A stretch of DNA of 64,000 bases. Origin: Maribacter zhoushanensis. GTDB lineage: Bacteria > Bacteroidota > Bacteroidia > Flavobacteriales > Flavobacteriaceae. The DNA lies in the NCBI RefSeq assembly GCF_029350975.1, contig NZ_JARKMR010000001.1:744001-808000 (forward strand). The letters are read 5' to 3'. Shown piece by piece: positions 1 to 64,000 of this stretch. The notes below the pieces were generated by a model. That model saw only the letters and a list, made by a program, of their open reading frames with translations, searched no databases and was not told the origin of the DNA. Numbering within the stretch: position 1 is the first letter of the stretch; each line of letters opens with the position of its first letter. The translations under genes were made by a program, and so were the position numbers.

Positions 1-5
1 AAACA

Positions 6-752
6 ATGAAAACTACCATAACCCATAATGCTAACCAATATCAAATTAACCTATCTAAACCGTTAGATATTTCAATACCGATCACCAGTAAAAAGGATAA
101 TGTAAACGCATGGTATGTTGACGCGCCTAAGATGGAGCCACATCGTGAAAAAGGTTTTGTTGGGAGCATTCCGGCAGGTTCTAGTACTAATTTTTATGAT
201 ATTTCATTTAATCCGCACGCGCATGGTACGCATACGGAATGTGTGGGGCATATATCAAAAGAGCATCAATCTGTAAATCAGTATTTAAAGCAGTTTTTCT
301 TTTTGGCTGAGGTTATTACCGTTACACCAATAGAACAAAAAGGAGATTTGGTAATTACCAAAGATGAACTAGAAAATGCAGTAGGTAGTAAAACACCAAC
401 AGCACTGGTCATAAGAACGCTACCTAATACGGCATCTAAATTAAAAAGACAATATTCACATACTAATCCGCCATACATTTTAGAAGATGCAATGGTTTTT
501 ATTCGAGAATTGGGTGTTGAACATTTATTGATAGATCTACCATCTGTTGACAAAGAAAGAGACAATGGTGAACTATTGGCACACAAAGCATTTTGGAATT
601 TTAATGGTGAGGTTAGGCTTGGGGCAACCATTACAGAATTTATTTTTGTGCCTGATACCGTTATTGATGGAACTTACTTTTTAAACTTACAGGTGGCACC
701 ATTTGAAAATGATGCCAGCCCAAGTAGACCGGTGCTTTATAAATTTGAGTAA
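6..752 (+). CDS. Cyclase family protein (kynurenine formamidase-like)
   Basis: A 248-residue protein of the cyclase superfamily (PF04199), metal-dependent hydrolases that include bacterial kynurenine formamidase. The signature lies near residues 70-81 as HAHGTHTECVGH, a variant of the usual HxGTHxDxPxH metal-binding motif; the usual Asp position is Glu here, so the metal site may be altered. There is no signal peptide, so it is probably cytoplasmic. The ATG is 6 bases from the window edge, so an upstream start cannot be excluded, but the N-terminus looks complete. It is followed after 2 bases by the DUF4260 gene, suggesting co-transcription. The family is confident; the substrate is unknown, and no tryptophan-catabolism genes lie nearby. 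Confidence 0.85.
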   Translation: MKTTITHNANQYQINLSKPLDISIPITSKKDNVNAWYVDAPKMEPHREKGFVGSIPAGSSTNFYDISFNPHAHGTHTECVGHISKEHQSVNQYLKQFFFLAEVITVTPIEQKGDLVITKDELENAVGSKTPTALVIRTLPNTASKLKRQYSHTNPPYILEDAMVFIRELGVEHLLIDLPSVDKERDNGELLAHKAFWNFNGEVRLGATITEFIFVPDTVIDGTYFLNLQVAPFENDASPSRPVLYKFE

Positions 753-754
753 TT

Positions 755-1114
755 ATGAAAAATCTTTTAAAATTAGAGGAATTGGCATTGTTGATTCTAG
801 GTATTTTTATGTTTGGTTTGTTAGGTTATCAATGGTGGTGGTTACCGGTTTTAATATTGACCCCAGATATATCTATGCTAGGTTACTTATTGGGAGCTAG
901 GGTTGGTGCTGTGTGCTACAATATTTTTCATCATAGAGGTTTTGCAATCCTTTTATACTTTGTAGGCATCTATTTAATGTTGCCCGTAGTTCAATTAATA
1001 GGTACAATTCTTTTTATACATACGGCTATGGACCGTATCTTTGGCTACGGACTCAAATATGATAAAGGGTTTAAGTTTACGCATTTAGGTGAAATAGGAA
1101 ATAACAATGGATAA
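755..1114 (+). CDS. DUF4260 family integral membrane protein
   Basis: A 119-residue hydrophobic protein with about three to four membrane segments and the conserved features of DUF4260: a YNxxHH motif near residue 52 and a DRxxGYGLKY motif near residue 92. Function is unknown. The ATG follows the stop of the cyclase gene by 2 bases and the gene ends 8 bases inside the next one, so these three genes probably form one transcript with translational coupling. An overlapping reading frame at 703-900 is a shadow of this gene. No catalytic role can be assigned from sequence. Confidence 0.8.
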   Translation: MKNLLKLEELALLILGIFMFGLLGYQWWWLPVLILTPDISMLGYLLGARVGAVCYNIFHHRGFAILLYFVGIYLMLPVVQLIGTILFIHTAMDRIFGYGLKYDKGFKFTHLGEIGNNNG

Positions 1115-1727
1115 TATTTTTGATACCATTCTTGGTCTGGTTTTAGGCGCTATTGGCATGTATTGGCTTTTTAATTTTTTTAAAGGCAAAAAAAGAAAAG
1201 AGATTACAATACACCAATCTTCGGTGTTGTTAGAAAAGATGAAAAGCGTTTGCAAACTAATATCTGTAGAAGGGGAATTTGCAGAAATCTACCAGTATGA
1301 AAACGTAAAGGATTTCATGAGTTTGGTAAGTAGTAAAAAGAAGGCTTTGGTGGTTATTAAAGCTAAAGCACATATTGGTTATGACTTAAGCAAACTTTTA
1401 ATGCATGCCGATGAGAAAAAGAAAACGATAGTACTTGATAATTTCCCGCAACCAGAGGTATTGAGCATTGAGCCAGAGTTGGAGTTTTATGATATTAAAA
1501 GTGGCTTTTTTAACTTTTTTGCGCCAGATGATCTTACAAAACTAAATGCCGAAGCAAAAACTCATATTAAAGAAAAAATACCTGAAAGCGGATTAATGGA
1601 TACCGCTAGAAAAGAAGCGTTACAGAGCGTTTTAATAATGGAGAAAATTGTGGAGACTATTGGGTGGACATTAGATTACTCCGCTCTTGAAATTCCTCAA
1701 AAACAAATTGACTTACTCGAAGAATAA
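1107..1727 (+). CDS. DUF4230 domain-containing membrane-anchored protein
   Basis: A 206-residue protein with one N-terminal membrane segment (residues 5-25) followed by a positively charged stretch (GKKRKE) and a soluble DUF4230 domain of about 170 residues. The domain is widespread in Bacteroidota and Firmicutes; its function is unknown. The start overlaps the end of the DUF4260 gene by 8 bases, which supports translational coupling and membership of the same operon. The positive-inside rule predicts ambiguous topology because the charged patch follows the helix, so the domain may be cytoplasmic. Confidence 0.8.
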   Translation: MDNIFDTILGLVLGAIGMYWLFNFFKGKKRKEITIHQSSVLLEKMKSVCKLISVEGEFAEIYQYENVKDFMSLVSSKKKALVVIKAKAHIGYDLSKLLMHADEKKKTIVLDNFPQPEVLSIEPELEFYDIKSGFFNFFAPDDLTKLNAEAKTHIKEKIPESGLMDTARKEALQSVLIMEKIVETIGWTLDYSALEIPQKQIDLLEE

Positions 1728-1751
1728 TAACAAACAACTAAAAAAATAAAA

Positions 1752-2147
1752 ATGAAAAACGTAATTTGTATCCTTGTACTAATACTAATGACCAGCGTTT
1801 GTTTTGGTCAAAATGATGATAAAATGACAGAATTCGATGCTAATTTTTCCCATACCGTATTTTTTTGGTTGAAAAACCCTGATAATCAAGCGGACAGAAC
1901 GGCTTTTGAAACTTCTTTACGCAAGTTCTTAGATAATTCGTCGTATGCCAAAACACAGTTTATTGGTACGCCACCAAAAGCAAGTAGAGATGTAGTGGAT
2001 GGTTCATTCACGTACTCTTTAATCGTAAGTTTCGATTCTGCCGAATCTCAACAAGCTTATCAAGATGAGGCACCTCACAAAGTGTTTATTGCTGAATCTG
2101 AGAATCTGTGGTCTAAGGTCATTGTTTATGACTCTACAGGTATCTAA
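1752..2147 (+). CDS. Secreted Dabb (stress-responsive alpha/beta-barrel) family protein
   Basis: A 131-residue protein with a signal peptide (about residues 1-20, ending CFG-Q) followed by a Dabb domain, a dimeric ferredoxin-like barrel. The hallmark HTVFFWLKN near residue 35 matches the family's H-x-V-x-F-x-x-K/L-x start. Dabb proteins have varied or unknown roles; most are cytoplasmic, so the export signal makes this a periplasmic or lipid-free secreted variant, as often seen in Bacteroidota. It follows the DUF4230 gene by 24 bases on the same strand. No catalytic residues can be assigned. Confidence 0.8.
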   Translation: MKNVICILVLILMTSVCFGQNDDKMTEFDANFSHTVFFWLKNPDNQADRTAFETSLRKFLDNSSYAKTQFIGTPPKASRDVVDGSFTYSLIVSFDSAESQQAYQDEAPHKVFIAESENLWSKVIVYDSTGI

Positions 2148-2227
2148 AAAATTATCCTGATTTTAAGGTCAGGTACTTTTTACAGTGTTTGACCTTATTC
2201 AAAATTATAGTCTAAAAACTCAATAGC

Positions 2228-2581
2228 ATGAACGTTGAAGAATACCGAGACTATTGTATTTCAAAAAAAGGAGTAACAGAATCTTTTCCTTTTGATGAGG
2301 TTACCCTTGTATTTAAGGTGATGGGTAAAATGTTCGCATTATGCGGATTAGAAAATGTGCCGTTACGCGTAAACCTAAAATGCGATCCAGAAAGAGCCAT
2401 AGAACTTCGCGAAAAGCATGATGGCATTATAGAGGGCTGGCACATGAGCAAAAAACATTGGAATACCGTCTACCTAGATCAAATATCTAAAGAACTTACG
2501 TTAGAACTTATTGACCATTCTTATGATTTGGTAGTGTCTAAATTGACTAAGAAGGTAAAGGCAGAGTTGGAGGGGTTGTAG
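2228..2581 (+). CDS. MmcQ/YjbR family protein
   Basis: A 117-residue protein of the MmcQ/YjbR family (CyaY-like fold, often described as a DNA-binding double-wing domain). Characteristic elements are the N-terminal YRDYCISKKGVTESFPFD segment, the VFKVMGKMFAL strand pair, and the GWHMSKKHWNTV motif near residue 72. It is full length for the family. It sits 80 bases after the Dabb gene, so it may or may not share that transcript. The precise role is unknown; DNA binding is a family inference only. Confidence 0.85.
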   Translation: MNVEEYRDYCISKKGVTESFPFDEVTLVFKVMGKMFALCGLENVPLRVNLKCDPERAIELREKHDGIIEGWHMSKKHWNTVYLDQISKELTLELIDHSYDLVVSKLTKKVKAELEGL

Positions 2582-2621
2582 TATTTTGTTATTGCATAAA
2601 GATTTAAAAGTTTTTGAAGTG

Positions 2622-3158
2622 ATGTTTTGGAAAAGGAAAAAGAAAAAATTCCCTGAATTTAAATGCACTGAATGTGGTAAAATCCATTCTGAGTGGCCTG
2701 CTTTAGCTTTTAATTCTCCTGCTAATTATAATAATCTTTCAGATAAGAATAAAGAGGAAATAGGAAAGTTGGATACGGACTTTTGTGAAATTCATTACGC
2801 TGACCAAATTGACCGTTTTATAAGGGTGACACTAACTCAAAAGGTTAATGGTATTTGCGAAAATCTGGAATATGGTCTGTGGGTATCTTTAAGTGAAAAA
2901 AGCTATTTCAATTATAAAGAGAATTACAATAACCAGAATCACGAAACAGGATATTTCGGATGGTTATGTAGTAATATTGCTGAATATGGAGATACGTCTT
3001 CAATTCCTTGTGATGTTATAACTAAAACTGGAAATAGTAGACCTGAGATTTTTCCGCATCAGGATTTTGACCACCCGTTTGTTAAAGATTATTATGGGGG
3101 TATTTCAAAAAAGGAAGCGGTAAAGCGTATAGATGAAATGATAAAAAATGTTGGTTGA
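2622..3158 (+). CDS. DUF2199 domain-containing protein
   Basis: A protein of 178 residues when started at the ATG at 2622 (sequence MFWKRKKKKFPEF). A longer frame from a TTG at 2586 adds twelve residues without family support. The body matches DUF2199: an N-terminal CxxC (CTECGK) near residue 15, followed by SEWPALAF, and a conserved aromatic core around EYGLWVSLSEKSY. The cysteine pair suggests a small zinc site, but only one pair is obvious. Function is unknown. The basic N-terminus is not a signal peptide, so it is likely cytoplasmic. Confidence 0.8.
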   Translation: MFWKRKKKKFPEFKCTECGKIHSEWPALAFNSPANYNNLSDKNKEEIGKLDTDFCEIHYADQIDRFIRVTLTQKVNGICENLEYGLWVSLSEKSYFNYKENYNNQNHETGYFGWLCSNIAEYGDTSSIPCDVITKTGNSRPEIFPHQDFDHPFVKDYYGGISKKEAVKRIDEMIKNVG

Positions 3159-3263
3159 TTTTAATGGCTTAATTAGTTGTATATATGTTGATTACATTTT
3201 AATTATTAAAAATATCATAACTAAATAATACTTATCAAATTTATTTTAAATTCAAAAAGAATC

Positions 3264-3298
3264 CCATTCCCTCACTCAAAACCACCATTCCCTCATTC
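3264..3298 (+). promoter_or_regulatory. Two 14-bp direct repeats, 21-bp period, upstream of exbD pair
   Basis: The sequence CCATTCCCTCACTC at 3264-3277 is repeated with one mismatch as CCATTCCCTCATTC at 3285-3298, exactly 21 bp apart, about two helical turns. The repeats end 56 bases before the ATG of the exbD gene. The geometry and the CC(A/G)TTC-like core recall binding sites of LytTR/AlgR-type response regulators, which bind two short direct repeats about 21 bp apart. The regulator is not in this window, so this assignment is inference. The rest of 3159-3354 shows nothing else I can support. Confidence 0.45.
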
Positions 3299-3354
3299 TT
3301 ACTTTTTAATACTTATTGATTTGCTGTACTTAATAGTGCTTAAAACCACTATTT

Positions 3355-3972
3355 ATGAAAAACCACAGATCACCACAAGAAGTTAATGCCGGTTCAATGG
3401 CTGACATCGCTTTTCTATTATTGATTTTTTTCTTGGTCACCACATCTATAGAAAATGATGCTGGGCTCAATCGATCCTTGCCTCCTGATGTTTCTGATAA
3501 TATCGTTGATATAAAAGAAAAAAACCTTTTTGAAATCAGTATAAATAATGCCGATAAAATAATGGCAGAAGATGATATTGTAGATTCTAAAAATCTTAAG
3601 GAGAAAGTAATTGCCTTTATTGATAATGGCGGATTATCAAGTGAAAGTGATAAATACTGTGCGTATTGTAAAGGTAATAGGCTTGCAAATTCATCTGAGA
3701 ACCCTGATAAGGCAATTGTCTCTATAAAGACACAACGTAATTCTAGTTACCCTGTTTATGTTGCTGTACAAAATGAAGTTTTGGGTGCCTACAATTTCCT
3801 ACGTAATAGAGAAAGTTTACGATTGTTTAATACCACTTATGAAGCTATGAATGCTCAATATTACAATGATGAAATTAGTGAGAATCAAAAGATAGAATTA
3901 AAAGAACGACTTGAAATTATTAGAGCACTTTATCCGCAGAAAATTTTAGAACCAGAAACCGTAAATAACTAA
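3355..3972 (+). CDS. exbD: ExbD/TolR family biopolymer transport protein (long form)
   Basis: A 205-residue ExbD/TolR-type protein with a short cytoplasmic N-terminus, one membrane helix (about residues 17-36) carrying the conserved Asp in SMADIAFLLLIFF, and a periplasmic domain. The Asp takes part in proton flow with ExbB/TolQ. It contains a CAYCKG motif (Cys102 and Cys105) shared with the paralogue at 48450-49073, to which it is similar along its whole length. It is followed after 4 bases by a second ExbD gene. No exbB/tolQ gene is adjacent, so the pair must use a partner from elsewhere, perhaps the ExbB at 47228. Confidence 0.88.
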   Translation: MKNHRSPQEVNAGSMADIAFLLLIFFLVTTSIENDAGLNRSLPPDVSDNIVDIKEKNLFEISINNADKIMAEDDIVDSKNLKEKVIAFIDNGGLSSESDKYCAYCKGNRLANSSENPDKAIVSIKTQRNSSYPVYVAVQNEVLGAYNFLRNRESLRLFNTTYEAMNAQYYNDEISENQKIELKERLEIIRALYPQKILEPETVNN

Positions 3973-3976
3973 GACC

Positions 3977-4459
3977 ATGATAAAATTCAACAAATACAGA
4001 TCAAGTAAAAGCTTGCCTCCAGTTTCAACTGCTTCATTGCCCGATATCGTTTTTATTCTTCTCTTTTTCTTCATGACGGTTACGGTGATGAAAAATCAGA
4101 ATTTATTGGTGGAAAATACCTTGCCAACAGCTACTGAAACCGAAAAATTGGATAAGAAAGACCGTGTAATTGAAATTTATATAGGTAAGCCTACAACTGA
4201 TGGCAATGCCAATTTAGGAGATGAGCCCAGAATACAAATGGATAATAAATTTATAACCGTAGACGAAGTTGGTGATTATGCCCTTCAAGCCCTATCATCA
4301 ATGCCCCAGCATTTAAGAAGTGTAGCAACAGTCTCTATAAAAGCTGATGTGGAAGTAAAAATGGGAGTAATCGATGATCTTAAAAATCAACTACGTAAAG
4401 TGAATTTGCTGAAAATAAATTATACTACTTATGAAGGTGCCATTGTAGATAACTTATAG
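3977..4459 (+). CDS. exbD: ExbD/TolR family biopolymer transport protein (short form)
   Basis: A 160-residue ExbD-like protein with a single membrane helix (about residues 18-38) including the conserved Asp in SLPDIVFILLFFFMTVTVM and a periplasmic domain ending LLKINYTTYEG. It is the counterpart of the protein at 49096-49578, which shares the helix, the EKLDKKDRVIEIYIGKPT region and the C-terminal end almost word for word. It starts 4 bases after the long ExbD, so the two are probably co-translated. Bacteroidota commonly carry such unlike ExbD pairs that are thought to form mixed ExbD dimers in the motor. Confidence 0.88.
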   Translation: MIKFNKYRSSKSLPPVSTASLPDIVFILLFFFMTVTVMKNQNLLVENTLPTATETEKLDKKDRVIEIYIGKPTTDGNANLGDEPRIQMDNKFITVDEVGDYALQALSSMPQHLRSVATVSIKADVEVKMGVIDDLKNQLRKVNLLKINYTTYEGAIVDNL

Positions 4460-4547
4460 GATATAAGAAGTGATTTTAAATCCATTTTCCATTTATAGAA
4501 ATCATTTTCTAAGGTTATCTTTACCTTTTCTATAACAGGTTATTTTC

Positions 4548-6320
4548 ATGAATAGTTTAGAGGAGTTTTATAATAAGCGAGTACAAAAGTATAATGAGGC
4601 TATAGAGGCCTTGAATAAAAAGCTGTTTACTTTTAGTACACTTCGCTTACTTATATTTTTGGGTACTATTGCAGGTATTTATTTTGCATCGGTAAATGCA
4701 AAATATGTTATTGGGGTTTTGTGTGTAGGTATTCCGTTATTCTTGATTATGGTAACCAAGTACACGAATTTAAAACTTCAAAAAGCTAAAATTGAGGAAT
4801 TAAGAAATATCAATACAGTAGAGTTACAAGTACTTAAAAGAGATTTTTCAAAACTACCCAACGGAAAAGAATTTACAGACGACATCCATTTTTTTAGTCA
4901 GGATATTGACCTATTTGGTGAAGGTTCGTTTTATCAAATCTCCAATAGAACAAAACTTGCAGAGGGGAGTTTGTTATTGGCAGATACCTATAAAGAAAAT
5001 TCAATAAACGACATAAAGGAAAAGCAAGCAGCAATTGCTGAAATAGCTGAAAAAGTAGATTGGAGACAAGAGTTTTCTGCAATGGCAGCTTTGACGAAAA
5101 CAGAAACTTCTACTCATACCATAGCGCATTGGTTAAAGAACTATAACGCCTTTGTTCCAAAGGTCATGAAGTTTATTCCACTTGTGTTTTCAATTATTTC
5201 TGTGGCTGTTTTTGTTGCTTATTTTTTAGATTACCTGCCAGAATCTGTTTTAATTTTATGGTTGGTGCTAGGTATGCTTATTGTTGGGGTGTTCACTAAA
5301 AAAGTCACTAATTTAGGACAGAATGCTACTAAAATGAAATCTACTTTTGACCAGTACAATCAGTTATTGGCAATGATAGAAACAACAGATTTTACTTCGG
5401 ATTTATTAAAACAGCAGAAGGCAAATATTCTAAGTAACGGAGAAAGTAATTCTAAGGTTTTAAAGAAATTTGCATCACTTCTAAGTAATCTTGACCGTAA
5501 TAATAATCTTTTGTATTTGATTTTTGCAAACGGATTTTTTCTTCGCTCTTTAACCGATTGTCTAGCGGTTGAAAAATGGATAGAGGAACATGGTAAGAGT
5601 GTAGAAACCTGGTTTAATACTATTGCTTTTTTTGATGCCTATAATAGTTTAGGGAACTTCGCTTTTAATCACCCAAATTTCACATATCCAACAATTGCTA
5701 ATGACGGTGTGGTATTAAAATCTAAGAATGCAGGTCACCCATTGTTAGATCCCAAGAAAAGTATTTTAAATGATATTACCATTGAGGGTGGTCAATTCTT
5801 TATCATTACCGGAGCAAATATGGCTGGTAAGAGTACATTTTTAAGAACGGTATCGTTACAGATTATGATGGCAAATGTTGGTTTGCCGGTTTGCGCAGAA
5901 TCGGTCAGTTATTCGCCAATAAAATTAATTACGAGCATGCGTACTACAGATTCATTAACAGATGATGAATCTTACTTCTTTTCAGAATTAAAACGCTTAA
6001 GATACATTGTAGACGAAATACAGACCGATCGTTACTTCATTGTACTTGATGAAATATTAAAAGGAACCAATAGTACGGACAAAGCATTGGGCTCAAGAAA
6101 ATTTGTAGAGCGCTTGGTAAAGAGCAATTCTACCGGTATTATAGCTACCCATGATCTTAGCCTTTGCGAAGTCGCCGATGAATATGATGCAGTTAAGAAC
6201 CATTATTTTGACGCTGAGATTATAGATAACGAACTACATTTTGATTATACGTTCAAAAACGGAATTTGTCAGAATATGAATGCTTCCTTTCTGTTAAAGA
6301 AGATGGGGATTATTGAATAA
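4548..6320 (+). CDS. Membrane-anchored MutS-like ATPase
   Basis: A 590-residue MutS-related protein. It has two predicted membrane hairpins (about residues 28-68 and 208-250), a linker resembling the MutS core, and a C-terminal MutS-type ATPase domain: Walker A GANMAGKST at 422-430, Walker B with Asp501-Glu502 in FIVLDEILKGTNS, and a signature-like ATHDLSL. It lacks the MutS mismatch-recognition domain I and, unlike MutS2, a Smr domain, so a mismatch-repair role is unlikely. The family is common in Bacteroidota and its function is unknown. It follows the ExbD pair by 88 bases on the same strand. Confidence 0.8.
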   Translation: MNSLEEFYNKRVQKYNEAIEALNKKLFTFSTLRLLIFLGTIAGIYFASVNAKYVIGVLCVGIPLFLIMVTKYTNLKLQKAKIEELRNINTVELQVLKRDFSKLPNGKEFTDDIHFFSQDIDLFGEGSFYQISNRTKLAEGSLLLADTYKENSINDIKEKQAAIAEIAEKVDWRQEFSAMAALTKTETSTHTIAHWLKNYNAFVPKVMKFIPLVFSIISVAVFVAYFLDYLPESVLILWLVLGMLIVGVFTKKVTNLGQNATKMKSTFDQYNQLLAMIETTDFTSDLLKQQKANILSNGESNSKVLKKFASLLSNLDRNNNLLYLIFANGFFLRSLTDCLAVEKWIEEHGKSVETWFNTIAFFDAYNSLGNFAFNHPNFTYPTIANDGVVLKSKNAGHPLLDPKKSILNDITIEGGQFFIITGANMAGKSTFLRTVSLQIMMANVGLPVCAESVSYSPIKLITSMRTTDSLTDDESYFFSELKRLRYIVDEIQTDRYFIVLDEILKGTNSTDKALGSRKFVERLVKSNSTGIIATHDLSLCEVADEYDAVKNHYFDAEIIDNELHFDYTFKNGICQNMNASFLLKKMGIIE

Positions 6321-6369
6321 AAGATTTTTATTCTTAGATTTCAGTTTGTAATCATTTTCCGTCTTTTTT

Positions 6370-8769
6370 ATGCATAAAATTTCGCTTCTATTTCTTGTTC
6401 TTTTCTCAAATATGCTTCTTGCTCAAAATGAAATTGGTAACAATTTGGTCAAGGATAAATTCTTAAAATATTTTGAATTACCACGAGAGTCCGTATTTCT
6501 ACATACTAATAAAACAACGTATATAGCCAATGAAGAAGTATGGTTAAAGGGATATGTGTATAATAGGCATAACAGTACGCCTTTTAATCAAACGACAACG
6601 GTTCATGTAGGTTTGTATAATGCCGATGGCAAGAAGTTTAACGACTATCATTTTAAAGCTAGCGACGGTTATTTTAAAGGTAATATAGCGGTAGATTCAG
6701 TGCTTGCCAGTGGAGATTATTATCTAAGGACAAGCACAAATTGGATGAAGAATTTTAAAGAGGATGATTCATTTGTACAGAAGATTACCATTTTAAATGA
6801 GAAGCCAATTGAAAAAGCTAAATCTATCAAGGAATATGATGTTCAATTTCTTCCTGAAGGAGGTAACTTAGTTGAAGATGCACCGGGTGTTATGGGTGTA
6901 AAAGTTACTGATGCTAACGGCTATGGCGTAAGAATTGTAGAAGGTTCCGTATTCGATAGTGACAATACTCAAGTTGCAAGATTTTACACGTCCATTTTTG
7001 GTTTGGGAAAATTTAATTTCAATCCAAAGGCAGGTGTTGAGTATGTGGCTAAAATAGAATTTGACGATGGTAGTGTAAAAACTACTACACTTCAAAAACC
7101 TTCTAAAATAGGTATCTCATTTAGTGTTAAAAACGTTGATGAGAATCGGTTCATTATTAGTTTAACCACAAACGCGGCAACAAAGGAAATCATTAAAGAA
7201 CAACAGTTTTATTTGTTGATACATAAAGATGGTCACGCTAATAGAATACCCATTACCTTTCCCAAGAATAAACTATTTATATCAAAAGTTTTAAATAAGG
7301 AAGTGTTGAATAAAGGGATGAATATCTTGACCTTATTTAATCCTGATGGTAAGCCAATTGCAGAGCGATTGATATTTAACCATGCAGATCTTTTGGACTC
7401 TAAATTGGAGGTAAGCAAATTATCTACAGAGGCTGATTCATTAAAAATTCAAGTCAAGCTTCTTAACAGTAGCAAAGGATCGCAAAACTTAAGTGTATCT
7501 GTATTGCCAGAAAAAACAATTTCGAACAATAATCAAAACTCAATTTATAGCGCATTCTATTTAAAACCTTACATAAGAGGGTTTGTTGAAAATCCTAAAT
7601 ATTATTTTAAGAACGTTACTACTAAAAAAGAGAACGACCTTGATCTGTTATTGATGACCCAAGGTTGGTCTAGATATGATTGGAACGATATTTTTAAAGG
7701 ACCTCTTGGGCAGTTTTATGAATTTGAAAACGGAATAGATTTAGAAGGAACTATCTACAGTAAAGGAGTCACCTCAGAAGAAAAGCTCTTAGTTAGTTTC
7801 CCAGATGGTAGAAGTAGGTATTTAGACATTTTAGACAATAGATTTTTGATTGAGAAGAACTTTCCAATAAAGGGAGAAGGCTTGGATTTTACGCTCATTG
7901 TTAAGAATGGAAAATTGGCTAAACCAAATATTGGTTTAAATATGAAGTTAGGGGTTATACCAGATGAAATAGATACTATTTGGAAAGAAAAGGTAGAATC
8001 TGAAGATGAAGACAGTTCTACCAAAATTAATGCTCCAGATTTAATTTCTACTGATAATACTATTAGTCTGAATGAGGTTACTGTAGTTGAGAATAAACTC
8101 AATGCAACAGTAGAAAGTAATGTGTTTATTCCTAAGTATTTAAAAGGAAAAATGACAGAGGTAACTGAGGATATAGAATTTAGTTTTCCATTAATAACCG
8201 ATATTATAGCATCTAGAGGTTATTACGTACGAGAAGAGTTAAGTTTTGGTAGTACAGATCGGCTTATCATTAGAGCAAGAACTGTTCAATCTTTTCTTTC
8301 AGGAAATGCTTTGCCCGTTCCAGTTATTTATTTGAATGGAGCAAGATTGAGCACACTTGATATTTTGTATAGAATGCCTACTAGTGAGGTAGAAAGTTTT
8401 TTGATAGATAAAACTGGGTCAGGAGAGGGGGCAAGAGGCGCTGGCGGTGTGATCCGTATTTATACACGAAGAGTGCCAAGAGGCTACAATAATCAGTTTA
8501 GTAAAGAGGAGAATGTGTTTAACTATAAACTTAAAGAAGGGTTTGAACCTGTTAAGAAATTTTATACACCCAAATACACTTCATATCTTTCAAATGAATT
8601 TGAAAATTTTGGAACCATACATTGGGTACCTGAATTAAAAACCAATGAAAACGGTATTGCTACTTTTAAAATACTGAACACCCTGCAGAATAATATCAAT
8701 TTTTATATTGAAGGTATGAGTACAGAGGGCAATTTAATTTCAGCAGAGCAAAGTCTTAAAATTGATTGA
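6370..8769 (+). CDS. Secreted MG2-like protein with C-terminal TonB-receptor plug domain
   Basis: A 799-residue exported protein (signal peptide about 1-18, ending LLAQ). The N-terminal third has an alpha-2-macroglobulin MG2-like start (SVFLHTNKTTYIANEEVWLKGYVYN, residues about 41-65) and further beta-sandwich repeats. Around residues 620-710 there is a TonB-dependent receptor plug-like domain (VPVIYLNGARLS, then SGEGARGAGGVIRIYTRR), but no 22-stranded barrel follows; the C-terminus is another beta domain. Such proteins are common in Flavobacteriia and their function is unknown; an outer-membrane or periplasmic binding role is plausible. It lies 49 bases after the MutS-like gene. Confidence 0.75.
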   Translation: MHKISLLFLVLFSNMLLAQNEIGNNLVKDKFLKYFELPRESVFLHTNKTTYIANEEVWLKGYVYNRHNSTPFNQTTTVHVGLYNADGKKFNDYHFKASDGYFKGNIAVDSVLASGDYYLRTSTNWMKNFKEDDSFVQKITILNEKPIEKAKSIKEYDVQFLPEGGNLVEDAPGVMGVKVTDANGYGVRIVEGSVFDSDNTQVARFYTSIFGLGKFNFNPKAGVEYVAKIEFDDGSVKTTTLQKPSKIGISFSVKNVDENRFIISLTTNAATKEIIKEQQFYLLIHKDGHANRIPITFPKNKLFISKVLNKEVLNKGMNILTLFNPDGKPIAERLIFNHADLLDSKLEVSKLSTEADSLKIQVKLLNSSKGSQNLSVSVLPEKTISNNNQNSIYSAFYLKPYIRGFVENPKYYFKNVTTKKENDLDLLLMTQGWSRYDWNDIFKGPLGQFYEFENGIDLEGTIYSKGVTSEEKLLVSFPDGRSRYLDILDNRFLIEKNFPIKGEGLDFTLIVKNGKLAKPNIGLNMKLGVIPDEIDTIWKEKVESEDEDSSTKINAPDLISTDNTISLNEVTVVENKLNATVESNVFIPKYLKGKMTEVTEDIEFSFPLITDIIASRGYYVREELSFGSTDRLIIRARTVQSFLSGNALPVPVIYLNGARLSTLDILYRMPTSEVESFLIDKTGSGEGARGAGGVIRIYTRRVPRGYNNQFSKEENVFNYKLKEGFEPVKKFYTPKYTSYLSNEFENFGTIHWVPELKTNENGIATFKILNTLQNNINFYIEGMSTEGNLISAEQSLKID

Positions 8770-8808
8770 TTCAAATTTATTAAAATAATATAACAACACT
8801 TATTAATT

Positions 8809-8829
8809 CCCCCTTTGGGGGCTAGGGGG
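8809..8829. repeat. C/G-block palindromic element before the YdjM-like gene
   Basis: A CCCCC-TTT-GGGGG-CTA-GGGGG element: an inverted repeat (8809-8813 with 8817-8821) followed by a second G5 block at 8825-8829 able to pair with the same C5. This composition stands out sharply in AT-rich DNA. Very similar C-block/G-block elements recur in intergenic regions of many Flavobacteriia genomes as short interspersed repeats; I recall this from general familiarity, not from a search. It lies 3 bases before the ATG at 8833, so the mRNA hairpin would cover the start region. Confidence 0.55.
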
Positions 8830-8832
8830 CAT

Positions 8833-9834
8833 ATGGATTCATTAACGCAAATAGTACTTGGGGCAGCCGTTGGTGAAGCCGTTTTAGGTAAGAAAGTAGG
8901 CAACAAGGCAATGCTTTATGGTGCTATCGCCGGTACCATACCAGATTTAGATGTGATCACACGCTATTTTCTTGATACGGTTACCGCAACGGAATGGCAT
9001 AGAGGTTTTAGTCACTCCATTTTCTTTTCTGTACTTTTTGCTCCTGTATTCGGGTGGTTGGTATGGAAGATAAATAAGAAAGAATCGGCTACTTGGAAAG
9101 AGTGGTCATGGTTAATGTTCTGGGGTCTTTTTACACACCCTGTGTTAGATGCGTTCACTACTTGGGGCACACAATTGTTCTGGCCTTTAAAACTTCGGTT
9201 GGCTTTTCAAAGTGTTTTCGTGATTGATCCGTTATACACAGTTCCTTTTATCATATTTGTGATTTTGGCTATGTTTCAAAAACGTACTTCAGTAAAGCGA
9301 AGAAGATATAATAGAATAGGTCTAATCATTTGTTCAAGCTATTTATTGTTAACCTTAATCTTAAAGGGGGGCGCCTTTCAACAATTTGAGAATGCACTTG
9401 ATAAACAGGGGATAGTTTATAATGAAATGAATACGCGTCCTTCTCCTTTGAATACGGTGTTGTGGATGGCAAATGTAGATACTGAAGATGCTTATTTAAT
9501 GGCAGATTATTCTTTCTTTGATACCCAACCGATTGCATTTACTTCTTACCCTAAAAATCATGACTTGCTAGGTAAATGGGCAGATAATGATAAGATAGTA
9601 CGACTTATTAAAATAACAGAAGGCTGGTATACCATTACAGAAAAAGAAGGACAACTTTATTTTAATGATTTAAGATTCGGACTCATTAGTTTAGATGAAA
9701 ACGAAACTCAGTTTGCTTTTAGTTACAAATTGGTGCCTAATGGTGATAATCTCATTGTGGAAGAAAGACCAAAATATAAAAGGGATGCCAAACGTTTAAT
9801 GGCTGCACTGTGGCAACGTATTTGGGGAAATTAG
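8833..9834 (+). CDS. YdjM/LexA-binding-like inner membrane metal-dependent hydrolase (DUF457)
   Basis: A 333-residue integral membrane protein of the YdjM/DUF457 family. The ATG at 8833 gives MDSLTQIVLGAAVGEA, the typical family start; a TTG at 8815 would add MGARGH from within the repeat and is rejected. Conserved polar residues sit in GTIPDLDV (about residue 36-43), WHRGFSHS (about 56-63) and HPVLDAFTTWGTQLF (about 101-115), the proposed metal-binding His/Asp set. There are about five membrane helices followed by a soluble C-terminal third. The substrate is unknown. It converges on tamL with 3 bases between the stops. Confidence 0.85.
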   Translation: MDSLTQIVLGAAVGEAVLGKKVGNKAMLYGAIAGTIPDLDVITRYFLDTVTATEWHRGFSHSIFFSVLFAPVFGWLVWKINKKESATWKEWSWLMFWGLFTHPVLDAFTTWGTQLFWPLKLRLAFQSVFVIDPLYTVPFIIFVILAMFQKRTSVKRRRYNRIGLIICSSYLLLTLILKGGAFQQFENALDKQGIVYNEMNTRPSPLNTVLWMANVDTEDAYLMADYSFFDTQPIAFTSYPKNHDLLGKWADNDKIVRLIKITEGWYTITEKEGQLYFNDLRFGLISLDENETQFAFSYKLVPNGDNLIVEERPKYKRDAKRLMAALWQRIWGN

Positions 9835-9837
9835 GAA

Positions 9838-12159
9838 TTAAAAAGGATACCCAATAGCAAAGTTTAAGGTCATGTTGTTATCTGCCTTGCCAAAGAAAGG
9901 TACATTCCATCTGTCTTTTTCAGCTTCGTAGGGAATTCTTAATGGCGATGCCAGATCTAATCTGATTACAAAACTTTGAATATCTAATCGTACACCAAAA
10001 CCTACTCCTGCGGCAACTTCACTTAGCCAATCTTTTTCAAATTTACCATCTGTAAAAAGTGCTTCAGACGAAGTACTAATAGATTCGTCATTTAAAAGGT
10101 CAGAATAATCTCCCGTTAGCCAAACATTACCCGCATCAACAAAAAAGGCACCTTTTAAATAGGAGAATAACGGAAAACGATACTCCACATTAGCTTCTAA
10201 TTTTAAGTTACCAGATTGGTCATAATAGTCTGTGGTATCATCTTCTGTATCCGGATAAAAACTACCAGGTCCTATGGATCTAATATCAAAGGCGCGTACG
10301 CTGTACGGACCGCCAGAATAAAATTGCTTTACGAAAGGTAAGGTGGTGCTATTGCCATAAGGTACACCCCAACCGGCGTATAATCTAGATACCAATGTGC
10401 GTTCATTTTTCCACCTTAAGTAAAGCCGTAAATCAGCATCTACTTTTGCATATTGCGCATATTCCGACCCAAAAATAGTTTTGGAACCACCACTGAATAA
10501 GCTTAAGGCATTTCCTGCCAAATCAAAATTTGTAGAAAAATATATGGGTTTTTCTTTACTTAAATTAGATACTTCATCATAGGTGAAACTATATAACAGA
10601 CCTGCTATAAAGCGCTGTTCAAAACTTTGACTTAAATATTCATTATCATCTAAAATTTCTTGAAATTCATCGGTTACATTAGAAAGTCTAGAATAGTTGA
10701 TACTGATTGGATCTAATGTATGATATACATATTGGTTTTCTTTCCAGGTGTACCCAAAGCTACTATTTACAGAACTTAGGGTAAATAAGTCGCTACGCTG
10801 TAAAAAATCAACTCCAACAGATATTTTAGTTTTGGGTACGGCGTATTTAAATCTTTTTGGAGAGAATGGTATTGATCTAGGTATAATCAAATCGGCACTT
10901 AAACCCCCTGCAATACTACTTAAATTAGAATTGCTGTTAGACAGCTGTAATTCATAAGAAAAATCTGCCGAGACACTGAACGTTTCACCACCGTTGAAAA
11001 CATTTCTGTTGGTATGACTCAATAAAATGCCAGGACCAGTGTAACCGTTTGATCTAGAAACGGCTTGTATTTCTGCCCTAATGGATCGTTTTGTTAAAGG
11101 GGCTAAGTAGATATCTGCTGCTAAAGAACCGCCATTACCGTCCGTTGCAGTAGTGTCAAGTTCCGTGTATTGTATATTTACGTACTTATAACTACCTAAA
11201 GCAGATAATCTACTGCTTGTTAGTTTAGAATTATTGGCATTGTAAAGATCTCCTTCATTAAACAATAGATAAGATTCTAATAATTTTGGTTTAAAATAAA
11301 ACCTGTCCTGTATGAAATCTATACTATCAATTTGGGTAACATTCTCTTTCGTTAAAGGTATACTGTCCGCTTCAATACTATAATTTGGATATACTGAAAT
11401 GGAATCGATTTTATAGGGTATAGAGGCACGCATTGGCACCTCTTTTTTAAGTCTAAGGAATAAATCAAACTTTCTATTCTTGTACTGATTAGTATCTGCT
11501 TCAAAAATTAATAGGTCTTCTTGACTGTTGTAAAAGCCTTTTTGCTTTAACCCATTATTTAGGCGTGCTCTCTCGGCTTTTAATAAATCCAAATCAAAAC
11601 GATCACCTTTTTTCAACGCTGTTTCCGGTAGCATTTTTTTTATTTCCTTATACATTGGTAAGGTGTCAGATTCCAATTTATACTTTTCAAGTACGTAGGG
11701 TGCCGGTAATTTGGCGGAATAATGAACAGATGCAAATTTATCCTCAATTTCTGTTTCAGATTCAGATTGACTATAGAAAAATCCGTTATTATCAAGTCTG
11801 TTCAATATCAATTCTTCTACACGGTCAGGATTTACATCTGAAAAGTACACAGGTTCTTCACCAAAAGATTTATTGAGAAATTTATATAAGAACCCTGGTT
11901 TTTCTCGCTGTGCTTTATAATGAAAAAATAAGGCAGGTTTCATACCCAAAAACTTAGTGTTTGGGCTAGGCTCAATGAGATTAAGTAATTCTGACTTCAC
12001 TTCCTTTTCGTCTTCAAGTTCACTTTCAGAATTTAATTCAAGGGTAGCTCCAGTATACAATTGCTCGCCTTCTGGTATATATTTTTCTATACCGCAAGAA
12101 TAGGCGAATATTAAAGCTGTGCAAAGTAAAGTACGATATGTAAATTTTCTATTTTTCAA
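9838..12159 (-). CDS. tamL: TamL: lipoprotein BamA/TamA-family outer membrane protein
   Basis: A 773-residue outer-membrane assembly protein: a lipoprotein signal with lipobox ending FAYSC (Cys about residue 22), POTRA-like repeats across about 100-330, and a C-terminal BamA/TamA (D15 surface antigen) barrel ending in an aromatic residue (IGYPF). It has a typical lid-loop motif near residue 620 (YSGGPYSVRAF). TamA of Proteobacteria is not lipidated; a lipidated form called TamL is known from Bacteroidota. It overlaps the end of tamB by 11 bases, so the two are translationally coupled and presumably form one inner-to-outer membrane complex for envelope transport or protein insertion. Confidence 0.88.
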   Translation of the reverse strand: MKNRKFTYRTLLCTALIFAYSCGIEKYIPEGEQLYTGATLELNSESELEDEKEVKSELLNLIEPSPNTKFLGMKPALFFHYKAQREKPGFLYKFLNKSFGEEPVYFSDVNPDRVEELILNRLDNNGFFYSQSESETEIEDKFASVHYSAKLPAPYVLEKYKLESDTLPMYKEIKKMLPETALKKGDRFDLDLLKAERARLNNGLKQKGFYNSQEDLLIFEADTNQYKNRKFDLFLRLKKEVPMRASIPYKIDSISVYPNYSIEADSIPLTKENVTQIDSIDFIQDRFYFKPKLLESYLLFNEGDLYNANNSKLTSSRLSALGSYKYVNIQYTELDTTATDGNGGSLAADIYLAPLTKRSIRAEIQAVSRSNGYTGPGILLSHTNRNVFNGGETFSVSADFSYELQLSNSNSNLSSIAGGLSADLIIPRSIPFSPKRFKYAVPKTKISVGVDFLQRSDLFTLSSVNSSFGYTWKENQYVYHTLDPISINYSRLSNVTDEFQEILDDNEYLSQSFEQRFIAGLLYSFTYDEVSNLSKEKPIYFSTNFDLAGNALSLFSGGSKTIFGSEYAQYAKVDADLRLYLRWKNERTLVSRLYAGWGVPYGNSTTLPFVKQFYSGGPYSVRAFDIRSIGPGSFYPDTEDDTTDYYDQSGNLKLEANVEYRFPLFSYLKGAFFVDAGNVWLTGDYSDLLNDESISTSSEALFTDGKFEKDWLSEVAAGVGFGVRLDIQSFVIRLDLASPLRIPYEAEKDRWNVPFFGKADNNMTLNFAIGYPF

Positions 12160-15100
12160 TGTCCTCTTCTTTCTTATCTTTTTTTGAACCTTCTTTGTTA
12201 GAGTCTTTTTTTCTTAACGGATTGAACAATTGACTGAATTTGTTGAACTCTCGATTAAAAATAAAGGCAACTCCGGTAATGATCAATTGCCCGTCTATAA
12301 TATTTTGATACTCTTGTTTTCTAAAACCTTTAAGCCTATAAGTACCTTCTTCGCTAAGTAAATATTCTAATGTTACATTGCCAATTAATGGTGTTTCGGT
12401 CTCACTAGATGAGGCACTACCTTCTACATCTACGGCACTACCTGCTGTAACTATCAATCGGTCATTGAATAGTTTTTTACTGGCGCTAATGTTTAGCTGC
12501 GTTCTACTTTCTGCAGTACCACTTTCATAATCTTCAAAACTGTCCAAATCAAAACCAAGCTCAAAACCGGTATTACCCAATAGTTTACTGGAGATGGAGG
12601 TTAGCTCATTTGATAGTACTTTATTTACATTGTTCTTAGCAATAGATATAGCGCCGCCGATACTACCGTCACTACCTGAAGTTGGATAAAAACGGTTCAG
12701 AGCTAAAAGCGAGAATACCTGTTTGTTCAATTCAGATTCTTGTTCGTTCAGTTGTTGTACTCTACTATATACGGCACCACCATAATTACCTTGTTCGCTC
12801 TCGGGCATGTCTAAAGCAAATGATATTTCGGGTTGTGTTAGCTGTCCGTCAATATTTAGGTAAACCAAAAAATCTGCTGCCTGTTGGTACGTGCCAGAAA
12901 CACTGCTGTCCGTGCCATAACTTATAGATGACATTAATGAAGAGGCAGAAGTTTCTATTTCATAAATAGCGGTAACATCCATTTTAGCGTCATATGGGTC
13001 ACCGCTCCAAATAATACTACTTCCTTTCTGTAACTGAAATTCACGGCTAACTAGATTATATAAACTGGTTCTGTAGAACCCAGAAGTTAATTCTAGCCTG
13101 CCCGAAAGGCGAATATCTTGATTGGGGTCAATATTTAAGTTCAGTGTTGCACTACCAGATGCCTGTAGTTTGTCTTGTGTTTTTTCATCAAGGACAATAG
13201 TAAATTTAGCTTCGTCACCAATTTCTAATATGGTGTTGATATCCATACCTGCGAAAAAAGAATTAGACTTTTCGCCATCGGTTCGGGTAAGTATGGCATC
13301 GGGACTTTCTCTATTTATAAAAATAACTACACCGTCTCGCTCTTGAATATCTAGCTCGTTTTGAGGTACAATGTACGTTAGGTCGGTAACATCTCGTACG
13401 CGTAATTTACCATCTATAACAGGTAGCTCTAAATTTCCTTTTACTGTTAAATCAGCTTTAATACTGGCAATACCATAAACAAGTTCGTCGTCACCTTTTT
13501 TAGAATCTAGCACCCTGAATTGGTCAGTTTTAACCGAAAGGTCAAAATCAGGATTTGCAAAACTCTTGGTAGTAATAGTGCCATCTACAGTTAATGTACC
13601 TTGATTGATATCATTAATGGCAAAGGAGTTGAACGTTATTTCATCTTGATCAATATCTATATGTTCGTTATCTATAGCAAAAGTAGATTTGTACGCTGCT
13701 AACGTTAAACTAAAATCATTGAAATTTATTCTTCCAGAATATTTTGGTTCGGCAAGTGTGCCATTTACTAGAAGACTACCATCTAAATATCCCTTAGCAT
13801 CAGATAATTGCTCATTTGACAGCCCTTGAATAACGCTGGCTTCTAAATTTTGAATATCGAGCTCCATATTTAGATCGGCAGTGTTCTCTTTCGCTGCATA
13901 GTCTCCGGTTAAGGTAAGATTTGCTCCACCATCTTTTAATGCTAAATCAAAGTCGTATTCAGATAATGATTTAGAAGACGCATCTAAGGTTAATGTACCT
14001 AGCGGATTTTCCATGACCTGAAAATCTTTAATATCAATATCTGCCACTAAACCAGAAGCGGCATACGGATTAATTATCACGAAATTCCCTTCGACTTTAC
14101 CTTTTGCTAATGCTTCATCAGGATTGAAAAAGCTTAGGAATGTTTGTAATTGAAAATTCTGGAACAGAATACCAATATGGTCCGATTCCATTTTCGGAAT
14201 CTTATTAGAAATTTCCATCTTTTGAGAATTTCTACTTAAGATTACGTTTTCAAAGTTTGAAAATGACTCGGCTATGACTATGTTGTTGTCCTCAGGAATA
14301 TCCCATTGTTTTTTGTTTAATATGAGGTCTTTCGGACTAATGTGAAGCTTTAAAGTGTCTTTTTGAAATACCAAACCGGACGCTATATGCATTACTGGTA
14401 CAGAGTCATTTTTAGAATTGAAGTCAAGTAACAGTTCTTTGTTTTTAAGGCTCCCTTCTAAATACGTTTGTTTTAGATGAATGGGCTCATAAATTAAATC
14501 TGCAAGACCTGCAGAGAATTTTAGGTTTACAGAATCTCCTTTTATAAAAGCATTTAGGCTGTCTACAGAACTACCTGCATATGAAATGTGTGGCACCTTG
14601 ACCTCTGCCGAAATTTTCCGCTTTTTTGAGTTGAAGCTAGCGTCTATGTTTAAAGAATCTAAATCTTCTACTCCGTTGAAAAATACCTTAGATAAAACGG
14701 GAGTAGGTATTATGGCAAGTGCCAAATTCGCATCAATATCATCTTCAACTTCAATCGTAGTATCGTCTGTAGAGAAATACTGTTCTAACTGTTTTTTAAG
14801 AGCATCTGTAATACGATTTGGTGATGCGTTAGAAGTCAATTGCCCATTTAGAAAATTACTTTTAACAGATACATCGGTGATAGAATCTTCAATATGTGCT
14901 TTTAAGGAGATAGTAGCTACTTGATACTGCTCATTATCGGCAATGGTAATACCATCTTCAATAGTTGTGTTTACTGTAAAATTTGAGGGTGTACCGGTGT
15001 AATTTCCTTTAATGTTTGCTGCTATCTTAATATTGTTTTTTGTGAGACCTAGTTCTTGTAAATCTGCCCCAATAATATTTGAAGTAAAAACAATGTCGTT

Positions 15101-17140
15101 TTCTTGAGATGAAAGTGCCATAGTTGAATTGACTTTCATATTTAGATTTGGGTCATCGATATTGGCGGTAACTGTACCGTTTCCGTCCTTTAAATTTCCT
15201 GTAATTGTTATGTCCTTATAATCGTATCCATCATATTGAAATTGTGTAATAGTGCCATCAATATTACTGTCGAAATCACTAAGTTCAGAACCTGCACCTT
15301 TACCTTTAATTTTAAGTGATAATTTACCCAGTTGGTCGTTTTGTAATAGCTTTCCTAATTGCAGACTGTCAACAGAAATTTGACCATTAAATTTCATGAT
15401 GTCATCAAAATTTACAAGCGCATTTATAGTAGCTGCTCCTTCTGGTATTTTGATGTTCATATCAGGATTCACCCATGTGGTCCCGCCAGATAAACTTCCT
15501 TTTGCGAGTATAGTTTCTGGTATGGAAATACCCAATTCTTTAGACGATATTATTTTATTGACTGCCAATTTGGTGCTTTTAAAGCTAATATTGTTCAAGT
15601 CATATGTAATTGAATCTATGGTAGTGAGATTGCTGATACTACCCTTAGCAGTCAGTTTGGTATCTTTACCCCATTGTAGTTCCGTATTAAAATCATTCAC
15701 TTTTTTTAGACTACCGATAGCTTTTAGATTACCTGTAATAGGTTGCGATGACAAAGAATCTAAATATTGATTTTTAGCAAGTTCGGGGACCAACTTTAGT
15801 ACATCTTCTAACTCTAGATTAAGGTTAGATATATCTACCGATAAAGTACTTTTTTTAGGATTTTTTATTGCCCCTTGTAAGGAGTTAAATTGAATAGCTA
15901 AGTTGGCATTGGCTGAGCTTTGGTTCATATCAAAAATAAGATCTGAAATTGAAGCTTCGGTATCTGAAAAACTTGTCTTAAAAGCCAATTGATTTAATCG
16001 AATACCACTTGGTTCTGAAAAAGAAAATTTAGAAACGTTTAGATTAAGCTTCTCAGGTTGGTAGTCTAAATTTTTAGCTTTCAATTGAAATTTCTGAATT
16101 TTAAAGGCGTTTGGGTCAAACGTATTTACAACCTGTATTGTACCGTTGGTAGCGTAGCTAAAATTATTTTTATCAATATCAATTGTGTTGGCGGATATGA
16201 TAAATTCTGGCCATTCAAATTCAGTCTTACCGGTGGTAGTTACTTCAGTTTCTTCACTACTTATTTCTACCTCTATTTGTGAATCATAAAAAACAAGTTC
16301 ATCTGTCTCGTATCTATTTTTTGACACATCTGCCAGTATTTCTGTAAGTTCTATGGTGCCTAGTTTTAATTGGGTCTGTAAAGCATCTGGCTGGCTGTCA
16401 TAGGTAATATTTACATTTTTTACATTAAAATCTTCTACTTCAATGTATGGTAGCGCTGTGCTTGTGGTGTCTTCGGTTATGGGGAATGCATGAGATTGTA
16501 TATATGTAAATTGCGTATCTGTCAACTCAAAATCATCCAGAGAGAATTTCATTGCTTCCAAATCAAATTCGGAGATATCTACATCTAATTTACTAAGAAC
16601 AAGGTTAATATCCGTTCCAAGATAGGCATCGGCATAGGTCAGTTTCCAGTCAGATACATCTAAGCTGCCCACATCTATATTCATGGGTTCTGTAGCTGTT
16701 GCAGTGGTATCTGTTGGGGTCGTTAAGGCATCGATAAGAAAAGTGAAATTAAATTTATCTGGATTGTTTTCTCTACTAATGTGTGCCACAACACCTTTAG
16801 AAACGACGTCGTCTATAGAAATTTGGTTTTTAAATATGGCAGGATATATAGGTATGTCTGCTTGTAACGATTTTGAATAGAATAGTGTATCGCCTTTTAT
16901 ATCTTCTAAATAAACGTTCTCAATTTGAATGTCACCTGAGAAGGTAAGGTAGAGATTGCCAACGGCTACTTTAGTATTTGTTTTGTCAGATACGTAATTT
17001 GTGATTTTAGAAACAATTAAGTTTTGTGCCCAAGGAGTTCTAATGACCAGCACCAAAATAAAAAATAGCAATAGCACACCTACGATAACTTTACCGAAGC
17101 GTTTTAAATACTTTTTAATTTTCTGATTTCTCTTGACCAT
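12149..17140 (-). CDS. tamB: TamB: translocation and assembly module protein
   Basis: A very large AsmA/TamB-type protein (1663 residues from the ATG at 17140; a start at 17176 would add 12 residues). An N-terminal membrane helix (about residues 12-33, GKVIVGVLLLFFILVLVI) anchors it in the inner membrane; the rest is a long run of beta-strand repeats that in this family forms a hydrophobic groove across the periplasm. The C-terminal ~350 residues match the TamB domain (DUF490). Its role is probably phospholipid movement and/or assembly of outer membrane proteins with the TamL partner encoded immediately downstream (11-base overlap). Confidence 0.9.
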   Translation of the reverse strand: MVKRNQKIKKYLKRFGKVIVGVLLLFFILVLVIRTPWAQNLIVSKITNYVSDKTNTKVAVGNLYLTFSGDIQIENVYLEDIKGDTLFYSKSLQADIPIYPAIFKNQISIDDVVSKGVVAHISRENNPDKFNFTFLIDALTTPTDTTATATEPMNIDVGSLDVSDWKLTYADAYLGTDINLVLSKLDVDISEFDLEAMKFSLDDFELTDTQFTYIQSHAFPITEDTTSTALPYIEVEDFNVKNVNITYDSQPDALQTQLKLGTIELTEILADVSKNRYETDELVFYDSQIEVEISSEETEVTTTGKTEFEWPEFIISANTIDIDKNNFSYATNGTIQVVNTFDPNAFKIQKFQLKAKNLDYQPEKLNLNVSKFSFSEPSGIRLNQLAFKTSFSDTEASISDLIFDMNQSSANANLAIQFNSLQGAIKNPKKSTLSVDISNLNLELEDVLKLVPELAKNQYLDSLSSQPITGNLKAIGSLKKVNDFNTELQWGKDTKLTAKGSISNLTTIDSITYDLNNISFKSTKLAVNKIISSKELGISIPETILAKGSLSGGTTWVNPDMNIKIPEGAATINALVNFDDIMKFNGQISVDSLQLGKLLQNDQLGKLSLKIKGKGAGSELSDFDSNIDGTITQFQYDGYDYKDITITGNLKDGNGTVTANIDDPNLNMKVNSTMALSSQENDIVFTSNIIGADLQELGLTKNNIKIAANIKGNYTGTPSNFTVNTTIEDGITIADNEQYQVATISLKAHIEDSITDVSVKSNFLNGQLTSNASPNRITDALKKQLEQYFSTDDTTIEVEDDIDANLALAIIPTPVLSKVFFNGVEDLDSLNIDASFNSKKRKISAEVKVPHISYAGSSVDSLNAFIKGDSVNLKFSAGLADLIYEPIHLKQTYLEGSLKNKELLLDFNSKNDSVPVMHIASGLVFQKDTLKLHISPKDLILNKKQWDIPEDNNIVIAESFSNFENVILSRNSQKMEISNKIPKMESDHIGILFQNFQLQTFLSFFNPDEALAKGKVEGNFVIINPYAASGLVADIDIKDFQVMENPLGTLTLDASSKSLSEYDFDLALKDGGANLTLTGDYAAKENTADLNMELDIQNLEASVIQGLSNEQLSDAKGYLDGSLLVNGTLAEPKYSGRINFNDFSLTLAAYKSTFAIDNEHIDIDQDEITFNSFAINDINQGTLTVDGTITTKSFANPDFDLSVKTDQFRVLDSKKGDDELVYGIASIKADLTVKGNLELPVIDGKLRVRDVTDLTYIVPQNELDIQERDGVVIFINRESPDAILTRTDGEKSNSFFAGMDINTILEIGDEAKFTIVLDEKTQDKLQASGSATLNLNIDPNQDIRLSGRLELTSGFYRTSLYNLVSREFQLQKGSSIIWSGDPYDAKMDVTAIYEIETSASSLMSSISYGTDSSVSGTYQQAADFLVYLNIDGQLTQPEISFALDMPESEQGNYGGAVYSRVQQLNEQESELNKQVFSLLALNRFYPTSGSDGSIGGAISIAKNNVNKVLSNELTSISSKLLGNTGFELGFDLDSFEDYESGTAESRTQLNISASKKLFNDRLIVTAGSAVDVEGSASSSETETPLIGNVTLEYLLSEEGTYRLKGFRKQEYQNIIDGQLIITGVAFIFNREFNKFSQLFNPLRKKDSNKEGSKKDKKEEDIEK

Positions 17141-17191
17141 AGGGTGAACACTATAGGATTGAATGTTAACATTCAATTTTTAACATTGATG

Positions 17192-17305
17192 TTACCATCC
17201 TAGTTGCGCCATAAAACCTGTGGCAATTATAATTAGTAATACTATTATGATCATAAGGTTATAAAACCTTCTTTTCTTTTTCTTGGTTTCTTTAAGTGAT
17301 GCCAT
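17192..17305 (-). CDS. Small single-pass membrane protein (37 residues)
   Basis: A short frame encoding a basic N-terminus (MASLKETKKKKRRFYNL) and one hydrophobic helix (about residues 18-33) ending MAQLGW. The lysine-rich stretch before the helix predicts a cytoplasmic N-terminus. It lies directly upstream of tamB on the same strand. The -7-like box TAACTTTG sits at 17313-17320 (minus strand), only 7 bases before the ATG, so transcription might start almost at the start codon. I recognise no family. The reading frame is short, so chance cannot be excluded, but the charge and helix pattern is protein-like. Confidence 0.45.
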   Translation of the reverse strand: MASLKETKKKKRRFYNLMIIIVLLIIIATGFMAQLGW

Positions 17306-17510
17306 AAACAAGCAAAGTTAAACCTACCGATATATAAATTTAGCTTATTTGATACGAAGATTATCGGTATACGATATAATCATTGATTATAGGCTATTGA
17401 TATATGGGTTTTAGTAGTTTAAGAAAACAGTTCGTCTATACATTTCCCCTATTGGTCTACAGTACCATTCCACTAATCTAAAATAGGCAAATTAGAAAGT
17501 GCTTACCCAA

Positions 17511-17518
17511 TACCTTTG
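17511..17518 (+). promoter_or_regulatory. Candidate -7 box (TACCTTTG) for a small transcript
   Basis: The octamer TACCTTTG matches the Bacteroidota -7 consensus TAnnTTTG exactly and lies 46 bases before the ATG of a 42-codon frame. No good TTG -33 element is seen at the usual 19-base spacing, so the call rests on the -7 box and on the terminator downstream at 17724-17751. Confidence 0.4.
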
Positions 17519-17564
17519 TAGTGTAATAAATAATTAGCGAGTAAAATTATCAAAGCTGAGTGTT

Positions 17565-17693
17565 ATGAAAGCAGTTAGAGATTCATATAAATGTTTAGGT
17601 TATTTCGAATCGATAAATGCAGATGAAATTTTTGAAATAAATAATTTCAATATTATAAACTCAGAATTGATATTAGAAGCTATGGCAAAATAA
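17565..17693 (+). CDS. Hypothetical 42-residue protein, possible orphan gene
   Basis: A short frame (ATG at 17565, TAA at 17691-17693) that encodes an acidic, soluble peptide beginning MKAVRDSYKCLGYFESINAD and ending LEAMAK. It has a -7 box at 17511-17518 upstream and a perfect intrinsic terminator at 17724-17751 downstream, so it looks like a self-contained unit of about 230 nt. I recognise no family. The transcript could equally be a small RNA in which the frame is incidental. The surrounding 17306-17564 has no other gene; it contains a perfect inverted repeat at 17376-17390. Confidence 0.4.
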   Translation: MKAVRDSYKCLGYFESINADEIFEINNFNIINSELILEAMAK

Positions 17694-17723
17694 TAGTTGT
17701 TCAGGTAGTTCCCCCAAATCACC

Positions 17724-17751
17724 AAAAAGCCAATAGAAATATTGGCTTTTT
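17724..17751. terminator. Bidirectional intrinsic terminator
   Basis: A 12-bp perfect stem (AAAAAGCCAATA with TATTGGCTTTTT) around a GAAA loop. A-tract on the left and T-tract on the right allow it to work in both directions: for the small + strand unit at 17565 and for the - strand DUF4407 gene whose stop is at 17752-17754. Confidence 0.85.
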
Positions 17752-18855
17752 CTATTTTAAACCTTTTGTCTGTATTTTATGAAAACTATCTGCCTGTAGA
17801 CGAAGTAATTCTTCTGCCTTTTTCTTTTTATATCCGTATAACTCCTCTTCGCCTTTTAAGTCTTCATATATTTTCTGATTTATCTCACCATCAGTAGAAG
17901 CTATAAGTTGACGTTGAGCCAATTTTTGCTCCACCCAAGTAGAGAGAACACTTTCTTCCTCTTCTAACTTAATATCATACTCTCCTTTGGGAGCTAATAA
18001 TTTGGCTATTATAGGTGATGTCTCTATGGCTAAGAACAACAAGAATATGAAAAATGATGGCAACCATGGCAATTCATCTAAGGCGGTTATTCTTGCCATT
18101 AATCCATCAAAACCGTCTATTATGGGTTGCGAATTTTTAACCACTTCGGCATATTCAGTATCTAAAGCAGCAATTTGAGATTCTAGTGCTACTATTTTTT
18201 CTGTATTTGTTGTTTTCAGTGCCTGTAATTCAGTCAGTGCTGCATCATGTTTATTACGCTTTTCGGCATAAACAGGACCTTTTCCCAACAGTTTTGTGCC
18301 CGTAGTACCTTCTGCTTCATTGATGTAAATATCATACAGTGCATTGATCTCTGTTTCTTTGGCTGCGATTTCTGATTTTAAAGCGGTAATATCTTGGTTT
18401 AATTGCTCAACCTTTGGAGTGTACTGTAGTGCAAGTTGGTCTTTGTTGGCAAGTGTAAGTTCATTCTTTTGCTCCAATAACACCTGGTTAATCTCTTTCT
18501 CGAAAATTTTTATTTCCAATGGTTTGGAAATCACTATGGCAATAATAACCGCAAGGATAATACGTGGAGTAGCCTGTAAAAACTCTTGCCCAAAATTGTT
18601 TCTCTTTTTAATGGTTGCAACGATGAATCGATCTAAATTGAAAATGAGTAGACCCCAAATAAAGCCGAAGAATACTGCGGCGTACACATTATCAAATACT
18701 GTGAATAGTGCGTAGCTACTAGCAATAAATGCCATTACTGCTGTAAAGAACACGGTAGCGCCAATTCCGGCATATTTATTTTGCTCACCTTTAGAGCAAG
18801 TTTTTAAAAGTTCGGAGTCTGCTCCAGAGCAAAGAATGAAGAAGTTTTGTAACAT
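17752..18855 (-). CDS. DUF4407 domain-containing membrane protein
   Basis: A protein of 367 residues from the ATG at 18855 (MLQNFFILCSGADSELLK), the typical family start; a TTG at 18894 would add 13 residues that derive from unrelated upstream sequence. DUF4407 features: the CSGAD motif at about residues 9-13, KYAGIGATVFFTAVMAF, three N-terminal membrane helices, a central coiled coil (about residues 120-235), a fourth helix (LPSFFIFLLFLAIETSPIIAKL) and a charged C-terminal tail. Function is unknown. It is transcribed toward the terminator at 17724-17751. Its upstream region resembles part of the adjacent M56 gene (see findings). Confidence 0.85.
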   Translation of the reverse strand: MLQNFFILCSGADSELLKTCSKGEQNKYAGIGATVFFTAVMAFIASSYALFTVFDNVYAAVFFGFIWGLLIFNLDRFIVATIKKRNNFGQEFLQATPRIILAVIIAIVISKPLEIKIFEKEINQVLLEQKNELTLANKDQLALQYTPKVEQLNQDITALKSEIAAKETEINALYDIYINEAEGTTGTKLLGKGPVYAEKRNKHDAALTELQALKTTNTEKIVALESQIAALDTEYAEVVKNSQPIIDGFDGLMARITALDELPWLPSFFIFLLFLAIETSPIIAKLLAPKGEYDIKLEEEESVLSTWVEQKLAQRQLIASTDGEINQKIYEDLKGEEELYGYKKKKAEELLRLQADSFHKIQTKGLK

Positions 18856-18915
18856 GATGAAAATTCGTTTTTTGACCATCCATACGGCTGGCAAGTTGAT
18901 GATGATGTATACTGG
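18856..18915 (-). other. Possible remnant of an M56 (blaR1-like) gene upstream of DUF4407 gene
   Basis: Read on the plus strand, 18853-18894 aligns with 21512-21553, inside the M56 gene: both begin CATGATGA, share 13 identical bases TCGTTTTTTGACC, and continue with a diverged CC-TA-GG block; a further AGTTGATGA match follows. I count about 31 identities over about 42 positions with one or two gaps. On the minus strand the region reads like a frameshifted form of the M56 segment ending VKKRFIIM. Part of the match is simple sequence, so this may be coincidence. Confidence 0.3.
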
Positions 18916-18947
18916 GTGAACGTAACTTTTTCACTTTTGGTACGCAA

Positions 18948-18970
18948 AAAGCCCTCGAAAAGAGGGCTTT
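18948..18970 (-). terminator. Intrinsic terminator of the blaI-M56 operon
   Basis: A 9-bp perfect stem (AAAGCCCTC with GAGGGCTTT) with loop GAAAA, 22 bases after the M56 stop. On the minus strand it is followed by a TTTTTGCG run, adequate for termination. Confidence 0.75.
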
Positions 18971-18991
18971 AACATATGTTTGACGTTGCTG

Positions 18992-21900
18992 TTAGTTGAT
19001 TGTTACAGGTTCTTTGGTAATTCTTACTTCTGCTTTGCCATTTTTATCTCTAGATTCTATATTTAACTCTTTGTTGTTTTTTAGTAAGTCAATTGCTTGG
19101 TCAGAAGAAATCTCTTTGTCCTCATATAAGAACTTTGCTCCTTTTTTTGCCATACCAATAGCATAATCTAATGGCGAAGGCGGAGTAGGAGGTGAGGGTG
19201 GTGGAATTAGGTCTGTTTTACTTTTCTTGTAAATTTTGACTTCCGGTTGTTTGTTAGTATAAGGAAGGGTTTGAATTTTAATATTTTCTTCGCTTTCAAT
19301 AATTTGAAATCCATCCTTTGCGGTTATTCTTTTTCCTTCAAAAAAGAATTGAGCATTTTGTTTTTCAAGTGAGCGCAAGTATTCAATTCGTTCTAAGGAC
19401 TTTTCTTTTTTATTAGTATCAGCATTATAAATATAAACACGCGTATTTTCTTGATTTGTAGAATCAATATTTTTTATCTTATTATTGATATAAGTGGAAT
19501 TGTTAGTTGCAGGAATTCCATTAACAGTTTTTAGATTAAGATTGTTAATGTCATAGGGGTCTTGTTCTGATATTATTTTCATTAATTGTTTATCCGCAAA
19601 GGAAATAGTGTTTAACGATTTTGGTGAATTTGGCGAACCAACAAAATTTAGAGTTGATTCTACCGGTGTATTATGGATATTTGGAACTTTTGGTGCCATT
19701 GGGACTGGTGGTGGCTCTGGGAAATCAGGGAATGGGGCTGCATTCTCTTTTTGTTTAGCAGACATTAATCCGTAGATGTATGTTAGTTCATCAACATCAG
19801 ATTTTAGGATGCGAATATTTCCTCCTTCTGATATCATGGTGTTGTATTTTTTTGCTAAACTATTATATTGTAATATTTGTTCTTCTGATGCTCCATCTTG
19901 ATTTTCCTTAGGAAGACACTCAGGAAAAGGTTGATTTTCTCCTCTTTGAACAGTACTCATACTTCTATAAATAGATTCTAATATTTTTAAATCGCTCTGA
20001 GGAATGCTTCTTTTTTCAATGGGTATTGCATTGTATTTTTTAGCTAGGCTATTATATGCAATCAAAACTCTTTTTCTGAGGTTGGTATTGATGTCGCCCG
20101 AAGTCGTATATATAACAAACTTAGCAGTGTCATAGCTTTCTAATGGGGACATTGCTTTTATATTGTTCCTACTGATATAACCATTCAATTTAGAGGCGGG
20201 TATATTCTCTTTGTCATTTATAGCGATAATATCGTTTTTAGAATTTAGTTTGATCCATGACGTAGCATCTACTAAGTAAGGTATTTTGTTGACCTCTACT
20301 ATACAATTGGTATTACCATCTTTTGCATTTTCTAACTTTGAAACAAATGCTTGCTCATTTTCAATTACAGCTATATTTTTAGAAACTGATGTATAATCTA
20401 AGTTGTTGTTTTGTGTAAAAAGTTTAGAGAATTCAGGTACGACTCCCTTATTTTTTTGAAGACCGAAAAAGAAAGAAGAGGCAATATCACCTTGAAGATT
20501 ACCCCAATGTTCTTTTTGTATTAAGGAATTGTAACCTTCTTTTTGGACTGTTAGATCAAAGTGAATTACACCTTGTGGAGTTTTATTTAGCTCAAGCGAA
20601 TAATAACCTTTGTTATCTGTTGTGGTAAGTACGTTTCCACTATTGTCTTTAATTTCTACATGTACTAAAGGTTCTAAAGTTTCAGAATCTATAACTAAAC
20701 CGGCGAGTTTTATTATTCTGTTTGAGTTTGTGTTGAATGTATTATCACTTCGAAATTTATTTGAAGAATCAACTTCGTGGATAATATATTGGTCCACGAA
20801 AACACTGATACTTTTTGCATTTAACTTTCTTAATTCCTTTGTTATGGCATCTGTAAAATCTGAATGAATATTCTCTGTAGTATAAATTTGTGCTGATAAT
20901 TTGTTGTTTTTAACCGCCAATGGAAATTCTTTCTTTACTTTCTCATTTAGTTGTGATAGTTGAACATGCTCGTCGTTGAACCAAATTTCATTCTCGTTCT
21001 TTACTTCTATCCAAGCTATTTCTAAAAGCGGTTCATGATAGATATCTGTTTTAAGATCATCGTAAACATTTGATTTACGTATTTCTTTAGCTTCATCTAT
21101 AGTTTTGCCATGATACTCACTTGGTTTAAATCCGTTTTTGCCAAGATTATTTGTAGTTCTTTTACTAAAATGTTTGATGTTAGAAATTCCTATAGCTCCT
21201 AGTTTTGCCTCAATCTGGTCAATTAATTTATGTTGAGTTTCATCATAAAGAATATGAGCGGTTATGTAGTTTCTAGTAATATATGGACCAAAATTATGAT
21301 TGACCCTATCAACTTCTATAGAAAGGCTTTCTAAAGTTACTGGTTCATTGTTGATTAGCAAATCTCCACTTTTTGTAATTTCAATGTTAATGTCTTTGAT
21401 CGTGTTTTTAGATACCACGTTCTTTTGACTAAAGCCGTAAAGCATTAAAGCTAGTACCGGCAGCAACAATAGACTTCGAATTAAAATACCTTTTTTTGAT
21501 GTTTGTTTTTTCATGATGATGAATCGTTTTTTGACCTGCCCGTATGGGTTGCCTATGGTAAAGGTTTTTCCAAATACGGTCAGGCGAGTTGATGAATAAT
21601 TTATGGCATTTGCAATACCAACTGATTGATGGGTGTTAAAGCTGTTGTTTGATAAGTACGACAGCAATGTATTTTGATAGTTTAAATGATCTTCTTGATT
21701 ATTGAGTACCGCACTATCTGCTAAAAATTCGTGGTTGAGTTTAATGGTTTTTTTAAATAGATAGATCAACGGATTAAACCAGAAAACTACTTGTAATAAT
21801 TCCATAAAAATAACATCTAAACTATGCCATTCTTTAGCATGGGTTTCTTCATGTAACATTACTGAATTAGGTATACTCTTTGTTTCAAATTTCTGCTTGT

Positions 21901-22351
21901 TAAGAAATATAAAGCGTAGAAATGTATGCGGTGGTAATTGTTCTTTTAGCAAGATTTTTACCAAGAAGTTATTTTTAATTTGGGTGTTGCGCCTAATGCG
22001 GTTCCATATTTTAGTAATATTATAAAGAAAGCGAAATGCGAAGGCGGCAACCCCTAATCCGTAAATAGAATAAAATATCAAAGACCAATTTACAGGTGAT
22101 TCTTCAACTACATTAGCTATAGGTATTATTTCTGGCTGTTCATTTATGGTTAATACTTGAGTAACTGCTCTGGTAGGTACTGTTTCCACATATTCAGTAA
22201 AGATTACTTGAGGGATTATAAAGGAGGCTAGGAGAGCTGTCAAAAGAAAAAATCTTTTAAAATGGTGCATGCTTTCTTTCTCTAATAAGAGTTTATAGAA
22301 GAGCAGAAAAATACCCATACATGCCGTAGATTTTAAAAGGAAAATTTCCAT
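18992..22351 (-). CDS. M56 family (BlaR1-like) sensor metallopeptidase with long periplasmic extension
   Basis: A 1119-residue protein. Residues 1-275 form the membrane peptidase part with several helices and the zinc motif HEETH at 167-171, followed by a HSLDVIFMELL helix and LNHEFLADSAV. A further helix (about 288-305) leads to a long external region: two tandem units that look like ExbD/TolR periplasmic folds (about 318-400 and 446-530), a carboxypeptidase-regulatory-like beta domain (about 548-640), two copies of a segment starting YNSLAKKYN (about 765 and 827), and proline-rich linkers. The BlaI repressor gene lies 2 bases upstream, so this is a sensor/repressor operon. No beta-lactamase gene is adjacent; the signal is unknown. 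Confidence 0.85.
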   Translation of the reverse strand: MEIFLLKSTACMGIFLLFYKLLLEKESMHHFKRFFLLTALLASFIIPQVIFTEYVETVPTRAVTQVLTINEQPEIIPIANVVEESPVNWSLIFYSIYGLGVAAFAFRFLYNITKIWNRIRRNTQIKNNFLVKILLKEQLPPHTFLRFIFLNKQKFETKSIPNSVMLHEETHAKEWHSLDVIFMELLQVVFWFNPLIYLFKKTIKLNHEFLADSAVLNNQEDHLNYQNTLLSYLSNNSFNTHQSVGIANAINYSSTRLTVFGKTFTIGNPYGQVKKRFIIMKKQTSKKGILIRSLLLLPVLALMLYGFSQKNVVSKNTIKDINIEITKSGDLLINNEPVTLESLSIEVDRVNHNFGPYITRNYITAHILYDETQHKLIDQIEAKLGAIGISNIKHFSKRTTNNLGKNGFKPSEYHGKTIDEAKEIRKSNVYDDLKTDIYHEPLLEIAWIEVKNENEIWFNDEHVQLSQLNEKVKKEFPLAVKNNKLSAQIYTTENIHSDFTDAITKELRKLNAKSISVFVDQYIIHEVDSSNKFRSDNTFNTNSNRIIKLAGLVIDSETLEPLVHVEIKDNSGNVLTTTDNKGYYSLELNKTPQGVIHFDLTVQKEGYNSLIQKEHWGNLQGDIASSFFFGLQKNKGVVPEFSKLFTQNNNLDYTSVSKNIAVIENEQAFVSKLENAKDGNTNCIVEVNKIPYLVDATSWIKLNSKNDIIAINDKENIPASKLNGYISRNNIKAMSPLESYDTAKFVIYTTSGDINTNLRKRVLIAYNSLAKKYNAIPIEKRSIPQSDLKILESIYRSMSTVQRGENQPFPECLPKENQDGASEEQILQYNSLAKKYNTMISEGGNIRILKSDVDELTYIYGLMSAKQKENAAPFPDFPEPPPVPMAPKVPNIHNTPVESTLNFVGSPNSPKSLNTISFADKQLMKIISEQDPYDINNLNLKTVNGIPATNNSTYINNKIKNIDSTNQENTRVYIYNADTNKKEKSLERIEYLRSLEKQNAQFFFEGKRITAKDGFQIIESEENIKIQTLPYTNKQPEVKIYKKSKTDLIPPPSPPTPPSPLDYAIGMAKKGAKFLYEDKEISSDQAIDLLKNNKELNIESRDKNGKAEVRITKEPVTIN

Positions 22352-22353
22352 AA

Positions 22354-22719
22354 TTATTTCTTTTCTATTTCAACATCTATCAGCTTTTTTAGTTCTTCCA
22401 ATTCAGCCTTACTTAAATTGGTTTCTTGCGTAAAAAACGATGCAAACTGGCTAGCGCTATCATTAAAAAAGTTTTTAATGAGTCCGTTTACGTGCTTAGA
22501 GAAGTAATCTTTCTTCTTCACCAACGGAAAATATTCTCTACTTCTTCCAAAGCTTTTATAGTCAATAAACTTCTTATCGGTCATTCTTTTCAATAAGGTG
22601 GCAACAGTAGTGGTAGCGGGTTTTGGCTCTGGATAAGCCTCAAGTAAATCTTTCATGAAAGCCTTTTTCTGCTTCCAAAGTATATTCATTAATTCTTCTT
22701 CTGATTTGGATAGTTGCAT
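22354..22719 (-). CDS. BlaI/MecI/CopY family transcriptional repressor
   Basis: A 121-residue winged-helix repressor. The N-terminus (LSKSEEELMNILWKQKKAFMKDLLEAYP) and the recognition region (ATTTVATLLKRMTDKKFIDYKSFGRSREYFP) match BlaI/MecI. In the family, a membrane M56 peptidase triggers cleavage of the repressor when a signal is sensed. The gene ends 2 bases before the M56 gene, so both are made from one transcript. It probably represses itself: three CTACAAAC(G/A)TAG-type sites lie just upstream, two of them overlapping the predicted -7 and -33 boxes. Confidence 0.92.
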   Translation of the reverse strand: MQLSKSEEELMNILWKQKKAFMKDLLEAYPEPKPATTTVATLLKRMTDKKFIDYKSFGRSREYFPLVKKKDYFSKHVNGLIKNFFNDSASQFASFFTQETNLSKAELEELKKLIDVEIEKK

Positions 22720-22722
22720 TTT

Positions 22723-22782
22723 CTACAAGTTTAGAATGTCTTCTACAAACATAGAACAATAATTTTAATTCTACAAACGTAG
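22723..22782 (-). promoter_or_regulatory. blaI promoter with three BlaI/MecI-type operator sites
   Basis: Three related 12-mers: CTACAAGTTTAG (22723-22734), CTACAAACATAG (22743-22754) and CTACAAACGTAG (22771-22782; CTAC/GTAG ends are palindromic). On the minus strand a promoter fits TTG (22774-22776) - 20 bases - TATGTTTG (22746-22753), so the second site covers the -7 box and the third covers the -33 box. The layout is what autorepression by BlaI would need. The sites resemble the TACA/TGTA dyads of MecI/BlaI; binding itself is inference. Confidence 0.7.
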
Positions 22783-22933
22783 AGTTGTTTTGCCTTAGGG
22801 ATAGTAATGAAAAGCCAGTATTTGCTTTTTAGCAAAGCGTACTTGTAATGTATAGCCCGACCCCAATTCTTTGGGGAAAGGTCCAATTGACCCACTTAAA
22901 AGATGTAAATTCGTATTATTAAAATAATGAATA

Positions 22934-23512
22934 ATGAGTGTATTAGCAGATTTAGAAGCACGTAGCGGTTCCACTTGTGAACTATGTACGGGAACCAATA
23001 ATTTAGAAGTTTTTGAAGTTGAACCGGTTTCTATTAGTGGAGTAGATTCGAGTATTTTAGCATGTGAAATATGTCGCACCCAAATTGAAAATCCAGAACA
23101 AATGGACCCAAACCACTGGCGTTGTCTTAATGATAGCATGTGGTGCGAGTATGATTCTGTGAAGGTAGTTGCTTGGAGAATGTTGTCAAGGCTAAAATCT
23201 GAAGGTTGGCCTAAAGATTTGTTAGACATGATGTATTTAGAACCAGAGGTTTTAGATTGGGCAAAGGCTACAGGTGAAGGGTTAGCTGAAAGCGAGAAAA
23301 TTATTCATAGAGATGTCAATGGTGTAATTCTTGAAAATGGCGATAGTGTTGTTCTGGTGAAGGATTTGAAAATTAAGGGATCTAGCCAAGTTGCCAAACA
23401 AGGGACTGCCGTACGTAGAATTTCTTTAGATCGTGAGAACGCAGAATATATTGAAGGTAAAGTTGGGCCAACAATGACGGTTATCATTACTAAATATGTG
23501 AAGAAAATTTAG
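22934..23512 (+). CDS. phnA: PhnA/YjdM family zinc-ribbon protein
   Basis: A 192-residue protein of the PhnA (YjdM) family. It starts MSVLADLEARSGSTCELC and has two CxxC pairs (CELC near 15-18 and CEIC near 46-49) forming a zinc ribbon, a middle helical region, and a C-terminal SH3-like beta domain (DVNGVILENGDSVVLVKDLKIKGSS, then GTAVRRI). The name refers to alkylphosphonate use, but E. coli PhnA is not needed for it, so no metabolic role should be inferred. This Bacteroidota form is longer than the roughly 110-residue E. coli protein. An antisense frame at 22795-23229 is a shadow. A strong terminator follows. Confidence 0.88.
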   Translation: MSVLADLEARSGSTCELCTGTNNLEVFEVEPVSISGVDSSILACEICRTQIENPEQMDPNHWRCLNDSMWCEYDSVKVVAWRMLSRLKSEGWPKDLLDMMYLEPEVLDWAKATGEGLAESEKIIHRDVNGVILENGDSVVLVKDLKIKGSSQVAKQGTAVRRISLDRENAEYIEGKVGPTMTVIITKYVKKI

Positions 23513-23551
23513 TTGCTGGCTTACAGAGCCTTAAAGGATATATATTACATA

Positions 23552-23589
23552 AAAACAAAACGTCTTTGCTTGCAAAGACGTTTTGTTTT
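23552..23589. terminator. Bidirectional intrinsic terminator
   Basis: An 18-bp perfect inverted repeat (23552-23569 with 23572-23589) of the form AAAACAAAACGTCTTTGC with a minimal loop, flanked by A- and T-runs. It separates phnA (+) from the convergent dipeptidase gene (-), whose stop is at 23616. Confidence 0.85.
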
Positions 23590-23615
23590 TTAATTTACTG
23601 TCAATTATCAATTGA

Positions 23616-25007
23616 CTACTTTTTGGTCATTTCAGTAAAATACTGATAAAAATAAGGGATAGTCTCAATTCCTTTAAAGTAGTTCCATACACCAAAATGC
23701 TCATTTGGGGAATGAATGGCATCACTATCCAGACCAAAGCCCATAAGTATGGTTTTACTTTTTAATTCTTGTTCAAACAGTGCAACAATAGGAATACTAC
23801 CACCACTACGTTGTGGAATAGGTTTTTTGCCGAATGTAGTTTCGTACGCTTTTGACGCAGCTTGATATGCATCTGTATTTATTGGTGTTACATACCCTTG
23901 TCCGCCATGATGAGGTTTTACTACCACTGTTACACCTTTAGGCGCAATAGCTTCAAAATGTGTTTTAAACAATTCTGTGATTTCTTTCCAATCTTGGTTA
24001 GGAACCAAACGCATGGATATTTTAGCGTATGCTTTACTGGCAATAACAGTTTTAGCTCCTTCGCCGGTATAGCCTCCCCAAATACCATTAACGTCTAGTG
24101 TAGGTCTAATAGAATTACGTTCATTTGTGCTATATCCTTTTTCACCATACACAGATTCAATATCTAAGGCCTTTTGGTATTTTTCAATGCTAAAAGGTGC
24201 TTTTGCCATTTCAGCTCGTTCTTCAGTAGAAAGTTCTTCAACCCTATCATAAAAACCAGATATGGTAATATGATTGTTTTCGTCATGTAGACTGGCAATC
24301 ATTTTGGTTAGAATATTGATAGGATTTGCAACTGCACCACCATACAATCCAGAATGTAAATCACGATTAGGACCGGTAACTTCTACTTCAACATAACTAA
24401 GTCCGCGTAAACCTGTGGTAATGGACGGTACATCATTGGCAATCATGCCAGTATCAGATATTAAAATAACATCGTTCGCTAATTTTTCTTTATTCTCGGC
24501 TACGTAAATGCTCAAGTTATTGCTACCAACTTCCTCTTCACCTTCAATCATGAATTTTACATTACAAGGCAACTGATCGGTCTTTACCATCAATTCTAAT
24601 GCTTTTACATGCATGTACATTTGCCCTTTGTCATCACAGGCACCACGTGCAAAAATGGCTCCTTCTGGGTGTAGGTCCGTTTTTTTAATTACTGGCTCAT
24701 AAGGTGGGGAAGTCCATAATTCTAATGGTTCTGCCGGTTGTACATCATAATGCCCATATACTAATACCGTTGGTAGGTCTTTATTTATGATTTTTTCGCC
24801 ATAAACTATAGGGTAACCGGCGGTTTCATGAATTTCAACAATATCACAACCTGCATCCTGTAATCTAGATTTTACCATTTCTGCAGCATTTAAAACATCT
24901 TGCGAGAAGGCAGGGTCTGCGCTAACAGACGGTATTTTAAGTAGTTCTATGATTTCATTTAAAAATCGGTCCTTGTTTTCCGCTATATAATTCTTTACGT
25001 TTTTCAT
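23616..25007 (-). CDS. M20 family dipeptidase / metallopeptidase
   Basis: A 463-residue cytoplasmic metallopeptidase of family M20 (carnosinase/CPG2-like dipeptidases). Metal and catalytic residues are in YGHYDVQP (His and catalytic Asp), GACDDKGQ (bridging Asp), EGEEEVGS (catalytic Glu followed by metal Glu) and the C-terminal SPNEHFGV (His). The lid/dimer domain interrupts the catalytic domain at about residues 205-365 (starts VEVTGPNRDLHSGLYGG). Full length for the family. It would hydrolyse small peptides; exact specificity is unknown. It faces phnA across a shared terminator and is divergent from the tRNA-Leu gene. Confidence 0.92.
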   Translation of the reverse strand: MKNVKNYIAENKDRFLNEIIELLKIPSVSADPAFSQDVLNAAEMVKSRLQDAGCDIVEIHETAGYPIVYGEKIINKDLPTVLVYGHYDVQPAEPLELWTSPPYEPVIKKTDLHPEGAIFARGACDDKGQMYMHVKALELMVKTDQLPCNVKFMIEGEEEVGSNNLSIYVAENKEKLANDVILISDTGMIANDVPSITTGLRGLSYVEVEVTGPNRDLHSGLYGGAVANPINILTKMIASLHDENNHITISGFYDRVEELSTEERAEMAKAPFSIEKYQKALDIESVYGEKGYSTNERNSIRPTLDVNGIWGGYTGEGAKTVIASKAYAKISMRLVPNQDWKEITELFKTHFEAIAPKGVTVVVKPHHGGQGYVTPINTDAYQAASKAYETTFGKKPIPQRSGGSIPIVALFEQELKSKTILMGFGLDSDAIHSPNEHFGVWNYFKGIETIPYFYQYFTEMTKK

Positions 25008-25090
25008 GTACTTTTTTATGTGACTTTTGATAAAAGTACAAAAAGCGTAATTTTTAAATAGCTAAAATTTAGAGAATTGATTTTTTGCAT

Positions 25091-25098
25091 TATATTTG
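25091..25098 (+). promoter_or_regulatory. -7 box of the tRNA-Leu promoter
   Basis: TATATTTG at 25091-25098 matches TAnnTTTG and is followed by GCACCCC, a very typical Bacteroidota tRNA promoter context. A start site near 25103-25105 would give a leader of about 30 nt before the tRNA at 25136. No TTG at the ideal -33 spacing. Confidence 0.55.
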
Positions 25099-25135
25099 CA
25101 CCCCGATAATCACATATCGTGATTTAGGAAAGTAT

Positions 25136-25217
25136 GCAGGCGTGGTGGAATTGGTAGACACGCTAGACTTAGGATCTAGTGCCTTGCGGTGTGAGAGTTC
25201 GAGTCTCTCCGCCTGTA
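25136..25217 (+). tRNA. tRNA-Leu (anticodon UAG)
   Basis: An 82-nt cloverleaf with a 7-bp acceptor stem (GCAGGCG with CGCCTGT, first pair G-U), D-arm GGTGGAATTGGTAGACAC, anticodon stem CTAGA/TCTAG with loop CTTAGGA (anticodon TAG at 25170-25172), a variable arm typical of class II tRNA, and T-loop GTTCGAGTC. Reads CUN leucine codons. CCA is not encoded (the genome reads ACA after the acceptor stem). Confidence 0.97.
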
Positions 25218-25222
25218 CAACG

Positions 25223-25254
25223 AAAGCCTCTTGAGAAATCAAGAGGCTTTTTTT
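25223..25254 (+). terminator. Intrinsic terminator after tRNA-Leu
   Basis: A 12-bp perfect stem (AAAGCCTCTTGA with TCAAGAGGCTTT) around a GAAA tetraloop, followed by TTTT. It begins 6 bases after the tRNA, so the tRNA is a single-gene transcript. Confidence 0.9.
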
Positions 25255-25381
25255 ATGGGGTAGATTTAATTACTTCTTAAAACAAGCTAATTGTAACTTG
25301 GCTTTTAAACAGATTTGTAAGTTTTTCTCTTTGCTTACTTCTAATACCATATATTAAGTAATAGCATAGAAAAGAAAACAT

Positions 25382-26587
25382 ATGGGTTTTGAAAAGGTAA
25401 CGTTCACAAATTCTCAAGGTAAGCAATTGGCAGCAAGATTAGAAATGCCAACAAATCAAGAAGCACATAGTTATGCCATTTTTGCACATTGTTTTACATG
25501 TAATAAGAATTTTTCTGCGGTTCGTAATATATCAAGGGCTCTTGTAAGTAGAGGAATTGCCGTTCTAAGATTTGATTTTACTGGACTAGGGGAGAGTGAA
25601 GGGGAGTTTGAAGAAACCAACTTCTCCTCAAACGTTTCTGATTTAATTGAAGCTGCTAAATTTTTAGAACAGAATTATAAAGCTCCTTCGTTATTAGTAG
25701 GGCATTCTTTAGGTGGTGCTGCAGTTATTTTTGCTGCTTCTCAGTTAGACGCTGTCGTTGCGGTAACTACCATTGGTGCACCATCATCACCAGCTCATGT
25801 ACAGCATTTATTCAAATCTAATGTAGATGAAATAAATACTATGGGTAAGGCAAAAGTGAATATTGGAGGTCGCGATTTTACGATTAAAAAAGATTTTATT
25901 GATGATATTCAATCACAACCCATGAAAGAGGTCTTGAAGAATATGAGAAAACCGTATTTGGTTATACATTCTCCTCAAGATACTATTGTTGGTATTGAAA
26001 ATGCAAAAGAACTTTATCAATACGCACATCACCCTAAGAGCTTTATTTCAATTGATAAGGCTGATCACCTTTTAATGGACAATGAAGATTCCACTTATGT
26101 AGGTAATGTAATTGCCGGTTGGGCAGAGCGCTATTTGGATATTCCTAAAAGACAGTCTGTGAAAACTACGCATCAGGTAGCGGTAAGTATAGGTAATGAA
26201 GGTTTTACTTCTGAAATCGTGTCAGGAAATCATTTGTTAATAGCAGATGAACCTAAAGATTTTGGAGGAAACGATTTTGGTCCTTCGCCTTATGACTATG
26301 TTTCATCTGGCTTGGGGGCTTGTACTGCTATGACTTTAAGAATGTATGCTTCACGAAAAAAATGGGATTTACAAAAAGTAATTGTACATGTTGATCACGG
26401 TAAGGAACATGCCCCTGATTCTGAAAATACTTCAGCAGTTAAAAAAATTGACACTTTTAAAAGAAAGATAGAATTATATGGCGATTTAAATAGTGAACAA
26501 AGAAAAAGGTTATTGGAGATTGCGGATAAGTGTCCCGTGCATAAAACTCTTTCTACTGAATCATCTATAATTACAGAATTAATTTAA
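25382..26587 (+). CDS. Bifunctional alpha/beta hydrolase - OsmC family protein
   Basis: A 401-residue two-domain fusion. Residues 1-255 are an alpha/beta hydrolase with nucleophile elbow GHSLGG (Ser109), an HCFTCNKNF oxyanion region and a catalytic His in DKADHLLMD. Residues about 265-401 are an OsmC-like peroxiredoxin domain with its two reactive cysteines, one in GLGACTAMTLRMYA and one in CPVHKTL. OsmC proteins reduce organic hydroperoxides; the hydrolase might release hydroperoxides from esters (inference). This fusion is known across Bacteroidota and Proteobacteria. The DUF427 gene follows after 18 bases and is probably co-transcribed. Confidence 0.92.
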   Translation: MGFEKVTFTNSQGKQLAARLEMPTNQEAHSYAIFAHCFTCNKNFSAVRNISRALVSRGIAVLRFDFTGLGESEGEFEETNFSSNVSDLIEAAKFLEQNYKAPSLLVGHSLGGAAVIFAASQLDAVVAVTTIGAPSSPAHVQHLFKSNVDEINTMGKAKVNIGGRDFTIKKDFIDDIQSQPMKEVLKNMRKPYLVIHSPQDTIVGIENAKELYQYAHHPKSFISIDKADHLLMDNEDSTYVGNVIAGWAERYLDIPKRQSVKTTHQVAVSIGNEGFTSEIVSGNHLLIADEPKDFGGNDFGPSPYDYVSSGLGACTAMTLRMYASRKKWDLQKVIVHVDHGKEHAPDSENTSAVKKIDTFKRKIELYGDLNSEQRKRLLEIADKCPVHKTLSTESSIITELI

Positions 26588-26605
26588 ACTATAAATAGTA
26601 TAAAA

Positions 26606-26887
26606 ATGGTAAAAGCAATTTGGAACAATGAAGTGATAGCTGAAAGTAATGAAACCATCGTAATAGAGGGTAATCATTATTTTCCTCCTAAAGATATTAA
26701 GCAAGAGTTTTTTAAAAGCACCGATACCCATACTAGTTGTCCGTGGAAAGGTGTTGCATCTTATTATAATGTTGAAGTTAATGGAGAGGTGAACAAGGAT
26801 GCTGCTTGGTTTTATCCTGAGGTTTCAGAATTAGCTAAAGGCATTAAAGGGTATGTGGCATTTTGGAAAGGTGTAGAAGTAAGATAG
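26606..26887 (+). CDS. DUF427 domain-containing protein
   Basis: A 93-residue cytoplasmic protein spanning a full DUF427 domain: N-terminal beta strands (MVKAIWNNEVIAESNET), the HYFPPKDI motif, the conserved TSCPWKGVASYYNVEV block around residue 45-60, and a C-terminal WFYPE. Function is unknown; homologues often sit beside redox or metabolic enzymes, and here it follows the hydrolase-OsmC gene by 18 bases and shares its terminator. Confidence 0.88.
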   Translation: MVKAIWNNEVIAESNETIVIEGNHYFPPKDIKQEFFKSTDTHTSCPWKGVASYYNVEVNGEVNKDAAWFYPEVSELAKGIKGYVAFWKGVEVR

Positions 26888-26896
26888 TATTAGCAT

Positions 26897-26927
26897 AAAA
26901 AAGGTCAACTTTTAGCTGACCTTTTTT
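26897..26927. terminator. Intrinsic terminator after DUF427 gene
   Basis: A stem AAAAAAGGTCA/TGACCTTTTTT (26897-26907 with 26917-26927) around a 9-nt loop, followed by Ts. A- and T-runs on both sides suggest it also ends the convergent Cys-rich gene at 26950. Confidence 0.8.
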
Positions 26928-26949
26928 TAAGTTTAAATAGTTATTGTCA

Positions 26950-27198
26950 CTATGCAGTAGCATTTTGTGGTGCCCAATGGCTGCAAGACATACCTGGAGC
27001 TGCTTTTTGAGGATTAGCACAATCGCTAGATTCAAATCTAATACAGGTTACACAATTAGTGTCATCTTTTAACGCAGCTTTCATTTCAAAACTATCACAA
27101 GTATAGCTATTCCCAACTTTTACGCCATGAACTTTACAAGTGTTTCCTTCTACTAAGTTGTCGCAGTTAACGCAACTATTTCCTAATCTTATCGACAT
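26950..27198 (-). CDS. Cysteine-rich protein with two tandem four-Cys modules
   Basis: An 82-residue protein composed of two repeats of C-x2-C...C...C: module 1 uses Cys9, Cys12, Cys21 and Cys34 (CVNC ... TCKVHG ... TCDSF); module 2 uses CVTC (about 49 and 52), DC (about 60) and SCSHW (about 73). Each looks like a small zinc-binding knuckle. No signal peptide. I do not recognise a named family; similar short proteins occur in Flavobacteriia as hypothetical. A shadow frame overlaps at 26844-27035. Two direct repeats TTACGTTC at 27209 and 27226 lie just upstream of its start. Confidence 0.7.
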   Translation of the reverse strand: MSIRLGNSCVNCDNLVEGNTCKVHGVKVGNSYTCDSFEMKAALKDDTNCVTCIRFESSDCANPQKAAPGMSCSHWAPQNATA

Positions 27199-27451
27199 AT
27201 TTTTTGTTTTACGTTCCTTATAAACTTACGTTCTTAAACTTTTAAAAACAATTTAAATTGCTGTATTTCAATAGTATGTATTTAGATTATTTAAAAATAA
27301 GAATGGGTTCTTACGGCTGACTTGTTTTGTTAAACTTCTAGTTTTTACGCCATCACTTATTAAAGCAGAGGTAAAAGTGTTCTATGTAAACGTTATGCCT
27401 ATTTTTTAAATAGCTTATATTTAAAAACGTTAAATTTTGATGTTGCCTTAA

Positions 27452-30256
27452 ATGATATTAAGATATTTTTTTAGAATAATTTTTCTCTCAACGCTTGGTT
27501 TATCTGGACAAGAGCTACCGCCAATTCAAAATTTTACGCCAATTGAGTACAATGCAGGCAATCAAAATTGGTCAATGGATCAATCCGCTGATCAGACTAT
27601 TTATGTTGCAAATAATGATGGTTTACTAGAGTATAACGGTAATACTTGGTCATTGTACCAAATGCCTTATGGTACGCCCGTAAAATCTGTTATGGCTTTT
27701 AATAAAAAAGTTTACACAGGTAGTTATATGGAGTTTGGCTATTGGGTTCGTAATGAATACGGTGTGTTAACTTACACATCTATTTCAGATCAGTTAACAG
27801 TGCCGTTGGTAGAGGATGAAGATTTTTGGAACATAGCACAGTTTAAAGATTGGGTGTTGTTTCAATCTTTGGATAGAATTTATATTTATAACATACATAC
27901 TTCTTCATTTCAAATTTTAGAGGTTAAGAGCAATAACCCTAAGATTTTTGAAATTGATGGTAAATTATATTTTCAGAGTATAGGAAAAGGTTTTTTTACT
28001 CTAGAAAATGGAGAGCCTGTTATGGTTTCAGATGCTGCTATATTTAAAGAATTAAATATTGTTGGGGCATTTGGTGTTAATAATAAAGTACTGGTAATAA
28101 CGGAAAAAGGTTCTTTTTTTTATGAAGAGAATAAAGGTCTAACAGAATGGAATATAACTGCAGAAAATGATTTATCCTTAACTAAAATTTATAGCGCTTT
28201 AGAGTTACACGATGGTTCTTTTGTGTTAGGTACTATCTCTAATGGAATATACCATCTAAATGCTAATGGCGAACTGTTAAAACATATTAATCAAGAAAAG
28301 GGGCTTAATAACAATACCATTCTGTCATTGTTTCAAGATAGAGATGATAACCTATGGTTGGGTTTAGATAATGGTGTTAGTGTTATCAATTTAAACTCGC
28401 CATTCAAGGAGTACATAGATTATGCTGGTACTATTGGCGTTGTTTATACTGCTAAGAAAATAGTTGAAATACTATACCTGGGAACCAATCAAGGACTATT
28501 TTATAGGAATATAAATAAGGAAGATGAATTTAAATTGATAGATGGTACGGAAGGACAGGTTTGGGCATTAAAAGAAATTGGAGGTACATTGTTCTGTGGT
28601 CACCACACTGGTACTTATGTAGTGAGTAATGGTATTGTAAACAAAATTTCAAATGTGCCCGGAACTTGGGATATTCAATCAATATCAGGTAAATCTAATT
28701 TACTAATTCAAGGTAATTATAAGGGTTTAAGTATTCTTGAGAAGATTGATGGAAATTGGAAATACCGTAATAATATTGCTGGTTTTGATAGTTCTACCAG
28801 ATTTTTTGAATTAGTGAACGATTATCACATATTGGTAAATCATGATTATAAAGGAGTTTATGACCTGAAATTAAATACGGACTTTACAAAGGTTGAAAAG
28901 ATTATTAGGAAAGAGTCTAAGGGTATTGGTTCTAGTTTATTTAGATATAATAATGAGATATGCTATAGCACTATTAATGGTGTTTTTAAGTATAATAGGA
29001 ATAAAGAAGAGTTTTTGATAGACTCTGTTTTAACAAATAGCTTTTTTGATGATAATGAACATATTATAGGAATTATAAGATCAACAAATGATTATGAAAG
29101 ACTATGGGGGTTTACAAAGAGTAATATTGTAACCGTTTCAAAAGGTCATTTGAGTAAGGACCCACAAAAGATTAAAATTCCTATTCCAACTTCATTTAGA
29201 AGAAGTATGGGGGTATTGGGTTTTGAATCGGTAGTACACTTAGAGAACGAATTGTATTTAATAGGCATTTCTAATGGCTATATAAATTTAGATTTAAAAC
29301 AGTTTAAAAAAAGAGATTATCAGATTAACATTAGTTCTGTAGTTAAAAAAACATTAAACAATCTTGAACCTCGCTTATTACTTCATGATAATCCAGATAT
29401 CATATATGAAGAAAATAATGTGAGGTTTAATTTTAATGTTACAGAATACGATAAATATACTGAAGTCTATTATCAATACTTGTTAGAGGGCTTAGATGAG
29501 GAATGGAGCAGTTGGGAACTTACTTCTAATGTTTCTTTTGATAAACTTCCTTATGGTTCTTATGAGTTTAAAGTAAGGGCGAAAGTAGGTAATGATATAT
29601 CGAAGAATACTGCAATTTATGACTTTACAATTTTACGACCTTGGTACGCATCTTACTGGGCAATTTTATTTTATATCATTATTGCCATATTAACATCTTT
29701 GTTAATTCATAAAATTTATAAAAACTATTATAAAAAGCAGCAGCGTCAATTAATTAAAGCCAATAATAAAAGATTAAAGCGTAAAAAGTTAAAGAATCAA
29801 AAAAAGATAGTTCAAATTAAAAATCAACAATTACAAGAGCTTGTAGATAGTAAAAATAGAGAGTTGGCAATTTCTACAATGAGTATCATAAAAAAGAATG
29901 AATTTTTAAGTTCTATAAAGGATAAACTAAAAGAGAGCGCAGATAATCCACAAGTGAAATCGGTAATTAAAGTTATTGATAGAAATATTAATAATGAAGA
30001 TGACTGGAAGTTTTTTGAGAGTGCATTTAACAATGCTGATAAAGATTTCTTGAAAAAAGTTAAAGGTAAACACCCAGAACTTTCTGCGAACGATTTACGA
30101 TTATGTGCATACCTAAGACTAAACCTATCTTCTAAAGAAATTGCGCCACTTTTAAATATTTCTGTACGTAGTGTAGAAGTGAAAAGATATCGTCTTCGAA
30201 AAAAGATGGGCCTCTCTCGAGAATCTGGTTTAAGTGATTATATATTGGGTCTATGA
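27452..30256 (+). CDS. Membrane-spanning LuxR-family regulator with propeller sensor and Y_Y_Y domain
   Basis: A 934-residue one-protein sensor-regulator. A signal peptide/N-terminal helix leads to a periplasmic two-component-regulator beta-propeller (residues about 25-640), then a Y_Y_Y (triple tyrosine) domain (about 660-735, including YYQYLLEGLDEEWSSWE), one membrane helix (about 737-758), a long cytoplasmic coiled coil (about 765-840) and a C-terminal LuxR-type helix-turn-helix (LSSKEIAPLLNISVRSVEVKRYRLRKK). It has no kinase or receiver domain. In Bacteroidota this design senses polysaccharide breakdown products; the adjacent GH16 enzyme gene is the obvious candidate target. Confidence 0.9.
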   Translation: MILRYFFRIIFLSTLGLSGQELPPIQNFTPIEYNAGNQNWSMDQSADQTIYVANNDGLLEYNGNTWSLYQMPYGTPVKSVMAFNKKVYTGSYMEFGYWVRNEYGVLTYTSISDQLTVPLVEDEDFWNIAQFKDWVLFQSLDRIYIYNIHTSSFQILEVKSNNPKIFEIDGKLYFQSIGKGFFTLENGEPVMVSDAAIFKELNIVGAFGVNNKVLVITEKGSFFYEENKGLTEWNITAENDLSLTKIYSALELHDGSFVLGTISNGIYHLNANGELLKHINQEKGLNNNTILSLFQDRDDNLWLGLDNGVSVINLNSPFKEYIDYAGTIGVVYTAKKIVEILYLGTNQGLFYRNINKEDEFKLIDGTEGQVWALKEIGGTLFCGHHTGTYVVSNGIVNKISNVPGTWDIQSISGKSNLLIQGNYKGLSILEKIDGNWKYRNNIAGFDSSTRFFELVNDYHILVNHDYKGVYDLKLNTDFTKVEKIIRKESKGIGSSLFRYNNEICYSTINGVFKYNRNKEEFLIDSVLTNSFFDDNEHIIGIIRSTNDYERLWGFTKSNIVTVSKGHLSKDPQKIKIPIPTSFRRSMGVLGFESVVHLENELYLIGISNGYINLDLKQFKKRDYQINISSVVKKTLNNLEPRLLLHDNPDIIYEENNVRFNFNVTEYDKYTEVYYQYLLEGLDEEWSSWELTSNVSFDKLPYGSYEFKVRAKVGNDISKNTAIYDFTILRPWYASYWAILFYIIIAILTSLLIHKIYKNYYKKQQRQLIKANNKRLKRKKLKNQKKIVQIKNQQLQELVDSKNRELAISTMSIIKKNEFLSSIKDKLKESADNPQVKSVIKVIDRNINNEDDWKFFESAFNNADKDFLKKVKGKHPELSANDLRLCAYLRLNLSSKEIAPLLNISVRSVEVKRYRLRKKMGLSRESGLSDYILGL

Positions 30257-30559
30257 TTTCCTCTACAAAACTATAATATACCACAACATTACCACAACAT
30301 TCAATATTTTCATTAAGCTTTTGATTAGTTTATTTATATATGTGATTTAAGCAATTATCCTTTATAATATTACGATTATCTATATTTTATGCAATAATAT
30401 TTGCGTTGTATGTTTTTTGTAGTGGTTAAAATTTAGAATATGGTAATTATCTATTTTAAATTGCATGAGTATTAGTTTTAATAGTGGACACAACAAAAGT
30501 TTTTGTAGACACTTTAGGTAATATTTAAATCGAATAATTAACTCAACAAAAAAACAACT
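30257..30559. other. 303-bp intergenic region between regulator and GH16 gene
   Basis: There is no gene here. It is very AT-rich. It carries two abutting copies of ACCACAACATT (30280-30301) close to the regulator stop, and a partial further match (CACAACA at 30489-30495). I see no convincing TTG-N19-TAnnTTTG promoter and no strong terminator, so read-through from the regulator or a regulator-dependent promoter are both possible. Confidence 0.5.
30280..30301. repeat. Tandem 11-bp direct repeat upstream of GH16 gene
   Basis: ACCACAACATT occurs twice without a gap (30280-30290, 30291-30301), 258 bases before the GH16 start. An 11-bp period places both copies on the same helix face, a form suited to a dimeric or oligomeric activator. 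Candidate binding site for the adjacent LuxR-type regulator (inference). Confidence 0.5.
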
Positions 30560-32644
30560 ATGAAAAATTTAAAGTATGTCATGGTATCTCTATTTGCAGT
30601 ATTAATGAGCTGTGATGGAGATGACATTGATATTCCAGAATCGGTAATGCCGTCTAACCTTACCGTAAGCGCCCAGAATTTAGGTGACGGTGTCTTTGAT
30701 TTTACAGCATCAGCAACAAATGCCAATTATTATCATTATGACTTTGGTGATGGCACTTCAGCGTTAGAGACCTCTGGCTCAACAACTAAAACATATGAAG
30801 AAATTGGAGATAATTCATACACGGTAACAATTACCGCAGGTTCTACAGAAGGCAATAAAATTTCTGAAACATTAAATGTATCGGTCTCATTAGCATTTAC
30901 AGATACTGAGACTGTTGCTTTCTTAACCAATGATAGTTCAAAAACGTGGTTTTTAGCTGCTGCTCAACCTGGTCATTTAGGGTTGGGGCCGGCAAGAGAA
31001 GGTATTGATGGTGATTGGTGGTACCCTAAGTGGTATTCAGCATCTGCATTTGAAAAATGCGGCACTGATGATTCGGATTGTTTGTGTGATGATGAGCTAA
31101 CGTTTTCAGTAGATGAATCTGGAGCATTATCTTATACATTGGATAACATGGGGCAAACCTATTTCAATGTAGGTCACAAAGCTGTTGTTGGTGGTACTGA
31201 GGATATTGATTTTTGTTATGATTTTGATACTACGGGTTCAAAATCAGTAGTTCTTTCAGAAGTTACAGGTAATGTGCCTGATGATCAAACTACGGGAATT
31301 CAAATGAGTTTTTCAGATGGTGGATTTATGGGGTATTATGTTGGGTCATCTACCTATGAAATCTTATCGATAAGTGATACTGAATTGTATGTTAGAACTT
31401 ATGATACTGAAAATGCTGATCTGGCTTGGTATCATAAATTTACATCTTCAGAAGCTGTAGAAGGTGTTGAGGAAAGCCTGGAAACTATATATACCAATTT
31501 GGTTTGGTCAGATGAGTTTGATGTTGATGGTGCGCCAAATCCTGCAAATTGGGGATATGATCTAGGTGCTGGCGGCTGGGGTAATGCCGAATCACAAACA
31601 TATACTGATAACGCAGAAAATGTAAAAGTAGAAGATGGAGTCTTGAAAATAACCGCTATAGCGGGTGAAGGTGAAGCAGTTGTTCATTATTTTGATGAAA
31701 TGACTTTGGTAGATGCTACCGGAGGTACGCAGCCTATAGAAAATTTTGAAGGCGTTGCTCCGGTTTTTACTGGTTTTGGTGGTGTGGGAACAGGTGTAAT
31801 TGCTAATCCAGATGCTACTGGTGAAAACACAAGTGCTAATGTAGCAGAATCTACTAAAGCATTGGGATCTGAAACATGGGCCGGTTCGTTTTTTGATTTA
31901 TCTGCACCTGTTGATTTGGTAACTTACCCTATTATTACTTTAAAAACATGGTCACCTGCAGTTGGTGCAAACATAATTTTAAAACTTGAGAACCAAGCTA
32001 ATGCGGACGAGAATGTAGAGGTTAGCGTTAGTTCTTCTGTTGCTAACACTTGGGAGACATTATCTTTTGATTTTACTGGAGTAGCAGCAGGTACTTATGA
32101 TCGTGTTGTGTTATTTTTTGATTTCGGCGTTTCTCCTTCTGGTGGTATTACTTCCGGTAGAATTAAATCTGAAAATCTTTTTGAGTTTACTTATGGTAGA
32201 GTCGAAATTAGAGCTAAACTCCCTTCCTCTGGCGGTACTTGGCCTGCATTATGGGCTTTAGGAGCTAATTTTGATGAAGTGGGTTGGCCGGCAGCCGGTG
32301 AGATAGATATCATGGAGCATGTAGGTAATAATAACAATACTATTAGTAGTGCATTACATTATCCAGGTAATTCTGCAGGAAATGCAGTTGTAGGTTCTAC
32401 ACCGGTTGACAATGCCATCTCTGAATTTCATAATTATACGGTTGAGTGGACACCTGAGAGTATTAAGTTTGTTGTGGATGATCAATTAATACACAATAGT
32501 TTTGTAAACAATGCTACAACACCATTTAATGCCGATTTCTTTTTAATTATGAATGTTGCAATGGGAGGTACCTTAGGAGGTACTATTGATCCAACATTTA
32601 CAGAAGATACAATGGAGGTAGATTATGTGAGAGTATATCAATAA
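30560..32644 (+). CDS. GH16 family beta-glucanase (laminarinase-like) lipoprotein with PKD and inserted CBM-like module
   Basis: A 694-residue surface-type lipoprotein: lipobox FAVLMSC near residue 20, a PKD domain (about 34-111, YDFGDG), a middle Cys-containing module (about 115-300, starting near SKTWFLAA) and a GH16 domain (about 308-694). The GH16 catalytic motif is GEIDIMEH with nucleophile Glu581, Asp583 and acid/base Glu586, as in laminarinases. The GH16 domain is interrupted between about residues 369 and 530 by a carbohydrate-binding-like beta module (NFEGVAPVFTGFGG to VVLFFDFG). It probably cleaves beta-1,3-glucan such as laminarin. It is downstream of the regulator at 27452; no SusC/SusD genes are nearby. 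Confidence 0.9.
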   Translation: MKNLKYVMVSLFAVLMSCDGDDIDIPESVMPSNLTVSAQNLGDGVFDFTASATNANYYHYDFGDGTSALETSGSTTKTYEEIGDNSYTVTITAGSTEGNKISETLNVSVSLAFTDTETVAFLTNDSSKTWFLAAAQPGHLGLGPAREGIDGDWWYPKWYSASAFEKCGTDDSDCLCDDELTFSVDESGALSYTLDNMGQTYFNVGHKAVVGGTEDIDFCYDFDTTGSKSVVLSEVTGNVPDDQTTGIQMSFSDGGFMGYYVGSSTYEILSISDTELYVRTYDTENADLAWYHKFTSSEAVEGVEESLETIYTNLVWSDEFDVDGAPNPANWGYDLGAGGWGNAESQTYTDNAENVKVEDGVLKITAIAGEGEAVVHYFDEMTLVDATGGTQPIENFEGVAPVFTGFGGVGTGVIANPDATGENTSANVAESTKALGSETWAGSFFDLSAPVDLVTYPIITLKTWSPAVGANIILKLENQANADENVEVSVSSSVANTWETLSFDFTGVAAGTYDRVVLFFDFGVSPSGGITSGRIKSENLFEFTYGRVEIRAKLPSSGGTWPALWALGANFDEVGWPAAGEIDIMEHVGNNNNTISSALHYPGNSAGNAVVGSTPVDNAISEFHNYTVEWTPESIKFVVDDQLIHNSFVNNATTPFNADFFLIMNVAMGGTLGGTIDPTFTEDTMEVDYVRVYQ

Positions 32645-32660
32645 AATTAGTTAGTTATTT

Positions 32661-32696
32661 AAAAGGGCTGTTGAATTTTTTTTTGGCAGCCTTTTT
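32661..32696 (+). terminator. Intrinsic terminator after GH16 gene
   Basis: A 10-bp stem (AAAAGGGCTG with CAGCCTTTTT, one G-U pair) enclosing a T-rich 16-nt loop, 17 bases after the GH16 stop; a plausible but loose terminator. Confidence 0.55.
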
Positions 32697-32772
32697 ATAG
32701 TTATAATTCATTAGGGTTTATGCTAGGTTCAAACAAATATTTCATAGTATGACCTTTTTGGTTTTGATAAAC

Positions 32773-32805
32773 AAAAAATGCCCCTTTTTAAAGGGGCATT
32801 TTTTT
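32773..32805. terminator. Strong bidirectional terminator
   Basis: A 14-bp perfect stem (AAAAAATGCCCCTT with AAGGGGCATTTTTT) and 4-nt loop with flanking A and T tracts. It can end both the GH16 transcript and the minus-strand mini-gene at 32845-32967. Confidence 0.85.
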
Positions 32806-32844
32806 AAAGTAATTTTTTTTCAATAAGGATTTGGTATTAAAAGA

Positions 32845-32967
32845 TTAGACAATCCCCAAAAGGGCTAAAAAAGCTCCTACTACAACAACAGCTAAAAAAG
32901 CATGCATCGCAATAACAAGCACGGAGAGATAAGCTTCTACTCCGGTTTTGAATGATAAATTGTTCAT
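32845..32967 (-). CDS. Small membrane protein (40 residues)
   Basis: A short frame starting MNNLSFKTGVEAYLSVLVIAM with a hydrophobic helix spanning about residues 13-39 and no charged residue after Glu11. It has a terminator 40 bases downstream and, 88 bases upstream of its start, an 11-mer GATGTAAAATC (33055-33065, plus-strand reading) that is repeated upstream of the next mini-gene. No known family. The repeat of gene plus upstream motif makes a real gene more likely than chance. Confidence 0.5.
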   Translation of the reverse strand: MNNLSFKTGVEAYLSVLVIAMHAFLAVVVVGAFLALLGIV

Positions 32968-33202
32968 AACATTACCTACTTTAAAGTTACACTACTAAAG
33001 TTAGTTGAATTAAGCAACAATTCCATAGAAAAAGTTGTAAAACTATCTTAAATAGATGTAAAATCTTACATTTTTGTGGTATATGTTTTTCAAAATATGC
33101 ATTTCAACCCTTAAAAAGGTATCTTGTCGATATCTGAATTACAGCCTTTTAAAACCTAAAGCTACAATTTGTAGCTTTATTTTGGTAGTATTATGCTTTA
33201 TC

Positions 33203-33334
33203 CTATTGAATTAGATTTAACCAATCTGCTATACCGGCTAAGGGTACAGATAAGAGGATTATTACCAAGCAGGTAACCATTAATTTAAGAAATCCATTGA
33301 GTATTTTAACTCCTGAAGTTAGTTCTTGTTCCAT
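33203..33334 (-). CDS. Small membrane protein (43 residues), likely paralogue of the preceding one
   Basis: A short frame starting MEQELTSGVKILNGFLKLMV, with a helix at about residues 15-36, ending ADWLNLIQ. Size, orientation and layout (short polar start with an SGV/TGV motif, then one helix) match the 40-residue protein at 32845. The element GATGTAAAATC recurs at 33398-33408, 64 bases upstream of its start. A 9-10 bp hairpin at 33157-33180 lies just after its stop. The remaining sequence at 32968-33202 and 33335-33514 holds no other gene that I can support. Confidence 0.5.
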   Translation of the reverse strand: MEQELTSGVKILNGFLKLMVTCLVIILLSVPLAGIADWLNLIQ

Positions 33335-33514
33335 AATCATTGTTCTATTGTTCTGTGGTCAATATGGTAGATCTAACCTAAAGTGCTGTCAAATAGGGAT
33401 GTAAAATCGATTAACGTATAGAAAATATCTTTGTAAAGTATGTTTTCAACACAATAATATCAATTTTTACAATTGTATATTAAATAAATTAGTAGGCTGT
33501 TTGCTAGTTATTTT

Positions 33515-34762
33515 TTAGCTTTTTAAGCTAAAAATTGCATTTAATTTATCGACTATTAAGTTTGTGGCTCCGGCTTTTTCCTTGATGTAGTTCGTGTTAA
33601 TATTTCCGATATTTAATCGATAGTCATTACTTTCAAAACACTTGTCACTAGTTTGTTGAAACCGGTTGCTATTATCAACAGAAATGACTCCGCCAAGTTT
33701 AACTAATTCTTCTGCCTCGGCAAATCCTTCAAACTTAGGACCTATCATTACAGGAATTCCAAAAACCGCGGGCTCTAATGTATTGTGAAGACCTGTTGCA
33801 AAACCACCGCCAACATATGCTGTATCGGCATAACTGTAGATTTTGGTTAAAAGACCAATGGTATCAATGACAATTACATCATAATCTGCTAAGGTTATAT
33901 CTTTCATTTCTGAATAGCGAATTACCTTTTTATCTACTGCTGCTATTATCTCTTCAATATGATTATCTTTAACGGTGTGCGGAGCTATAACAAACTTAAT
34001 TGGTAGAACGTTTTTGTTGATGTAGTCTATGATGATTTTTTCGTCTTCTGCCCATGTGCTTCCAGCTACAAAACAGTATTGTTCATTTTTAAAGCGTTCC
34101 ATAAAATCTAATTTATTATCACGCTCTAAAATTTCAGCTACTCGGTCAAAACGGGTATCACCTGCAATAGAAACATTAGTATATCCTACGGAATTTAGTA
34201 AAGCTTTTGCCTTTTCGTTCTGCACAAAAACATGGTAAAACTGATTTAATACCCTTCGCATAAAACCACCATACCACTTAAAATAAACTTGGTTTGGTTT
34301 AAATAATGCTGATATTAAAAACGTAGGTGTATTTGATTTTTTTAAAGCAGATAAATAGTTGGGCCAAATTTCATATTTAATAAATATGGCAATATCTGGG
34401 TGTGCGGCAGCTAAAAAAGATTTTACCTTCTTTTTTGTATCCATAGGAAGGTAACAGATAACATCGGCTATTTTGCTATTCTTTTTTACTTCATACCCAG
34501 ATGGAGAAAAAAATGATATTATTATTTTATGTGTAGGGTTTTGAATTTTTAGTTTTTCAATAACTGGTAGACCTTGTTCATATTCCCCTAAAGAAGCAGC
34601 GTGAATCCAAATAACTTTATCATCGTTGGAAATTGCTCGATTAATTAAAGAAATGGTTTCTTTTCTTCCTTTTACAAATAATGATAGTTTAGAGTTGGTT
34701 AAAGCCAATACCTTTAAAATGGCAGATACGCTTATGACGATAAGGTTATAGAGAAAGTACAA
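33515..34762 (-). CDS. waaA: 3-deoxy-D-manno-octulosonic acid (Kdo) transferase
   Basis: A 415-residue GT30 glycosyltransferase that adds Kdo to lipid A precursor at the inner membrane. It has an N-terminal membrane helix, the conserved acceptor-side motif HAASLGEYEQGLPVI (general base Glu about residue 59), GSTWAEDEKI, APHTVKDNHIEE, and the C-terminal donor-site GGGFATGLHNTLEPAVFGIPVMIGP. It is full length. The frame has no ATG near its 5' end; the codon at 34762 is TTG, preceded in frame by a TAG six codons earlier, so a TTG start is required unless translation begins far downstream. It is divergent from the aminotransferase at 34853. Confidence 0.93.
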   Translation of the reverse strand: MYFLYNLIVISVSAILKVLALTNSKLSLFVKGRKETISLINRAISNDDKVIWIHAASLGEYEQGLPVIEKLKIQNPTHKIIISFFSPSGYEVKKNSKIADVICYLPMDTKKKVKSFLAAAHPDIAIFIKYEIWPNYLSALKKSNTPTFLISALFKPNQVYFKWYGGFMRRVLNQFYHVFVQNEKAKALLNSVGYTNVSIAGDTRFDRVAEILERDNKLDFMERFKNEQYCFVAGSTWAEDEKIIIDYINKNVLPIKFVIAPHTVKDNHIEEIIAAVDKKVIRYSEMKDITLADYDVIVIDTIGLLTKIYSYADTAYVGGGFATGLHNTLEPAVFGIPVMIGPKFEGFAEAEELVKLGGVISVDNSNRFQQTSDKCFESNDYRLNIGNINTNYIKEKAGATNLIVDKLNAIFSLKS

Positions 34763-34820
34763 ACTGATGCTTTTAGGCTAAATTACGTTTCTTTCCATAA
34801 AATTACTGTCGCCTGTTTCG

Positions 34821-34828
34821 TATTTTTG
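34821..34828 (+). promoter_or_regulatory. Candidate -7 box for the DegT-aminotransferase gene
   Basis: TATTTTTG matches TAnnTTTG and lies 24 bases before the ATG at 34853, within the 90-bp region shared with divergent waaA. No good -33 TTG is present, so confidence is moderate. Confidence 0.4.
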
Positions 34829-34852
34829 TATTACTTCATGTAATTACAACAG

Positions 34853-36007
34853 ATGAAAAAGATACAAATGGTAGACCTAGGTGGTCAATACCAAGAAATT
34901 AAAGATCAAGTAAATATCTCAATAACCCAAATATTAGAAACTTCAGCATTTATTAACGGACCTGAGGTTCATGCATTTCAGAAGGAGTTAGAAGATTACC
35001 TGCAGGTAAAACATGTAATACCATGTGCCAACGGTACTGACGCTTTACAGATTGCAATGATGGGTTTGGGTTTAAAGCCCGGTGATGAGGTGATTACGGC
35101 AGATTTCACTTTTGCAGCAACGGTAGAGGTTATTGCCTTATTACAATTAACTCCTGTTTTGGTAGATGTCTATCCTGATACTTTTAATATTAATATTGAA
35201 GCGATTGAAAAGGCAATTACACCTAAAACAAAAGCTATAGTTCCTGTTCACCTATTTGGTCAATGTGCTAATATGGATGCTATTTTGGAACTGGCTAAAA
35301 AACATAATCTGTTCGTTATTGAAGATAATGCACAGGCCATTGGAGCTAAGTATCTTTCTAAAGATGGTACCAAACAGATGGCGGGCAGTATGGGTCATGT
35401 TGGCGCTACTTCTTTTTTTCCATCTAAGAACTTAGGCTGTTATGGCGATGGGGGAGCTATCTTCACTAATGACGATGAATTGGCACACACAATTCGTGGT
35501 ATTGTAAACCATGGTATGTATGAACGTTACCACCATGATGTGGTTGGTGTTAACTCAAGATTAGATTCTATACAAGCGGCAGTATTACGTGCTAAATTGC
35601 CAAAGTTAGATGGTTATTGTGAAGCAAGAAGAAATGCAGCACGTGCCTATTCTAAAGTTTTTGAAGGGCAAGAGCATATTATTACGCCTGTAACGGTTAA
35701 TAATTGTGGAGGTATTTGTGATGTGTGCGATTGTCACGTTTTTCATCAATACACGTTGCGTATAACAAACGGTAAAAGAGATGAGTTGGCACAATTTTTA
35801 GCTAAAAATAAAGTTCCTTTTGGTATCTATTACCCAATACCTTTACATAAACAGAAAGCTTATGTAGATGATCGTTATAACGAAGCAGATTTTCCAGTGA
35901 CGAATCATTTGGTGACCGAAGTGTTGTCTTTGCCTATGCATACAGAATTAGATGAAGAACAGATAAACTATATAACACAGTTAATTATCGGGTTTATTAA
36001 TGGGTAA
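34853..36007 (+). CDS. DegT/DnrJ/EryC1/StrS family PLP-dependent aminotransferase
   Basis: A 384-residue sugar-aminotransferase-type enzyme. The PLP-binding Lys is Lys192 in FFPSKNLGCYGDGG; other landmarks are CANGTDALQIAM (about 57-68), DFTFAATVEVI, the EDNAQAIGA motif (about 160) and the C-terminal YYPIPLHKQ. Just before the HVFHQYTLRI strand it carries a cluster Cys285-x3-Cys289-x2-Cys292-x-Cys294-His295, unusual for the family. Such enzymes transfer amino groups to nucleotide-linked keto-sugars for surface polysaccharides. It lies between waaA and galE, which fits that role; the exact sugar is unknown. Confidence 0.9.
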   Translation: MKKIQMVDLGGQYQEIKDQVNISITQILETSAFINGPEVHAFQKELEDYLQVKHVIPCANGTDALQIAMMGLGLKPGDEVITADFTFAATVEVIALLQLTPVLVDVYPDTFNINIEAIEKAITPKTKAIVPVHLFGQCANMDAILELAKKHNLFVIEDNAQAIGAKYLSKDGTKQMAGSMGHVGATSFFPSKNLGCYGDGGAIFTNDDELAHTIRGIVNHGMYERYHHDVVGVNSRLDSIQAAVLRAKLPKLDGYCEARRNAARAYSKVFEGQEHIITPVTVNNCGGICDVCDCHVFHQYTLRITNGKRDELAQFLAKNKVPFGIYYPIPLHKQKAYVDDRYNEADFPVTNHLVTEVLSLPMHTELDEEQINYITQLIIGFING

Positions 36008-36051
36008 TAGGATGGTTTTTTAAATTTGATAACGCTCAAATAGCATTATAA

Positions 36052-37068
36052 ATGAAAGTATTAGTAACTGGCGGATTAGGTTTTATAGGCTCACATACAG
36101 TTGTAGAGTTGCAAAATAAAGGGTTTGAAGTTGTCATTATTGATGACTGTTCAAATTCAGATGAAAGTGTTCTTGATGGTATAGAAGCTATTACCGGAAA
36201 AAAGCCGGCTTATGAAAAGTTAGATTTAAAGGAAAAACATAAAGTTGAAGATTTTTTTCAGCGCTATCAAGATGTTACTGGTGTCATTCACTTCGCTGCT
36301 TCTAAGGCGGTTGGTGAAAGTGTTGAAAAACCTCTTTTATACTATGAGAACAACATAGGTACTTTAGTATACATTCTCAAGGAACTATGTAAAAAAAATA
36401 AAGCTAGTTTTATTTTTAGTTCTTCTTGTACGGTGTACGGGCAAGCCGATGAAATGCCAATTACGGAAGATGCACCGGTTAAGGTGGCAGAATCTCCATA
36501 TGGCAATACTAAGCAAATGGGCGAAGAAATTATAGCCGATACTTGTAAAGTAACTCCAGATTTAAATGCTATTGCACTACGTTATTTTAATCCAATGGGT
36601 GCACACCCAAGTGGGGAAATAGGGGAGTTGCCAAAAGGTGTTCCTCAGAATTTAGTGCCATTTATAACGCAAACAGGTATAGGGTTAAGAGAAGAATTAT
36701 CTGTTTTTGGTGATGATTACCCTACTCCAGATGGTACTTGTATTAGAGATTATATCTATGTGGTAGATTTAGCTAAAGCGCATGTTGTAGCTTTAGAACG
36801 TTTGCTGAATGGTAATAATGAATCTAATTATGAGGTTTTTAATGTTGGTACGGGTACAGGTAGTTCTGTGTTAGAGGCTATTCAGAGTTTTGAAAAAGTA
36901 TCTGGCAGAAAATTAAATTATAAAATAGTAGATAGAAGGGCCGGTGATATCACTACCGCCTATGCAGATACTACCAAAGCAAATAAAGTTTTAGGTTGGA
37001 AAGCTGAATATACCCTTGAGCAAGCAATGAATTATGCATGGATTTGGGAACAGAAAATACGTGACTGA
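36052..37068 (+). CDS. galE: UDP-glucose 4-epimerase
   Basis: A 338-residue short-chain dehydrogenase-type epimerase that interconverts UDP-glucose and UDP-galactose. It has an N-terminal NAD-binding GGLGFIGSH, the SSSCTVYG strand with catalytic Ser, the catalytic YxxxK at Tyr150-Lys154 (SPYGNTK), and the GalE-type RYFNPMGAHPSGEIGE and VFGDDYPTPDGTCIRDYIYV motifs, which support GalE rather than a related epimerase. It follows the aminotransferase by 44 bases and ends before a strong terminator, so the two may be an operon for surface sugar precursors. Confidence 0.95.
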   Translation: MKVLVTGGLGFIGSHTVVELQNKGFEVVIIDDCSNSDESVLDGIEAITGKKPAYEKLDLKEKHKVEDFFQRYQDVTGVIHFAASKAVGESVEKPLLYYENNIGTLVYILKELCKKNKASFIFSSSCTVYGQADEMPITEDAPVKVAESPYGNTKQMGEEIIADTCKVTPDLNAIALRYFNPMGAHPSGEIGELPKGVPQNLVPFITQTGIGLREELSVFGDDYPTPDGTCIRDYIYVVDLAKAHVVALERLLNGNNESNYEVFNVGTGTGSSVLEAIQSFEKVSGRKLNYKIVDRRAGDITTAYADTTKANKVLGWKAEYTLEQAMNYAWIWEQKIRD

Positions 37069-37089
37069 TTTTTTCAAGGTTAACAATAT

Positions 37090-37125
37090 AAATAAGGGGA
37101 AATATGGCTATATTTCCCCTTATTT
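37090..37125 (+). terminator. Intrinsic terminator after galE
   Basis: A 16-bp perfect stem (ATAAGGGGAAATAT-type arms, 37090-37105 with 37110-37125) around loop GGCT, followed by T-rich sequence. It lies 19 bases before the next ATG at 37145. Confidence 0.85.
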
Positions 37126-37144
37126 AATTTAAAGACCACCTCTT

Positions 37145-38419
37145 ATGAAAAATTCATTATTCCTTTTAATGCTATTGGTATTTTCAACTGTATCCGCACA
37201 AGACATATATCTTCAATGTGGAAAAATAGTTGATGTTGAATCTGGTAAGATATTGTCTGATAAAACAATAGTTATTTCAGAAAATAAGATAAAGGAGATT
37301 AAAAATGGTTTTGTGGTTGGTACTGATACTGATCAGGTGATAGATTTAAAATCTAAAACTATTTTACCTGGCTTTATTGATATGCATGTTCATATAGAAA
37401 GCGAGTCTAGTCCGTCAAGATATTTAGAGGCATTTACTATGAATGAAGCGGATGTTGCTTTTGAATCTACGGTATATGCCAAGAGGACATTAATGGCTGG
37501 CTTTACAACCGTACGTGATTTAGGAGGGTCAGGAGTAAATATTGCCTTAAAGAAAGCTATTAACAAAGGAACAGTTGTTGGTCCTAGAATTTTTACGGCA
37601 GGTAAGGCACTTGCTTCTACCGGTGGTCATGCAGATCCTACTAATGGAAGAAGCAATGAGTTAATGGGTGACCCGGGACCAAAAGAAGGTGTGGTAAACT
37701 CTCCTGAAGATGGTAGGAAAGCGGTGCGTCAGCGGTATAAAGATGGTGCGGACGTTATTAAAATTACAGCTACCGGGGGAGTGTTAAGTGTGGCTAAAAG
37801 TGGTCAAAACCCTCAATTTACTATTGAAGAAATAAAGGCGATTACTGATACGGCTAATGATTATGGTATGCTGACGGCTGCCCATGCCCATGGTGATGAG
37901 GGAATGCAAAGAGCAATTATAGGTGGGATAAAGACTATAGAACACGGAACATTGATGTCTGAAGAGACGATGGATTTGATGATAAAGCACAAAGCATTTA
38001 TGGTGCCTACCATTTCTGCGGGACAAGAAGCGGCTAGACTGGCAAAAATACCTAACTACCTGCCGCCAGTTGTAGCTAAAAAAGCTTTGGAAATAGGACC
38101 TAAGTTAAATGCTACATTTGCAAAAGCTTATAAAAAAGGAGTAAGTATAGCCTTTGGTACCGATTCTGGGGTGTCGCCACATGGAGATAACGCTAAAGAG
38201 TTTATCTATATGAATAAAGCGGGCATGCCAATTATAGAGGCTTTGCGTTCTGCTACAATTACAAATGCAATGCTTTTAGGTGAGAAAGAACTAGGGCAGA
38301 TTAAGGAGGGGTATATTGCAGATATTGTTGCTGTAGATGAGAATCCTTTAGATAATGTAGAAACACTAATAGATGTTGTTTTTGTTATGAAAGAAGGTAT
38401 TGTCTATAAACAACTGTAA
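37145..38419 (+). CDS. Secreted amidohydrolase (imidazolonepropionase-like / Xaa-Pro dipeptidase-like)
   Basis: A 424-residue exported metal-dependent hydrolase of the amidohydrolase superfamily. Signal peptide about 1-19 (ending VSAQ). Metal residues: His81 and His83 in GFIDMHVHIES, the probable carboxylated Lys in DVIKITATGG, the His pair AAHAHG and IEHGT, and Asp in FGTDSGVSPHG. The closest relatives are usually annotated as amidohydrolases or prolidase-like peptidases active on Xaa-Pro or organophosphate substrates; the natural substrate is not clear. It has its own position between the galE terminator and the small gene at 38466. Confidence 0.88.
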   Translation: MKNSLFLLMLLVFSTVSAQDIYLQCGKIVDVESGKILSDKTIVISENKIKEIKNGFVVGTDTDQVIDLKSKTILPGFIDMHVHIESESSPSRYLEAFTMNEADVAFESTVYAKRTLMAGFTTVRDLGGSGVNIALKKAINKGTVVGPRIFTAGKALASTGGHADPTNGRSNELMGDPGPKEGVVNSPEDGRKAVRQRYKDGADVIKITATGGVLSVAKSGQNPQFTIEEIKAITDTANDYGMLTAAHAHGDEGMQRAIIGGIKTIEHGTLMSEETMDLMIKHKAFMVPTISAGQEAARLAKIPNYLPPVVAKKALEIGPKLNATFAKAYKKGVSIAFGTDSGVSPHGDNAKEFIYMNKAGMPIIEALRSATITNAMLLGEKELGQIKEGYIADIVAVDENPLDNVETLIDVVFVMKEGIVYKQL

Positions 38420-38465
38420 CGAATTTGTTTTTGCGTCCATATAGTATATCAATAAGAATGATTTC

Positions 38466-38819
38466 ATGAAGTTGAAAGTTGATAATAGTGAGCAGTTGAT
38501 TCAGGTTGCCTTGAGCAATTCACTTTTTAATGAATTAATACGTCAGATAGAAAAGGACTTTGTGCTTGCTAATATTCCTTTACAGTTACCTGAAAGTGTA
38601 GATGGTAATGCAATGATAACTCTCATTCGTGAAAAGGTGTATTACTTAATGATGGAGCATTTTGCGGAATATTTGAACTTAATGTACATTATAGACGTAC
38701 CTGAACATGAATTTCAGCATATAGAAATAACGGATACCGTTGACGTTGCCGACCAAGTTACATTGTTAATTCTTAAAAGAGCGTATAAAAAGGTATGGTA
38801 CAGAAATCGGTACCAATAG
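38466..38819 (+). CDS. Conserved hypothetical protein (117 residues)
   Basis: A soluble, mostly helical protein starting MKLKVDNSEQLIQVALSNSLFNELIRQI, with a long amphipathic middle (FAEYLNLMYIIDVPE) and a basic C-terminus (RAYKKVWYRNRYQ). There is no signal peptide or membrane helix. I think it is conserved within Flavobacteriaceae but know no function. It follows the amidohydrolase by 46 bases and converges on the acyltransferase-like gene with a 9-base gap. Confidence 0.7.
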   Translation: MKLKVDNSEQLIQVALSNSLFNELIRQIEKDFVLANIPLQLPESVDGNAMITLIREKVYYLMMEHFAEYLNLMYIIDVPEHEFQHIEITDTVDVADQVTLLILKRAYKKVWYRNRYQ

Positions 38820-38828
38820 CATTAGATA

Positions 38829-39932
38829 CTACACTTTTACATAAATACCTTTTTTGTCCATGATGTAACCAACTAACCAGCAAGTAAACATTATCCACAG
38901 GGCAAATAATAGAGAGCCAAAGTAACTGCCGGCCGTAGCAATAAAAATATTATCAGCTATCCAATTATAGGCATTTGTGCCTTTCATTGATATCTCTGCC
39001 AAACTAATTATAAATAGTTCGGATAATAGATAAATGAATAATGTATTTCTGCCAAATACTTCAAAGAAATACGTCCATTTGCCAGGTTTTGACATATCTA
39101 GTAGATAGATTAAAATAGCTATGATGAATATATCAATACCACTGGTGAGTAATACAAAAGAACTGGACCAAAGCTTTTTGTTGAACGGAAATATTAAATC
39201 CCATGCAAATCCCGCAATTATAAGAATGCCTGCAGCCATTAAGAGTTTAGCAATGGTTTCAAAATTTTGACCATTCTTTTGAATGAATTTCCCAGTAAAG
39301 TATCCGGCGATTACATTTACAATGGCAGGCAAGGTGCTTAATAAGCCTTCAGGATCAAAAGCTACTCCTCCGTTGCCGTGATACATATGATCTGCTCCAA
39401 TCAAAAATTTGTCAAGTTTTAAAACGGCATTGCCCATTAAAGAGAGGTCTCCAAATACAACCAATATAATATGGTAGCCAATTAATGCTAAAGCACTAAA
39501 AATTAAAACGGATTTTGTTTTAAAATAATAGAGTAGGATAGAAGCGAACAAATAGCATAGGGCTATACGTTGTAATACTCCAAATATTCTGGTCTCTCCA
39601 ATAGGTTTTAAACCGCCATTTTCAAAAAAAGGAAACCAATACATGAGAAAACCTAGTAAGAATATAATAGAAAAGCGTTTTAAAACCTTTTTGAAAAACG
39701 CTCCGCTTCCCAAATCTGCGTACTTCTTCATGCTAAAACTCATGGCGTTACCAACGACAAATAGAAATGTAGGGAAAACTAGATCGGTAAGTGTAAATCC
39801 GTTCCAAACGGCATGTTTTAAAATTCCAAAACTTGTATCTCCGTTTCCGGGGGAGTTCACTATAATCATAAGCGCAACATCCATCCCTCTGAAGACATCC
39901 AATGAAAGATATCGGTTCTTTAATTTATTCAT
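38829..39932 (-). CDS. DUF5009 / heparan-alpha-glucosaminide acetyltransferase-like membrane protein
   Basis: A 367-residue polytopic membrane protein (about ten helices) of the COG4299/DUF5009 family, related to the lysosomal HGSNAT acetyltransferase. The family start is clear: YLSLDVFRGMDVALMIIVNSPG, followed by WNGFTLTDLVFPTFLFVVGNAMSFS, plus the GVLQRIALCYLFAS and GNTLFIYLLSE helices. It may move acetyl groups across the membrane onto amino sugars; the substrate in bacteria is not established. Its upstream neighbour on the same strand (39969) encodes a small outer-membrane barrel. Confidence 0.88.
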   Translation of the reverse strand: MNKLKNRYLSLDVFRGMDVALMIIVNSPGNGDTSFGILKHAVWNGFTLTDLVFPTFLFVVGNAMSFSMKKYADLGSGAFFKKVLKRFSIIFLLGFLMYWFPFFENGGLKPIGETRIFGVLQRIALCYLFASILLYYFKTKSVLIFSALALIGYHIILVVFGDLSLMGNAVLKLDKFLIGADHMYHGNGGVAFDPEGLLSTLPAIVNVIAGYFTGKFIQKNGQNFETIAKLLMAAGILIIAGFAWDLIFPFNKKLWSSSFVLLTSGIDIFIIAILIYLLDMSKPGKWTYFFEVFGRNTLFIYLLSELFIISLAEISMKGTNAYNWIADNIFIATAGSYFGSLLFALWIMFTCWLVGYIMDKKGIYVKV

Positions 39933-39968
39933 GTTGGTCGGTTTGGTCTTAAGAAAGGTAATGATTAT

Positions 39969-40484
39969 TTAAAAATAAACCCGTACAAATGGCATTAGGG
40001 CATTACCATATATGCTTTTGTTATCGTCATATAATAAATCGTAACGTATGCCAAAAGTTACATTTCTGTTGCTGTAGCCTGCGCCAACGAAAAAAGCCGG
40101 TAACCAATAATTGTCCTCTATGTCTATGGTTTGGGTAGCTATAGTTCTATTAATACGTAATTGTTCAAATTCTGCGGAAAGCTGTAGTTGTGGTATTGGG
40201 TTATATAGAGAAAGAACACTACCACCATAAGCCAATAATTTATCTTCATCAAACTTGGCATAGTTGAAGCTTAAACTTGCTCCAGATGCAAATTGCTCGT
40301 TAAACTGATAAATAGCACTAGGAGCAATTGACCCATTAAATCCATTATTTGTGAAACCCAAGCCAATACTTCCACCAAATCTTACGTTATTCCAGAAATC
40401 AGCATTGGTTTTTGAAGATTGAGCAAGTGAGAAAGTGATATTTAGTGTTACTAGCCCTATGAAAATTAATTTTTTTAAGCTCAT
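39969..40484 (-). CDS. Small outer-membrane beta-barrel protein
   Basis: A 171-residue exported protein when started at the ATG at 40484 (MSLKKLIFIGLVTLNITFSLAQ signal peptide); a longer frame from 40532 adds 16 non-signal residues and is rejected. The mature part has about eight amphipathic strands and ends in aromatic FVRVYF, typical of an outer-membrane barrel. Homologues beside sucA in Flavobacteriaceae have been labelled alpha-ketoglutarate decarboxylase, apparently by name transfer from the neighbouring E1 gene; nothing in the sequence supports an enzyme. It is divergent from sucA with 117 bases between. Confidence 0.78.
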   Translation of the reverse strand: MSLKKLIFIGLVTLNITFSLAQSSKTNADFWNNVRFGGSIGLGFTNNGFNGSIAPSAIYQFNEQFASGASLSFNYAKFDEDKLLAYGGSVLSLYNPIPQLQLSAEFEQLRINRTIATQTIDIEDNYWLPAFFVGAGYSNRNVTFGIRYDLLYDDNKSIYGNALMPFVRVYF

Positions 40485-40558
40485 ATGATGATTTTGTTTT
40501 AAAGTTTCGTTTTTTTCAATAATACATGCCATTCTATCGTTAGATATTGTAAATGTTG

Positions 40559-40566
40559 TATTTTTG
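40559..40566 (+). promoter_or_regulatory. Candidate -7 box for sucAB
   Basis: TATTTTTG at 40559-40566 matches TAnnTTTG, 35 bases before the sucA ATG. At the 19-base spacing upstream the triplet is TCG rather than TTG. Confidence 0.4.
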
Positions 40567-40601
40567 TTAGAAATTTATTCTAAAGATACAGAAAGTAATT
40601 C

Positions 40602-43397
40602 ATGGATAAATATTCCTTTTTAAATACCGTTCATACCTCTTTTTTTTCAGAGTTATACGATAAGTACTTAGTAAATCCAGATAGTGTAGAGCCAAGTTGG
40701 AGAGCCTTTTTTCAAGGATTCGATTTTGGAATGGAAAGTTCATTAGATGAGCTGGAAATCGATGAAAATCGAACTACAGTTGTAGTAAATGGCCATTCTA
40801 GTGAAATGCCAGAATCTCTTCAAAAAGAGTTTCAGGTAATTCGTTTAATTGATGGTTATAGAAGCAGAGGACATCTGTTTACTAAAACAAATCCCGTACG
40901 TGAGCGAAGACATTACGAGCCAACTTTAGAAATTGAAAACTTCGGATTAGCTTCTTCTGATCTGGATACTATTTTTAATGCAGGTGACGTAATTGGTATA
41001 GGTCCAAATTCTTTAAAAGAGATTGTTAGACATTTACAAAGTATCTATTGTGATGCTATTGGTGTAGAGTATATGTATATACGTAAGCCAGAGCGTGTTA
41101 AATGGATTCAAGATTGGATAAATGTAAATGACAATCATCCTAATTTTGAACCGGACCGTAAAAAACATATTCTTAAGAAGTTAAATCATGCTATTTCTTT
41201 CGAATCTTTTTTGCATACTAAATATGTTGGGCAAAAAAGATTTTCTCTAGAAGGAAACGAATCACTGATTCCTGCCTTAGATGTAATTGTGGAGCGCGCC
41301 GCTGAAATGGGTGTTAAACAGTTTGTTATGGGTATGGCACACCGTGGTCGATTAAACGTACTTACCAATATTTTCGGTAAATCTGCCAAAGACATCTTTA
41401 GTGAGTTTGATGGTAAAGATTACGAGCAAGAGATTTTTGACGGTGATGTTAAATATCACTTAGGTTGGACGTCTGATAGAAAATCTGATAACGGAAATAA
41501 AATTAAGATGAGCATTGCTCCAAACCCATCTCACTTAGAGACGGTTGGTGCAGTTGTTGAAGGTATTGCTAGAGCTAAGCAAGATGCAGACTATCAAGAT
41601 GATATTTCTAAGGTATTACCTATTGTAGTTCATGGTGATGCGGCAATAGCAGGTCAAGGTTTGGTTTATGAAGTTGTTCAAATGGCTGGTCTTGATGGTT
41701 ATAAGACTGGTGGTACTATACATATAGTAGTAAATAACCAAATTGGTTTTACAACAAACTATCTAGATGCTAGAACATCTACCTATTGTACTGATGTTGC
41801 TAAGGTAACATTGAGTCCGGTATTACATGTTAACGCTGATGATGCCGAAGCGGTAGTACATGCTTCTTTATTCGCTTTAGAATACAGAATGCGTTTTAAA
41901 GGAGATGTCTTTATAGATTTACTAGGTTATAGAAAATACGGGCACAATGAAGGTGATGAGCCTAGATTTACACAGCCTAAGTTATACAAAGCAATATCCA
42001 AACATAAAAATCCAAGAGATATTTATGCTGAGAAGCTTAGACAAGAAGGTGTTATTGACGGCACTTATGTAAAGCAATTAGAAAAGCAGTATAAAGATTC
42101 TCTAGAAGAAAAATTAGAAGATTCACGTAAAGAAGATAAAACCGTAATTACACCGTTCATGGCAGATGAATGGAAGGGTTTTGAAAATGTGCGTGAGTGG
42201 GAAATGATGGATGCGGTGAATACAAAATTCACTAAAACCAAATTAAATAAAATTGCCAAAGTAATTACAGCATTGCCAGAAGGTAAAAAGTTTTTACGTA
42301 AGGTAGAGAAATTAGTTAAGGACAGGTACAAAATGTACTTTGAGGCTGATAACTTAGACTGGGCAATGGGTGAGCTTTTAGCTTATGGTTCATTATTGGA
42401 AGAAGGTTATGCGGTTCGTATGTCTGGGCAAGATGTTGAGCGTGGTACTTTTTCTCACCGTCATGCGGTAATGAAAGTAGAAGAAAGTGAAGAAGAGGTA
42501 ATTTTATTAAATCACCTTTCTGAAAAGCAAGCTAAATTTCAGATATATAATTCATTGTTGTCAGAATATGGTGTGGTAGGTTTTGACTATGGTTATGCCA
42601 TGGCAAGCCCTAATACATTGACTATTTGGGAAGCACAATTTGGAGATTTCAGTAATGGAGCCCAAATTATGATTGACCAGTATATTTCTGCAGCAGAAGA
42701 TAAGTGGAAGCTTCAAAATGGTTTGGTGATGTTATTGCCACATGGTTATGAAGGTCAAGGAGCAGAGCATTCTTCGGCAAGAATGGAGCGTTACCTACAA
42801 TTATGTGCTAAGGATAATATGTATATAGCAGATGTGACTACACCAGCGCAGATGTTCCATATTCTTCGTAGACAAATGAAGTCTAATTTTAGAAAACCTT
42901 TGATCATATTTACTCCTAAGAGTTTATTGAGGCACCCTAAGGCGGTATCTAAAATTGCAGACTTGACCAATGGAGGATTCCAAGAGGTAATGGATGACGA
43001 AGCTGCAGATGCTAAAAAGGTAAAAAGTTTGGTATTCTGTACTGGTAAATTCTATTATGATTTACTAGCAGCTAAAGAAGAGGGTAAAAGAGATGATGTA
43101 GCTTTGGTAAGGGTAGAGCAGTTGTTCCCAATACCTGAAAAACAAATGACAGCGGCTATTGCAAAATATAAAAATGCAGATGACGTTGTATGGGCTCAAG
43201 AAGAACCTAGAAATATGGGGGCATGGAGCCACTTGTTAACGCATTTTGACGAAGCTAGAAATTTTAGAGTAGCATCTAGACGTTTTTATGCAGCGCCAGC
43301 GGCAGGTAGTTCTGTACGTTCAAAAGCACGTCACCAACAAGTTATAGATTACGTCTTTGACAAGACAAAGGACAATATGTCCAAACCTAAAAAATAA
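40602..43397 (+). CDS. sucA: 2-oxoglutarate dehydrogenase E1 component
   Basis: A 931-residue thiamin-diphosphate enzyme that decarboxylates 2-oxoglutarate and passes the succinyl group to E2 in the TCA cycle. It has the N-terminal E2-binding helix ([24 protein letters not shown]), the [11 protein letters not shown] active-site region (about residue 243), the ThDP/Mg segment [17 protein letters not shown], and the C-terminal transketolase domain ([24 protein letters not shown]). It is full length for the family. The gene for E2 starts 25 bases downstream, so they form a sucAB operon; E3 is not in the window. Confidence 0.97.
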
Positions 43398-43422
43398 TAT
43401 AACATATCAAATTATAGAAAGA

Positions 43423-44643
43423 ATGATTCTAGAAATGAAAGTCCCTTCGCCGGGAGAGTCTATCACAGAGGTAGAAATAGCGGAATGGTTAGTTGAAGAT
43501 GGGGATTATGTAGAAAAAGATCAAGCAATTGCAGAAGTAGATTCAGATAAAGCTACTTTAGAATTGCCTGCAGAAGTAAGTGGTACAATTACATTGAAAG
43601 CAGAAGAAGGTGATGCTGTTGCCGTTGGTGCTGTGGTTTGTTTAATTGATACAAGTGCTGCTAAACCAGAAGGTGATGCAGATGCATCAAGTGCTCCTAA
43701 AGAGGAGAAAAAAGAAGCGCCTAAAACTGAAAAAGCTCCTCAGCCAGCTAAAGCTAAAGAGACCTACGCTTCAGGTGTTCCTTCGCCAGCTGCTAAGAAA
43801 ATACTAGATGAAAAAGGAGTAGATAGTAAATCTGTTTCTGGTTCTGGCCGTGATGGTAGAATTACCAAAGAAGATGCTGTTAGTGCAGTGCCTTCTATGG
43901 GGTCGCCAACAGGTGGAAATCGTGGTGAGTCTCGTTCCAAACTATCTATGTTACGTAGAAAAGTTGCTGAAAGATTGGTTTCTGCTAAGAATGAAACAGC
44001 AATGTTGACCACTTTCAATGAAGTGGATATGAGTGCTATTTTTGAGCTTAGAAATAAGTATAAAGTAGACTTTAAAAATAAGCATGGTGTAGGACTTGGC
44101 TTTATGTCTTTTTTCACTAAAGCCGTAGTTAGGGCTCTAGAAATGTATCCTGCTGTTAATTCTATGATTGACGGTAAAGAGATGGTTTCTTATGATTTCT
44201 GTGATATTAGTATTGCGGTTTCTGGACCAAAAGGATTAATGGTGCCTGTTATACGTAACGCTGAGAACTTAACGTTTAGAGGTGTTGAAGCTGAAGTTAA
44301 AAGATTGGCAATAAGAGCACGTGAGGGTGAAATTACTGTAGATGAAATGACGGGTGGTACATTTACTATTACTAATGGTGGTGTATTTGGTTCTATGTTG
44401 TCTACGCCAATAATTAACCCACCACAAAGTGCAATTTTAGGTATGCATAATATTGTTGAAAGACCAATAGCTAGAGATGGTGCTATTGCAATTGCACCTA
44501 TTATGTATGTTGCGGTTTCTTATGACCACAGAATTATTGATGGTAAAGAGTCTGTAGGTTTCTTAGTTGCAATCAAAGAAGCTTTGGAAAATCCAGAAGA
44601 GTTATTGATGGATAATAATGTAAAGAAAGCTTTAGAAATGTAA
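43423..44643 (+). CDS. sucB: Dihydrolipoyllysine succinyltransferase, E2 of 2-oxoglutarate dehydrogenase
   Basis: A 406-residue E2 (odhB type). The ATG at 43423 gives [16 protein letters not shown], the usual start; a TTG at 43357 lies inside sucA and is rejected. Domains: lipoyl domain with lipoylated Lys43 in DSDKATLEL, an Ala/Pro/Lys-rich linker (about 85-120), the E3/E1-binding domain ([15 protein letters not shown]...[11 protein letters not shown], about 122-160), and the catalytic domain ending in the YDHRIIDG motif with active His and Asp. It takes succinyl from SucA and transfers it to CoA. Confidence 0.96.
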
Positions 44644-44665
44644 ATATTTTAAAGCTCTTAATATA

Positions 44666-44695
44666 AAAAAGCGTTGAGGTAAACTCAGCGCTTTT
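44666..44695. terminator. Bidirectional intrinsic terminator
   Basis: A 13-bp stem (AAAAAGCGTTGAG with CTCAGCGCTTTTT, one G-U pair) with a GTAAA-type loop and flanking A/T runs. It ends sucAB (+) and overlaps the 3' end of the convergent retropepsin-like gene (-). Confidence 0.85.
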
Positions 44696-45134
44696 TCTTT
44701 TTTAAATAAATACACTTTTTGTTGTAATCGATAATTGCTTTCGATTTTTTTAAAATATCCGCACCAATAATCCCGTCAACCGGTGCTGCATTGTGCGCAG
44801 TTAGTGCTTCGTTAACGTGCTTTAAATCGAAAAGAACAATCTCTAGTTTTTTGTACCTCCATGAATTTATATCAATAGTATTCTTTTTAGAGACTAAGGT
44901 TTCCATATTGGTGGCGCCTGCACCTGCGGCTTTAATGATAGATTCTTCAGAGATTAATTTAAAGTGATCAATACGGTCCATTCCAATGCAGGTATTAGAT
45001 GCTCCGGTATCTAAAATAAAGCGTCCTTCTACTTCGTTTATTTCTGCATTAATTTCAAAATGGTCAGTAGCTGTAAGTACTAACGGAATGCGTACATAGT
45101 TTTTATCCTTCAAAAATTTTTTGAGGGTAGTCAT
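44685..45134 (-). CDS. Retropepsin-like aspartic protease (clan AA)
   Basis: A 149-residue single-domain aspartyl protease. The active-site motif FILDTGASNTCIG is at about residues 39-51 and the typical C-terminal hydrophobic-hydrophobic-Gly element is DGIIGADILKK (about 121-131). Like retroviral enzymes it would act as a homodimer, each subunit giving one Asp. There is no signal peptide, so it is probably cytoplasmic; substrate unknown. The 37-bp gap to tatD is divergent. The C-terminus ends LKKKKR within the shared terminator. Confidence 0.87.
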   Translation of the reverse strand: MTTLKKFLKDKNYVRIPLVLTATDHFEINAEINEVEGRFILDTGASNTCIGMDRIDHFKLISEESIIKAAGAGATNMETLVSKKNTIDINSWRYKKLEIVLFDLKHVNEALTAHNAAPVDGIIGADILKKSKAIIDYNKKCIYLKKKKR

Positions 45135-45171
45135 AATTCATTTTTTTCAAAGATAAGTCTATTTTTGCGGC

Positions 45172-45939
45172 ATGATTATAACGGATACCCATACACATTT
45201 ATATAGTGAAGCTTTTGATGACGACCGAAAAGAAGCTGTGCAAAAAGCAATTGATTTAGGAGTGAAACGGTTTTTTATTCCTGCTATAGATTCTACTTTT
45301 ACGGAAAGTATGTTGGCGTTAGAGAAGGATTTTCCAGAGTATATGTTCTTAATGACAGGCTTGCATCCCACGCATGTGAAAGAAGATTTTGAAAAAGAAC
45401 TAATGCATGTTGAAGAAATGTTAGGTAAGCATACTTATTATGCCATTGGGGAAATAGGAATTGATCTGTATTGGGAAAAGAAGTATTTGAAAGAGCAGCA
45501 GTTGGCATTTAGAAAGCAAATTCAGCTAGCTAAAAAGCATAAATTGCCTATTGTGATTCATTGTCGTGATGCCTTTGATAAGGTATTTGAGATATTGGAA
45601 GAGGAAAAGGGCGATGATTTACGAGGAATTTTTCATTGTTTTACGGGGACATTTGAACAGGCGCAAATAGCTATATCATATAATATGAAGCTAGGTATTG
45701 GTGGTGTGGTTACTTTTAAAAATGGTAAAATAGATACTTTTTTAAATAAAATAGATTTAAAACACATTGTGCTTGAAACCGATTCGCCTTACTTGGCACC
45801 CACTCCTTATAGGGGTAAAAGAAATGAAAGTGCATACATTATTAATGTACTTGAAAAACTAGCGGATATTCATGGTGTTCCAAATGAAGAGATAGCTTTG
45901 TTGACTACAGAGAACTCTAAAGAGGTTTTTGGAATTTAG
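45172..45939 (+). CDS. tatD: TatD family metal-dependent hydrolase (deoxyribonuclease-like)
   Basis: A 255-residue TIM-barrel hydrolase of the TatD family. Metal ligands and motifs are all present: DTHTHL (His7 and His9), GEIGIDLYWE (Glu), PIVIHCRDA (His), FHCFTG (His), and LETDSPYLAP (Asp). TatD proteins have 3'-5' DNase/RNase activity in vitro and are linked to DNA repair. It is full length. L-asparaginase follows after 20 bases on the same strand and is probably co-transcribed. Confidence 0.93.
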   Translation: MIITDTHTHLYSEAFDDDRKEAVQKAIDLGVKRFFIPAIDSTFTESMLALEKDFPEYMFLMTGLHPTHVKEDFEKELMHVEEMLGKHTYYAIGEIGIDLYWEKKYLKEQQLAFRKQIQLAKKHKLPIVIHCRDAFDKVFEILEEEKGDDLRGIFHCFTGTFEQAQIAISYNMKLGIGGVVTFKNGKIDTFLNKIDLKHIVLETDSPYLAPTPYRGKRNESAYIINVLEKLADIHGVPNEEIALLTTENSKEVFGI

Positions 45940-45959
45940 TAATTAAAATAAGAAAGGGT

Positions 45960-46991
45960 TTGGGTGTAGATAAAAGAGATATACTATTAATTTATACAGG
46001 TGGTACTATAGGTATGATGAAAGATTATACTTCTGGAGCTTTAAAAGCCTTCGATTTTTCGCAATTGGTAAAGAATATACCGGAGCTTAATCAATTAGAT
46101 TGTACGATATCTAGTTTTTCCTTTGATAATCCAATAGATTCATCTAATATGAATCCTACACATTGGGTGGCTATTGCGGATATTATTTCAGAAAAATATC
46201 AAGATTATGATGGTTTTGTAGTGCTACATGGTAGTGATACGATGAGCTACACTGCGTCTGCATTAAGTTTTTTGCTAGAAAACCTTTCGAAACCTGTAAT
46301 ATTGACCGGATCTCAATTGCCTATTGGTGATTTAAGAACAGATGCAAAAGAAAATTTAATTACGGCTATACAAATAGCTGCTTTGTATAAAAAAGGTAAG
46401 CCGGTTGTGCAAGAAGTTGGACTCTATTTTGAGTATAAATTGTATCGAGGTAATAGAACTACGAAGATAAATGCAGAACAATTTCAAGCTTTCGCTTCCT
46501 TAAATTATCCTCATTTAATAGAATCTGGAGTGCATTTGACCATTTTTAAAGAATATTTATTACCTCAAAAAAGGAAATTAACGTTAAAATCTCATAGAAA
46601 TATGGATGATAATGTGGCGATTTTAAAAATTTTTCCGGGAATTAACAAAAATGTTATTGATGCTATTTTGCAAGCTGAAAATTTAAAAGCACTGGTTTTG
46701 GAGACATATGGTTCTGGAAATGCTCCTATGGAAGAATGGTTTTTAGAGAAATTAAATAATGCAATAAATAAAGGTATTCATATAATTAATGTTACACAGT
46801 GTTCTGGTGGCGCAGTAATGATGGGGCATTATGAAACTAGTTCTAGGCTGAAAAAAATGCAAGTTATTAATGGTAAGGATATTACAACTGAGGCTGCCAT
46901 TACAAAGGCAATGTACTTACTTGGCAGTGGTGTCTCTAATGAGTTGTTTAAAACTGTTTTTGAAACTTCTTTGCGCGGAGAGATGCTATAA
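45960..46991 (+). CDS. ansA: Type I L-asparaginase
   Basis: A 343-residue asparaginase. The catalytic threonines are in YTGGTIGM (about residues 12-19) and VLHGSDTMSYTASAL (about 88-102, with the Asp/Lys catalytic set completed in TGSQLPIGDLRTDAKEN). There is no signal peptide, so it is the cytoplasmic type I enzyme hydrolysing Asn to Asp and ammonia. No ATG precedes the first motif; the first usable codon is TTG at 45960, preceded by AGAAAGGG, one of few Shine-Dalgarno-like sequences seen here. Start confidence is moderate; function is firm. Confidence 0.92.
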   Translation: MGVDKRDILLIYTGGTIGMMKDYTSGALKAFDFSQLVKNIPELNQLDCTISSFSFDNPIDSSNMNPTHWVAIADIISEKYQDYDGFVVLHGSDTMSYTASALSFLLENLSKPVILTGSQLPIGDLRTDAKENLITAIQIAALYKKGKPVVQEVGLYFEYKLYRGNRTTKINAEQFQAFASLNYPHLIESGVHLTIFKEYLLPQKRKLTLKSHRNMDDNVAILKIFPGINKNVIDAILQAENLKALVLETYGSGNAPMEEWFLEKLNNAINKGIHIINVTQCSGGAVMMGHYETSSRLKKMQVINGKDITTEAAITKAMYLLGSGVSNELFKTVFETSLRGEML

Positions 46992-47062
46992 ATTTAACAG
47001 TGCTTTAATTTCTTAAACCAATATTTTTTTTGTTATTTGCCCACCCTTAAAAAAGGTATCTT

Positions 47063-47150
47063 AGAGAGGTGGCCGAGTGGTCGAAGGCGCACGCCTGGAA
47101 AGTGTGTATACCCCAAAAGGGTATCGAGGGTTCGAATCCCTTCCTCTCTG
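47063..47150 (+). tRNA. tRNA-Ser (anticodon GGA)
   Basis: An 88-nt class II tRNA with acceptor stem AGAGAGG/CCTCTCT, discriminator G, D-arm GGCCGAGTGGTCGAAGGC, anticodon stem CACGC/GTGTG with loop CTGGAAA (anticodon GGA at 47097-47099), long variable arm (TATACCCCAAAAGGGTATC) and T-loop GTTCGAATC. Decodes UCC/UCU. CCA is not encoded (GCAAG follows). Confidence 0.97.
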
Positions 47151-47227
47151 CAAGTAAATTTTACTTTTTTTATATTGTTTTTTTTTTATCTTTAACCCTA
47201 TTAACTAACTAATTTAAGTTTGAAAAA

Positions 47228-47977
47228 ATGAAAAAATTATTCCCAAGCCTAGCAGTCGCTGGGGCATTTGTAGCAGGTACAAATATTGTAAGTGCAAAAG
47301 TAGCAGCAGTAGCTTTGCTAGTTCAAGAAGGAGGAGCTGAAGCTGAAAAAGGCTTTACTCAAGTTTTAAAAGAAATGTTTATTACAGGTGGTGCCGGTTT
47401 CATGGGTATCGTTCTTTTATGTTTGATCCTTGGTTTAGCAGTTGCTATTGAAAGAATTATTTATTTGAACATGGCTAGTACAAATTCTGCCAAGTTGAAA
47501 CAACAAGTTGAAGACGCATTGGCATCTGGTGGTGTTGAGGCTGCAAAAGAGGTTTGTAGAAATACAAAAGGACCTGTTGCTTCTATTTACTACCAAGGTT
47601 TGGATAGAGCTGGTGAGAGCATAGAGTCTGCTGAGAAAGCGGTTGTTTCTTATGGTGGTGTTCAAATGGGTCAATTAGAGAAAAACGTTTCTTGGTTGTC
47701 TTTATTTATCGCTATTGCACCAATGCTTGGTTTCATGGGTACGGTAATTGGTATGATTCAGGCCTTCCAAAAGATTGCAGCTGTAGGTAACTTAAGTGCA
47801 TCTCTTATTGCAGGTGATATTCAGGTTGCATTATTAACAACTGTATTTGGTCTTATTACGGCTATTATCCTTCAAATTTTCTATAACTACATTATTGCTA
47901 AAATTGATAGCATTGTTAATGATATGGAAGACTCTTCGATTACTTTAATCGATATGTTGGTAGATCACAAAAAATAA
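47228..47977 (+). CDS. exbB: MotA/TolQ/ExbB family proton channel protein
   Basis: A 249-residue ExbB-type protein with an N-terminal export-like segment (MKKLFPSLAVAGAFVAGTNIVSA), then three membrane helices: about 57-78 (GFMGIVLLCLILGLAVAIERIIYL), 155-180 (SLFIAIAPMLGFMGTVIGMIQAF) and 195-225. The conserved helix-2/3 Gly-rich GFMGTVIGM and LITAIILQIFYNYI match ExbB/TolQ. With the two ExbD proteins encoded downstream it forms a proton-driven motor in the inner membrane that energises outer-membrane or gliding/secretion functions. First gene of a five-gene + strand locus ending at 50324. Confidence 0.93.
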   Translation: MKKLFPSLAVAGAFVAGTNIVSAKVAAVALLVQEGGAEAEKGFTQVLKEMFITGGAGFMGIVLLCLILGLAVAIERIIYLNMASTNSAKLKQQVEDALASGGVEAAKEVCRNTKGPVASIYYQGLDRAGESIESAEKAVVSYGGVQMGQLEKNVSWLSLFIAIAPMLGFMGTVIGMIQAFQKIAAVGNLSASLIAGDIQVALLTTVFGLITAIILQIFYNYIIAKIDSIVNDMEDSSITLIDMLVDHKK

Positions 47978-48002
47978 GTATCACTTTTAATACCTAAAAA
48001 TT

Positions 48003-48434
48003 ATGCAAAAAATTATTAAAATAGCATTAATTGCTATAGGTGTATTAAGTGCTATACTATGGTATTTATTACCAGGTTCAGATATGCCGGCAGCTGAAGC
48101 TGCTCAGAGTGGAGCTATGAATACTATGTTTATTATAACATATCTATTATTAGGTATTGCTGTTGTAGTAAGTTTAGTATTTACCTTAAAGAACTTATTT
48201 TCAAATCCACAAGGTCTTAAGAAAACTTTGTTCGTTGTTGGTGGTTTTTTATTAGTAGTTGGAGTTTCTTATGTATTAGCTAGTGGAACGGATGTAGATC
48301 CTGAATTCGCTGCTATGTCAGATGAAGGTACTATTAAAAATATTGGAATGGGTTTAAACGTGTTTTTTATCCTTACTATAATCGCTGTATTATCTTTGGT
48401 TATACCATCAGTTAAAAACATGTTTAGTAAATAA
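48003..48434 (+). CDS. Four-helix membrane protein of unknown function in the exb locus
   Basis: A 143-residue protein with four predicted membrane helices (about 5-21, 41-62, 74-92, 115-136) and short loops; the loop after helix 1 has a PGSDMPAAEAAQS segment. It sits between exbB and exbD with gaps of 25 and 15 bases, a position I believe is conserved in Flavobacteriia, so it may be an accessory part of the motor. I recognise no catalytic residues and no named family. Confidence 0.75.
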   Translation: MQKIIKIALIAIGVLSAILWYLLPGSDMPAAEAAQSGAMNTMFIITYLLLGIAVVVSLVFTLKNLFSNPQGLKKTLFVVGGFLLVVGVSYVLASGTDVDPEFAAMSDEGTIKNIGMGLNVFFILTIIAVLSLVIPSVKNMFSK

Positions 48435-48449
48435 AAAAAATAGAATACT

Positions 48450-49073
48450 ATGGCTAGAAGAGCAGGAGCACCAGAAGTTAGTGCGGGTTCAATGGCAGAC
48501 ATAGCTTTCCTTTTACTTATCTTTTTCTTGGTTACTACAACTATTGAAACAGATGCTGGATTGGATCGTATGTTACCGCCAATGGAGCCACCTACGGAAG
48601 CGCCACCAATTATTAAGCAAAAGAACATTTTTACGGTGAATATTAACCGAAATGGTCAATTGTTGGTGGAAGATGAGATTCTTTCAATAGATAAATTACG
48701 TGAAAGAGCAGTAGCTTTTTTGGATAATGGTGGAGCACCATCAGGAAGTCCAGATTTTTGCAACTACTGTAAAGGAAAGCGTAATGCTGAATCTTCGGAT
48801 AACCCGACGAAAGCAATTATCTCTTTGAAGAATGATCGTGAAACAAAGTATAGTACTTACATTACAGTTCAGAATGAATTGGTAGGTGCATACAACGATC
48901 TTAGAAATAGAGAAGCTAAACGTTTATTCGGTAAGGAATATGTAGAAATGGAAGCTGAGTATTTAAATCCTGAAACTGAAGATTCTGTTAAAGAAGAATT
49001 GAAAGAAAAGGTTCAAAGAATACAAGGTTTGTTTCCGCAGAAATTATCTGAAGCTGAAACTTCAAGTGAATAA
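48450..49073 (+). CDS. exbD: ExbD/TolR family protein (long form)
   Basis: A 207-residue ExbD protein with one membrane helix (about 17-36) and the proton-handling Asp in SMADIAFLLLIFF. The periplasmic domain has the CNYCKG motif (Cys104, Cys107), as in the paralogue at 3355-3972; both share VQNEL(V/L)GAYN-LRNRE and the PQK-L C-terminal region. Third gene of the exb locus, probably forming mixed dimers with the short ExbD that follows after 22 bases. The role of the cysteine pair is unknown (disulfide or metal). Confidence 0.92.
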   Translation: MARRAGAPEVSAGSMADIAFLLLIFFLVTTTIETDAGLDRMLPPMEPPTEAPPIIKQKNIFTVNINRNGQLLVEDEILSIDKLRERAVAFLDNGGAPSGSPDFCNYCKGKRNAESSDNPTKAIISLKNDRETKYSTYITVQNELVGAYNDLRNREAKRLFGKEYVEMEAEYLNPETEDSVKEELKEKVQRIQGLFPQKLSEAETSSE

Positions 49074-49095
49074 TTAATAAATTAAAAGTAACACT

Positions 49096-49578
49096 ATGTC
49101 AAAATTTGCAAAGAAAAAAGATGGAGAGGTACCAGCGGTATCAACAGCTTCCCTTCCTGACATTGTATTTATGCTTTTGTTTTTCTTTATGACGGTTACC
49201 GTTATGAAGGATAGTTCCTTGAAAGTTGAGAACGTACTTCCGAACGCTAGTGAAGTAAAGAAATTGGAGAAGAAAGATCGTGTTATTTATATTTATGTTG
49301 GTAAGCCAACAAAAGAATACGAGAAGACCTTTGGTAATGAACCAAAAATTCAATTGAACGATAAATTCGCAAGTCCTTCAGAAGTTGGTGATTATATTTT
49401 AATGGAAAGAGCTAAAAAGCCTCAGGAAATCCAAAATGTATTGACCACAGCACTTAAGGTTGATAAGAACGCTAGTATGGGATTGATATCCGATATTAAA
49501 CAAGAGTTGAGAAAGGTTAACGCTTTAAAGGTAAATTATACTACCTATGAAGGTGATGCTTTCAATAATCTACAATAG
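49096..49578 (+). CDS. exbD: ExbD/TolR family protein (short form)
   Basis: A 160-residue ExbD protein with helix at about 18-38 carrying the conserved Asp (SLPDIVFMLLFFFMTVTVM) and a periplasmic domain closing KVNYTTYEGDAFNN. It is the same length as the paralogue at 3977-4459 and aligns without obvious gaps (KKLEKKDRVIYIYVGKPT). Fourth gene of the locus; a strong terminator (49605-49634) follows, so the PorT-like gene at 49656 may have separate expression. Confidence 0.92.
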   Translation: MSKFAKKKDGEVPAVSTASLPDIVFMLLFFFMTVTVMKDSSLKVENVLPNASEVKKLEKKDRVIYIYVGKPTKEYEKTFGNEPKIQLNDKFASPSEVGDYILMERAKKPQEIQNVLTTALKVDKNASMGLISDIKQELRKVNALKVNYTTYEGDAFNNLQ

Positions 49579-49604
49579 TTAGTTAAGTAGAATATTACAT
49601 TTTC

Positions 49605-49634
49605 AAAACGCTTCAAATTTATTTGAAGCGTTTT
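49605..49634 (+). terminator. Intrinsic terminator after exbD
   Basis: A 14-bp perfect stem (AAAACGCTTCAAAT with ATTTGAAGCGTTTT), tiny loop, followed by TT-ATTT. It separates the exb genes from the PorT-like gene. Confidence 0.85.
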
Positions 49635-49655
49635 TTATTTCATTAACTTTACTTC

Positions 49656-50324
49656 ATGCGTTTTGTTCTATTATTTTTTTTAGCCTCAGTTTATTCTAAT
49701 GCACAGGTAGTAACTGACAGTATTGAGGATTTACGGTATTTTGAAGATCAATTTTACATAGGCTTATCCTATAATTTTATTTTAAATCATCCGGAGGGTT
49801 CTAATCAACGTAACTTATCTTATGGTCTACAAGCCGGTATAATTAAAGATATTCTATTAAATCGAGCAGGAACTAAAGCTATAGGCATAGGAACAGGCTT
49901 AGCATTGAATAGTTATTACTCAAACTTGGTAGCTGATATATCTGATGAAGTGATATCTTACAGTATTAATGATGATATTACAAGAAGTAAATTAGAAACT
50001 CATTTAATAGAGTTTCCGTTGGAGTTTAGATGGCGAAATTCTACAGCGGAGGAATATAAGTTCTGGCGTATTTATGGAGGTATTAAAGCGGCTTATGTGT
50101 TAGGGGCTAGATCAAAGTATGATTTGGATGATATTAGCGAAGGCTTTAAAAATACGGACCTGAAAAAATTTCAATACGGACTTACTTTAAGTTTTGGGTA
50201 TAATACCTTTAACGTGAATGCCTACTATTCTTTAACCGATTTGTTTGATGGGAATGCTTCTGTAAATGGGGAAGTTTTGCAATATAGACCTCTAAGAATC
50301 GGACTTATTTTTTATATTTTATAA
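49656..50324 (+). CDS. PorT-like outer-membrane beta-barrel protein
   Basis: A 222-residue exported protein (signal peptide about 1-16, MRFVLLFFLASVYSNAQ) with a predicted eight-stranded barrel and aromatic C-terminus (GLIFYIL). It resembles PorT/SprT-family proteins, one of which is needed for type IX secretion and gliding in Bacteroidota. The position after exbB-exbD-exbD is suggestive of a link to the proton motor, but other PorT-like barrels have no known role, so the T9SS assignment is only possible. It overlaps the convergent gene at 50319 by 6 bases. Confidence 0.7.
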   Translation: MRFVLLFFLASVYSNAQVVTDSIEDLRYFEDQFYIGLSYNFILNHPEGSNQRNLSYGLQAGIIKDILLNRAGTKAIGIGTGLALNSYYSNLVADISDEVISYSINDDITRSKLETHLIEFPLEFRWRNSTAEEYKFWRIYGGIKAAYVLGARSKYDLDDISEGFKNTDLKKFQYGLTLSFGYNTFNVNAYYSLTDLFDGNASVNGEVLQYRPLRIGLIFYIL

Positions 50325-50924
50325 CCAAAACCTTACTGTTAATAATTGAGACAACAGTCCTATAAATAGGCCTATTATTACTTCGATAGTAGTATGTGCT
50401 TTTAGGTATAGTCTGGCAGTGATGATACTTCCTGTAAATAAAATAAATAAACTGATGGCAATAATCAGGTTGATTTCAAAGTGTATACTTAAATTAATTA
50501 AATACATTAAAAGTCCACTTACGCCAACGGTATGTAAACTGGTTTTGAAATTAAATAACAACAATAAAATACAGGCTATAGTTGCTCCTAATAGTCCAGT
50601 AAAATAAAAGTATAGTTCACTTACATAATTGTTTGGAATGACCTTGTAGAGAATTAAAAGAAGTATTGAAGCATGAATGTAAAGAGGATACTTTCTTTCT
50701 TGTATAGTATGGAGTGATACTGATTGAACCAATCCTAAATTTTTCAATATCAAAAATGTTATTATTGGGATAACAACTGTCAATATAAAAATGGGTAGAA
50801 TACTAGCGCTCTGAATTTCAAGCGGTGTGTATTTGGGTGTTATTAAAAAATAAGCAACAGTACCGCCAATAGGTATAAATAATGGATGGAGAATGTATGA
50901 AATTAAATTTGAGAAAACCTTCAT
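50319..50924 (-). CDS. PAP2-like membrane protein
   Basis: A 201-residue integral membrane protein with about six helices. A degenerate PAP2 phosphatase signature is visible: KTSLHTVGVSG (about 127-137, like the PSGH motif) and ARLYLKAHTTIEV (about 168-180), which fits R-x5-H-x3-D with Glu in place of Asp. The first motif (KxxxxxxRP) is not convincing. Hence it may be a lipid or polyprenyl phosphatase relative or a non-catalytic one. Its start overlaps the rpoN stop by one base, implying operon coupling. Confidence 0.65.
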   Translation of the reverse strand: MKVFSNLISYILHPLFIPIGGTVAYFLITPKYTPLEIQSASILPIFILTVVIPIITFLILKNLGLVQSVSLHTIQERKYPLYIHASILLLILYKVIPNNYVSELYFYFTGLLGATIACILLLLFNFKTSLHTVGVSGLLMYLINLSIHFEINLIIAISLFILFTGSIITARLYLKAHTTIEVIIGLFIGLLSQLLTVRFWL

Positions 50925-52381
50925 TAAATTTCTTTTCTCATACGTGCAACAGGAATACTAAGTTGCTCTCTGTATTTGGCTACTGTTCTCCTTGCTATAG
51001 GATAACCCTTCTCTTTTAAAATGGCAGCTAGCTTGTCATCTGTTAATGGTTTTTTCTTTGTCTCGTTTTGGATGACTGTTTCTAAGATTTTTTTAATCTC
51101 TCTTGTAGAAACATCTTCACCCTGCTCGTTTTTCATAGACTCGGAAAAGTACTCTTTAATGAGTTTAGTGCCATAAGGTGTATCCACATATTTGCTGTTA
51201 GCTACTCTGGAAACGGTAGACACATCCATTCCAATTTCATCAGCAATATCTTTTAGGATCATTGGCCTTAAATTACGCTCATCTCCGGTTAAGAAATACT
51301 CTTTTTGGTATTGCATAATAGAGTTCATTGTAATGAACAATGTCTGTTGACGTTGTCTAATAGCGTCTATAAACCATTTAGCAGCGTCTAATTTCTGCTT
51401 TATGAACATTACGGTGTCTTTCTGAGACTTGGACTTGTCTTTGGCTTCTTTGTAGCCTTTAAGCATGTTGCTGTACTCTCTAGATACATGTAATTCTGGT
51501 GCATTTCTGCCGTTAAGTGTCAGTTCTAGTTCGCCTTCTGTAATTCTAATGGCGAAGTCAGGTACAACGTGCTCAACAATTCTGTTATTCCCCGAATAAG
51601 AACCACCTGGCTTAGGGTTCAATTTTTCAATTTCTCCTATAGCTTCTTTTAGTTCGGCCTCGGTAATATTATGTTTTTGAATTAGCTTTTGATAATGCTT
51701 TTTGGTAAAGTGCTCAAAAGACTTTCTAAGGATATCGGTGGCAAGTTCAATACTAGGTGTTATTTCTTTACGCTCTAGTTGTATGATCAAACACTCTTCT
51801 AAAGATCTTGCGCCAACTCCCGGAGGATCTAGCTCTTGAACTATACCCAGTATTTTAGTGATGGTTTCTTCGTCTGTGTATACATTTTGCGTAAAAGCCA
51901 AATCGTCCATAATATCGGCAATCGGTCTACGTATGTATCCGCTTTCATCAACACTACCTACTAAGAATTCGGCAATATTCCACTCATCCTCAGAAAGATA
52001 AACCGTATTTAGCTGATTTAATAAATGCTGATTGAATGAAATACCTGCGGCATAAGGAACACTCTTCTCTTCATCGTCAGAACTATAGTTATTTGCCTTC
52101 GTACGATAATCAGGAATTTCATCATCACTTAGATAATCATCAATATTGATGTCTTCCGTATTGATGGTTTCATTGTCAGCTGCATCATCGTAAAGGTCAT
52201 CATAGTCATCTGTAGTACCCTCAACATCTTCTTTACCGGTTTCTAAAGCCGGATTCTCCTCTAATTCCTGTTTTAGGCGTTGTTCAAATGCCTGCGTGGG
52301 CAATTGAATCAGCTTCATCAATTGAATTTGCTGGGGAGATAACTTTTGGGAAAGTTTAAAAGATAAATGTTGTTTTAGCAT
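50924..52381 (-). CDS. rpoN: RNA polymerase sigma-54 factor
   Basis: A 485-residue sigma-54. Region I is the Gln/Leu-rich LKQHLSFKLSQKLSPQQIQLMKLIQLP start needed for activator response; region II is a very acidic linker (about 55-120); the core-binding domain follows, and the C-terminal DNA-binding region ends with the RpoN box ARRTVAKYREQL. Full length. It recognises -24/-12 promoters and needs enhancer-binding ATPases. Lies between asnS and the PAP2-like gene on the minus strand, 38 bases after asnS. Confidence 0.96.
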   Translation of the reverse strand: MLKQHLSFKLSQKLSPQQIQLMKLIQLPTQAFEQRLKQELEENPALETGKEDVEGTTDDYDDLYDDAADNETINTEDINIDDYLSDDEIPDYRTKANNYSSDDEEKSVPYAAGISFNQHLLNQLNTVYLSEDEWNIAEFLVGSVDESGYIRRPIADIMDDLAFTQNVYTDEETITKILGIVQELDPPGVGARSLEECLIIQLERKEITPSIELATDILRKSFEHFTKKHYQKLIQKHNITEAELKEAIGEIEKLNPKPGGSYSGNNRIVEHVVPDFAIRITEGELELTLNGRNAPELHVSREYSNMLKGYKEAKDKSKSQKDTVMFIKQKLDAAKWFIDAIRQRQQTLFITMNSIMQYQKEYFLTGDERNLRPMILKDIADEIGMDVSTVSRVANSKYVDTPYGTKLIKEYFSESMKNEQGEDVSTREIKKILETVIQNETKKKPLTDDKLAAILKEKGYPIARRTVAKYREQLSIPVARMRKEI

Positions 52382-52419
52382 TACTTTATTCTAGTACTTG
52401 TAAAAGTAATTAAATCCGT

Positions 52420-53853
52420 TTAGAATTCTGCATTCTGCGGTGTTCTAGGAAACGGTATTACATCTCTAATATTGCCCATACCTGTCGCAAAAAGAACCAA
52501 ACGTTCAAAACCAAGACCAAATCCACTATGTTCTGCGGTGCCAAATTTTCTCAAATCTAAATACCACCATAGTTCTTTTTCGTCGATGCCCAATTCTTTT
52601 ACTTTCTCTTTTAGTACATCTAAACGCTCTTCTCTTTGAGAACCGCCAACAATTTCGCCAATACCAGGGAAAAGAATATCCATAGCTCTAACAGTCTTGC
52701 CGTCTTCATTTAATCTCATATAAAAAGCTTTGATCTTTGCAGGATAATCAAATAATATTACCGGACATTTAAAGTGTTTCTCTACTAAATAACGCTCATG
52801 TTCGCTTTGTAAATCGGCTCCCCATTCTTCAATTATATATGAGAATTTTTTCTTTTTATTGGGCTTGCAATTTTTAAGAATATCTATAGCTTCAGTGTAA
52901 CTTACTCTTTTGAAGTTGTTATCTGCCACGAATTTTAATTTTTCAATTAAAGGCATTTCGCTACGTTGAGCTTGAGGCTTGCTTTTTTCTTCGTCTAACA
53001 ATCTCTTTTCTAGAAACTCTAAATCTTCTTGACAATGCTCTAAAGTATAAGAGATAACATTTTTAATAAAGTCTTCGGCTAGATCCATATTAGCATCTAA
53101 ATCAAAGAAAGCCATTTCCGGTTCTATCATCCAAAATTCAGCTAGGTGCCTAGATGTATTAGAGTTTTCAGCTCTAAATGTTGGTCCAAATGTATATACT
53201 TTTCCTAAAGCCATGGCGTAAGCCTCAGCTTCCAGTTGTCCAGATACGGTTAAATTGGTTTCTTTTCCAAAAAAGTCTTCCTTGTAATTAACATCACCAT
53301 CTTCTGTTAATGGAGGATTTTTTTCATCTAATGTGGTTACTCTGAACATTTCTCCAGCACCTTCTGCATCTGATCCAGTAATGATTGGGGCATGAAAATA
53401 GTTGAAACCGTTTTCTCTAAAATAGTTGTGTACAGCAAAAGATAAGGTAGATCTAACACGCATTATTGCAGCAAAAGTGTTGGTACGTATTCTTAAATGT
53501 GCTTTTTCTCTAAGAAATTCTAAAGAGTGTTTTTTAGGTTGAATAGGATATTCTTCTGGATCGGCTACACCTAAAACTTCTAGATCGGTTACTTGAATTT
53601 CTACAGATTGACCACGACCTTGACTTTCAACAAGCGTACCTGTTACCTTTAGTGCAGCACCTGTGTTTACTTTTTTTAATAATTCTTCATCAAAATTTTC
53701 AAAATCAACAACACATTGAATGGTGCCCAATGTTGAGCCATCGTTCAATGCTATAAATCTATTACTTCTAAAGGTTCTTACCCAACCTTTAATAGTTACT
53801 TCTTGTAGTAAGTTCTTACTTGCTAGTAATTCTTTTATTGTTGCTAAACGCAT
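52420..53853 (-). CDS. asnS: Asparagine--tRNA ligase
   Basis: A 477-residue class II synthetase that charges tRNA-Asn. N-terminal OB-fold anticodon-binding domain ([22 protein letters not shown]), motif 2 ([21 protein letters not shown]) and motif 3 ([29 protein letters not shown]) are present; the [17 protein letters not shown] stretch is of the asparaginyl type. A full-length protein. It probably leads into rpoN (38-base gap) on the minus strand. Confidence 0.97.
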
Positions 53854-53943
53854 GATATTAGATTGAAAATTATAATCCCAAAGATAGGATTTTGTTAAAA
53901 ATTAGAGGTCTTAAATAGCTATATAACTTGTGATGAAATAATT

Positions 53944-56334
53944 TTATGGATTATTATTTTCATCTTGTGGTAAAATATCTATTTGTGGTTTTTTAAGTGT
54001 TTGTTTGTTAGCGATACTTTTTTCTAATGACAAAAGTAAAGATGGTAACAAAATTAAGTTGGCAAGCATAGCCAATAACAATGTTGCTGAAACTAATGAA
54101 CCTAGAGCCACGGTACCACCAAAATTAGATATTACAAAAACGGAGAAACCGAAAAATAATACAATAGAGGTATAGAACATACTTACGCCAGTTTCCCTTA
54201 ATGCATTATAAACTGATTTCTCTATACGCCAATTATTAGCCGTGAGTTCTTGTCTATATTTTGCGAGAAAGTGTATGGTGTCATCTACCGAAATACCAAA
54301 AGCAATACTAAAAACCAAAATAGTAGATGGTTTTATTGGTACACCAACAAAGCCCATTATACCTGCGGTGATAACCAATGGCAATAAGTTTGGAATTAAG
54401 GAAATTACAATCATTCTAAATGACCTGAATAGGTAGGCCATAAACAATGCAATGAGCCCTATTGCCAAAGCAAGTGACATGATAAGGTTTTTTACCAAAT
54501 ACTTGGTGCCTTTTAAGAATAACAATGCGCTACCTGTCATGTATACATTGTATCGTTCAGCTGGAAATATTTTAGCAATATTCTCCAATAACCGCCCTTC
54601 TATTTCTTCCATGCGGCTAGTATTAACGTCTCGCATGAACGTTGTCATTCTGGCGGTTTGCCCTGTACTGTCTACAAATGCTTTTAATAAATCACCGTTG
54701 TCACCAGATTTACGGGCAACATCCATAATGAACGTATTTTCTTGACTGGTGGGTAATTGATAGTATTTTGGAATTCCGTTATAAAAAGCCTGTTTGGAAT
54801 ATTTTACCAAATTCACGACAGAAACAGGTGTAGAAAGTTCTGGGATTTCTTCAATGACTTCACCAAGCTGATTCATTCGCTTAAGGGTTACAGGTTTTAA
54901 AACGCCTTTAGGCGTTTTGGTGTCCACAACTATTTCTACAGGCATAATACCTTTGAACTCTTTTTCGAAAAAGCGAATGTCATGAAAGAATTCGGCATTC
55001 TTAGGCATGTCTTCAATAGGACTTCCTGATATTCTTATTTGATAAATTCCAATAATACTAATTACTAGTAAAGAGATAGAAACAATATATACCGTTATTC
55101 TTCTATGTCTTACAATGCGTTCCATCCATTGTACAAAGGCATCTATCCATTTTTTATTTAAATGTTTTAAGTGCTTTGTTTTTGGTAGCGGCATAAAGCT
55201 ATAAATAATAGGTATTATCAGTAGCGATAGTACAAATATGCCTATGATATTAATTGAAGCTACTATACCGAATTCTTTTAATAACGTACTGTCTGTTACA
55301 ATGAAAGTGGCAAAACCAGATGCGGTTGTAATATTTGTCATTAAAGTCGCATTTCCAATTTTAGAAATAACTCGTTGTAATGATAAAGCTTGATTACCGT
55401 GTTTCTTTACTTCTTGCTGATATTTATTAATCAAGAATATACAGTTAGGTATACCTATTACAATAATTAAGGGAGGTATAAGTGCGGTAAGAACTGTGAT
55501 TTCATATTGTAATAAGCCTAGTAAACCAAAGGCCCACATAACACCTATGATTACTACACACATTGAAATTATCGTAGCTCGAATACTTCTGAAGAAAAAG
55601 AAGAAAATTAAAGAGGTAACCCCAAGTGCAGCTAATATAAATTTACCTATTTCGTCAATGATATTTTGAGAATTCATAGTTCTCACATAGGGCATGCCTG
55701 AAATGTGAACGTCCAAATTAGTCTCTTCTTCAAATTTTTTGACCAAAGTGTTTATGTCCTGTAAAATGAAATCTTTTCTAACAGAGGTATTTACAATATC
55801 CTTGTCTAGATTAACAATAGTTCTTATTGTTTTACTTTCTTTATTGTAGAGTAGGTTGTCGTAAAAAGGGATATCATTAAACAGATGATTGGTAATACTA
55901 TCTATTTCTTTTTTAGATTTTAGTTCGCCATTTATTAATGGAAGCATTACAAATTCTTGCTTCTCCTTATCTTTTACAAGCTCTTTTAAATTGTCCGTAG
56001 AAACAACAAATTCTACCTCAGGGAAAGCGGCTAGTTGTTTGCTGAGCTTGTTCCATCGGTTAAAATTGGTAGGTGTAAACAAGGCGCTATCGCGTATAGC
56101 GAAGACAACCGCATTACCTTCTTCTCCAAATTTGCTTAGAAAATCTTGATATTGAATATTTACCGGGTGATCATCTGGCAGTAAGTTTGTTTGCGAGCTA
56201 GAGAATCGCATATATTGCCATTGCCAACCCATAAAAACGGTAAAACCGGCAATCAAGAGTAAAATCAGGATTCTGTTTCGTAGAATTATGTTTGCCGTTT
56301 TAGGCCAAAATCCTTTCGTAAGTTTAGCTACCAT
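53944..56334 (-). CDS. RND/MMPL-type membrane permease
   Basis: A 796-residue transporter from the ATG at 56334 (MVAKLTKGFWPKTANIIL); a start at 56355 would add 7 residues. It has twelve predicted membrane helices in two halves, each with a large external loop after the first helix (first: SSSQTNLLPDDHPVNIQYQD). The FGISVDDTIHFLAKYR motif in the second half and the FKGIMPVEIVVDT stretch mark the MMPL/patched-like RND branch that moves lipids or hopanoids rather than drugs. No membrane-fusion or TolC gene is adjacent. Substrate unknown. Confidence 0.87.
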   Translation of the reverse strand: MVAKLTKGFWPKTANIILRNRILILLLIAGFTVFMGWQWQYMRFSSSQTNLLPDDHPVNIQYQDFLSKFGEEGNAVVFAIRDSALFTPTNFNRWNKLSKQLAAFPEVEFVVSTDNLKELVKDKEKQEFVMLPLINGELKSKKEIDSITNHLFNDIPFYDNLLYNKESKTIRTIVNLDKDIVNTSVRKDFILQDINTLVKKFEEETNLDVHISGMPYVRTMNSQNIIDEIGKFILAALGVTSLIFFFFFRSIRATIISMCVVIIGVMWAFGLLGLLQYEITVLTALIPPLIIVIGIPNCIFLINKYQQEVKKHGNQALSLQRVISKIGNATLMTNITTASGFATFIVTDSTLLKEFGIVASINIIGIFVLSLLIIPIIYSFMPLPKTKHLKHLNKKWIDAFVQWMERIVRHRRITVYIVSISLLVISIIGIYQIRISGSPIEDMPKNAEFFHDIRFFEKEFKGIMPVEIVVDTKTPKGVLKPVTLKRMNQLGEVIEEIPELSTPVSVVNLVKYSKQAFYNGIPKYYQLPTSQENTFIMDVARKSGDNGDLLKAFVDSTGQTARMTTFMRDVNTSRMEEIEGRLLENIAKIFPAERYNVYMTGSALLFLKGTKYLVKNLIMSLALAIGLIALFMAYLFRSFRMIVISLIPNLLPLVITAGIMGFVGVPIKPSTILVFSIAFGISVDDTIHFLAKYRQELTANNWRIEKSVYNALRETGVSMFYTSIVLFFGFSVFVISNFGGTVALGSLVSATLLLAMLANLILLPSLLLSLEKSIANKQTLKKPQIDILPQDENNNP

Positions 56335-56415
56335 AACTGTTTTTGCAGGTGGCAAAGGTAACTATTAGCTACATCTGTTCCTAAATTGAAAAGTTTAAAT
56401 TTTTTACAAAAAAAA

Positions 56416-56442
56416 TAAAGCTACCTAATTTAGGTAGCTTTA
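56416..56442 (-). terminator. Intrinsic terminator after frr
   Basis: A 12-bp perfect stem (TAAAGCTACCTA with TAGGTAGCTTTA) and ATT loop. On the minus strand it is followed by a TTTTTTTT run, so it ends pyrH-frr transcription before the permease gene. Confidence 0.85.
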
Positions 56443-56467
56443 AAATTGATAATTATAAATATCTTGA

Positions 56468-57022
56468 TTAGACTTTCATGATTTCAGCTTCTTTCTTGGC
56501 TAAGAAGTCTTCAATTTTCTTTGTAAAAGCATCAGTTAAATCTTGAACATCTGCAGAGGCATTTTTTTGAAAATCTTCAGAAATATCTAAATCTTTAATT
56601 TCTTTGTTTGCATCTTGCCTTGCACTACGTACTCCTACTTTTGCATGTTCAGCTTCTGCTTTGGCTTGCTTAGTAAGTTGTATTCTTCGCTCTTCGGTTA
56701 ATGGCGGAACGTTTATGATAATCATGTCGCCATTGTTCATAGGGTTAAAACCTAGGTTGGCGTTCATAATTGCTTTTTCAATTTCTTGAAGCATATTTTT
56801 TTCCCATGGCTGAACAGAAATAGTTCTACCGTCTGGGGTGTTTACATTGGCAACTTGAGATAACGGAGTCTGTGATCCGTAATAATCAACCATTACCGAT
56901 GATAACATAGTTGGACTGGCTTTTCCAGCTCTAATTTTCAAAAATTCACGTTCTAAGTGAGCTATAGCGGCATTCATGCCTTCTTTTGTAGCGTCTAAAA
57001 CAAATTGTACTTCTTCGTTCAT
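56468..57022 (-). CDS. frr: Ribosome recycling factor
   Basis: A 184-residue RRF, the usual length, which with EF-G splits post-termination ribosomes. Signature segments are REFLKIRAGKASPTML, VDYYGSQTPLSQVANV, the PWEKNMLQEIEKAI helix, NPMNNGDMIIINVPPLTEERRIQLTKQAK and the C-terminal coiled coil (KKIEDFLAKKEAEIMKV). It follows pyrH by 45 bases, the classical pyrH-frr pair, and is closed by the terminator at 56416-56442. Confidence 0.97.
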   Translation of the reverse strand: MNEEVQFVLDATKEGMNAAIAHLEREFLKIRAGKASPTMLSSVMVDYYGSQTPLSQVANVNTPDGRTISVQPWEKNMLQEIEKAIMNANLGFNPMNNGDMIIINVPPLTEERRIQLTKQAKAEAEHAKVGVRSARQDANKEIKDLDISEDFQKNASADVQDLTDAFTKKIEDFLAKKEAEIMKV

Positions 57023-57067
57023 ATAATAAGTATATTATTATCGCAATAACATAAACTATACCGAAAA

Positions 57068-57775
57068 TTATAGGTTGACCGTTGTACCAATAGTTTGGCC
57101 GTCAACAATTTTCAATAAGTTTCCTTTTTTGTTCATATCAAAAACTACGATTGGTAGTTCATTTTCTTGACTAAGAGTAAAGGCTGTAGTGTCCATAACC
57201 TTCAAACCTTTTGTTAATACCTCTGAAAAAGAGATATTGTCAAATTTTGTAGCGCTTTTGTCTTTTTCTGGGTCAGCAGTGTAAATACCATCTACACGGG
57301 TTCCCTTAAGTATAACATCGGCTTCTATTTCAATAGCCCTTAATACGGCTGCAGAATCTGTAGTGAAATATGGGTTACCTGTTCCACCACCAAATATAAC
57401 AACTCTTCCTTTTTCCAAATGCCTCATGGCACGTCTTCTAATAAAAGGCTCGGCAACTTCGTTGATTTTAATAGCACTTTGTAGTCTGGTTTGTATACCG
57501 TTCATCTCTAAAGCGCTTTGTAGGGCTAAACCATTTATAACAGTAGCCAGCATACCCATGTGGTCACCTTGAACTCTGTCCATACCAGTTGCTGCACCTG
57601 CTAAGCCACGAAAAATATTTCCTCCGCCAATAACTATGGCAACCTCAATACCTTTGTCAACTACTTCTTTAATTTCTTCCGCATATTCATTTAGACGATT
57701 AGAGTCTATTCCGTATTGCTTTTCGCCCATTAAAGCTTCACCGCTTAGTTTTAGAAGAATTCTTTTATAGTGCAT
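57068..57775 (-). CDS. pyrH: UMP kinase
   Basis: A 235-residue amino-acid-kinase-fold UMP kinase that makes UDP from UMP in pyrimidine synthesis; bacterial enzymes are hexamers regulated by GTP and UTP. Motifs: [11 protein letters not shown] (phosphate loop), [45 protein letters not shown] and [16 protein letters not shown]. Full length. Upstream is an 11-bp inverted repeat overlapping a -7-like box (57792-57830). It leads into frr. Confidence 0.97.
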
Positions 57776-57791
57776 CTTAATTTTTTATTTG

Positions 57792-57830
57792 CCATCAAAA
57801 ATAATGAAAATTTTTGATGGGCGTAGTCAA
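57792..57830 (-). promoter_or_regulatory. Candidate pyrH promoter overlapped by an inverted repeat
   Basis: Arms CCATCAAAAAT (57792-57802) and ATTTTTGATGG (57810-57820) form a perfect 11-bp inverted repeat with a 7-base centre. On the minus strand TATTTTTG (57796-57803) matches the -7 consensus, 20 bases before the pyrH ATG, with a TTG at 57828-57830 (24-base spacing, longer than usual). The repeat could be an operator or an RNA hairpin in a longer transcript. Confidence 0.45.
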
Positions 57831-57883
57831 TAATTAGTTGAAGCAAAACTTAAATCGTTAAGATGTTGTCGTATCATATTATC

Positions 57884-57891
57884 TATCTTTG
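57884..57891 (+). promoter_or_regulatory. -7 box of the M61 peptidase gene
   Basis: TATCTTTG matches TAnnTTTG. Transcription would start near 57898, which argues that the usable start codon is the ATG at 57919 and not the TTG at 57889, which lies inside this box. A TTG at 57866-57868 gives only 15-base spacing. Confidence 0.45.
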
Positions 57892-57918
57892 ATATCATTG
57901 ATTTTTAAATATTCACTT

Positions 57919-59802
57919 ATGAAGTTTTTTATGAAAAAAAATGTTTTAATTATTGCTTCAGCTTTGCTGTTAAATGCGTGTGGGGCAGGTAAGGCGTTGT
58001 TGTCGGTTGAAAACAGTCCTGTGGTAACCTCCATAGATTTGGTAAAGGTTATTGATGATAAAGTTCAGGTTGGTATTGATCCTGGTGCATTTACTGTGTC
58101 AACTGTTATTTTTAGAATACCTAAGACTGTACCGGGAACGTATAGTTCTGATAATTACGGCAAGTATATAGAGGATTTTAAAGCTCTTGATTATAAGGGT
58201 AATGTTTTACCTAGTACTAAGTTAGATGATAACTCTTGGAGTATTTCAGGTGCTGTTCAATTAGATAAAGTTCAATATTGGGTAAATGACACCTATGATA
58301 CTGAGGACGAAGTAGAAGATGCCGTTTTTTCTCCGGCGGGAACAAACATTGCTGAGGGTAGTAATTTTATGCTTAATCTTCACGGATTTGTAGGGTATTT
58401 TGATGGATTCAAAGAAGTGCCTTATTCAATCCTAATCAATAAGCCTGCGGATTTAGTTGCTACGACGACACTTGCTCATGAGGCAGATAGAAAACCAGAT
58501 CCTGTTTGGGATGCTTTTACAGCTAGTAGGTATTTTGAAGTAATCGATAATCCTATAATGTATGCAAAGCCAAATACAGAATCTTTTGAGATAAATGGTA
58601 TTACCGTAACCTTAAGCCTTTTTTCGCCTAATAATGTTTACAAAGCGTCTGACTTAAAAGATAGAATGGTGGCTATGATGGGTGCGCAAAAGAAATTTTT
58701 AGGTGATGTTGATAGTACAAAAGAGTATAATATTTTATTATATATGTCTGATAATACGGTGCCAGATGCTCATGGATTTGGAGCGTTAGAGCATCATACC
58801 TCAACTGTAGTTGTATTGCCAGAAACTATGGATATTGGCCGTTTGGAGCAAGCTATGGTTGATGTGGTTTCTCATGAGTTTTTTCATATAGTTACTCCGC
58901 TGTCCGTTCACTCTAAAGAGATTCAATATTTCGATTTTAACGACCCTAAGATGTCAGAACATTTGTGGATGTATGAGGGCACTACAGAATACTTCGCTAA
59001 TTTATTTCAGATTCAGCAAGGACTAATTTCTGAAGAGGATTTTTACGAGCGAATGTTGACTAAAATCACTAATTCAAAATTTTATGATGATAGTATGTCT
59101 TTTGCGGTGATGAGTAAAAATATACTAGAACAGCCTTACGAACCTAATTATGCCAATGTATATGAGAAGGGAGCTTTAATAAATATGTGTCTTGATATAA
59201 TATTGAGAGAGAAGAGTGGTGGAGAGAAAAGCATGCTTTGGTTGATGAAAGAATTGTCTAAAAAATATGGTACAGATGCTCCTTTTGAAGATGAGGCTCT
59301 ATTTGGTGAAATTGTTTCTATGACTTATCCGGAAGTCGATACTTTCTTTAAGGAGCATGTGATTGGTACTACGCCTATAGATTATAATAAGTATTTTGCT
59401 AAAGTTGGTTTAGCTACCAAAAATGTTGAGGAAGCTACCGGTTACTTTTTTGATGGTCAGGTTCCATATATGGATGTAGATGTGCAAAACGACAGTGTTG
59501 TATTTATTCGTAAGAATATTCAGTTAAATTCTTTTTTTAATAATTTAAAGTTAAAGGGTGGCGATATTTTTAGGGTAATTAATGGTCAAGACATCAACTT
59601 GGAAACACTGCGTCCAATTATTGGTGAAAGCTTTGGCTGGACACCTGAAAATGTAGTGAGTATGACCGTTGAAAGAGATGGGGAAATGATTTCTGTAGAA
59701 GGACCTGTTGGGCAACCTGTTAAAATGGTTAGAAAGATAGCTGCTTTAGAAGCTGTGTCAGATGAAACCGTTAAGCTTCGAAATGCTTGGTTGAAGAATT
59801 AA
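57919..59802 (+). CDS. M61 family peptidase lipoprotein (glycyl aminopeptidase-like)
   Basis: A 627-residue exported lipoprotein from the ATG at 57919 (MKFFMKKNVLIIASALLLNAC; lipobox LLLNAC). Family M61 features: N-terminal beta domain, the zinc motif HEFFH at 319-323, the third ligand Glu353 in MYEGTTEYF, and a C-terminal PDZ-like domain (about 520-600, LKGGDIFRVINGQDI). M61 enzymes are aminopeptidases with preference for Gly or Ala. It has its own promoter and terminator and lies in opposite orientation between tsf and pyrH. Confidence 0.9.
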   Translation: MKFFMKKNVLIIASALLLNACGAGKALLSVENSPVVTSIDLVKVIDDKVQVGIDPGAFTVSTVIFRIPKTVPGTYSSDNYGKYIEDFKALDYKGNVLPSTKLDDNSWSISGAVQLDKVQYWVNDTYDTEDEVEDAVFSPAGTNIAEGSNFMLNLHGFVGYFDGFKEVPYSILINKPADLVATTTLAHEADRKPDPVWDAFTASRYFEVIDNPIMYAKPNTESFEINGITVTLSLFSPNNVYKASDLKDRMVAMMGAQKKFLGDVDSTKEYNILLYMSDNTVPDAHGFGALEHHTSTVVVLPETMDIGRLEQAMVDVVSHEFFHIVTPLSVHSKEIQYFDFNDPKMSEHLWMYEGTTEYFANLFQIQQGLISEEDFYERMLTKITNSKFYDDSMSFAVMSKNILEQPYEPNYANVYEKGALINMCLDIILREKSGGEKSMLWLMKELSKKYGTDAPFEDEALFGEIVSMTYPEVDTFFKEHVIGTTPIDYNKYFAKVGLATKNVEEATGYFFDGQVPYMDVDVQNDSVVFIRKNIQLNSFFNNLKLKGGDIFRVINGQDINLETLRPIIGESFGWTPENVVSMTVERDGEMISVEGPVGQPVKMVRKIAALEAVSDETVKLRNAWLKN

Positions 59803-59827
59803 AGAATATCTAAAGTTTTGAAAATAA

Positions 59828-59864
59828 AAAAACCGTCTACTTTTTACAGTAAGACGGTTTTTTA
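59828..59864. terminator. Bidirectional intrinsic terminator
   Basis: A 12-bp perfect stem (AAAAAACCGTCT with AGACGGTTTTTT) with a 13-nt loop; A and T runs on both sides let it end both the M61 gene (+) and tsf (-). Confidence 0.85.
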
Positions 59865-59884
59865 TTGAGTTAGTTGTATTGTAA

Positions 59885-60850
59885 TTAACCTACGGTTACA
59901 CGTTTAAAACCTAAAACAGCAACATCACCATGAGACTCAACATATTTAGCTACGTTGATTTTCTCATCTTTAATGAAGTTTTGGTCTAACAAACATTGTT
60001 CTTGATCCAAAGTAGTGTTATCAGAAACAAATCTTTCCATCTTTCCTGGAAGAATTTTATCCCAAATTTTCTCTGGCTTACCTTCAGCTTTTAATTGTGC
60101 TTTAGCATCTTCTTCTGCTTGAGCCATAACTTCAGGAGTCAATTGCGACATTGAAATATACTGAGGTACATTTTTAAGTGTTTTACCTAAACGACCTAGT
60201 TCTTCATTGTCTTTTTCAATAACAGCTATTCTAGCTTCTGTTTCGGCAGCTACAAATGTAGGGTCGAAATCTTTATAAGATAATGTAGTCGCTCCCATTG
60301 AAGCAACCTGCATAGAAACGTCTTTAGCCAATACATCAGCAGTATCAACTTTAGCTGAAAGACCTACTAAAGCAGCAATCTTATTAATGTGAACGTAAGA
60401 ACCAACATATGGTGCTTCTAATTTTTCAAAAGCAGTGATTTCTAATTTCTCACCAATAACACCAGTTTGCTCAACTAATTTGTCAGCAACTGTCATACCT
60501 CCAAAATCAGCAGCTAAAAGTTCCTCTTTAGAGTTACAGTTAAGTGCTATTTCAGCTAACTGGTCAGCAAGGGCAAGAAAGTTCTCATTTTTACCAACGA
60601 AGTCAGTTTCACAACCAAGTACTATGGCAACACCAACAGTTTGGTCAGAATTCAACTTAGCAATTGCTGCACCTTCTGAAGATTCTCTGTCTGCTCTTTT
60701 TGCTGCTACTTTTTGCCCTTTTTTACGAAGCACTTCGATTGCTTTGTCAAAATCACCTTCGGCCTCTACCAAAGCGTTTTTACAATCCATCATTCCAGCG
60801 CCAGTCGCTTTTCTTAATTTATTTACTTCTGCGGCGGTAATTTTTGCCAT
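59885..60850 (-). CDS. tsf: Translation elongation factor Ts
   Basis: A 321-residue EF-Ts, the guanine nucleotide exchange factor for EF-Tu. The N-terminal UBA-like domain (ITAAEVNKLRKATGAGMMDCKNALVEAEGDFDKAIEVLRKKG) and the CETDFVGKN motif (TDFV contacts EF-Tu) are intact. It is longer than the 283-residue E. coli protein, as usual in Bacteroidota. It lies 70 bases after rpsB on the same strand, the classical rpsB-tsf operon. Confidence 0.97.
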   Translation of the reverse strand: MAKITAAEVNKLRKATGAGMMDCKNALVEAEGDFDKAIEVLRKKGQKVAAKRADRESSEGAAIAKLNSDQTVGVAIVLGCETDFVGKNENFLALADQLAEIALNCNSKEELLAADFGGMTVADKLVEQTGVIGEKLEITAFEKLEAPYVGSYVHINKIAALVGLSAKVDTADVLAKDVSMQVASMGATTLSYKDFDPTFVAAETEARIAVIEKDNEELGRLGKTLKNVPQYISMSQLTPEVMAQAEEDAKAQLKAEGKPEKIWDKILPGKMERFVSDNTTLDQEQCLLDQNFIKDEKINVAKYVESHGDVAVLGFKRVTVG

Positions 60851-60920
60851 TTTATTTTCTTTTAGGATACCCGTTTTAATGGGTTGTTCTTAGATTTATT
60901 TATATCAAAAATAGAATAAC

Positions 60921-62039
60921 TTATTCTACACCACCTTTTGTGTTGTCTTGCCATTCTTTAAGTTCGTCCCACTTACCTTCAGCAGCCATTTTAGCTTGCT
61001 TTGGCCAAGATGTTGGATCTAAATGAGCCATTCTAGAACTAGCTGCTGTTAAGATTTCTTTGATCTTTTCAGCTTCTCCTTTAGAAAGGTCAGCAAATGT
61101 TGCGATACCTGCAGCAACTAATGCTTCGGCAGCTTTTGGTCCAATACCTTCAACTTTCGTTAAATCGTCAGCTTTTGCATCTTTAGCAACTGCTTCTTTA
61201 GTAGCCTCAACATTTACTTCAACGTCTGGTACGTTAGCAACCATTGGTGCTGGTTTAGTATCAACTTTAGCTGGAGTTGGAGCTGGTTTTTCAGCTGCTA
61301 CTTTCTTCTTAGGAGCTTTATCTTTTTTCTCAGCTGCATCACCTTTTTCTGCCTTACGTTCTGCAAGACCTTCAGCAACTGCATTAGTAACTTCTGTCAT
61401 AATGATGTCAATTGACTTTGATGCATCATCATTAGAAGGGATAAGGTAATCTACATCTCTAGGGTCACAGTTGGTATCAACCATTGCGAAAATAGGAATG
61501 TTCAATTTTTGAGCTTCTTTTACTGCAATGTGTTCTCTCATTGTATCAACGATGAACAAAGCACCTGGTAAACGAGTCATTTCAGAAATAGAGCCTAAGT
61601 TCTTTTCTAATTTTGCACGTAAACGGTCAACTTGCAATCTTTCTTTTTTAGATAATGTAAGGAAAGTACCGTCTTTCTTCATACGATCAATAGAAGCCAT
61701 TTTCTTAACAGCTTTACGGATAGTAACGAAGTTGGTTAACATACCACCTGGCCATCTTTCTGTGATGTAAGGCATGTTTACTGCTGCTGCTTTTTCAGCA
61801 ACGATATCTTTTGCTTGTTTTTTGGTAGCTACGAAAAGTATTTTTCTACCTGATGCTGCAATCTTGCTTAGAGCCTCATTGGTCTCGTCTAATTTTGCAA
61901 CTGTTTTGTAAAGGTTGATTACGTGAATACCATTACGCTCCATGTAGATGTAAGGAGCCATGTTTGGATTCCACTTTCTTGTTAGGTGACCAAAATGTAC
62001 ACCTGCTTCTAATAATTGTTTTACTTCGACTCTCGCCAT
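60921..62039 (-). CDS. rpsB: 30S ribosomal protein S2 with C-terminal helix-hairpin-helix extension
   Basis: A 372-residue S2. Residues 1-230 are the normal S2 fold (VKQLLEAGVHFGHLTRKWNPNM, ERWPGGMLTNF, MTRLPGALFIVDT, VDTNCDPRDVDYLIPSNDDA). A Lys/Ala/Pro-rich linker (about 230-288) leads to an extra domain (about 289-372) with a helix-hairpin-helix core LTKVEGIGPKAAEALVAAGI and an EASSRMAHLDPTSW-like tail. Typical S2 is about 240-260 residues, so about 120 residues are added. The preceding 62040-62239 is an untranslated stretch with weak hairpins and no clear promoter. Heads rpsB-tsf. Confidence 0.95.
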   Translation of the reverse strand: MARVEVKQLLEAGVHFGHLTRKWNPNMAPYIYMERNGIHVINLYKTVAKLDETNEALSKIAASGRKILFVATKKQAKDIVAEKAAAVNMPYITERWPGGMLTNFVTIRKAVKKMASIDRMKKDGTFLTLSKKERLQVDRLRAKLEKNLGSISEMTRLPGALFIVDTMREHIAVKEAQKLNIPIFAMVDTNCDPRDVDYLIPSNDDASKSIDIIMTEVTNAVAEGLAERKAEKGDAAEKKDKAPKKKVAAEKPAPTPAKVDTKPAPMVANVPDVEVNVEATKEAVAKDAKADDLTKVEGIGPKAAEALVAAGIATFADLSKGEAEKIKEILTAASSRMAHLDPTSWPKQAKMAAEGKWDELKEWQDNTKGGVE

Positions 62040-62239
62040 TTTAATTTAGTTTACGTTCTTATGAATTAGCAATGATAAAGTGGTATTTCGATTTAGAACC
62101 GAAAAGCCTTCACCATTTAGATGCTAAACTAATCTTACCTTTAATCTTAAAGTAATTAAAGGATTTTTAATTGTCCTAAAAGGACTTTCAATGAACTTGT
62201 TAATAATCTGGATTTTCCAGTATGATAAAATATAAAAAT

Positions 62240-62260
62240 AGGCACCCAAAAAGGGTGCCT
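62240..62260 (-). terminator. Intrinsic terminator after rpsI
   Basis: An 8-bp stem AGGCACCC/GGGTGCCT with AAAAA loop; on the minus strand it is followed by ATTTTTATATTTT. It separates rplM-rpsI from rpsB-tsf, about 20 bases after the rpsI stop. Confidence 0.8.
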
Positions 62261-62280
62261 GGTAATCTTGTAATTCCGAA

Positions 62281-62667
62281 TTAACGTTTCGAGAATTGGA
62301 ATTTTTTACGTGCTTTCTTCTGACCGAATTTCTTACGTTCAACCATTCTTGGATCTCTAGTTAATAGACCTTCTGGTTTAAGTACTGTTCTGTTTTCGGC
62401 ATCAATCTCACACATTGCTCTAGATAAAGCAAGACGAATAGCTTCTGCTTGACCAGTGATACCACCACCGTAAACATTTACTTTTACATCATAAGTATCT
62501 AAGCTTTCAGTTAATGTGAAAGGTTGTTTTACTTTGTATTGAAGTGTTGCAGTTGGGAAGTATACACTTAAATCTTTGTTGTTAATAGTGATGTCACCAT
62601 TACCATCAGAAAGATATACTCTCGCTACAGCGGTCTTTCTACGACCAATTTTATGAATTACTTCCAT
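62281..62667 (-). CDS. rpsI: 30S ribosomal protein S9
   Basis: A 128-residue S9 with the family motifs GRRKTAVARVYL near the N-terminus, the VNVYGGGITGQAEAIRLALSRAM centre, and the basic C-terminal tail RMVERKKFGQKKARKKFQFSKR whose last residues contact P-site tRNA. It follows rplM with a one-base gap, forming the universally conserved L13-S9 pair. A frame at 62124-62342 in another phase is a shadow. Confidence 0.98.
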   Translation of the reverse strand: MEVIHKIGRRKTAVARVYLSDGNGDITINNKDLSVYFPTATLQYKVKQPFTLTESLDTYDVKVNVYGGGITGQAEAIRLALSRAMCEIDAENRTVLKPEGLLTRDPRMVERKKFGQKKARKKFQFSKR

Positions 62668-62668
62668 C

Positions 62669-63124
62669 TTATTTAATGTCTTTTAAATTAACAACAGTTG
62701 GCTTTTGAGCTTCCTGACCGTGCTCTGTACCTGCGTAAACTTTAAGGTTTCTAAAAAGTTCAGCTCCTAATCTGTTCTTAGGTAACATTCCTTTTATTGC
62801 TTTTTCAAGAATACCTTCTGGATTTTTATCCAATAATTGTTTTACACTAGTAGTACGTTGACCACCTGGGTAGCCAGTGTATCTCATATATGATTTATCA
62901 GACCACTTGTTTCCTGTAAGAACAATTTTCTCTGCGTTGATAATAACAACATTATCACCACAATCAACATGAGGGGTGAAACTTGGCTTGTGCTTTCCTC
63001 TTAACAAATAGGCGACTTTTGAAGCCATGCGTCCTAATGTTTCTCCTTCGGCATCTACCAATAACCACTCTTTGTTTACAGTTGTTCTGTTGGCCGAAAC
63101 GGTCTTATAACTTAATGTATCCAC
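62669..63124 (-). CDS. rplM: 50S ribosomal protein L13
   Basis: A 151-residue L13 with the expected segments [60 protein letters not shown] and [10 protein letters not shown]. First gene of rplM-rpsI. A near-ideal Bacteroidota promoter (63173-63202) lies 49 bases upstream. It is an early-assembling ribosomal protein of the large subunit. Confidence 0.98.
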
Positions 63125-63172
63125 TACTGCTATTTTTAACTATTATTTTAATCAATCCCTAGAAAGGGGCTG

Positions 63173-63202
63173 CAAATCTACAATTATTAACTTGAATTGC
63201 AA
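63173..63202 (-). promoter_or_regulatory. rplM-rpsI promoter (TTG-N19-TAGATTTG)
   Basis: On the minus strand: -33 TTG at 63200-63202, a 19-base spacer, and -7 TAGATTTG at 63173-63180, followed by GCAGCCCC. This matches the Bacteroidota consensus TTG-N19-TAnnTTTG exactly and is the clearest promoter in the window. Confidence 0.8.
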
Positions 63203-63369
63203 ATACTTGTTTCTTATTTTTTTACATTTTTTAAATAAATGTAGAATCTAACTACTTTGTCTTTATGGAGATACTGTTAAACTTGTTGGTTTTATTACTA
63301 TTTCTGTAACAATTACAATTCTTTTGTCTCTCTTCAATATCACATCAATCAACCAAAGAACGCACAATT

Positions 63370-64000
63370 ATGAATAAACGTATATTCCAAAGTATCTTAT
63401 TTCTGCTATTTATATCGACAGTAGTAGCTCAAAAAGATACTGTAAAGGTACAAAGGGAATATGTTGCCAAACAACTTCCGGTAGGAGAAGAAATTACAAT
63501 TGACGGGCAATTGTCTGATAAAGCTTGGGATACTGTTTCTTGGGATGGAGATTTTACCGTTTTTGACCCTAATAATGGAGAGGCGCCAAGTCAAGCCACA
63601 AAATTTAAAATTACCTATGACGCTAAATTTCTTTATGTTGGTATTCGCTGTTATGATAGTGTTCCTTCTAAAATAGAAAAAAGACTTGCCAGACGTGATA
63701 ATTTTTCTGGTGATTGGATCGAGATTAATATAGATAGTTACAACGATAAAAGAACCGGTTTTTCCTTTAATATTTCTGCCGCAGGGGTAAAGGGCGATGA
63801 GTTCATATCCCAAAATGGAGATTTTTGGGATGCCAGCTGGAACCCTATTTGGTACACAGCTTCCCATATAGATAGTGAAGGGTGGACTGCCGAAATGAAA
63901 ATACCGTTCAGTCAGCTAAAATTTGGAGAACAGAAAGAACAGATTTGGGGGCTTCAGTTAAATAGAAGGTTTTTTAGGGCGGAAGAACGCTCTTTATGGC
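63370..64000 (+). CDS. DUF5916 / CBM9-like secreted protein (partial, 3' end outside the window)
   Basis: The first 210 codons of a + strand gene running off the window end. Signal peptide about 1-20 (ending VVAQ), then a carbohydrate-binding family 9-like beta-sandwich (EEITIDGQLSDKAWDTVSWDGDF; ITYDAKFLYVGIRCYDS; DWIEINIDSYNDKRTGFSFNISAAG) and KIPFSQLKF. In Bacteroidota this N-terminal domain precedes a DUF5916 barrel-like domain in proteins of about 750-850 residues; the rest cannot be seen. Role unknown, probably outer membrane. An antisense frame at 63406-63867 is a shadow. The 63203-63369 stretch before it holds no other feature I can support. Confidence 0.85.
   Translation, partial: MNKRIFQSILFLLFISTVVAQKDTVKVQREYVAKQLPVGEEITIDGQLSDKAWDTVSWDGDFTVFDPNNGEAPSQATKFKITYDAKFLYVGIRCYDSVPSKIEKRLARRDNFSGDWIEINIDSYNDKRTGFSFNISAAGVKGDEFISQNGDFWDASWNPIWYTASHIDSEGWTAEMKIPFSQLKFGEQKEQIWGLQLNRRFFRAEERSLW

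Follow-up and report, generated by a model that had tools for sequence, protein, structure and literature searches.

Within the window, by which we mean the whole 64,000-nucleotide stretch of Maribacter zhoushanensis DNA analysed here, the gene rpsB fills a minus-strand open reading frame whose boundaries coincide with those of the gene itself (Table 1). It is flanked by the genes for EF-Ts (59885-60850) and S9 (62281-62667), both named by reading the list of open reading frames. Its product is identified as ribosomal protein uS2 by a match to every position of the Pfam model PF00318 (1-216 of 216), the single such match in the genome, and by the S9-S2-EF-Ts gene order; the closest named relatives belong to Maribacter (loci L007 and L019, whose best segment reaches 97%). 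The gap of 241 bases between S9 and S2 (62040-62280) holds no listed open reading frame, and a search of the region 59000-64000 for an RNA leader before rpsB returned no Rfam match at E <= 1.

Behind the S2 fold the protein runs on for some 148 residues, longer than the roughly 120 estimated in a first-pass annotation of this DNA. The reading given there, of a helix-hairpin-helix tail on a flexible-looking linker, was borne out: the Pfam family HHH_5 scores 32.4 bits against a cut-off of 27 (E 1.4e-7), and copies occur on four other proteins of the genome. The match covers 39 of the 57 profile positions, so that a second hairpin is left unmatched. The linker, about 66 residues long in M. zhoushanensis and described in the annotation as Ala/Lys/Pro, is indeed of low complexity; in 45 tagged S2 proteins it spans 40-118 residues, and its make-up (22% K, 21% E, 19% A, 8% P) is therefore not simply basic.

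Table 1. Layout of rpsB and its product, with positions counted along the window.
Feature	Position	Strand	Basis
rpsB, uS2 with C-terminal helix-hairpin-helix module, 372 aa + stop	60921..62039	-	ORF list and Pfam
S2 fold, residues 9-224	61368..62015	-	Pfam PF00318, E 3.2e-90
Low-complexity linker, residues 225-290	61170..61367	-	dN/dS and length variation among relatives; pLDDT
Helix-hairpin-helix module, residues 291-372 (82 residues)	60924..61169	-	Pfam, genome search, AlphaFold2, dN/dS
HHH_5 match with GIGPK hairpin, residues 291-329	61053..61169	-	Pfam
Last two helices with conserved W..QA and W..L..Q, residues 342-368	60936..61016	-	Full-length model (helices) and residue conservation

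An AlphaFold2 model of residues 283-372, built with 34 related S2 tails, predicts a module of five helices that extends to the C-terminus of uS2, with block pLDDT of 90-93 across model residues 11-80. The full-length model is poor even in the S2 core (pLDDT 58.5, pTM 0.39, 18 similar sequences) and thus, with pLDDT below 50 at residues 235-288, adds little on the linker, though the module is well predicted there too. A Foldseek search with the module model turned up nothing at E <= 1e-3, hence no structural twin in the PDB; its alignment with the helix-hairpin-helix of polymerase beta covers 29 residues (0.8 Å, 59% identity, E 5.4). The first 30 residues of the module also match the DNA polymerase beta helix-hairpin-helix by the A2 profile (E 3.7e-4 to 5e-4), a resemblance that makes binding to a nucleic-acid backbone possible. 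A second structural comparison returned polymerase theta (Z 8.7), RadA/Rad51 (7.6, with RadA N-domains at 7.0-7.6) and the C-terminal repeats of NusA (7.2, 65 residues, 2.7 Å to 1wcn), scores of about 7-8 that may reflect merely a common arrangement. Among solved folds, those nearest to the first hairpin and its following helix are the acidic repeats of NusA, the RadA N-domain and the polymerase beta hairpin; the last two helices, with their W..QA and W..L..Q residues, distinguish the module from all three and are its own hallmark. An ad hoc length rule divides 130 modules into 93 of a long type and 37 of a short type, the latter being the form found on most ActC and bS1 proteins.

Searching the genome with the module alone yielded five carriers. 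Besides S2 they are L21 (62% identity to the S2 module), a glycogen-branching-enzyme-like protein here called CBM48-like (51%), a protein with an N-terminal transmembrane stretch, classed as membrane-anchored (48%), and ActC of alternative complex III (38%); because the tail recurs on these four other proteins its presence on uS2 is not a matter of chance. L21 was verified by Pfam, in agreement with the annotation's mention of similar tails on L21 of some Bacteroidota, and ActC by a match to 6btm_C (E 1e-283). For the remaining two, Pfam gave no CBM48 match and no family, respectively; the CBM48-like label is tentative, drawn from a weak resemblance to GlgB (E 7e-5). Through S2 and L21, both ribosomal subunits of M. 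zhoushanensis are tagged.

Across the phylum, a first module profile matched 60 of 296 genomes at E <= 1e-3; a wider profile matched 59 of 396 genomes of the class (a sample overlapping that of the phylum) and 170 of 219 genomes of Flavobacteriaceae, both at E <= 1e-5. Matches weaker than these thresholds lie outside our census of carriers, for which 120 stretches around matches, a part of all matches, were fetched; together with the M. zhoushanensis genome they gave 68 classed genomes. Host classes were assigned by sequence signatures devised for this analysis together with a hydropathy rule, and three bS1 rows (L231, L234, L242) were reassigned by hand from 'other'. In these 68 Bacteroidota genomes the carriers are bS1, uS2, uL16, bL17, bL20, bL21, bL27, ActC, ActD, membrane-anchored proteins and CBM48-like proteins, and a search that the first-pass annotation had recommended, for the tail on other proteins, has accordingly found it on seven ribosomal proteins, on ActC and ActD, and on membrane-anchored coiled coils. 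The copies are recognised by the same profile, are C-terminal and have W..QA and GxGP residues in common; in 123 of 131 proteins the chain stops within ten residues of the last module, and single anchored proteins of three genomes (G064, G158 and G037) hold modules in tandem. A Pfam check of one representative each confirmed L21, L27, S1, L17, L16, L20 and ActD as hosts. The bL20 module was found by the A2 profile and missed there by Pfam at E <= 0.001, and that of uL16 is strongly diverged (tree branch 1.7). Counted by family label, membrane-anchored carriers occur in 12 families, ActC and CBM48-like carriers in four each and ActD in two; among ribosomal hosts bL21 has five labels (f1, f7, f29, f99, f107), bL27 (f5, f57, f80), bL17 (f3, f10, f51) and bS1 (f5, f90, f95) have three each, uS2 has two (f1, f99), and bL20 and uL16 have one label and one genome each.

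Among the fetched matches, ribosomal and anchored modules occur together in 21 of the 68 genomes, ribosomal modules only in 21 (two of which, G513 and G518, have further matches beyond the fetched set), anchored modules only in 23 and neither in three. An obligate pairing of a tagged ribosome with a membrane-anchored module was considered and is not supported, the anchored copy being absent, within the fetched matches, from 21 of the 42 genomes in which a ribosomal protein is tagged. In 16 of the same 42 the whole genome contains a single module match. The partner thus need not be a module on some other protein and, at least in those genomes, must be either something else or the module itself. 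Six genomes have two tagged ribosomal proteins, one per subunit each time: uS2 and bL21 in G000, G182, G404 and G424, and bS1 and bL27 in G064 and G158. A tree of the modules (81 columns, 130 rows) has many open forks and bears coarse statements only, among them that host labels change 29 times along it, as against 71.6 times when shuffled, so that a module, once captured by a host, for the most part remains there. The uS2 label changes twice, in f1 and f99, with each group near L21 modules, a pattern that could also be one gain with losses. Given its occurrence on so many ribosomal proteins, the site of the module on the ribosome is not conserved.

Although S2 is present in all 219 Flavobacteriaceae genomes, the tagged form is a minority: the module lies inside an open frame of 335-440 aa in at least 42 genomes, four of which (G795, G718, G811, G816) were assigned to S2 by frame length alone, and an S2 match stands just upstream of it in the same frame in at least 38. 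The solved chains of S2 (254 aa), L21 (147 aa) and ActC (466 aa), which we take to be those of Flavobacterium johnsoniae, are without the module. The L21 of the solved ribosome (7jil_R, presumably from the same organism) ends in a bare Ala/Lys/Pro linker with the module missing behind it, as if it had been lost or were yet to be gained. Four other Flavobacteriaceae S2 proteins (L050, L051, L053, L083) were read as ending in Rho_N, which replaces the helix-hairpin-helix module behind a similar linker; two of the four C-termini were put to Pfam and matched PF07498 (E 6.1e-11 and 1.7e-12). In the S2 of a Pricia MAG (L045), tblastn spans query residues 1-371, yet the frame stops at 335 aa without the module, possibly through an assembly frameshift.

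For an estimate of selection, the best 80 S2 loci were joined with the S2 of M. zhoushanensis; 45 of these carry the module by a GxGPK rule, and of their 990 pairs the 54 with a core dS of 0.1-1 were taken, saturated or very small regional dS values being dropped. Median dN/dS is 0.032 in the core (54 pairs), 0.068 in the module (50) and 0.182 in the linker (46). The module is under purifying selection, and its lower value relative to the linker indicates that it is conserved as a unit while the linker drifts in sequence and length.

Relatives of the module have been catalogued on other proteins. The module, by itself or together with its linker, is matched by NCBIfam models of L21, S2, NuoE and the phasin PhaH. 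The models of L21 with a C-terminal fusion domain (PRK12278; NF008915 and NF008916) match the S2 module alone at their ends (E 5.2e-8 and 3.6e-7), although they describe L21, not S2, and the S2 module falls far under their whole-protein cut-off; their taxa are, we presume, alphaproteobacteria. For S2, too, NCBIfam already includes a model with a related tail, PRK12311 (NF008966, 334 positions), in which model positions 238-328 match the uS2 tail alone (E 1.7e-5); with 273.2 bits against a cut-off of 526, the S2 of M. zhoushanensis lies outside that family. Plasmid matches aside, what we say of alphaproteobacterial S2 and L21 draws on NCBIfam names. The 'sunset domain' variants of S2 (NF051451) and L17 (NF051448) are a parallel in which NCBIfam lists another added domain for different ribosomal proteins; matches to them here fall on the ribosomal part, and our S2 matches model positions 1-297 of 382 in NF051451 and remains outside it (254.5 bits against 710). 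In solved structures, the short-type module is the C-terminal domain of protein-O in the RC-LH1 complex of Dinoroseobacter shibae (8yy9, E 3.7e-14) and of a 41 kDa subunit of complex I (9wqv, E 2.8e-12). Passages of PMC12079452 describe the protein-O domain as invisible in the map, as also ending NuoE and other proteins, and as obscure in function; protein-O is a membrane protein, and section 2.3 of that paper draws no link to ribosomes. Short-type modules also occur on Rhizobial and other alphaproteobacterial plasmids (8 records), and one gene of a Rhizobium lusitanum plasmid (L255, 610-1749) encodes a membrane protein with two of them that is unannotated. A phage origin was sought among 50,697 phage records, which neither module type matches; the best viral structure match, to a Salinibacter phage protein, is weak (E 0.86).

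We propose that the tail serves as a portable docking module at the C-terminus, tethering large assemblies to a partner that could be a protein, a further copy of the module or a nucleic-acid backbone, a reading to which we give an even chance. The module would hang by a flexible leash from a large assembly facing the cytosol, be it either subunit of the ribosome, alternative complex III or a membrane-anchored coiled coil, and would hold that assembly to its partner. Binding would most likely be by protein contact, as in the HhH_5 repeats of NusA, which act in this way, and function would be independent of the point of attachment on the ribosome; as the mode of binding, we place protein contact slightly ahead of nucleic-acid contact. 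Found on several ribosomal and membrane proteins alike, the domain looks like a portable tag and not a special mRNA arm of S2. Docking is favoured by the spread over many hosts, the terminal position, purifying selection, the stable five-helix fold and the tandem copies in anchored proteins, and further by the structural matches to NusA and RadA and by the relatives on protein-O and the complex I subunit; against it, no partner was found, half of the genomes with tagged ribosomes showed no anchored copy among the fetched matches, Foldseek gave no match at E <= 1e-3, and most Flavobacteriaceae S2 proteins have no module. According to a passage of PMC5928083 the termini of ActD are cytoplasmic in Rhodothermus, and the other non-ribosomal copies probably face the cytoplasm as well.

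Judged from its sequence, the hairpin may instead grip the backbone of DNA or RNA and tie the proteins that carry it to the nucleoid, or to RNA wherever it lies and not at the mRNA exit specifically, which we regard as possible if somewhat unlikely. The resemblance to polymerase beta suggests as much, as do the GxGPK motif, retained in 84 of the 93 long-type modules, and the basic charge of the CBM48-like modules (+1 to +6, median +4). The family of the module is, on our assumption, COG3743. A passage of PMC8686332 names COG3743 as a predicted DNA nuclease H3TH domain, a naming in keeping with such a grip. Modules on ribosomal hosts, however, are acidic, with median net charges of -6 on bL27, -4 on bL21, -7 on bL17 and -2 on bS1 (-2 also on membrane-anchored proteins), a value of -14 on uL16 and a range of -6 to +1 in the six S2 copies of the census; in all 28 of the Flavobacteriaceae S2 tails measured the module lies between -2 and -9. 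The lysine, moreover, is found in just 9 of 37 short-type modules, and a hold on nucleic acid would be an odd requirement for ActC or a reaction-centre subunit.

The first-pass annotation had suggested that the tail gives S2 an arm that binds RNA, close to the side where mRNA exits, aiding initiation without Shine-Dalgarno pairing. Both bS1 and uS2 sit near the mRNA exit and both are carriers, and helix-hairpin-helix folds are capable of binding nucleic acid; yet the same module is borne by five large-subunit and several non-ribosomal proteins, the S2 tails are acidic, and S2 is tagged in at least 38-42 of the 219 family genomes, the annotation having itself named absence from most relatives as grounds for abandoning the idea. 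We now consider the arm highly improbable, and as the specific explanation of the tail we reject it for host range, charge and patchiness; compensation for missing Shine-Dalgarno use is likewise unsupported, given the host range, the acidic S2 tails and the untagged majority. With the attachment site on the ribosome not conserved, a function at the mRNA exit is unlikely, and tethering from many surface points fits. Equally improbable, in our view, is that modules of the two subunits bind one another between ribosomes, in polysome packing or storage. In its favour, the 16 genomes with one match leave self-contact as the sole way for modules to meet, and all six two-tag genomes have one tag per subunit. 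The latter is suggestive only: it comes from just three lineages, and by our estimate a random draw of two of the seven proteins would give such a pair in about half of cases. The non-ribosomal carriers, moreover, would be left unexplained. A mobile extension without function, passed on as repetitive linkers recombine, would suit the patchy presence, the many hosts and the 29 host changes on the tree, but it is already weakened by the purifying selection on the module relative to its own linker, sits poorly with residues invariant across hosts, and strikes us as highly unlikely.

Taking the docking module further, Bacteroidota might use an interchangeable module to join ribosomes, respiratory complexes and membrane anchors in one shared network of the cytoplasm, each lineage using a different ribosomal protein, so that the tether matters and the site of attachment does not; this larger picture we offer as speculative and rather unlikely. 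If the tail does act as a tether, bacteria would have in it a means of fixing the position of ribosomes via one small, non-essential tail. Its repeated grafting onto seven ribosomal proteins amounts to a natural experiment in which the module, whatever it does, must work from many points on the ribosome surface. The solved ribosome and alternative complex III of F. johnsoniae, their deposited chains being without the module, do not represent their relatives, and the protein-O domain of a photosynthetic complex, described as obscure, is now linked to ribosomes. Single fusions were already known (L21, S2, NuoE and phasin in NCBIfam, and protein-O of Dinoroseobacter); the breadth across hosts appears to be new, full-text searches, which mostly left subscription papers aside, having given among the results listed no description of one module across seven ribosomal proteins.

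Two further carriers deserve mention. Records of Riemerella anatipestifer called plasmids (L256, 102-105 kb) contain a module-bearing rplU as well as murB and rpmA, and in view of these genes they may be pieces of chromosome. In family f90 (L207, L209, L214) the module is carried by a small basic protein that starts near TRLERKARRNK; its first half, with no Pfam match at 0.001 in the one of three tested and no solved relative, could belong to an unrecognised ribosome-associated protein.
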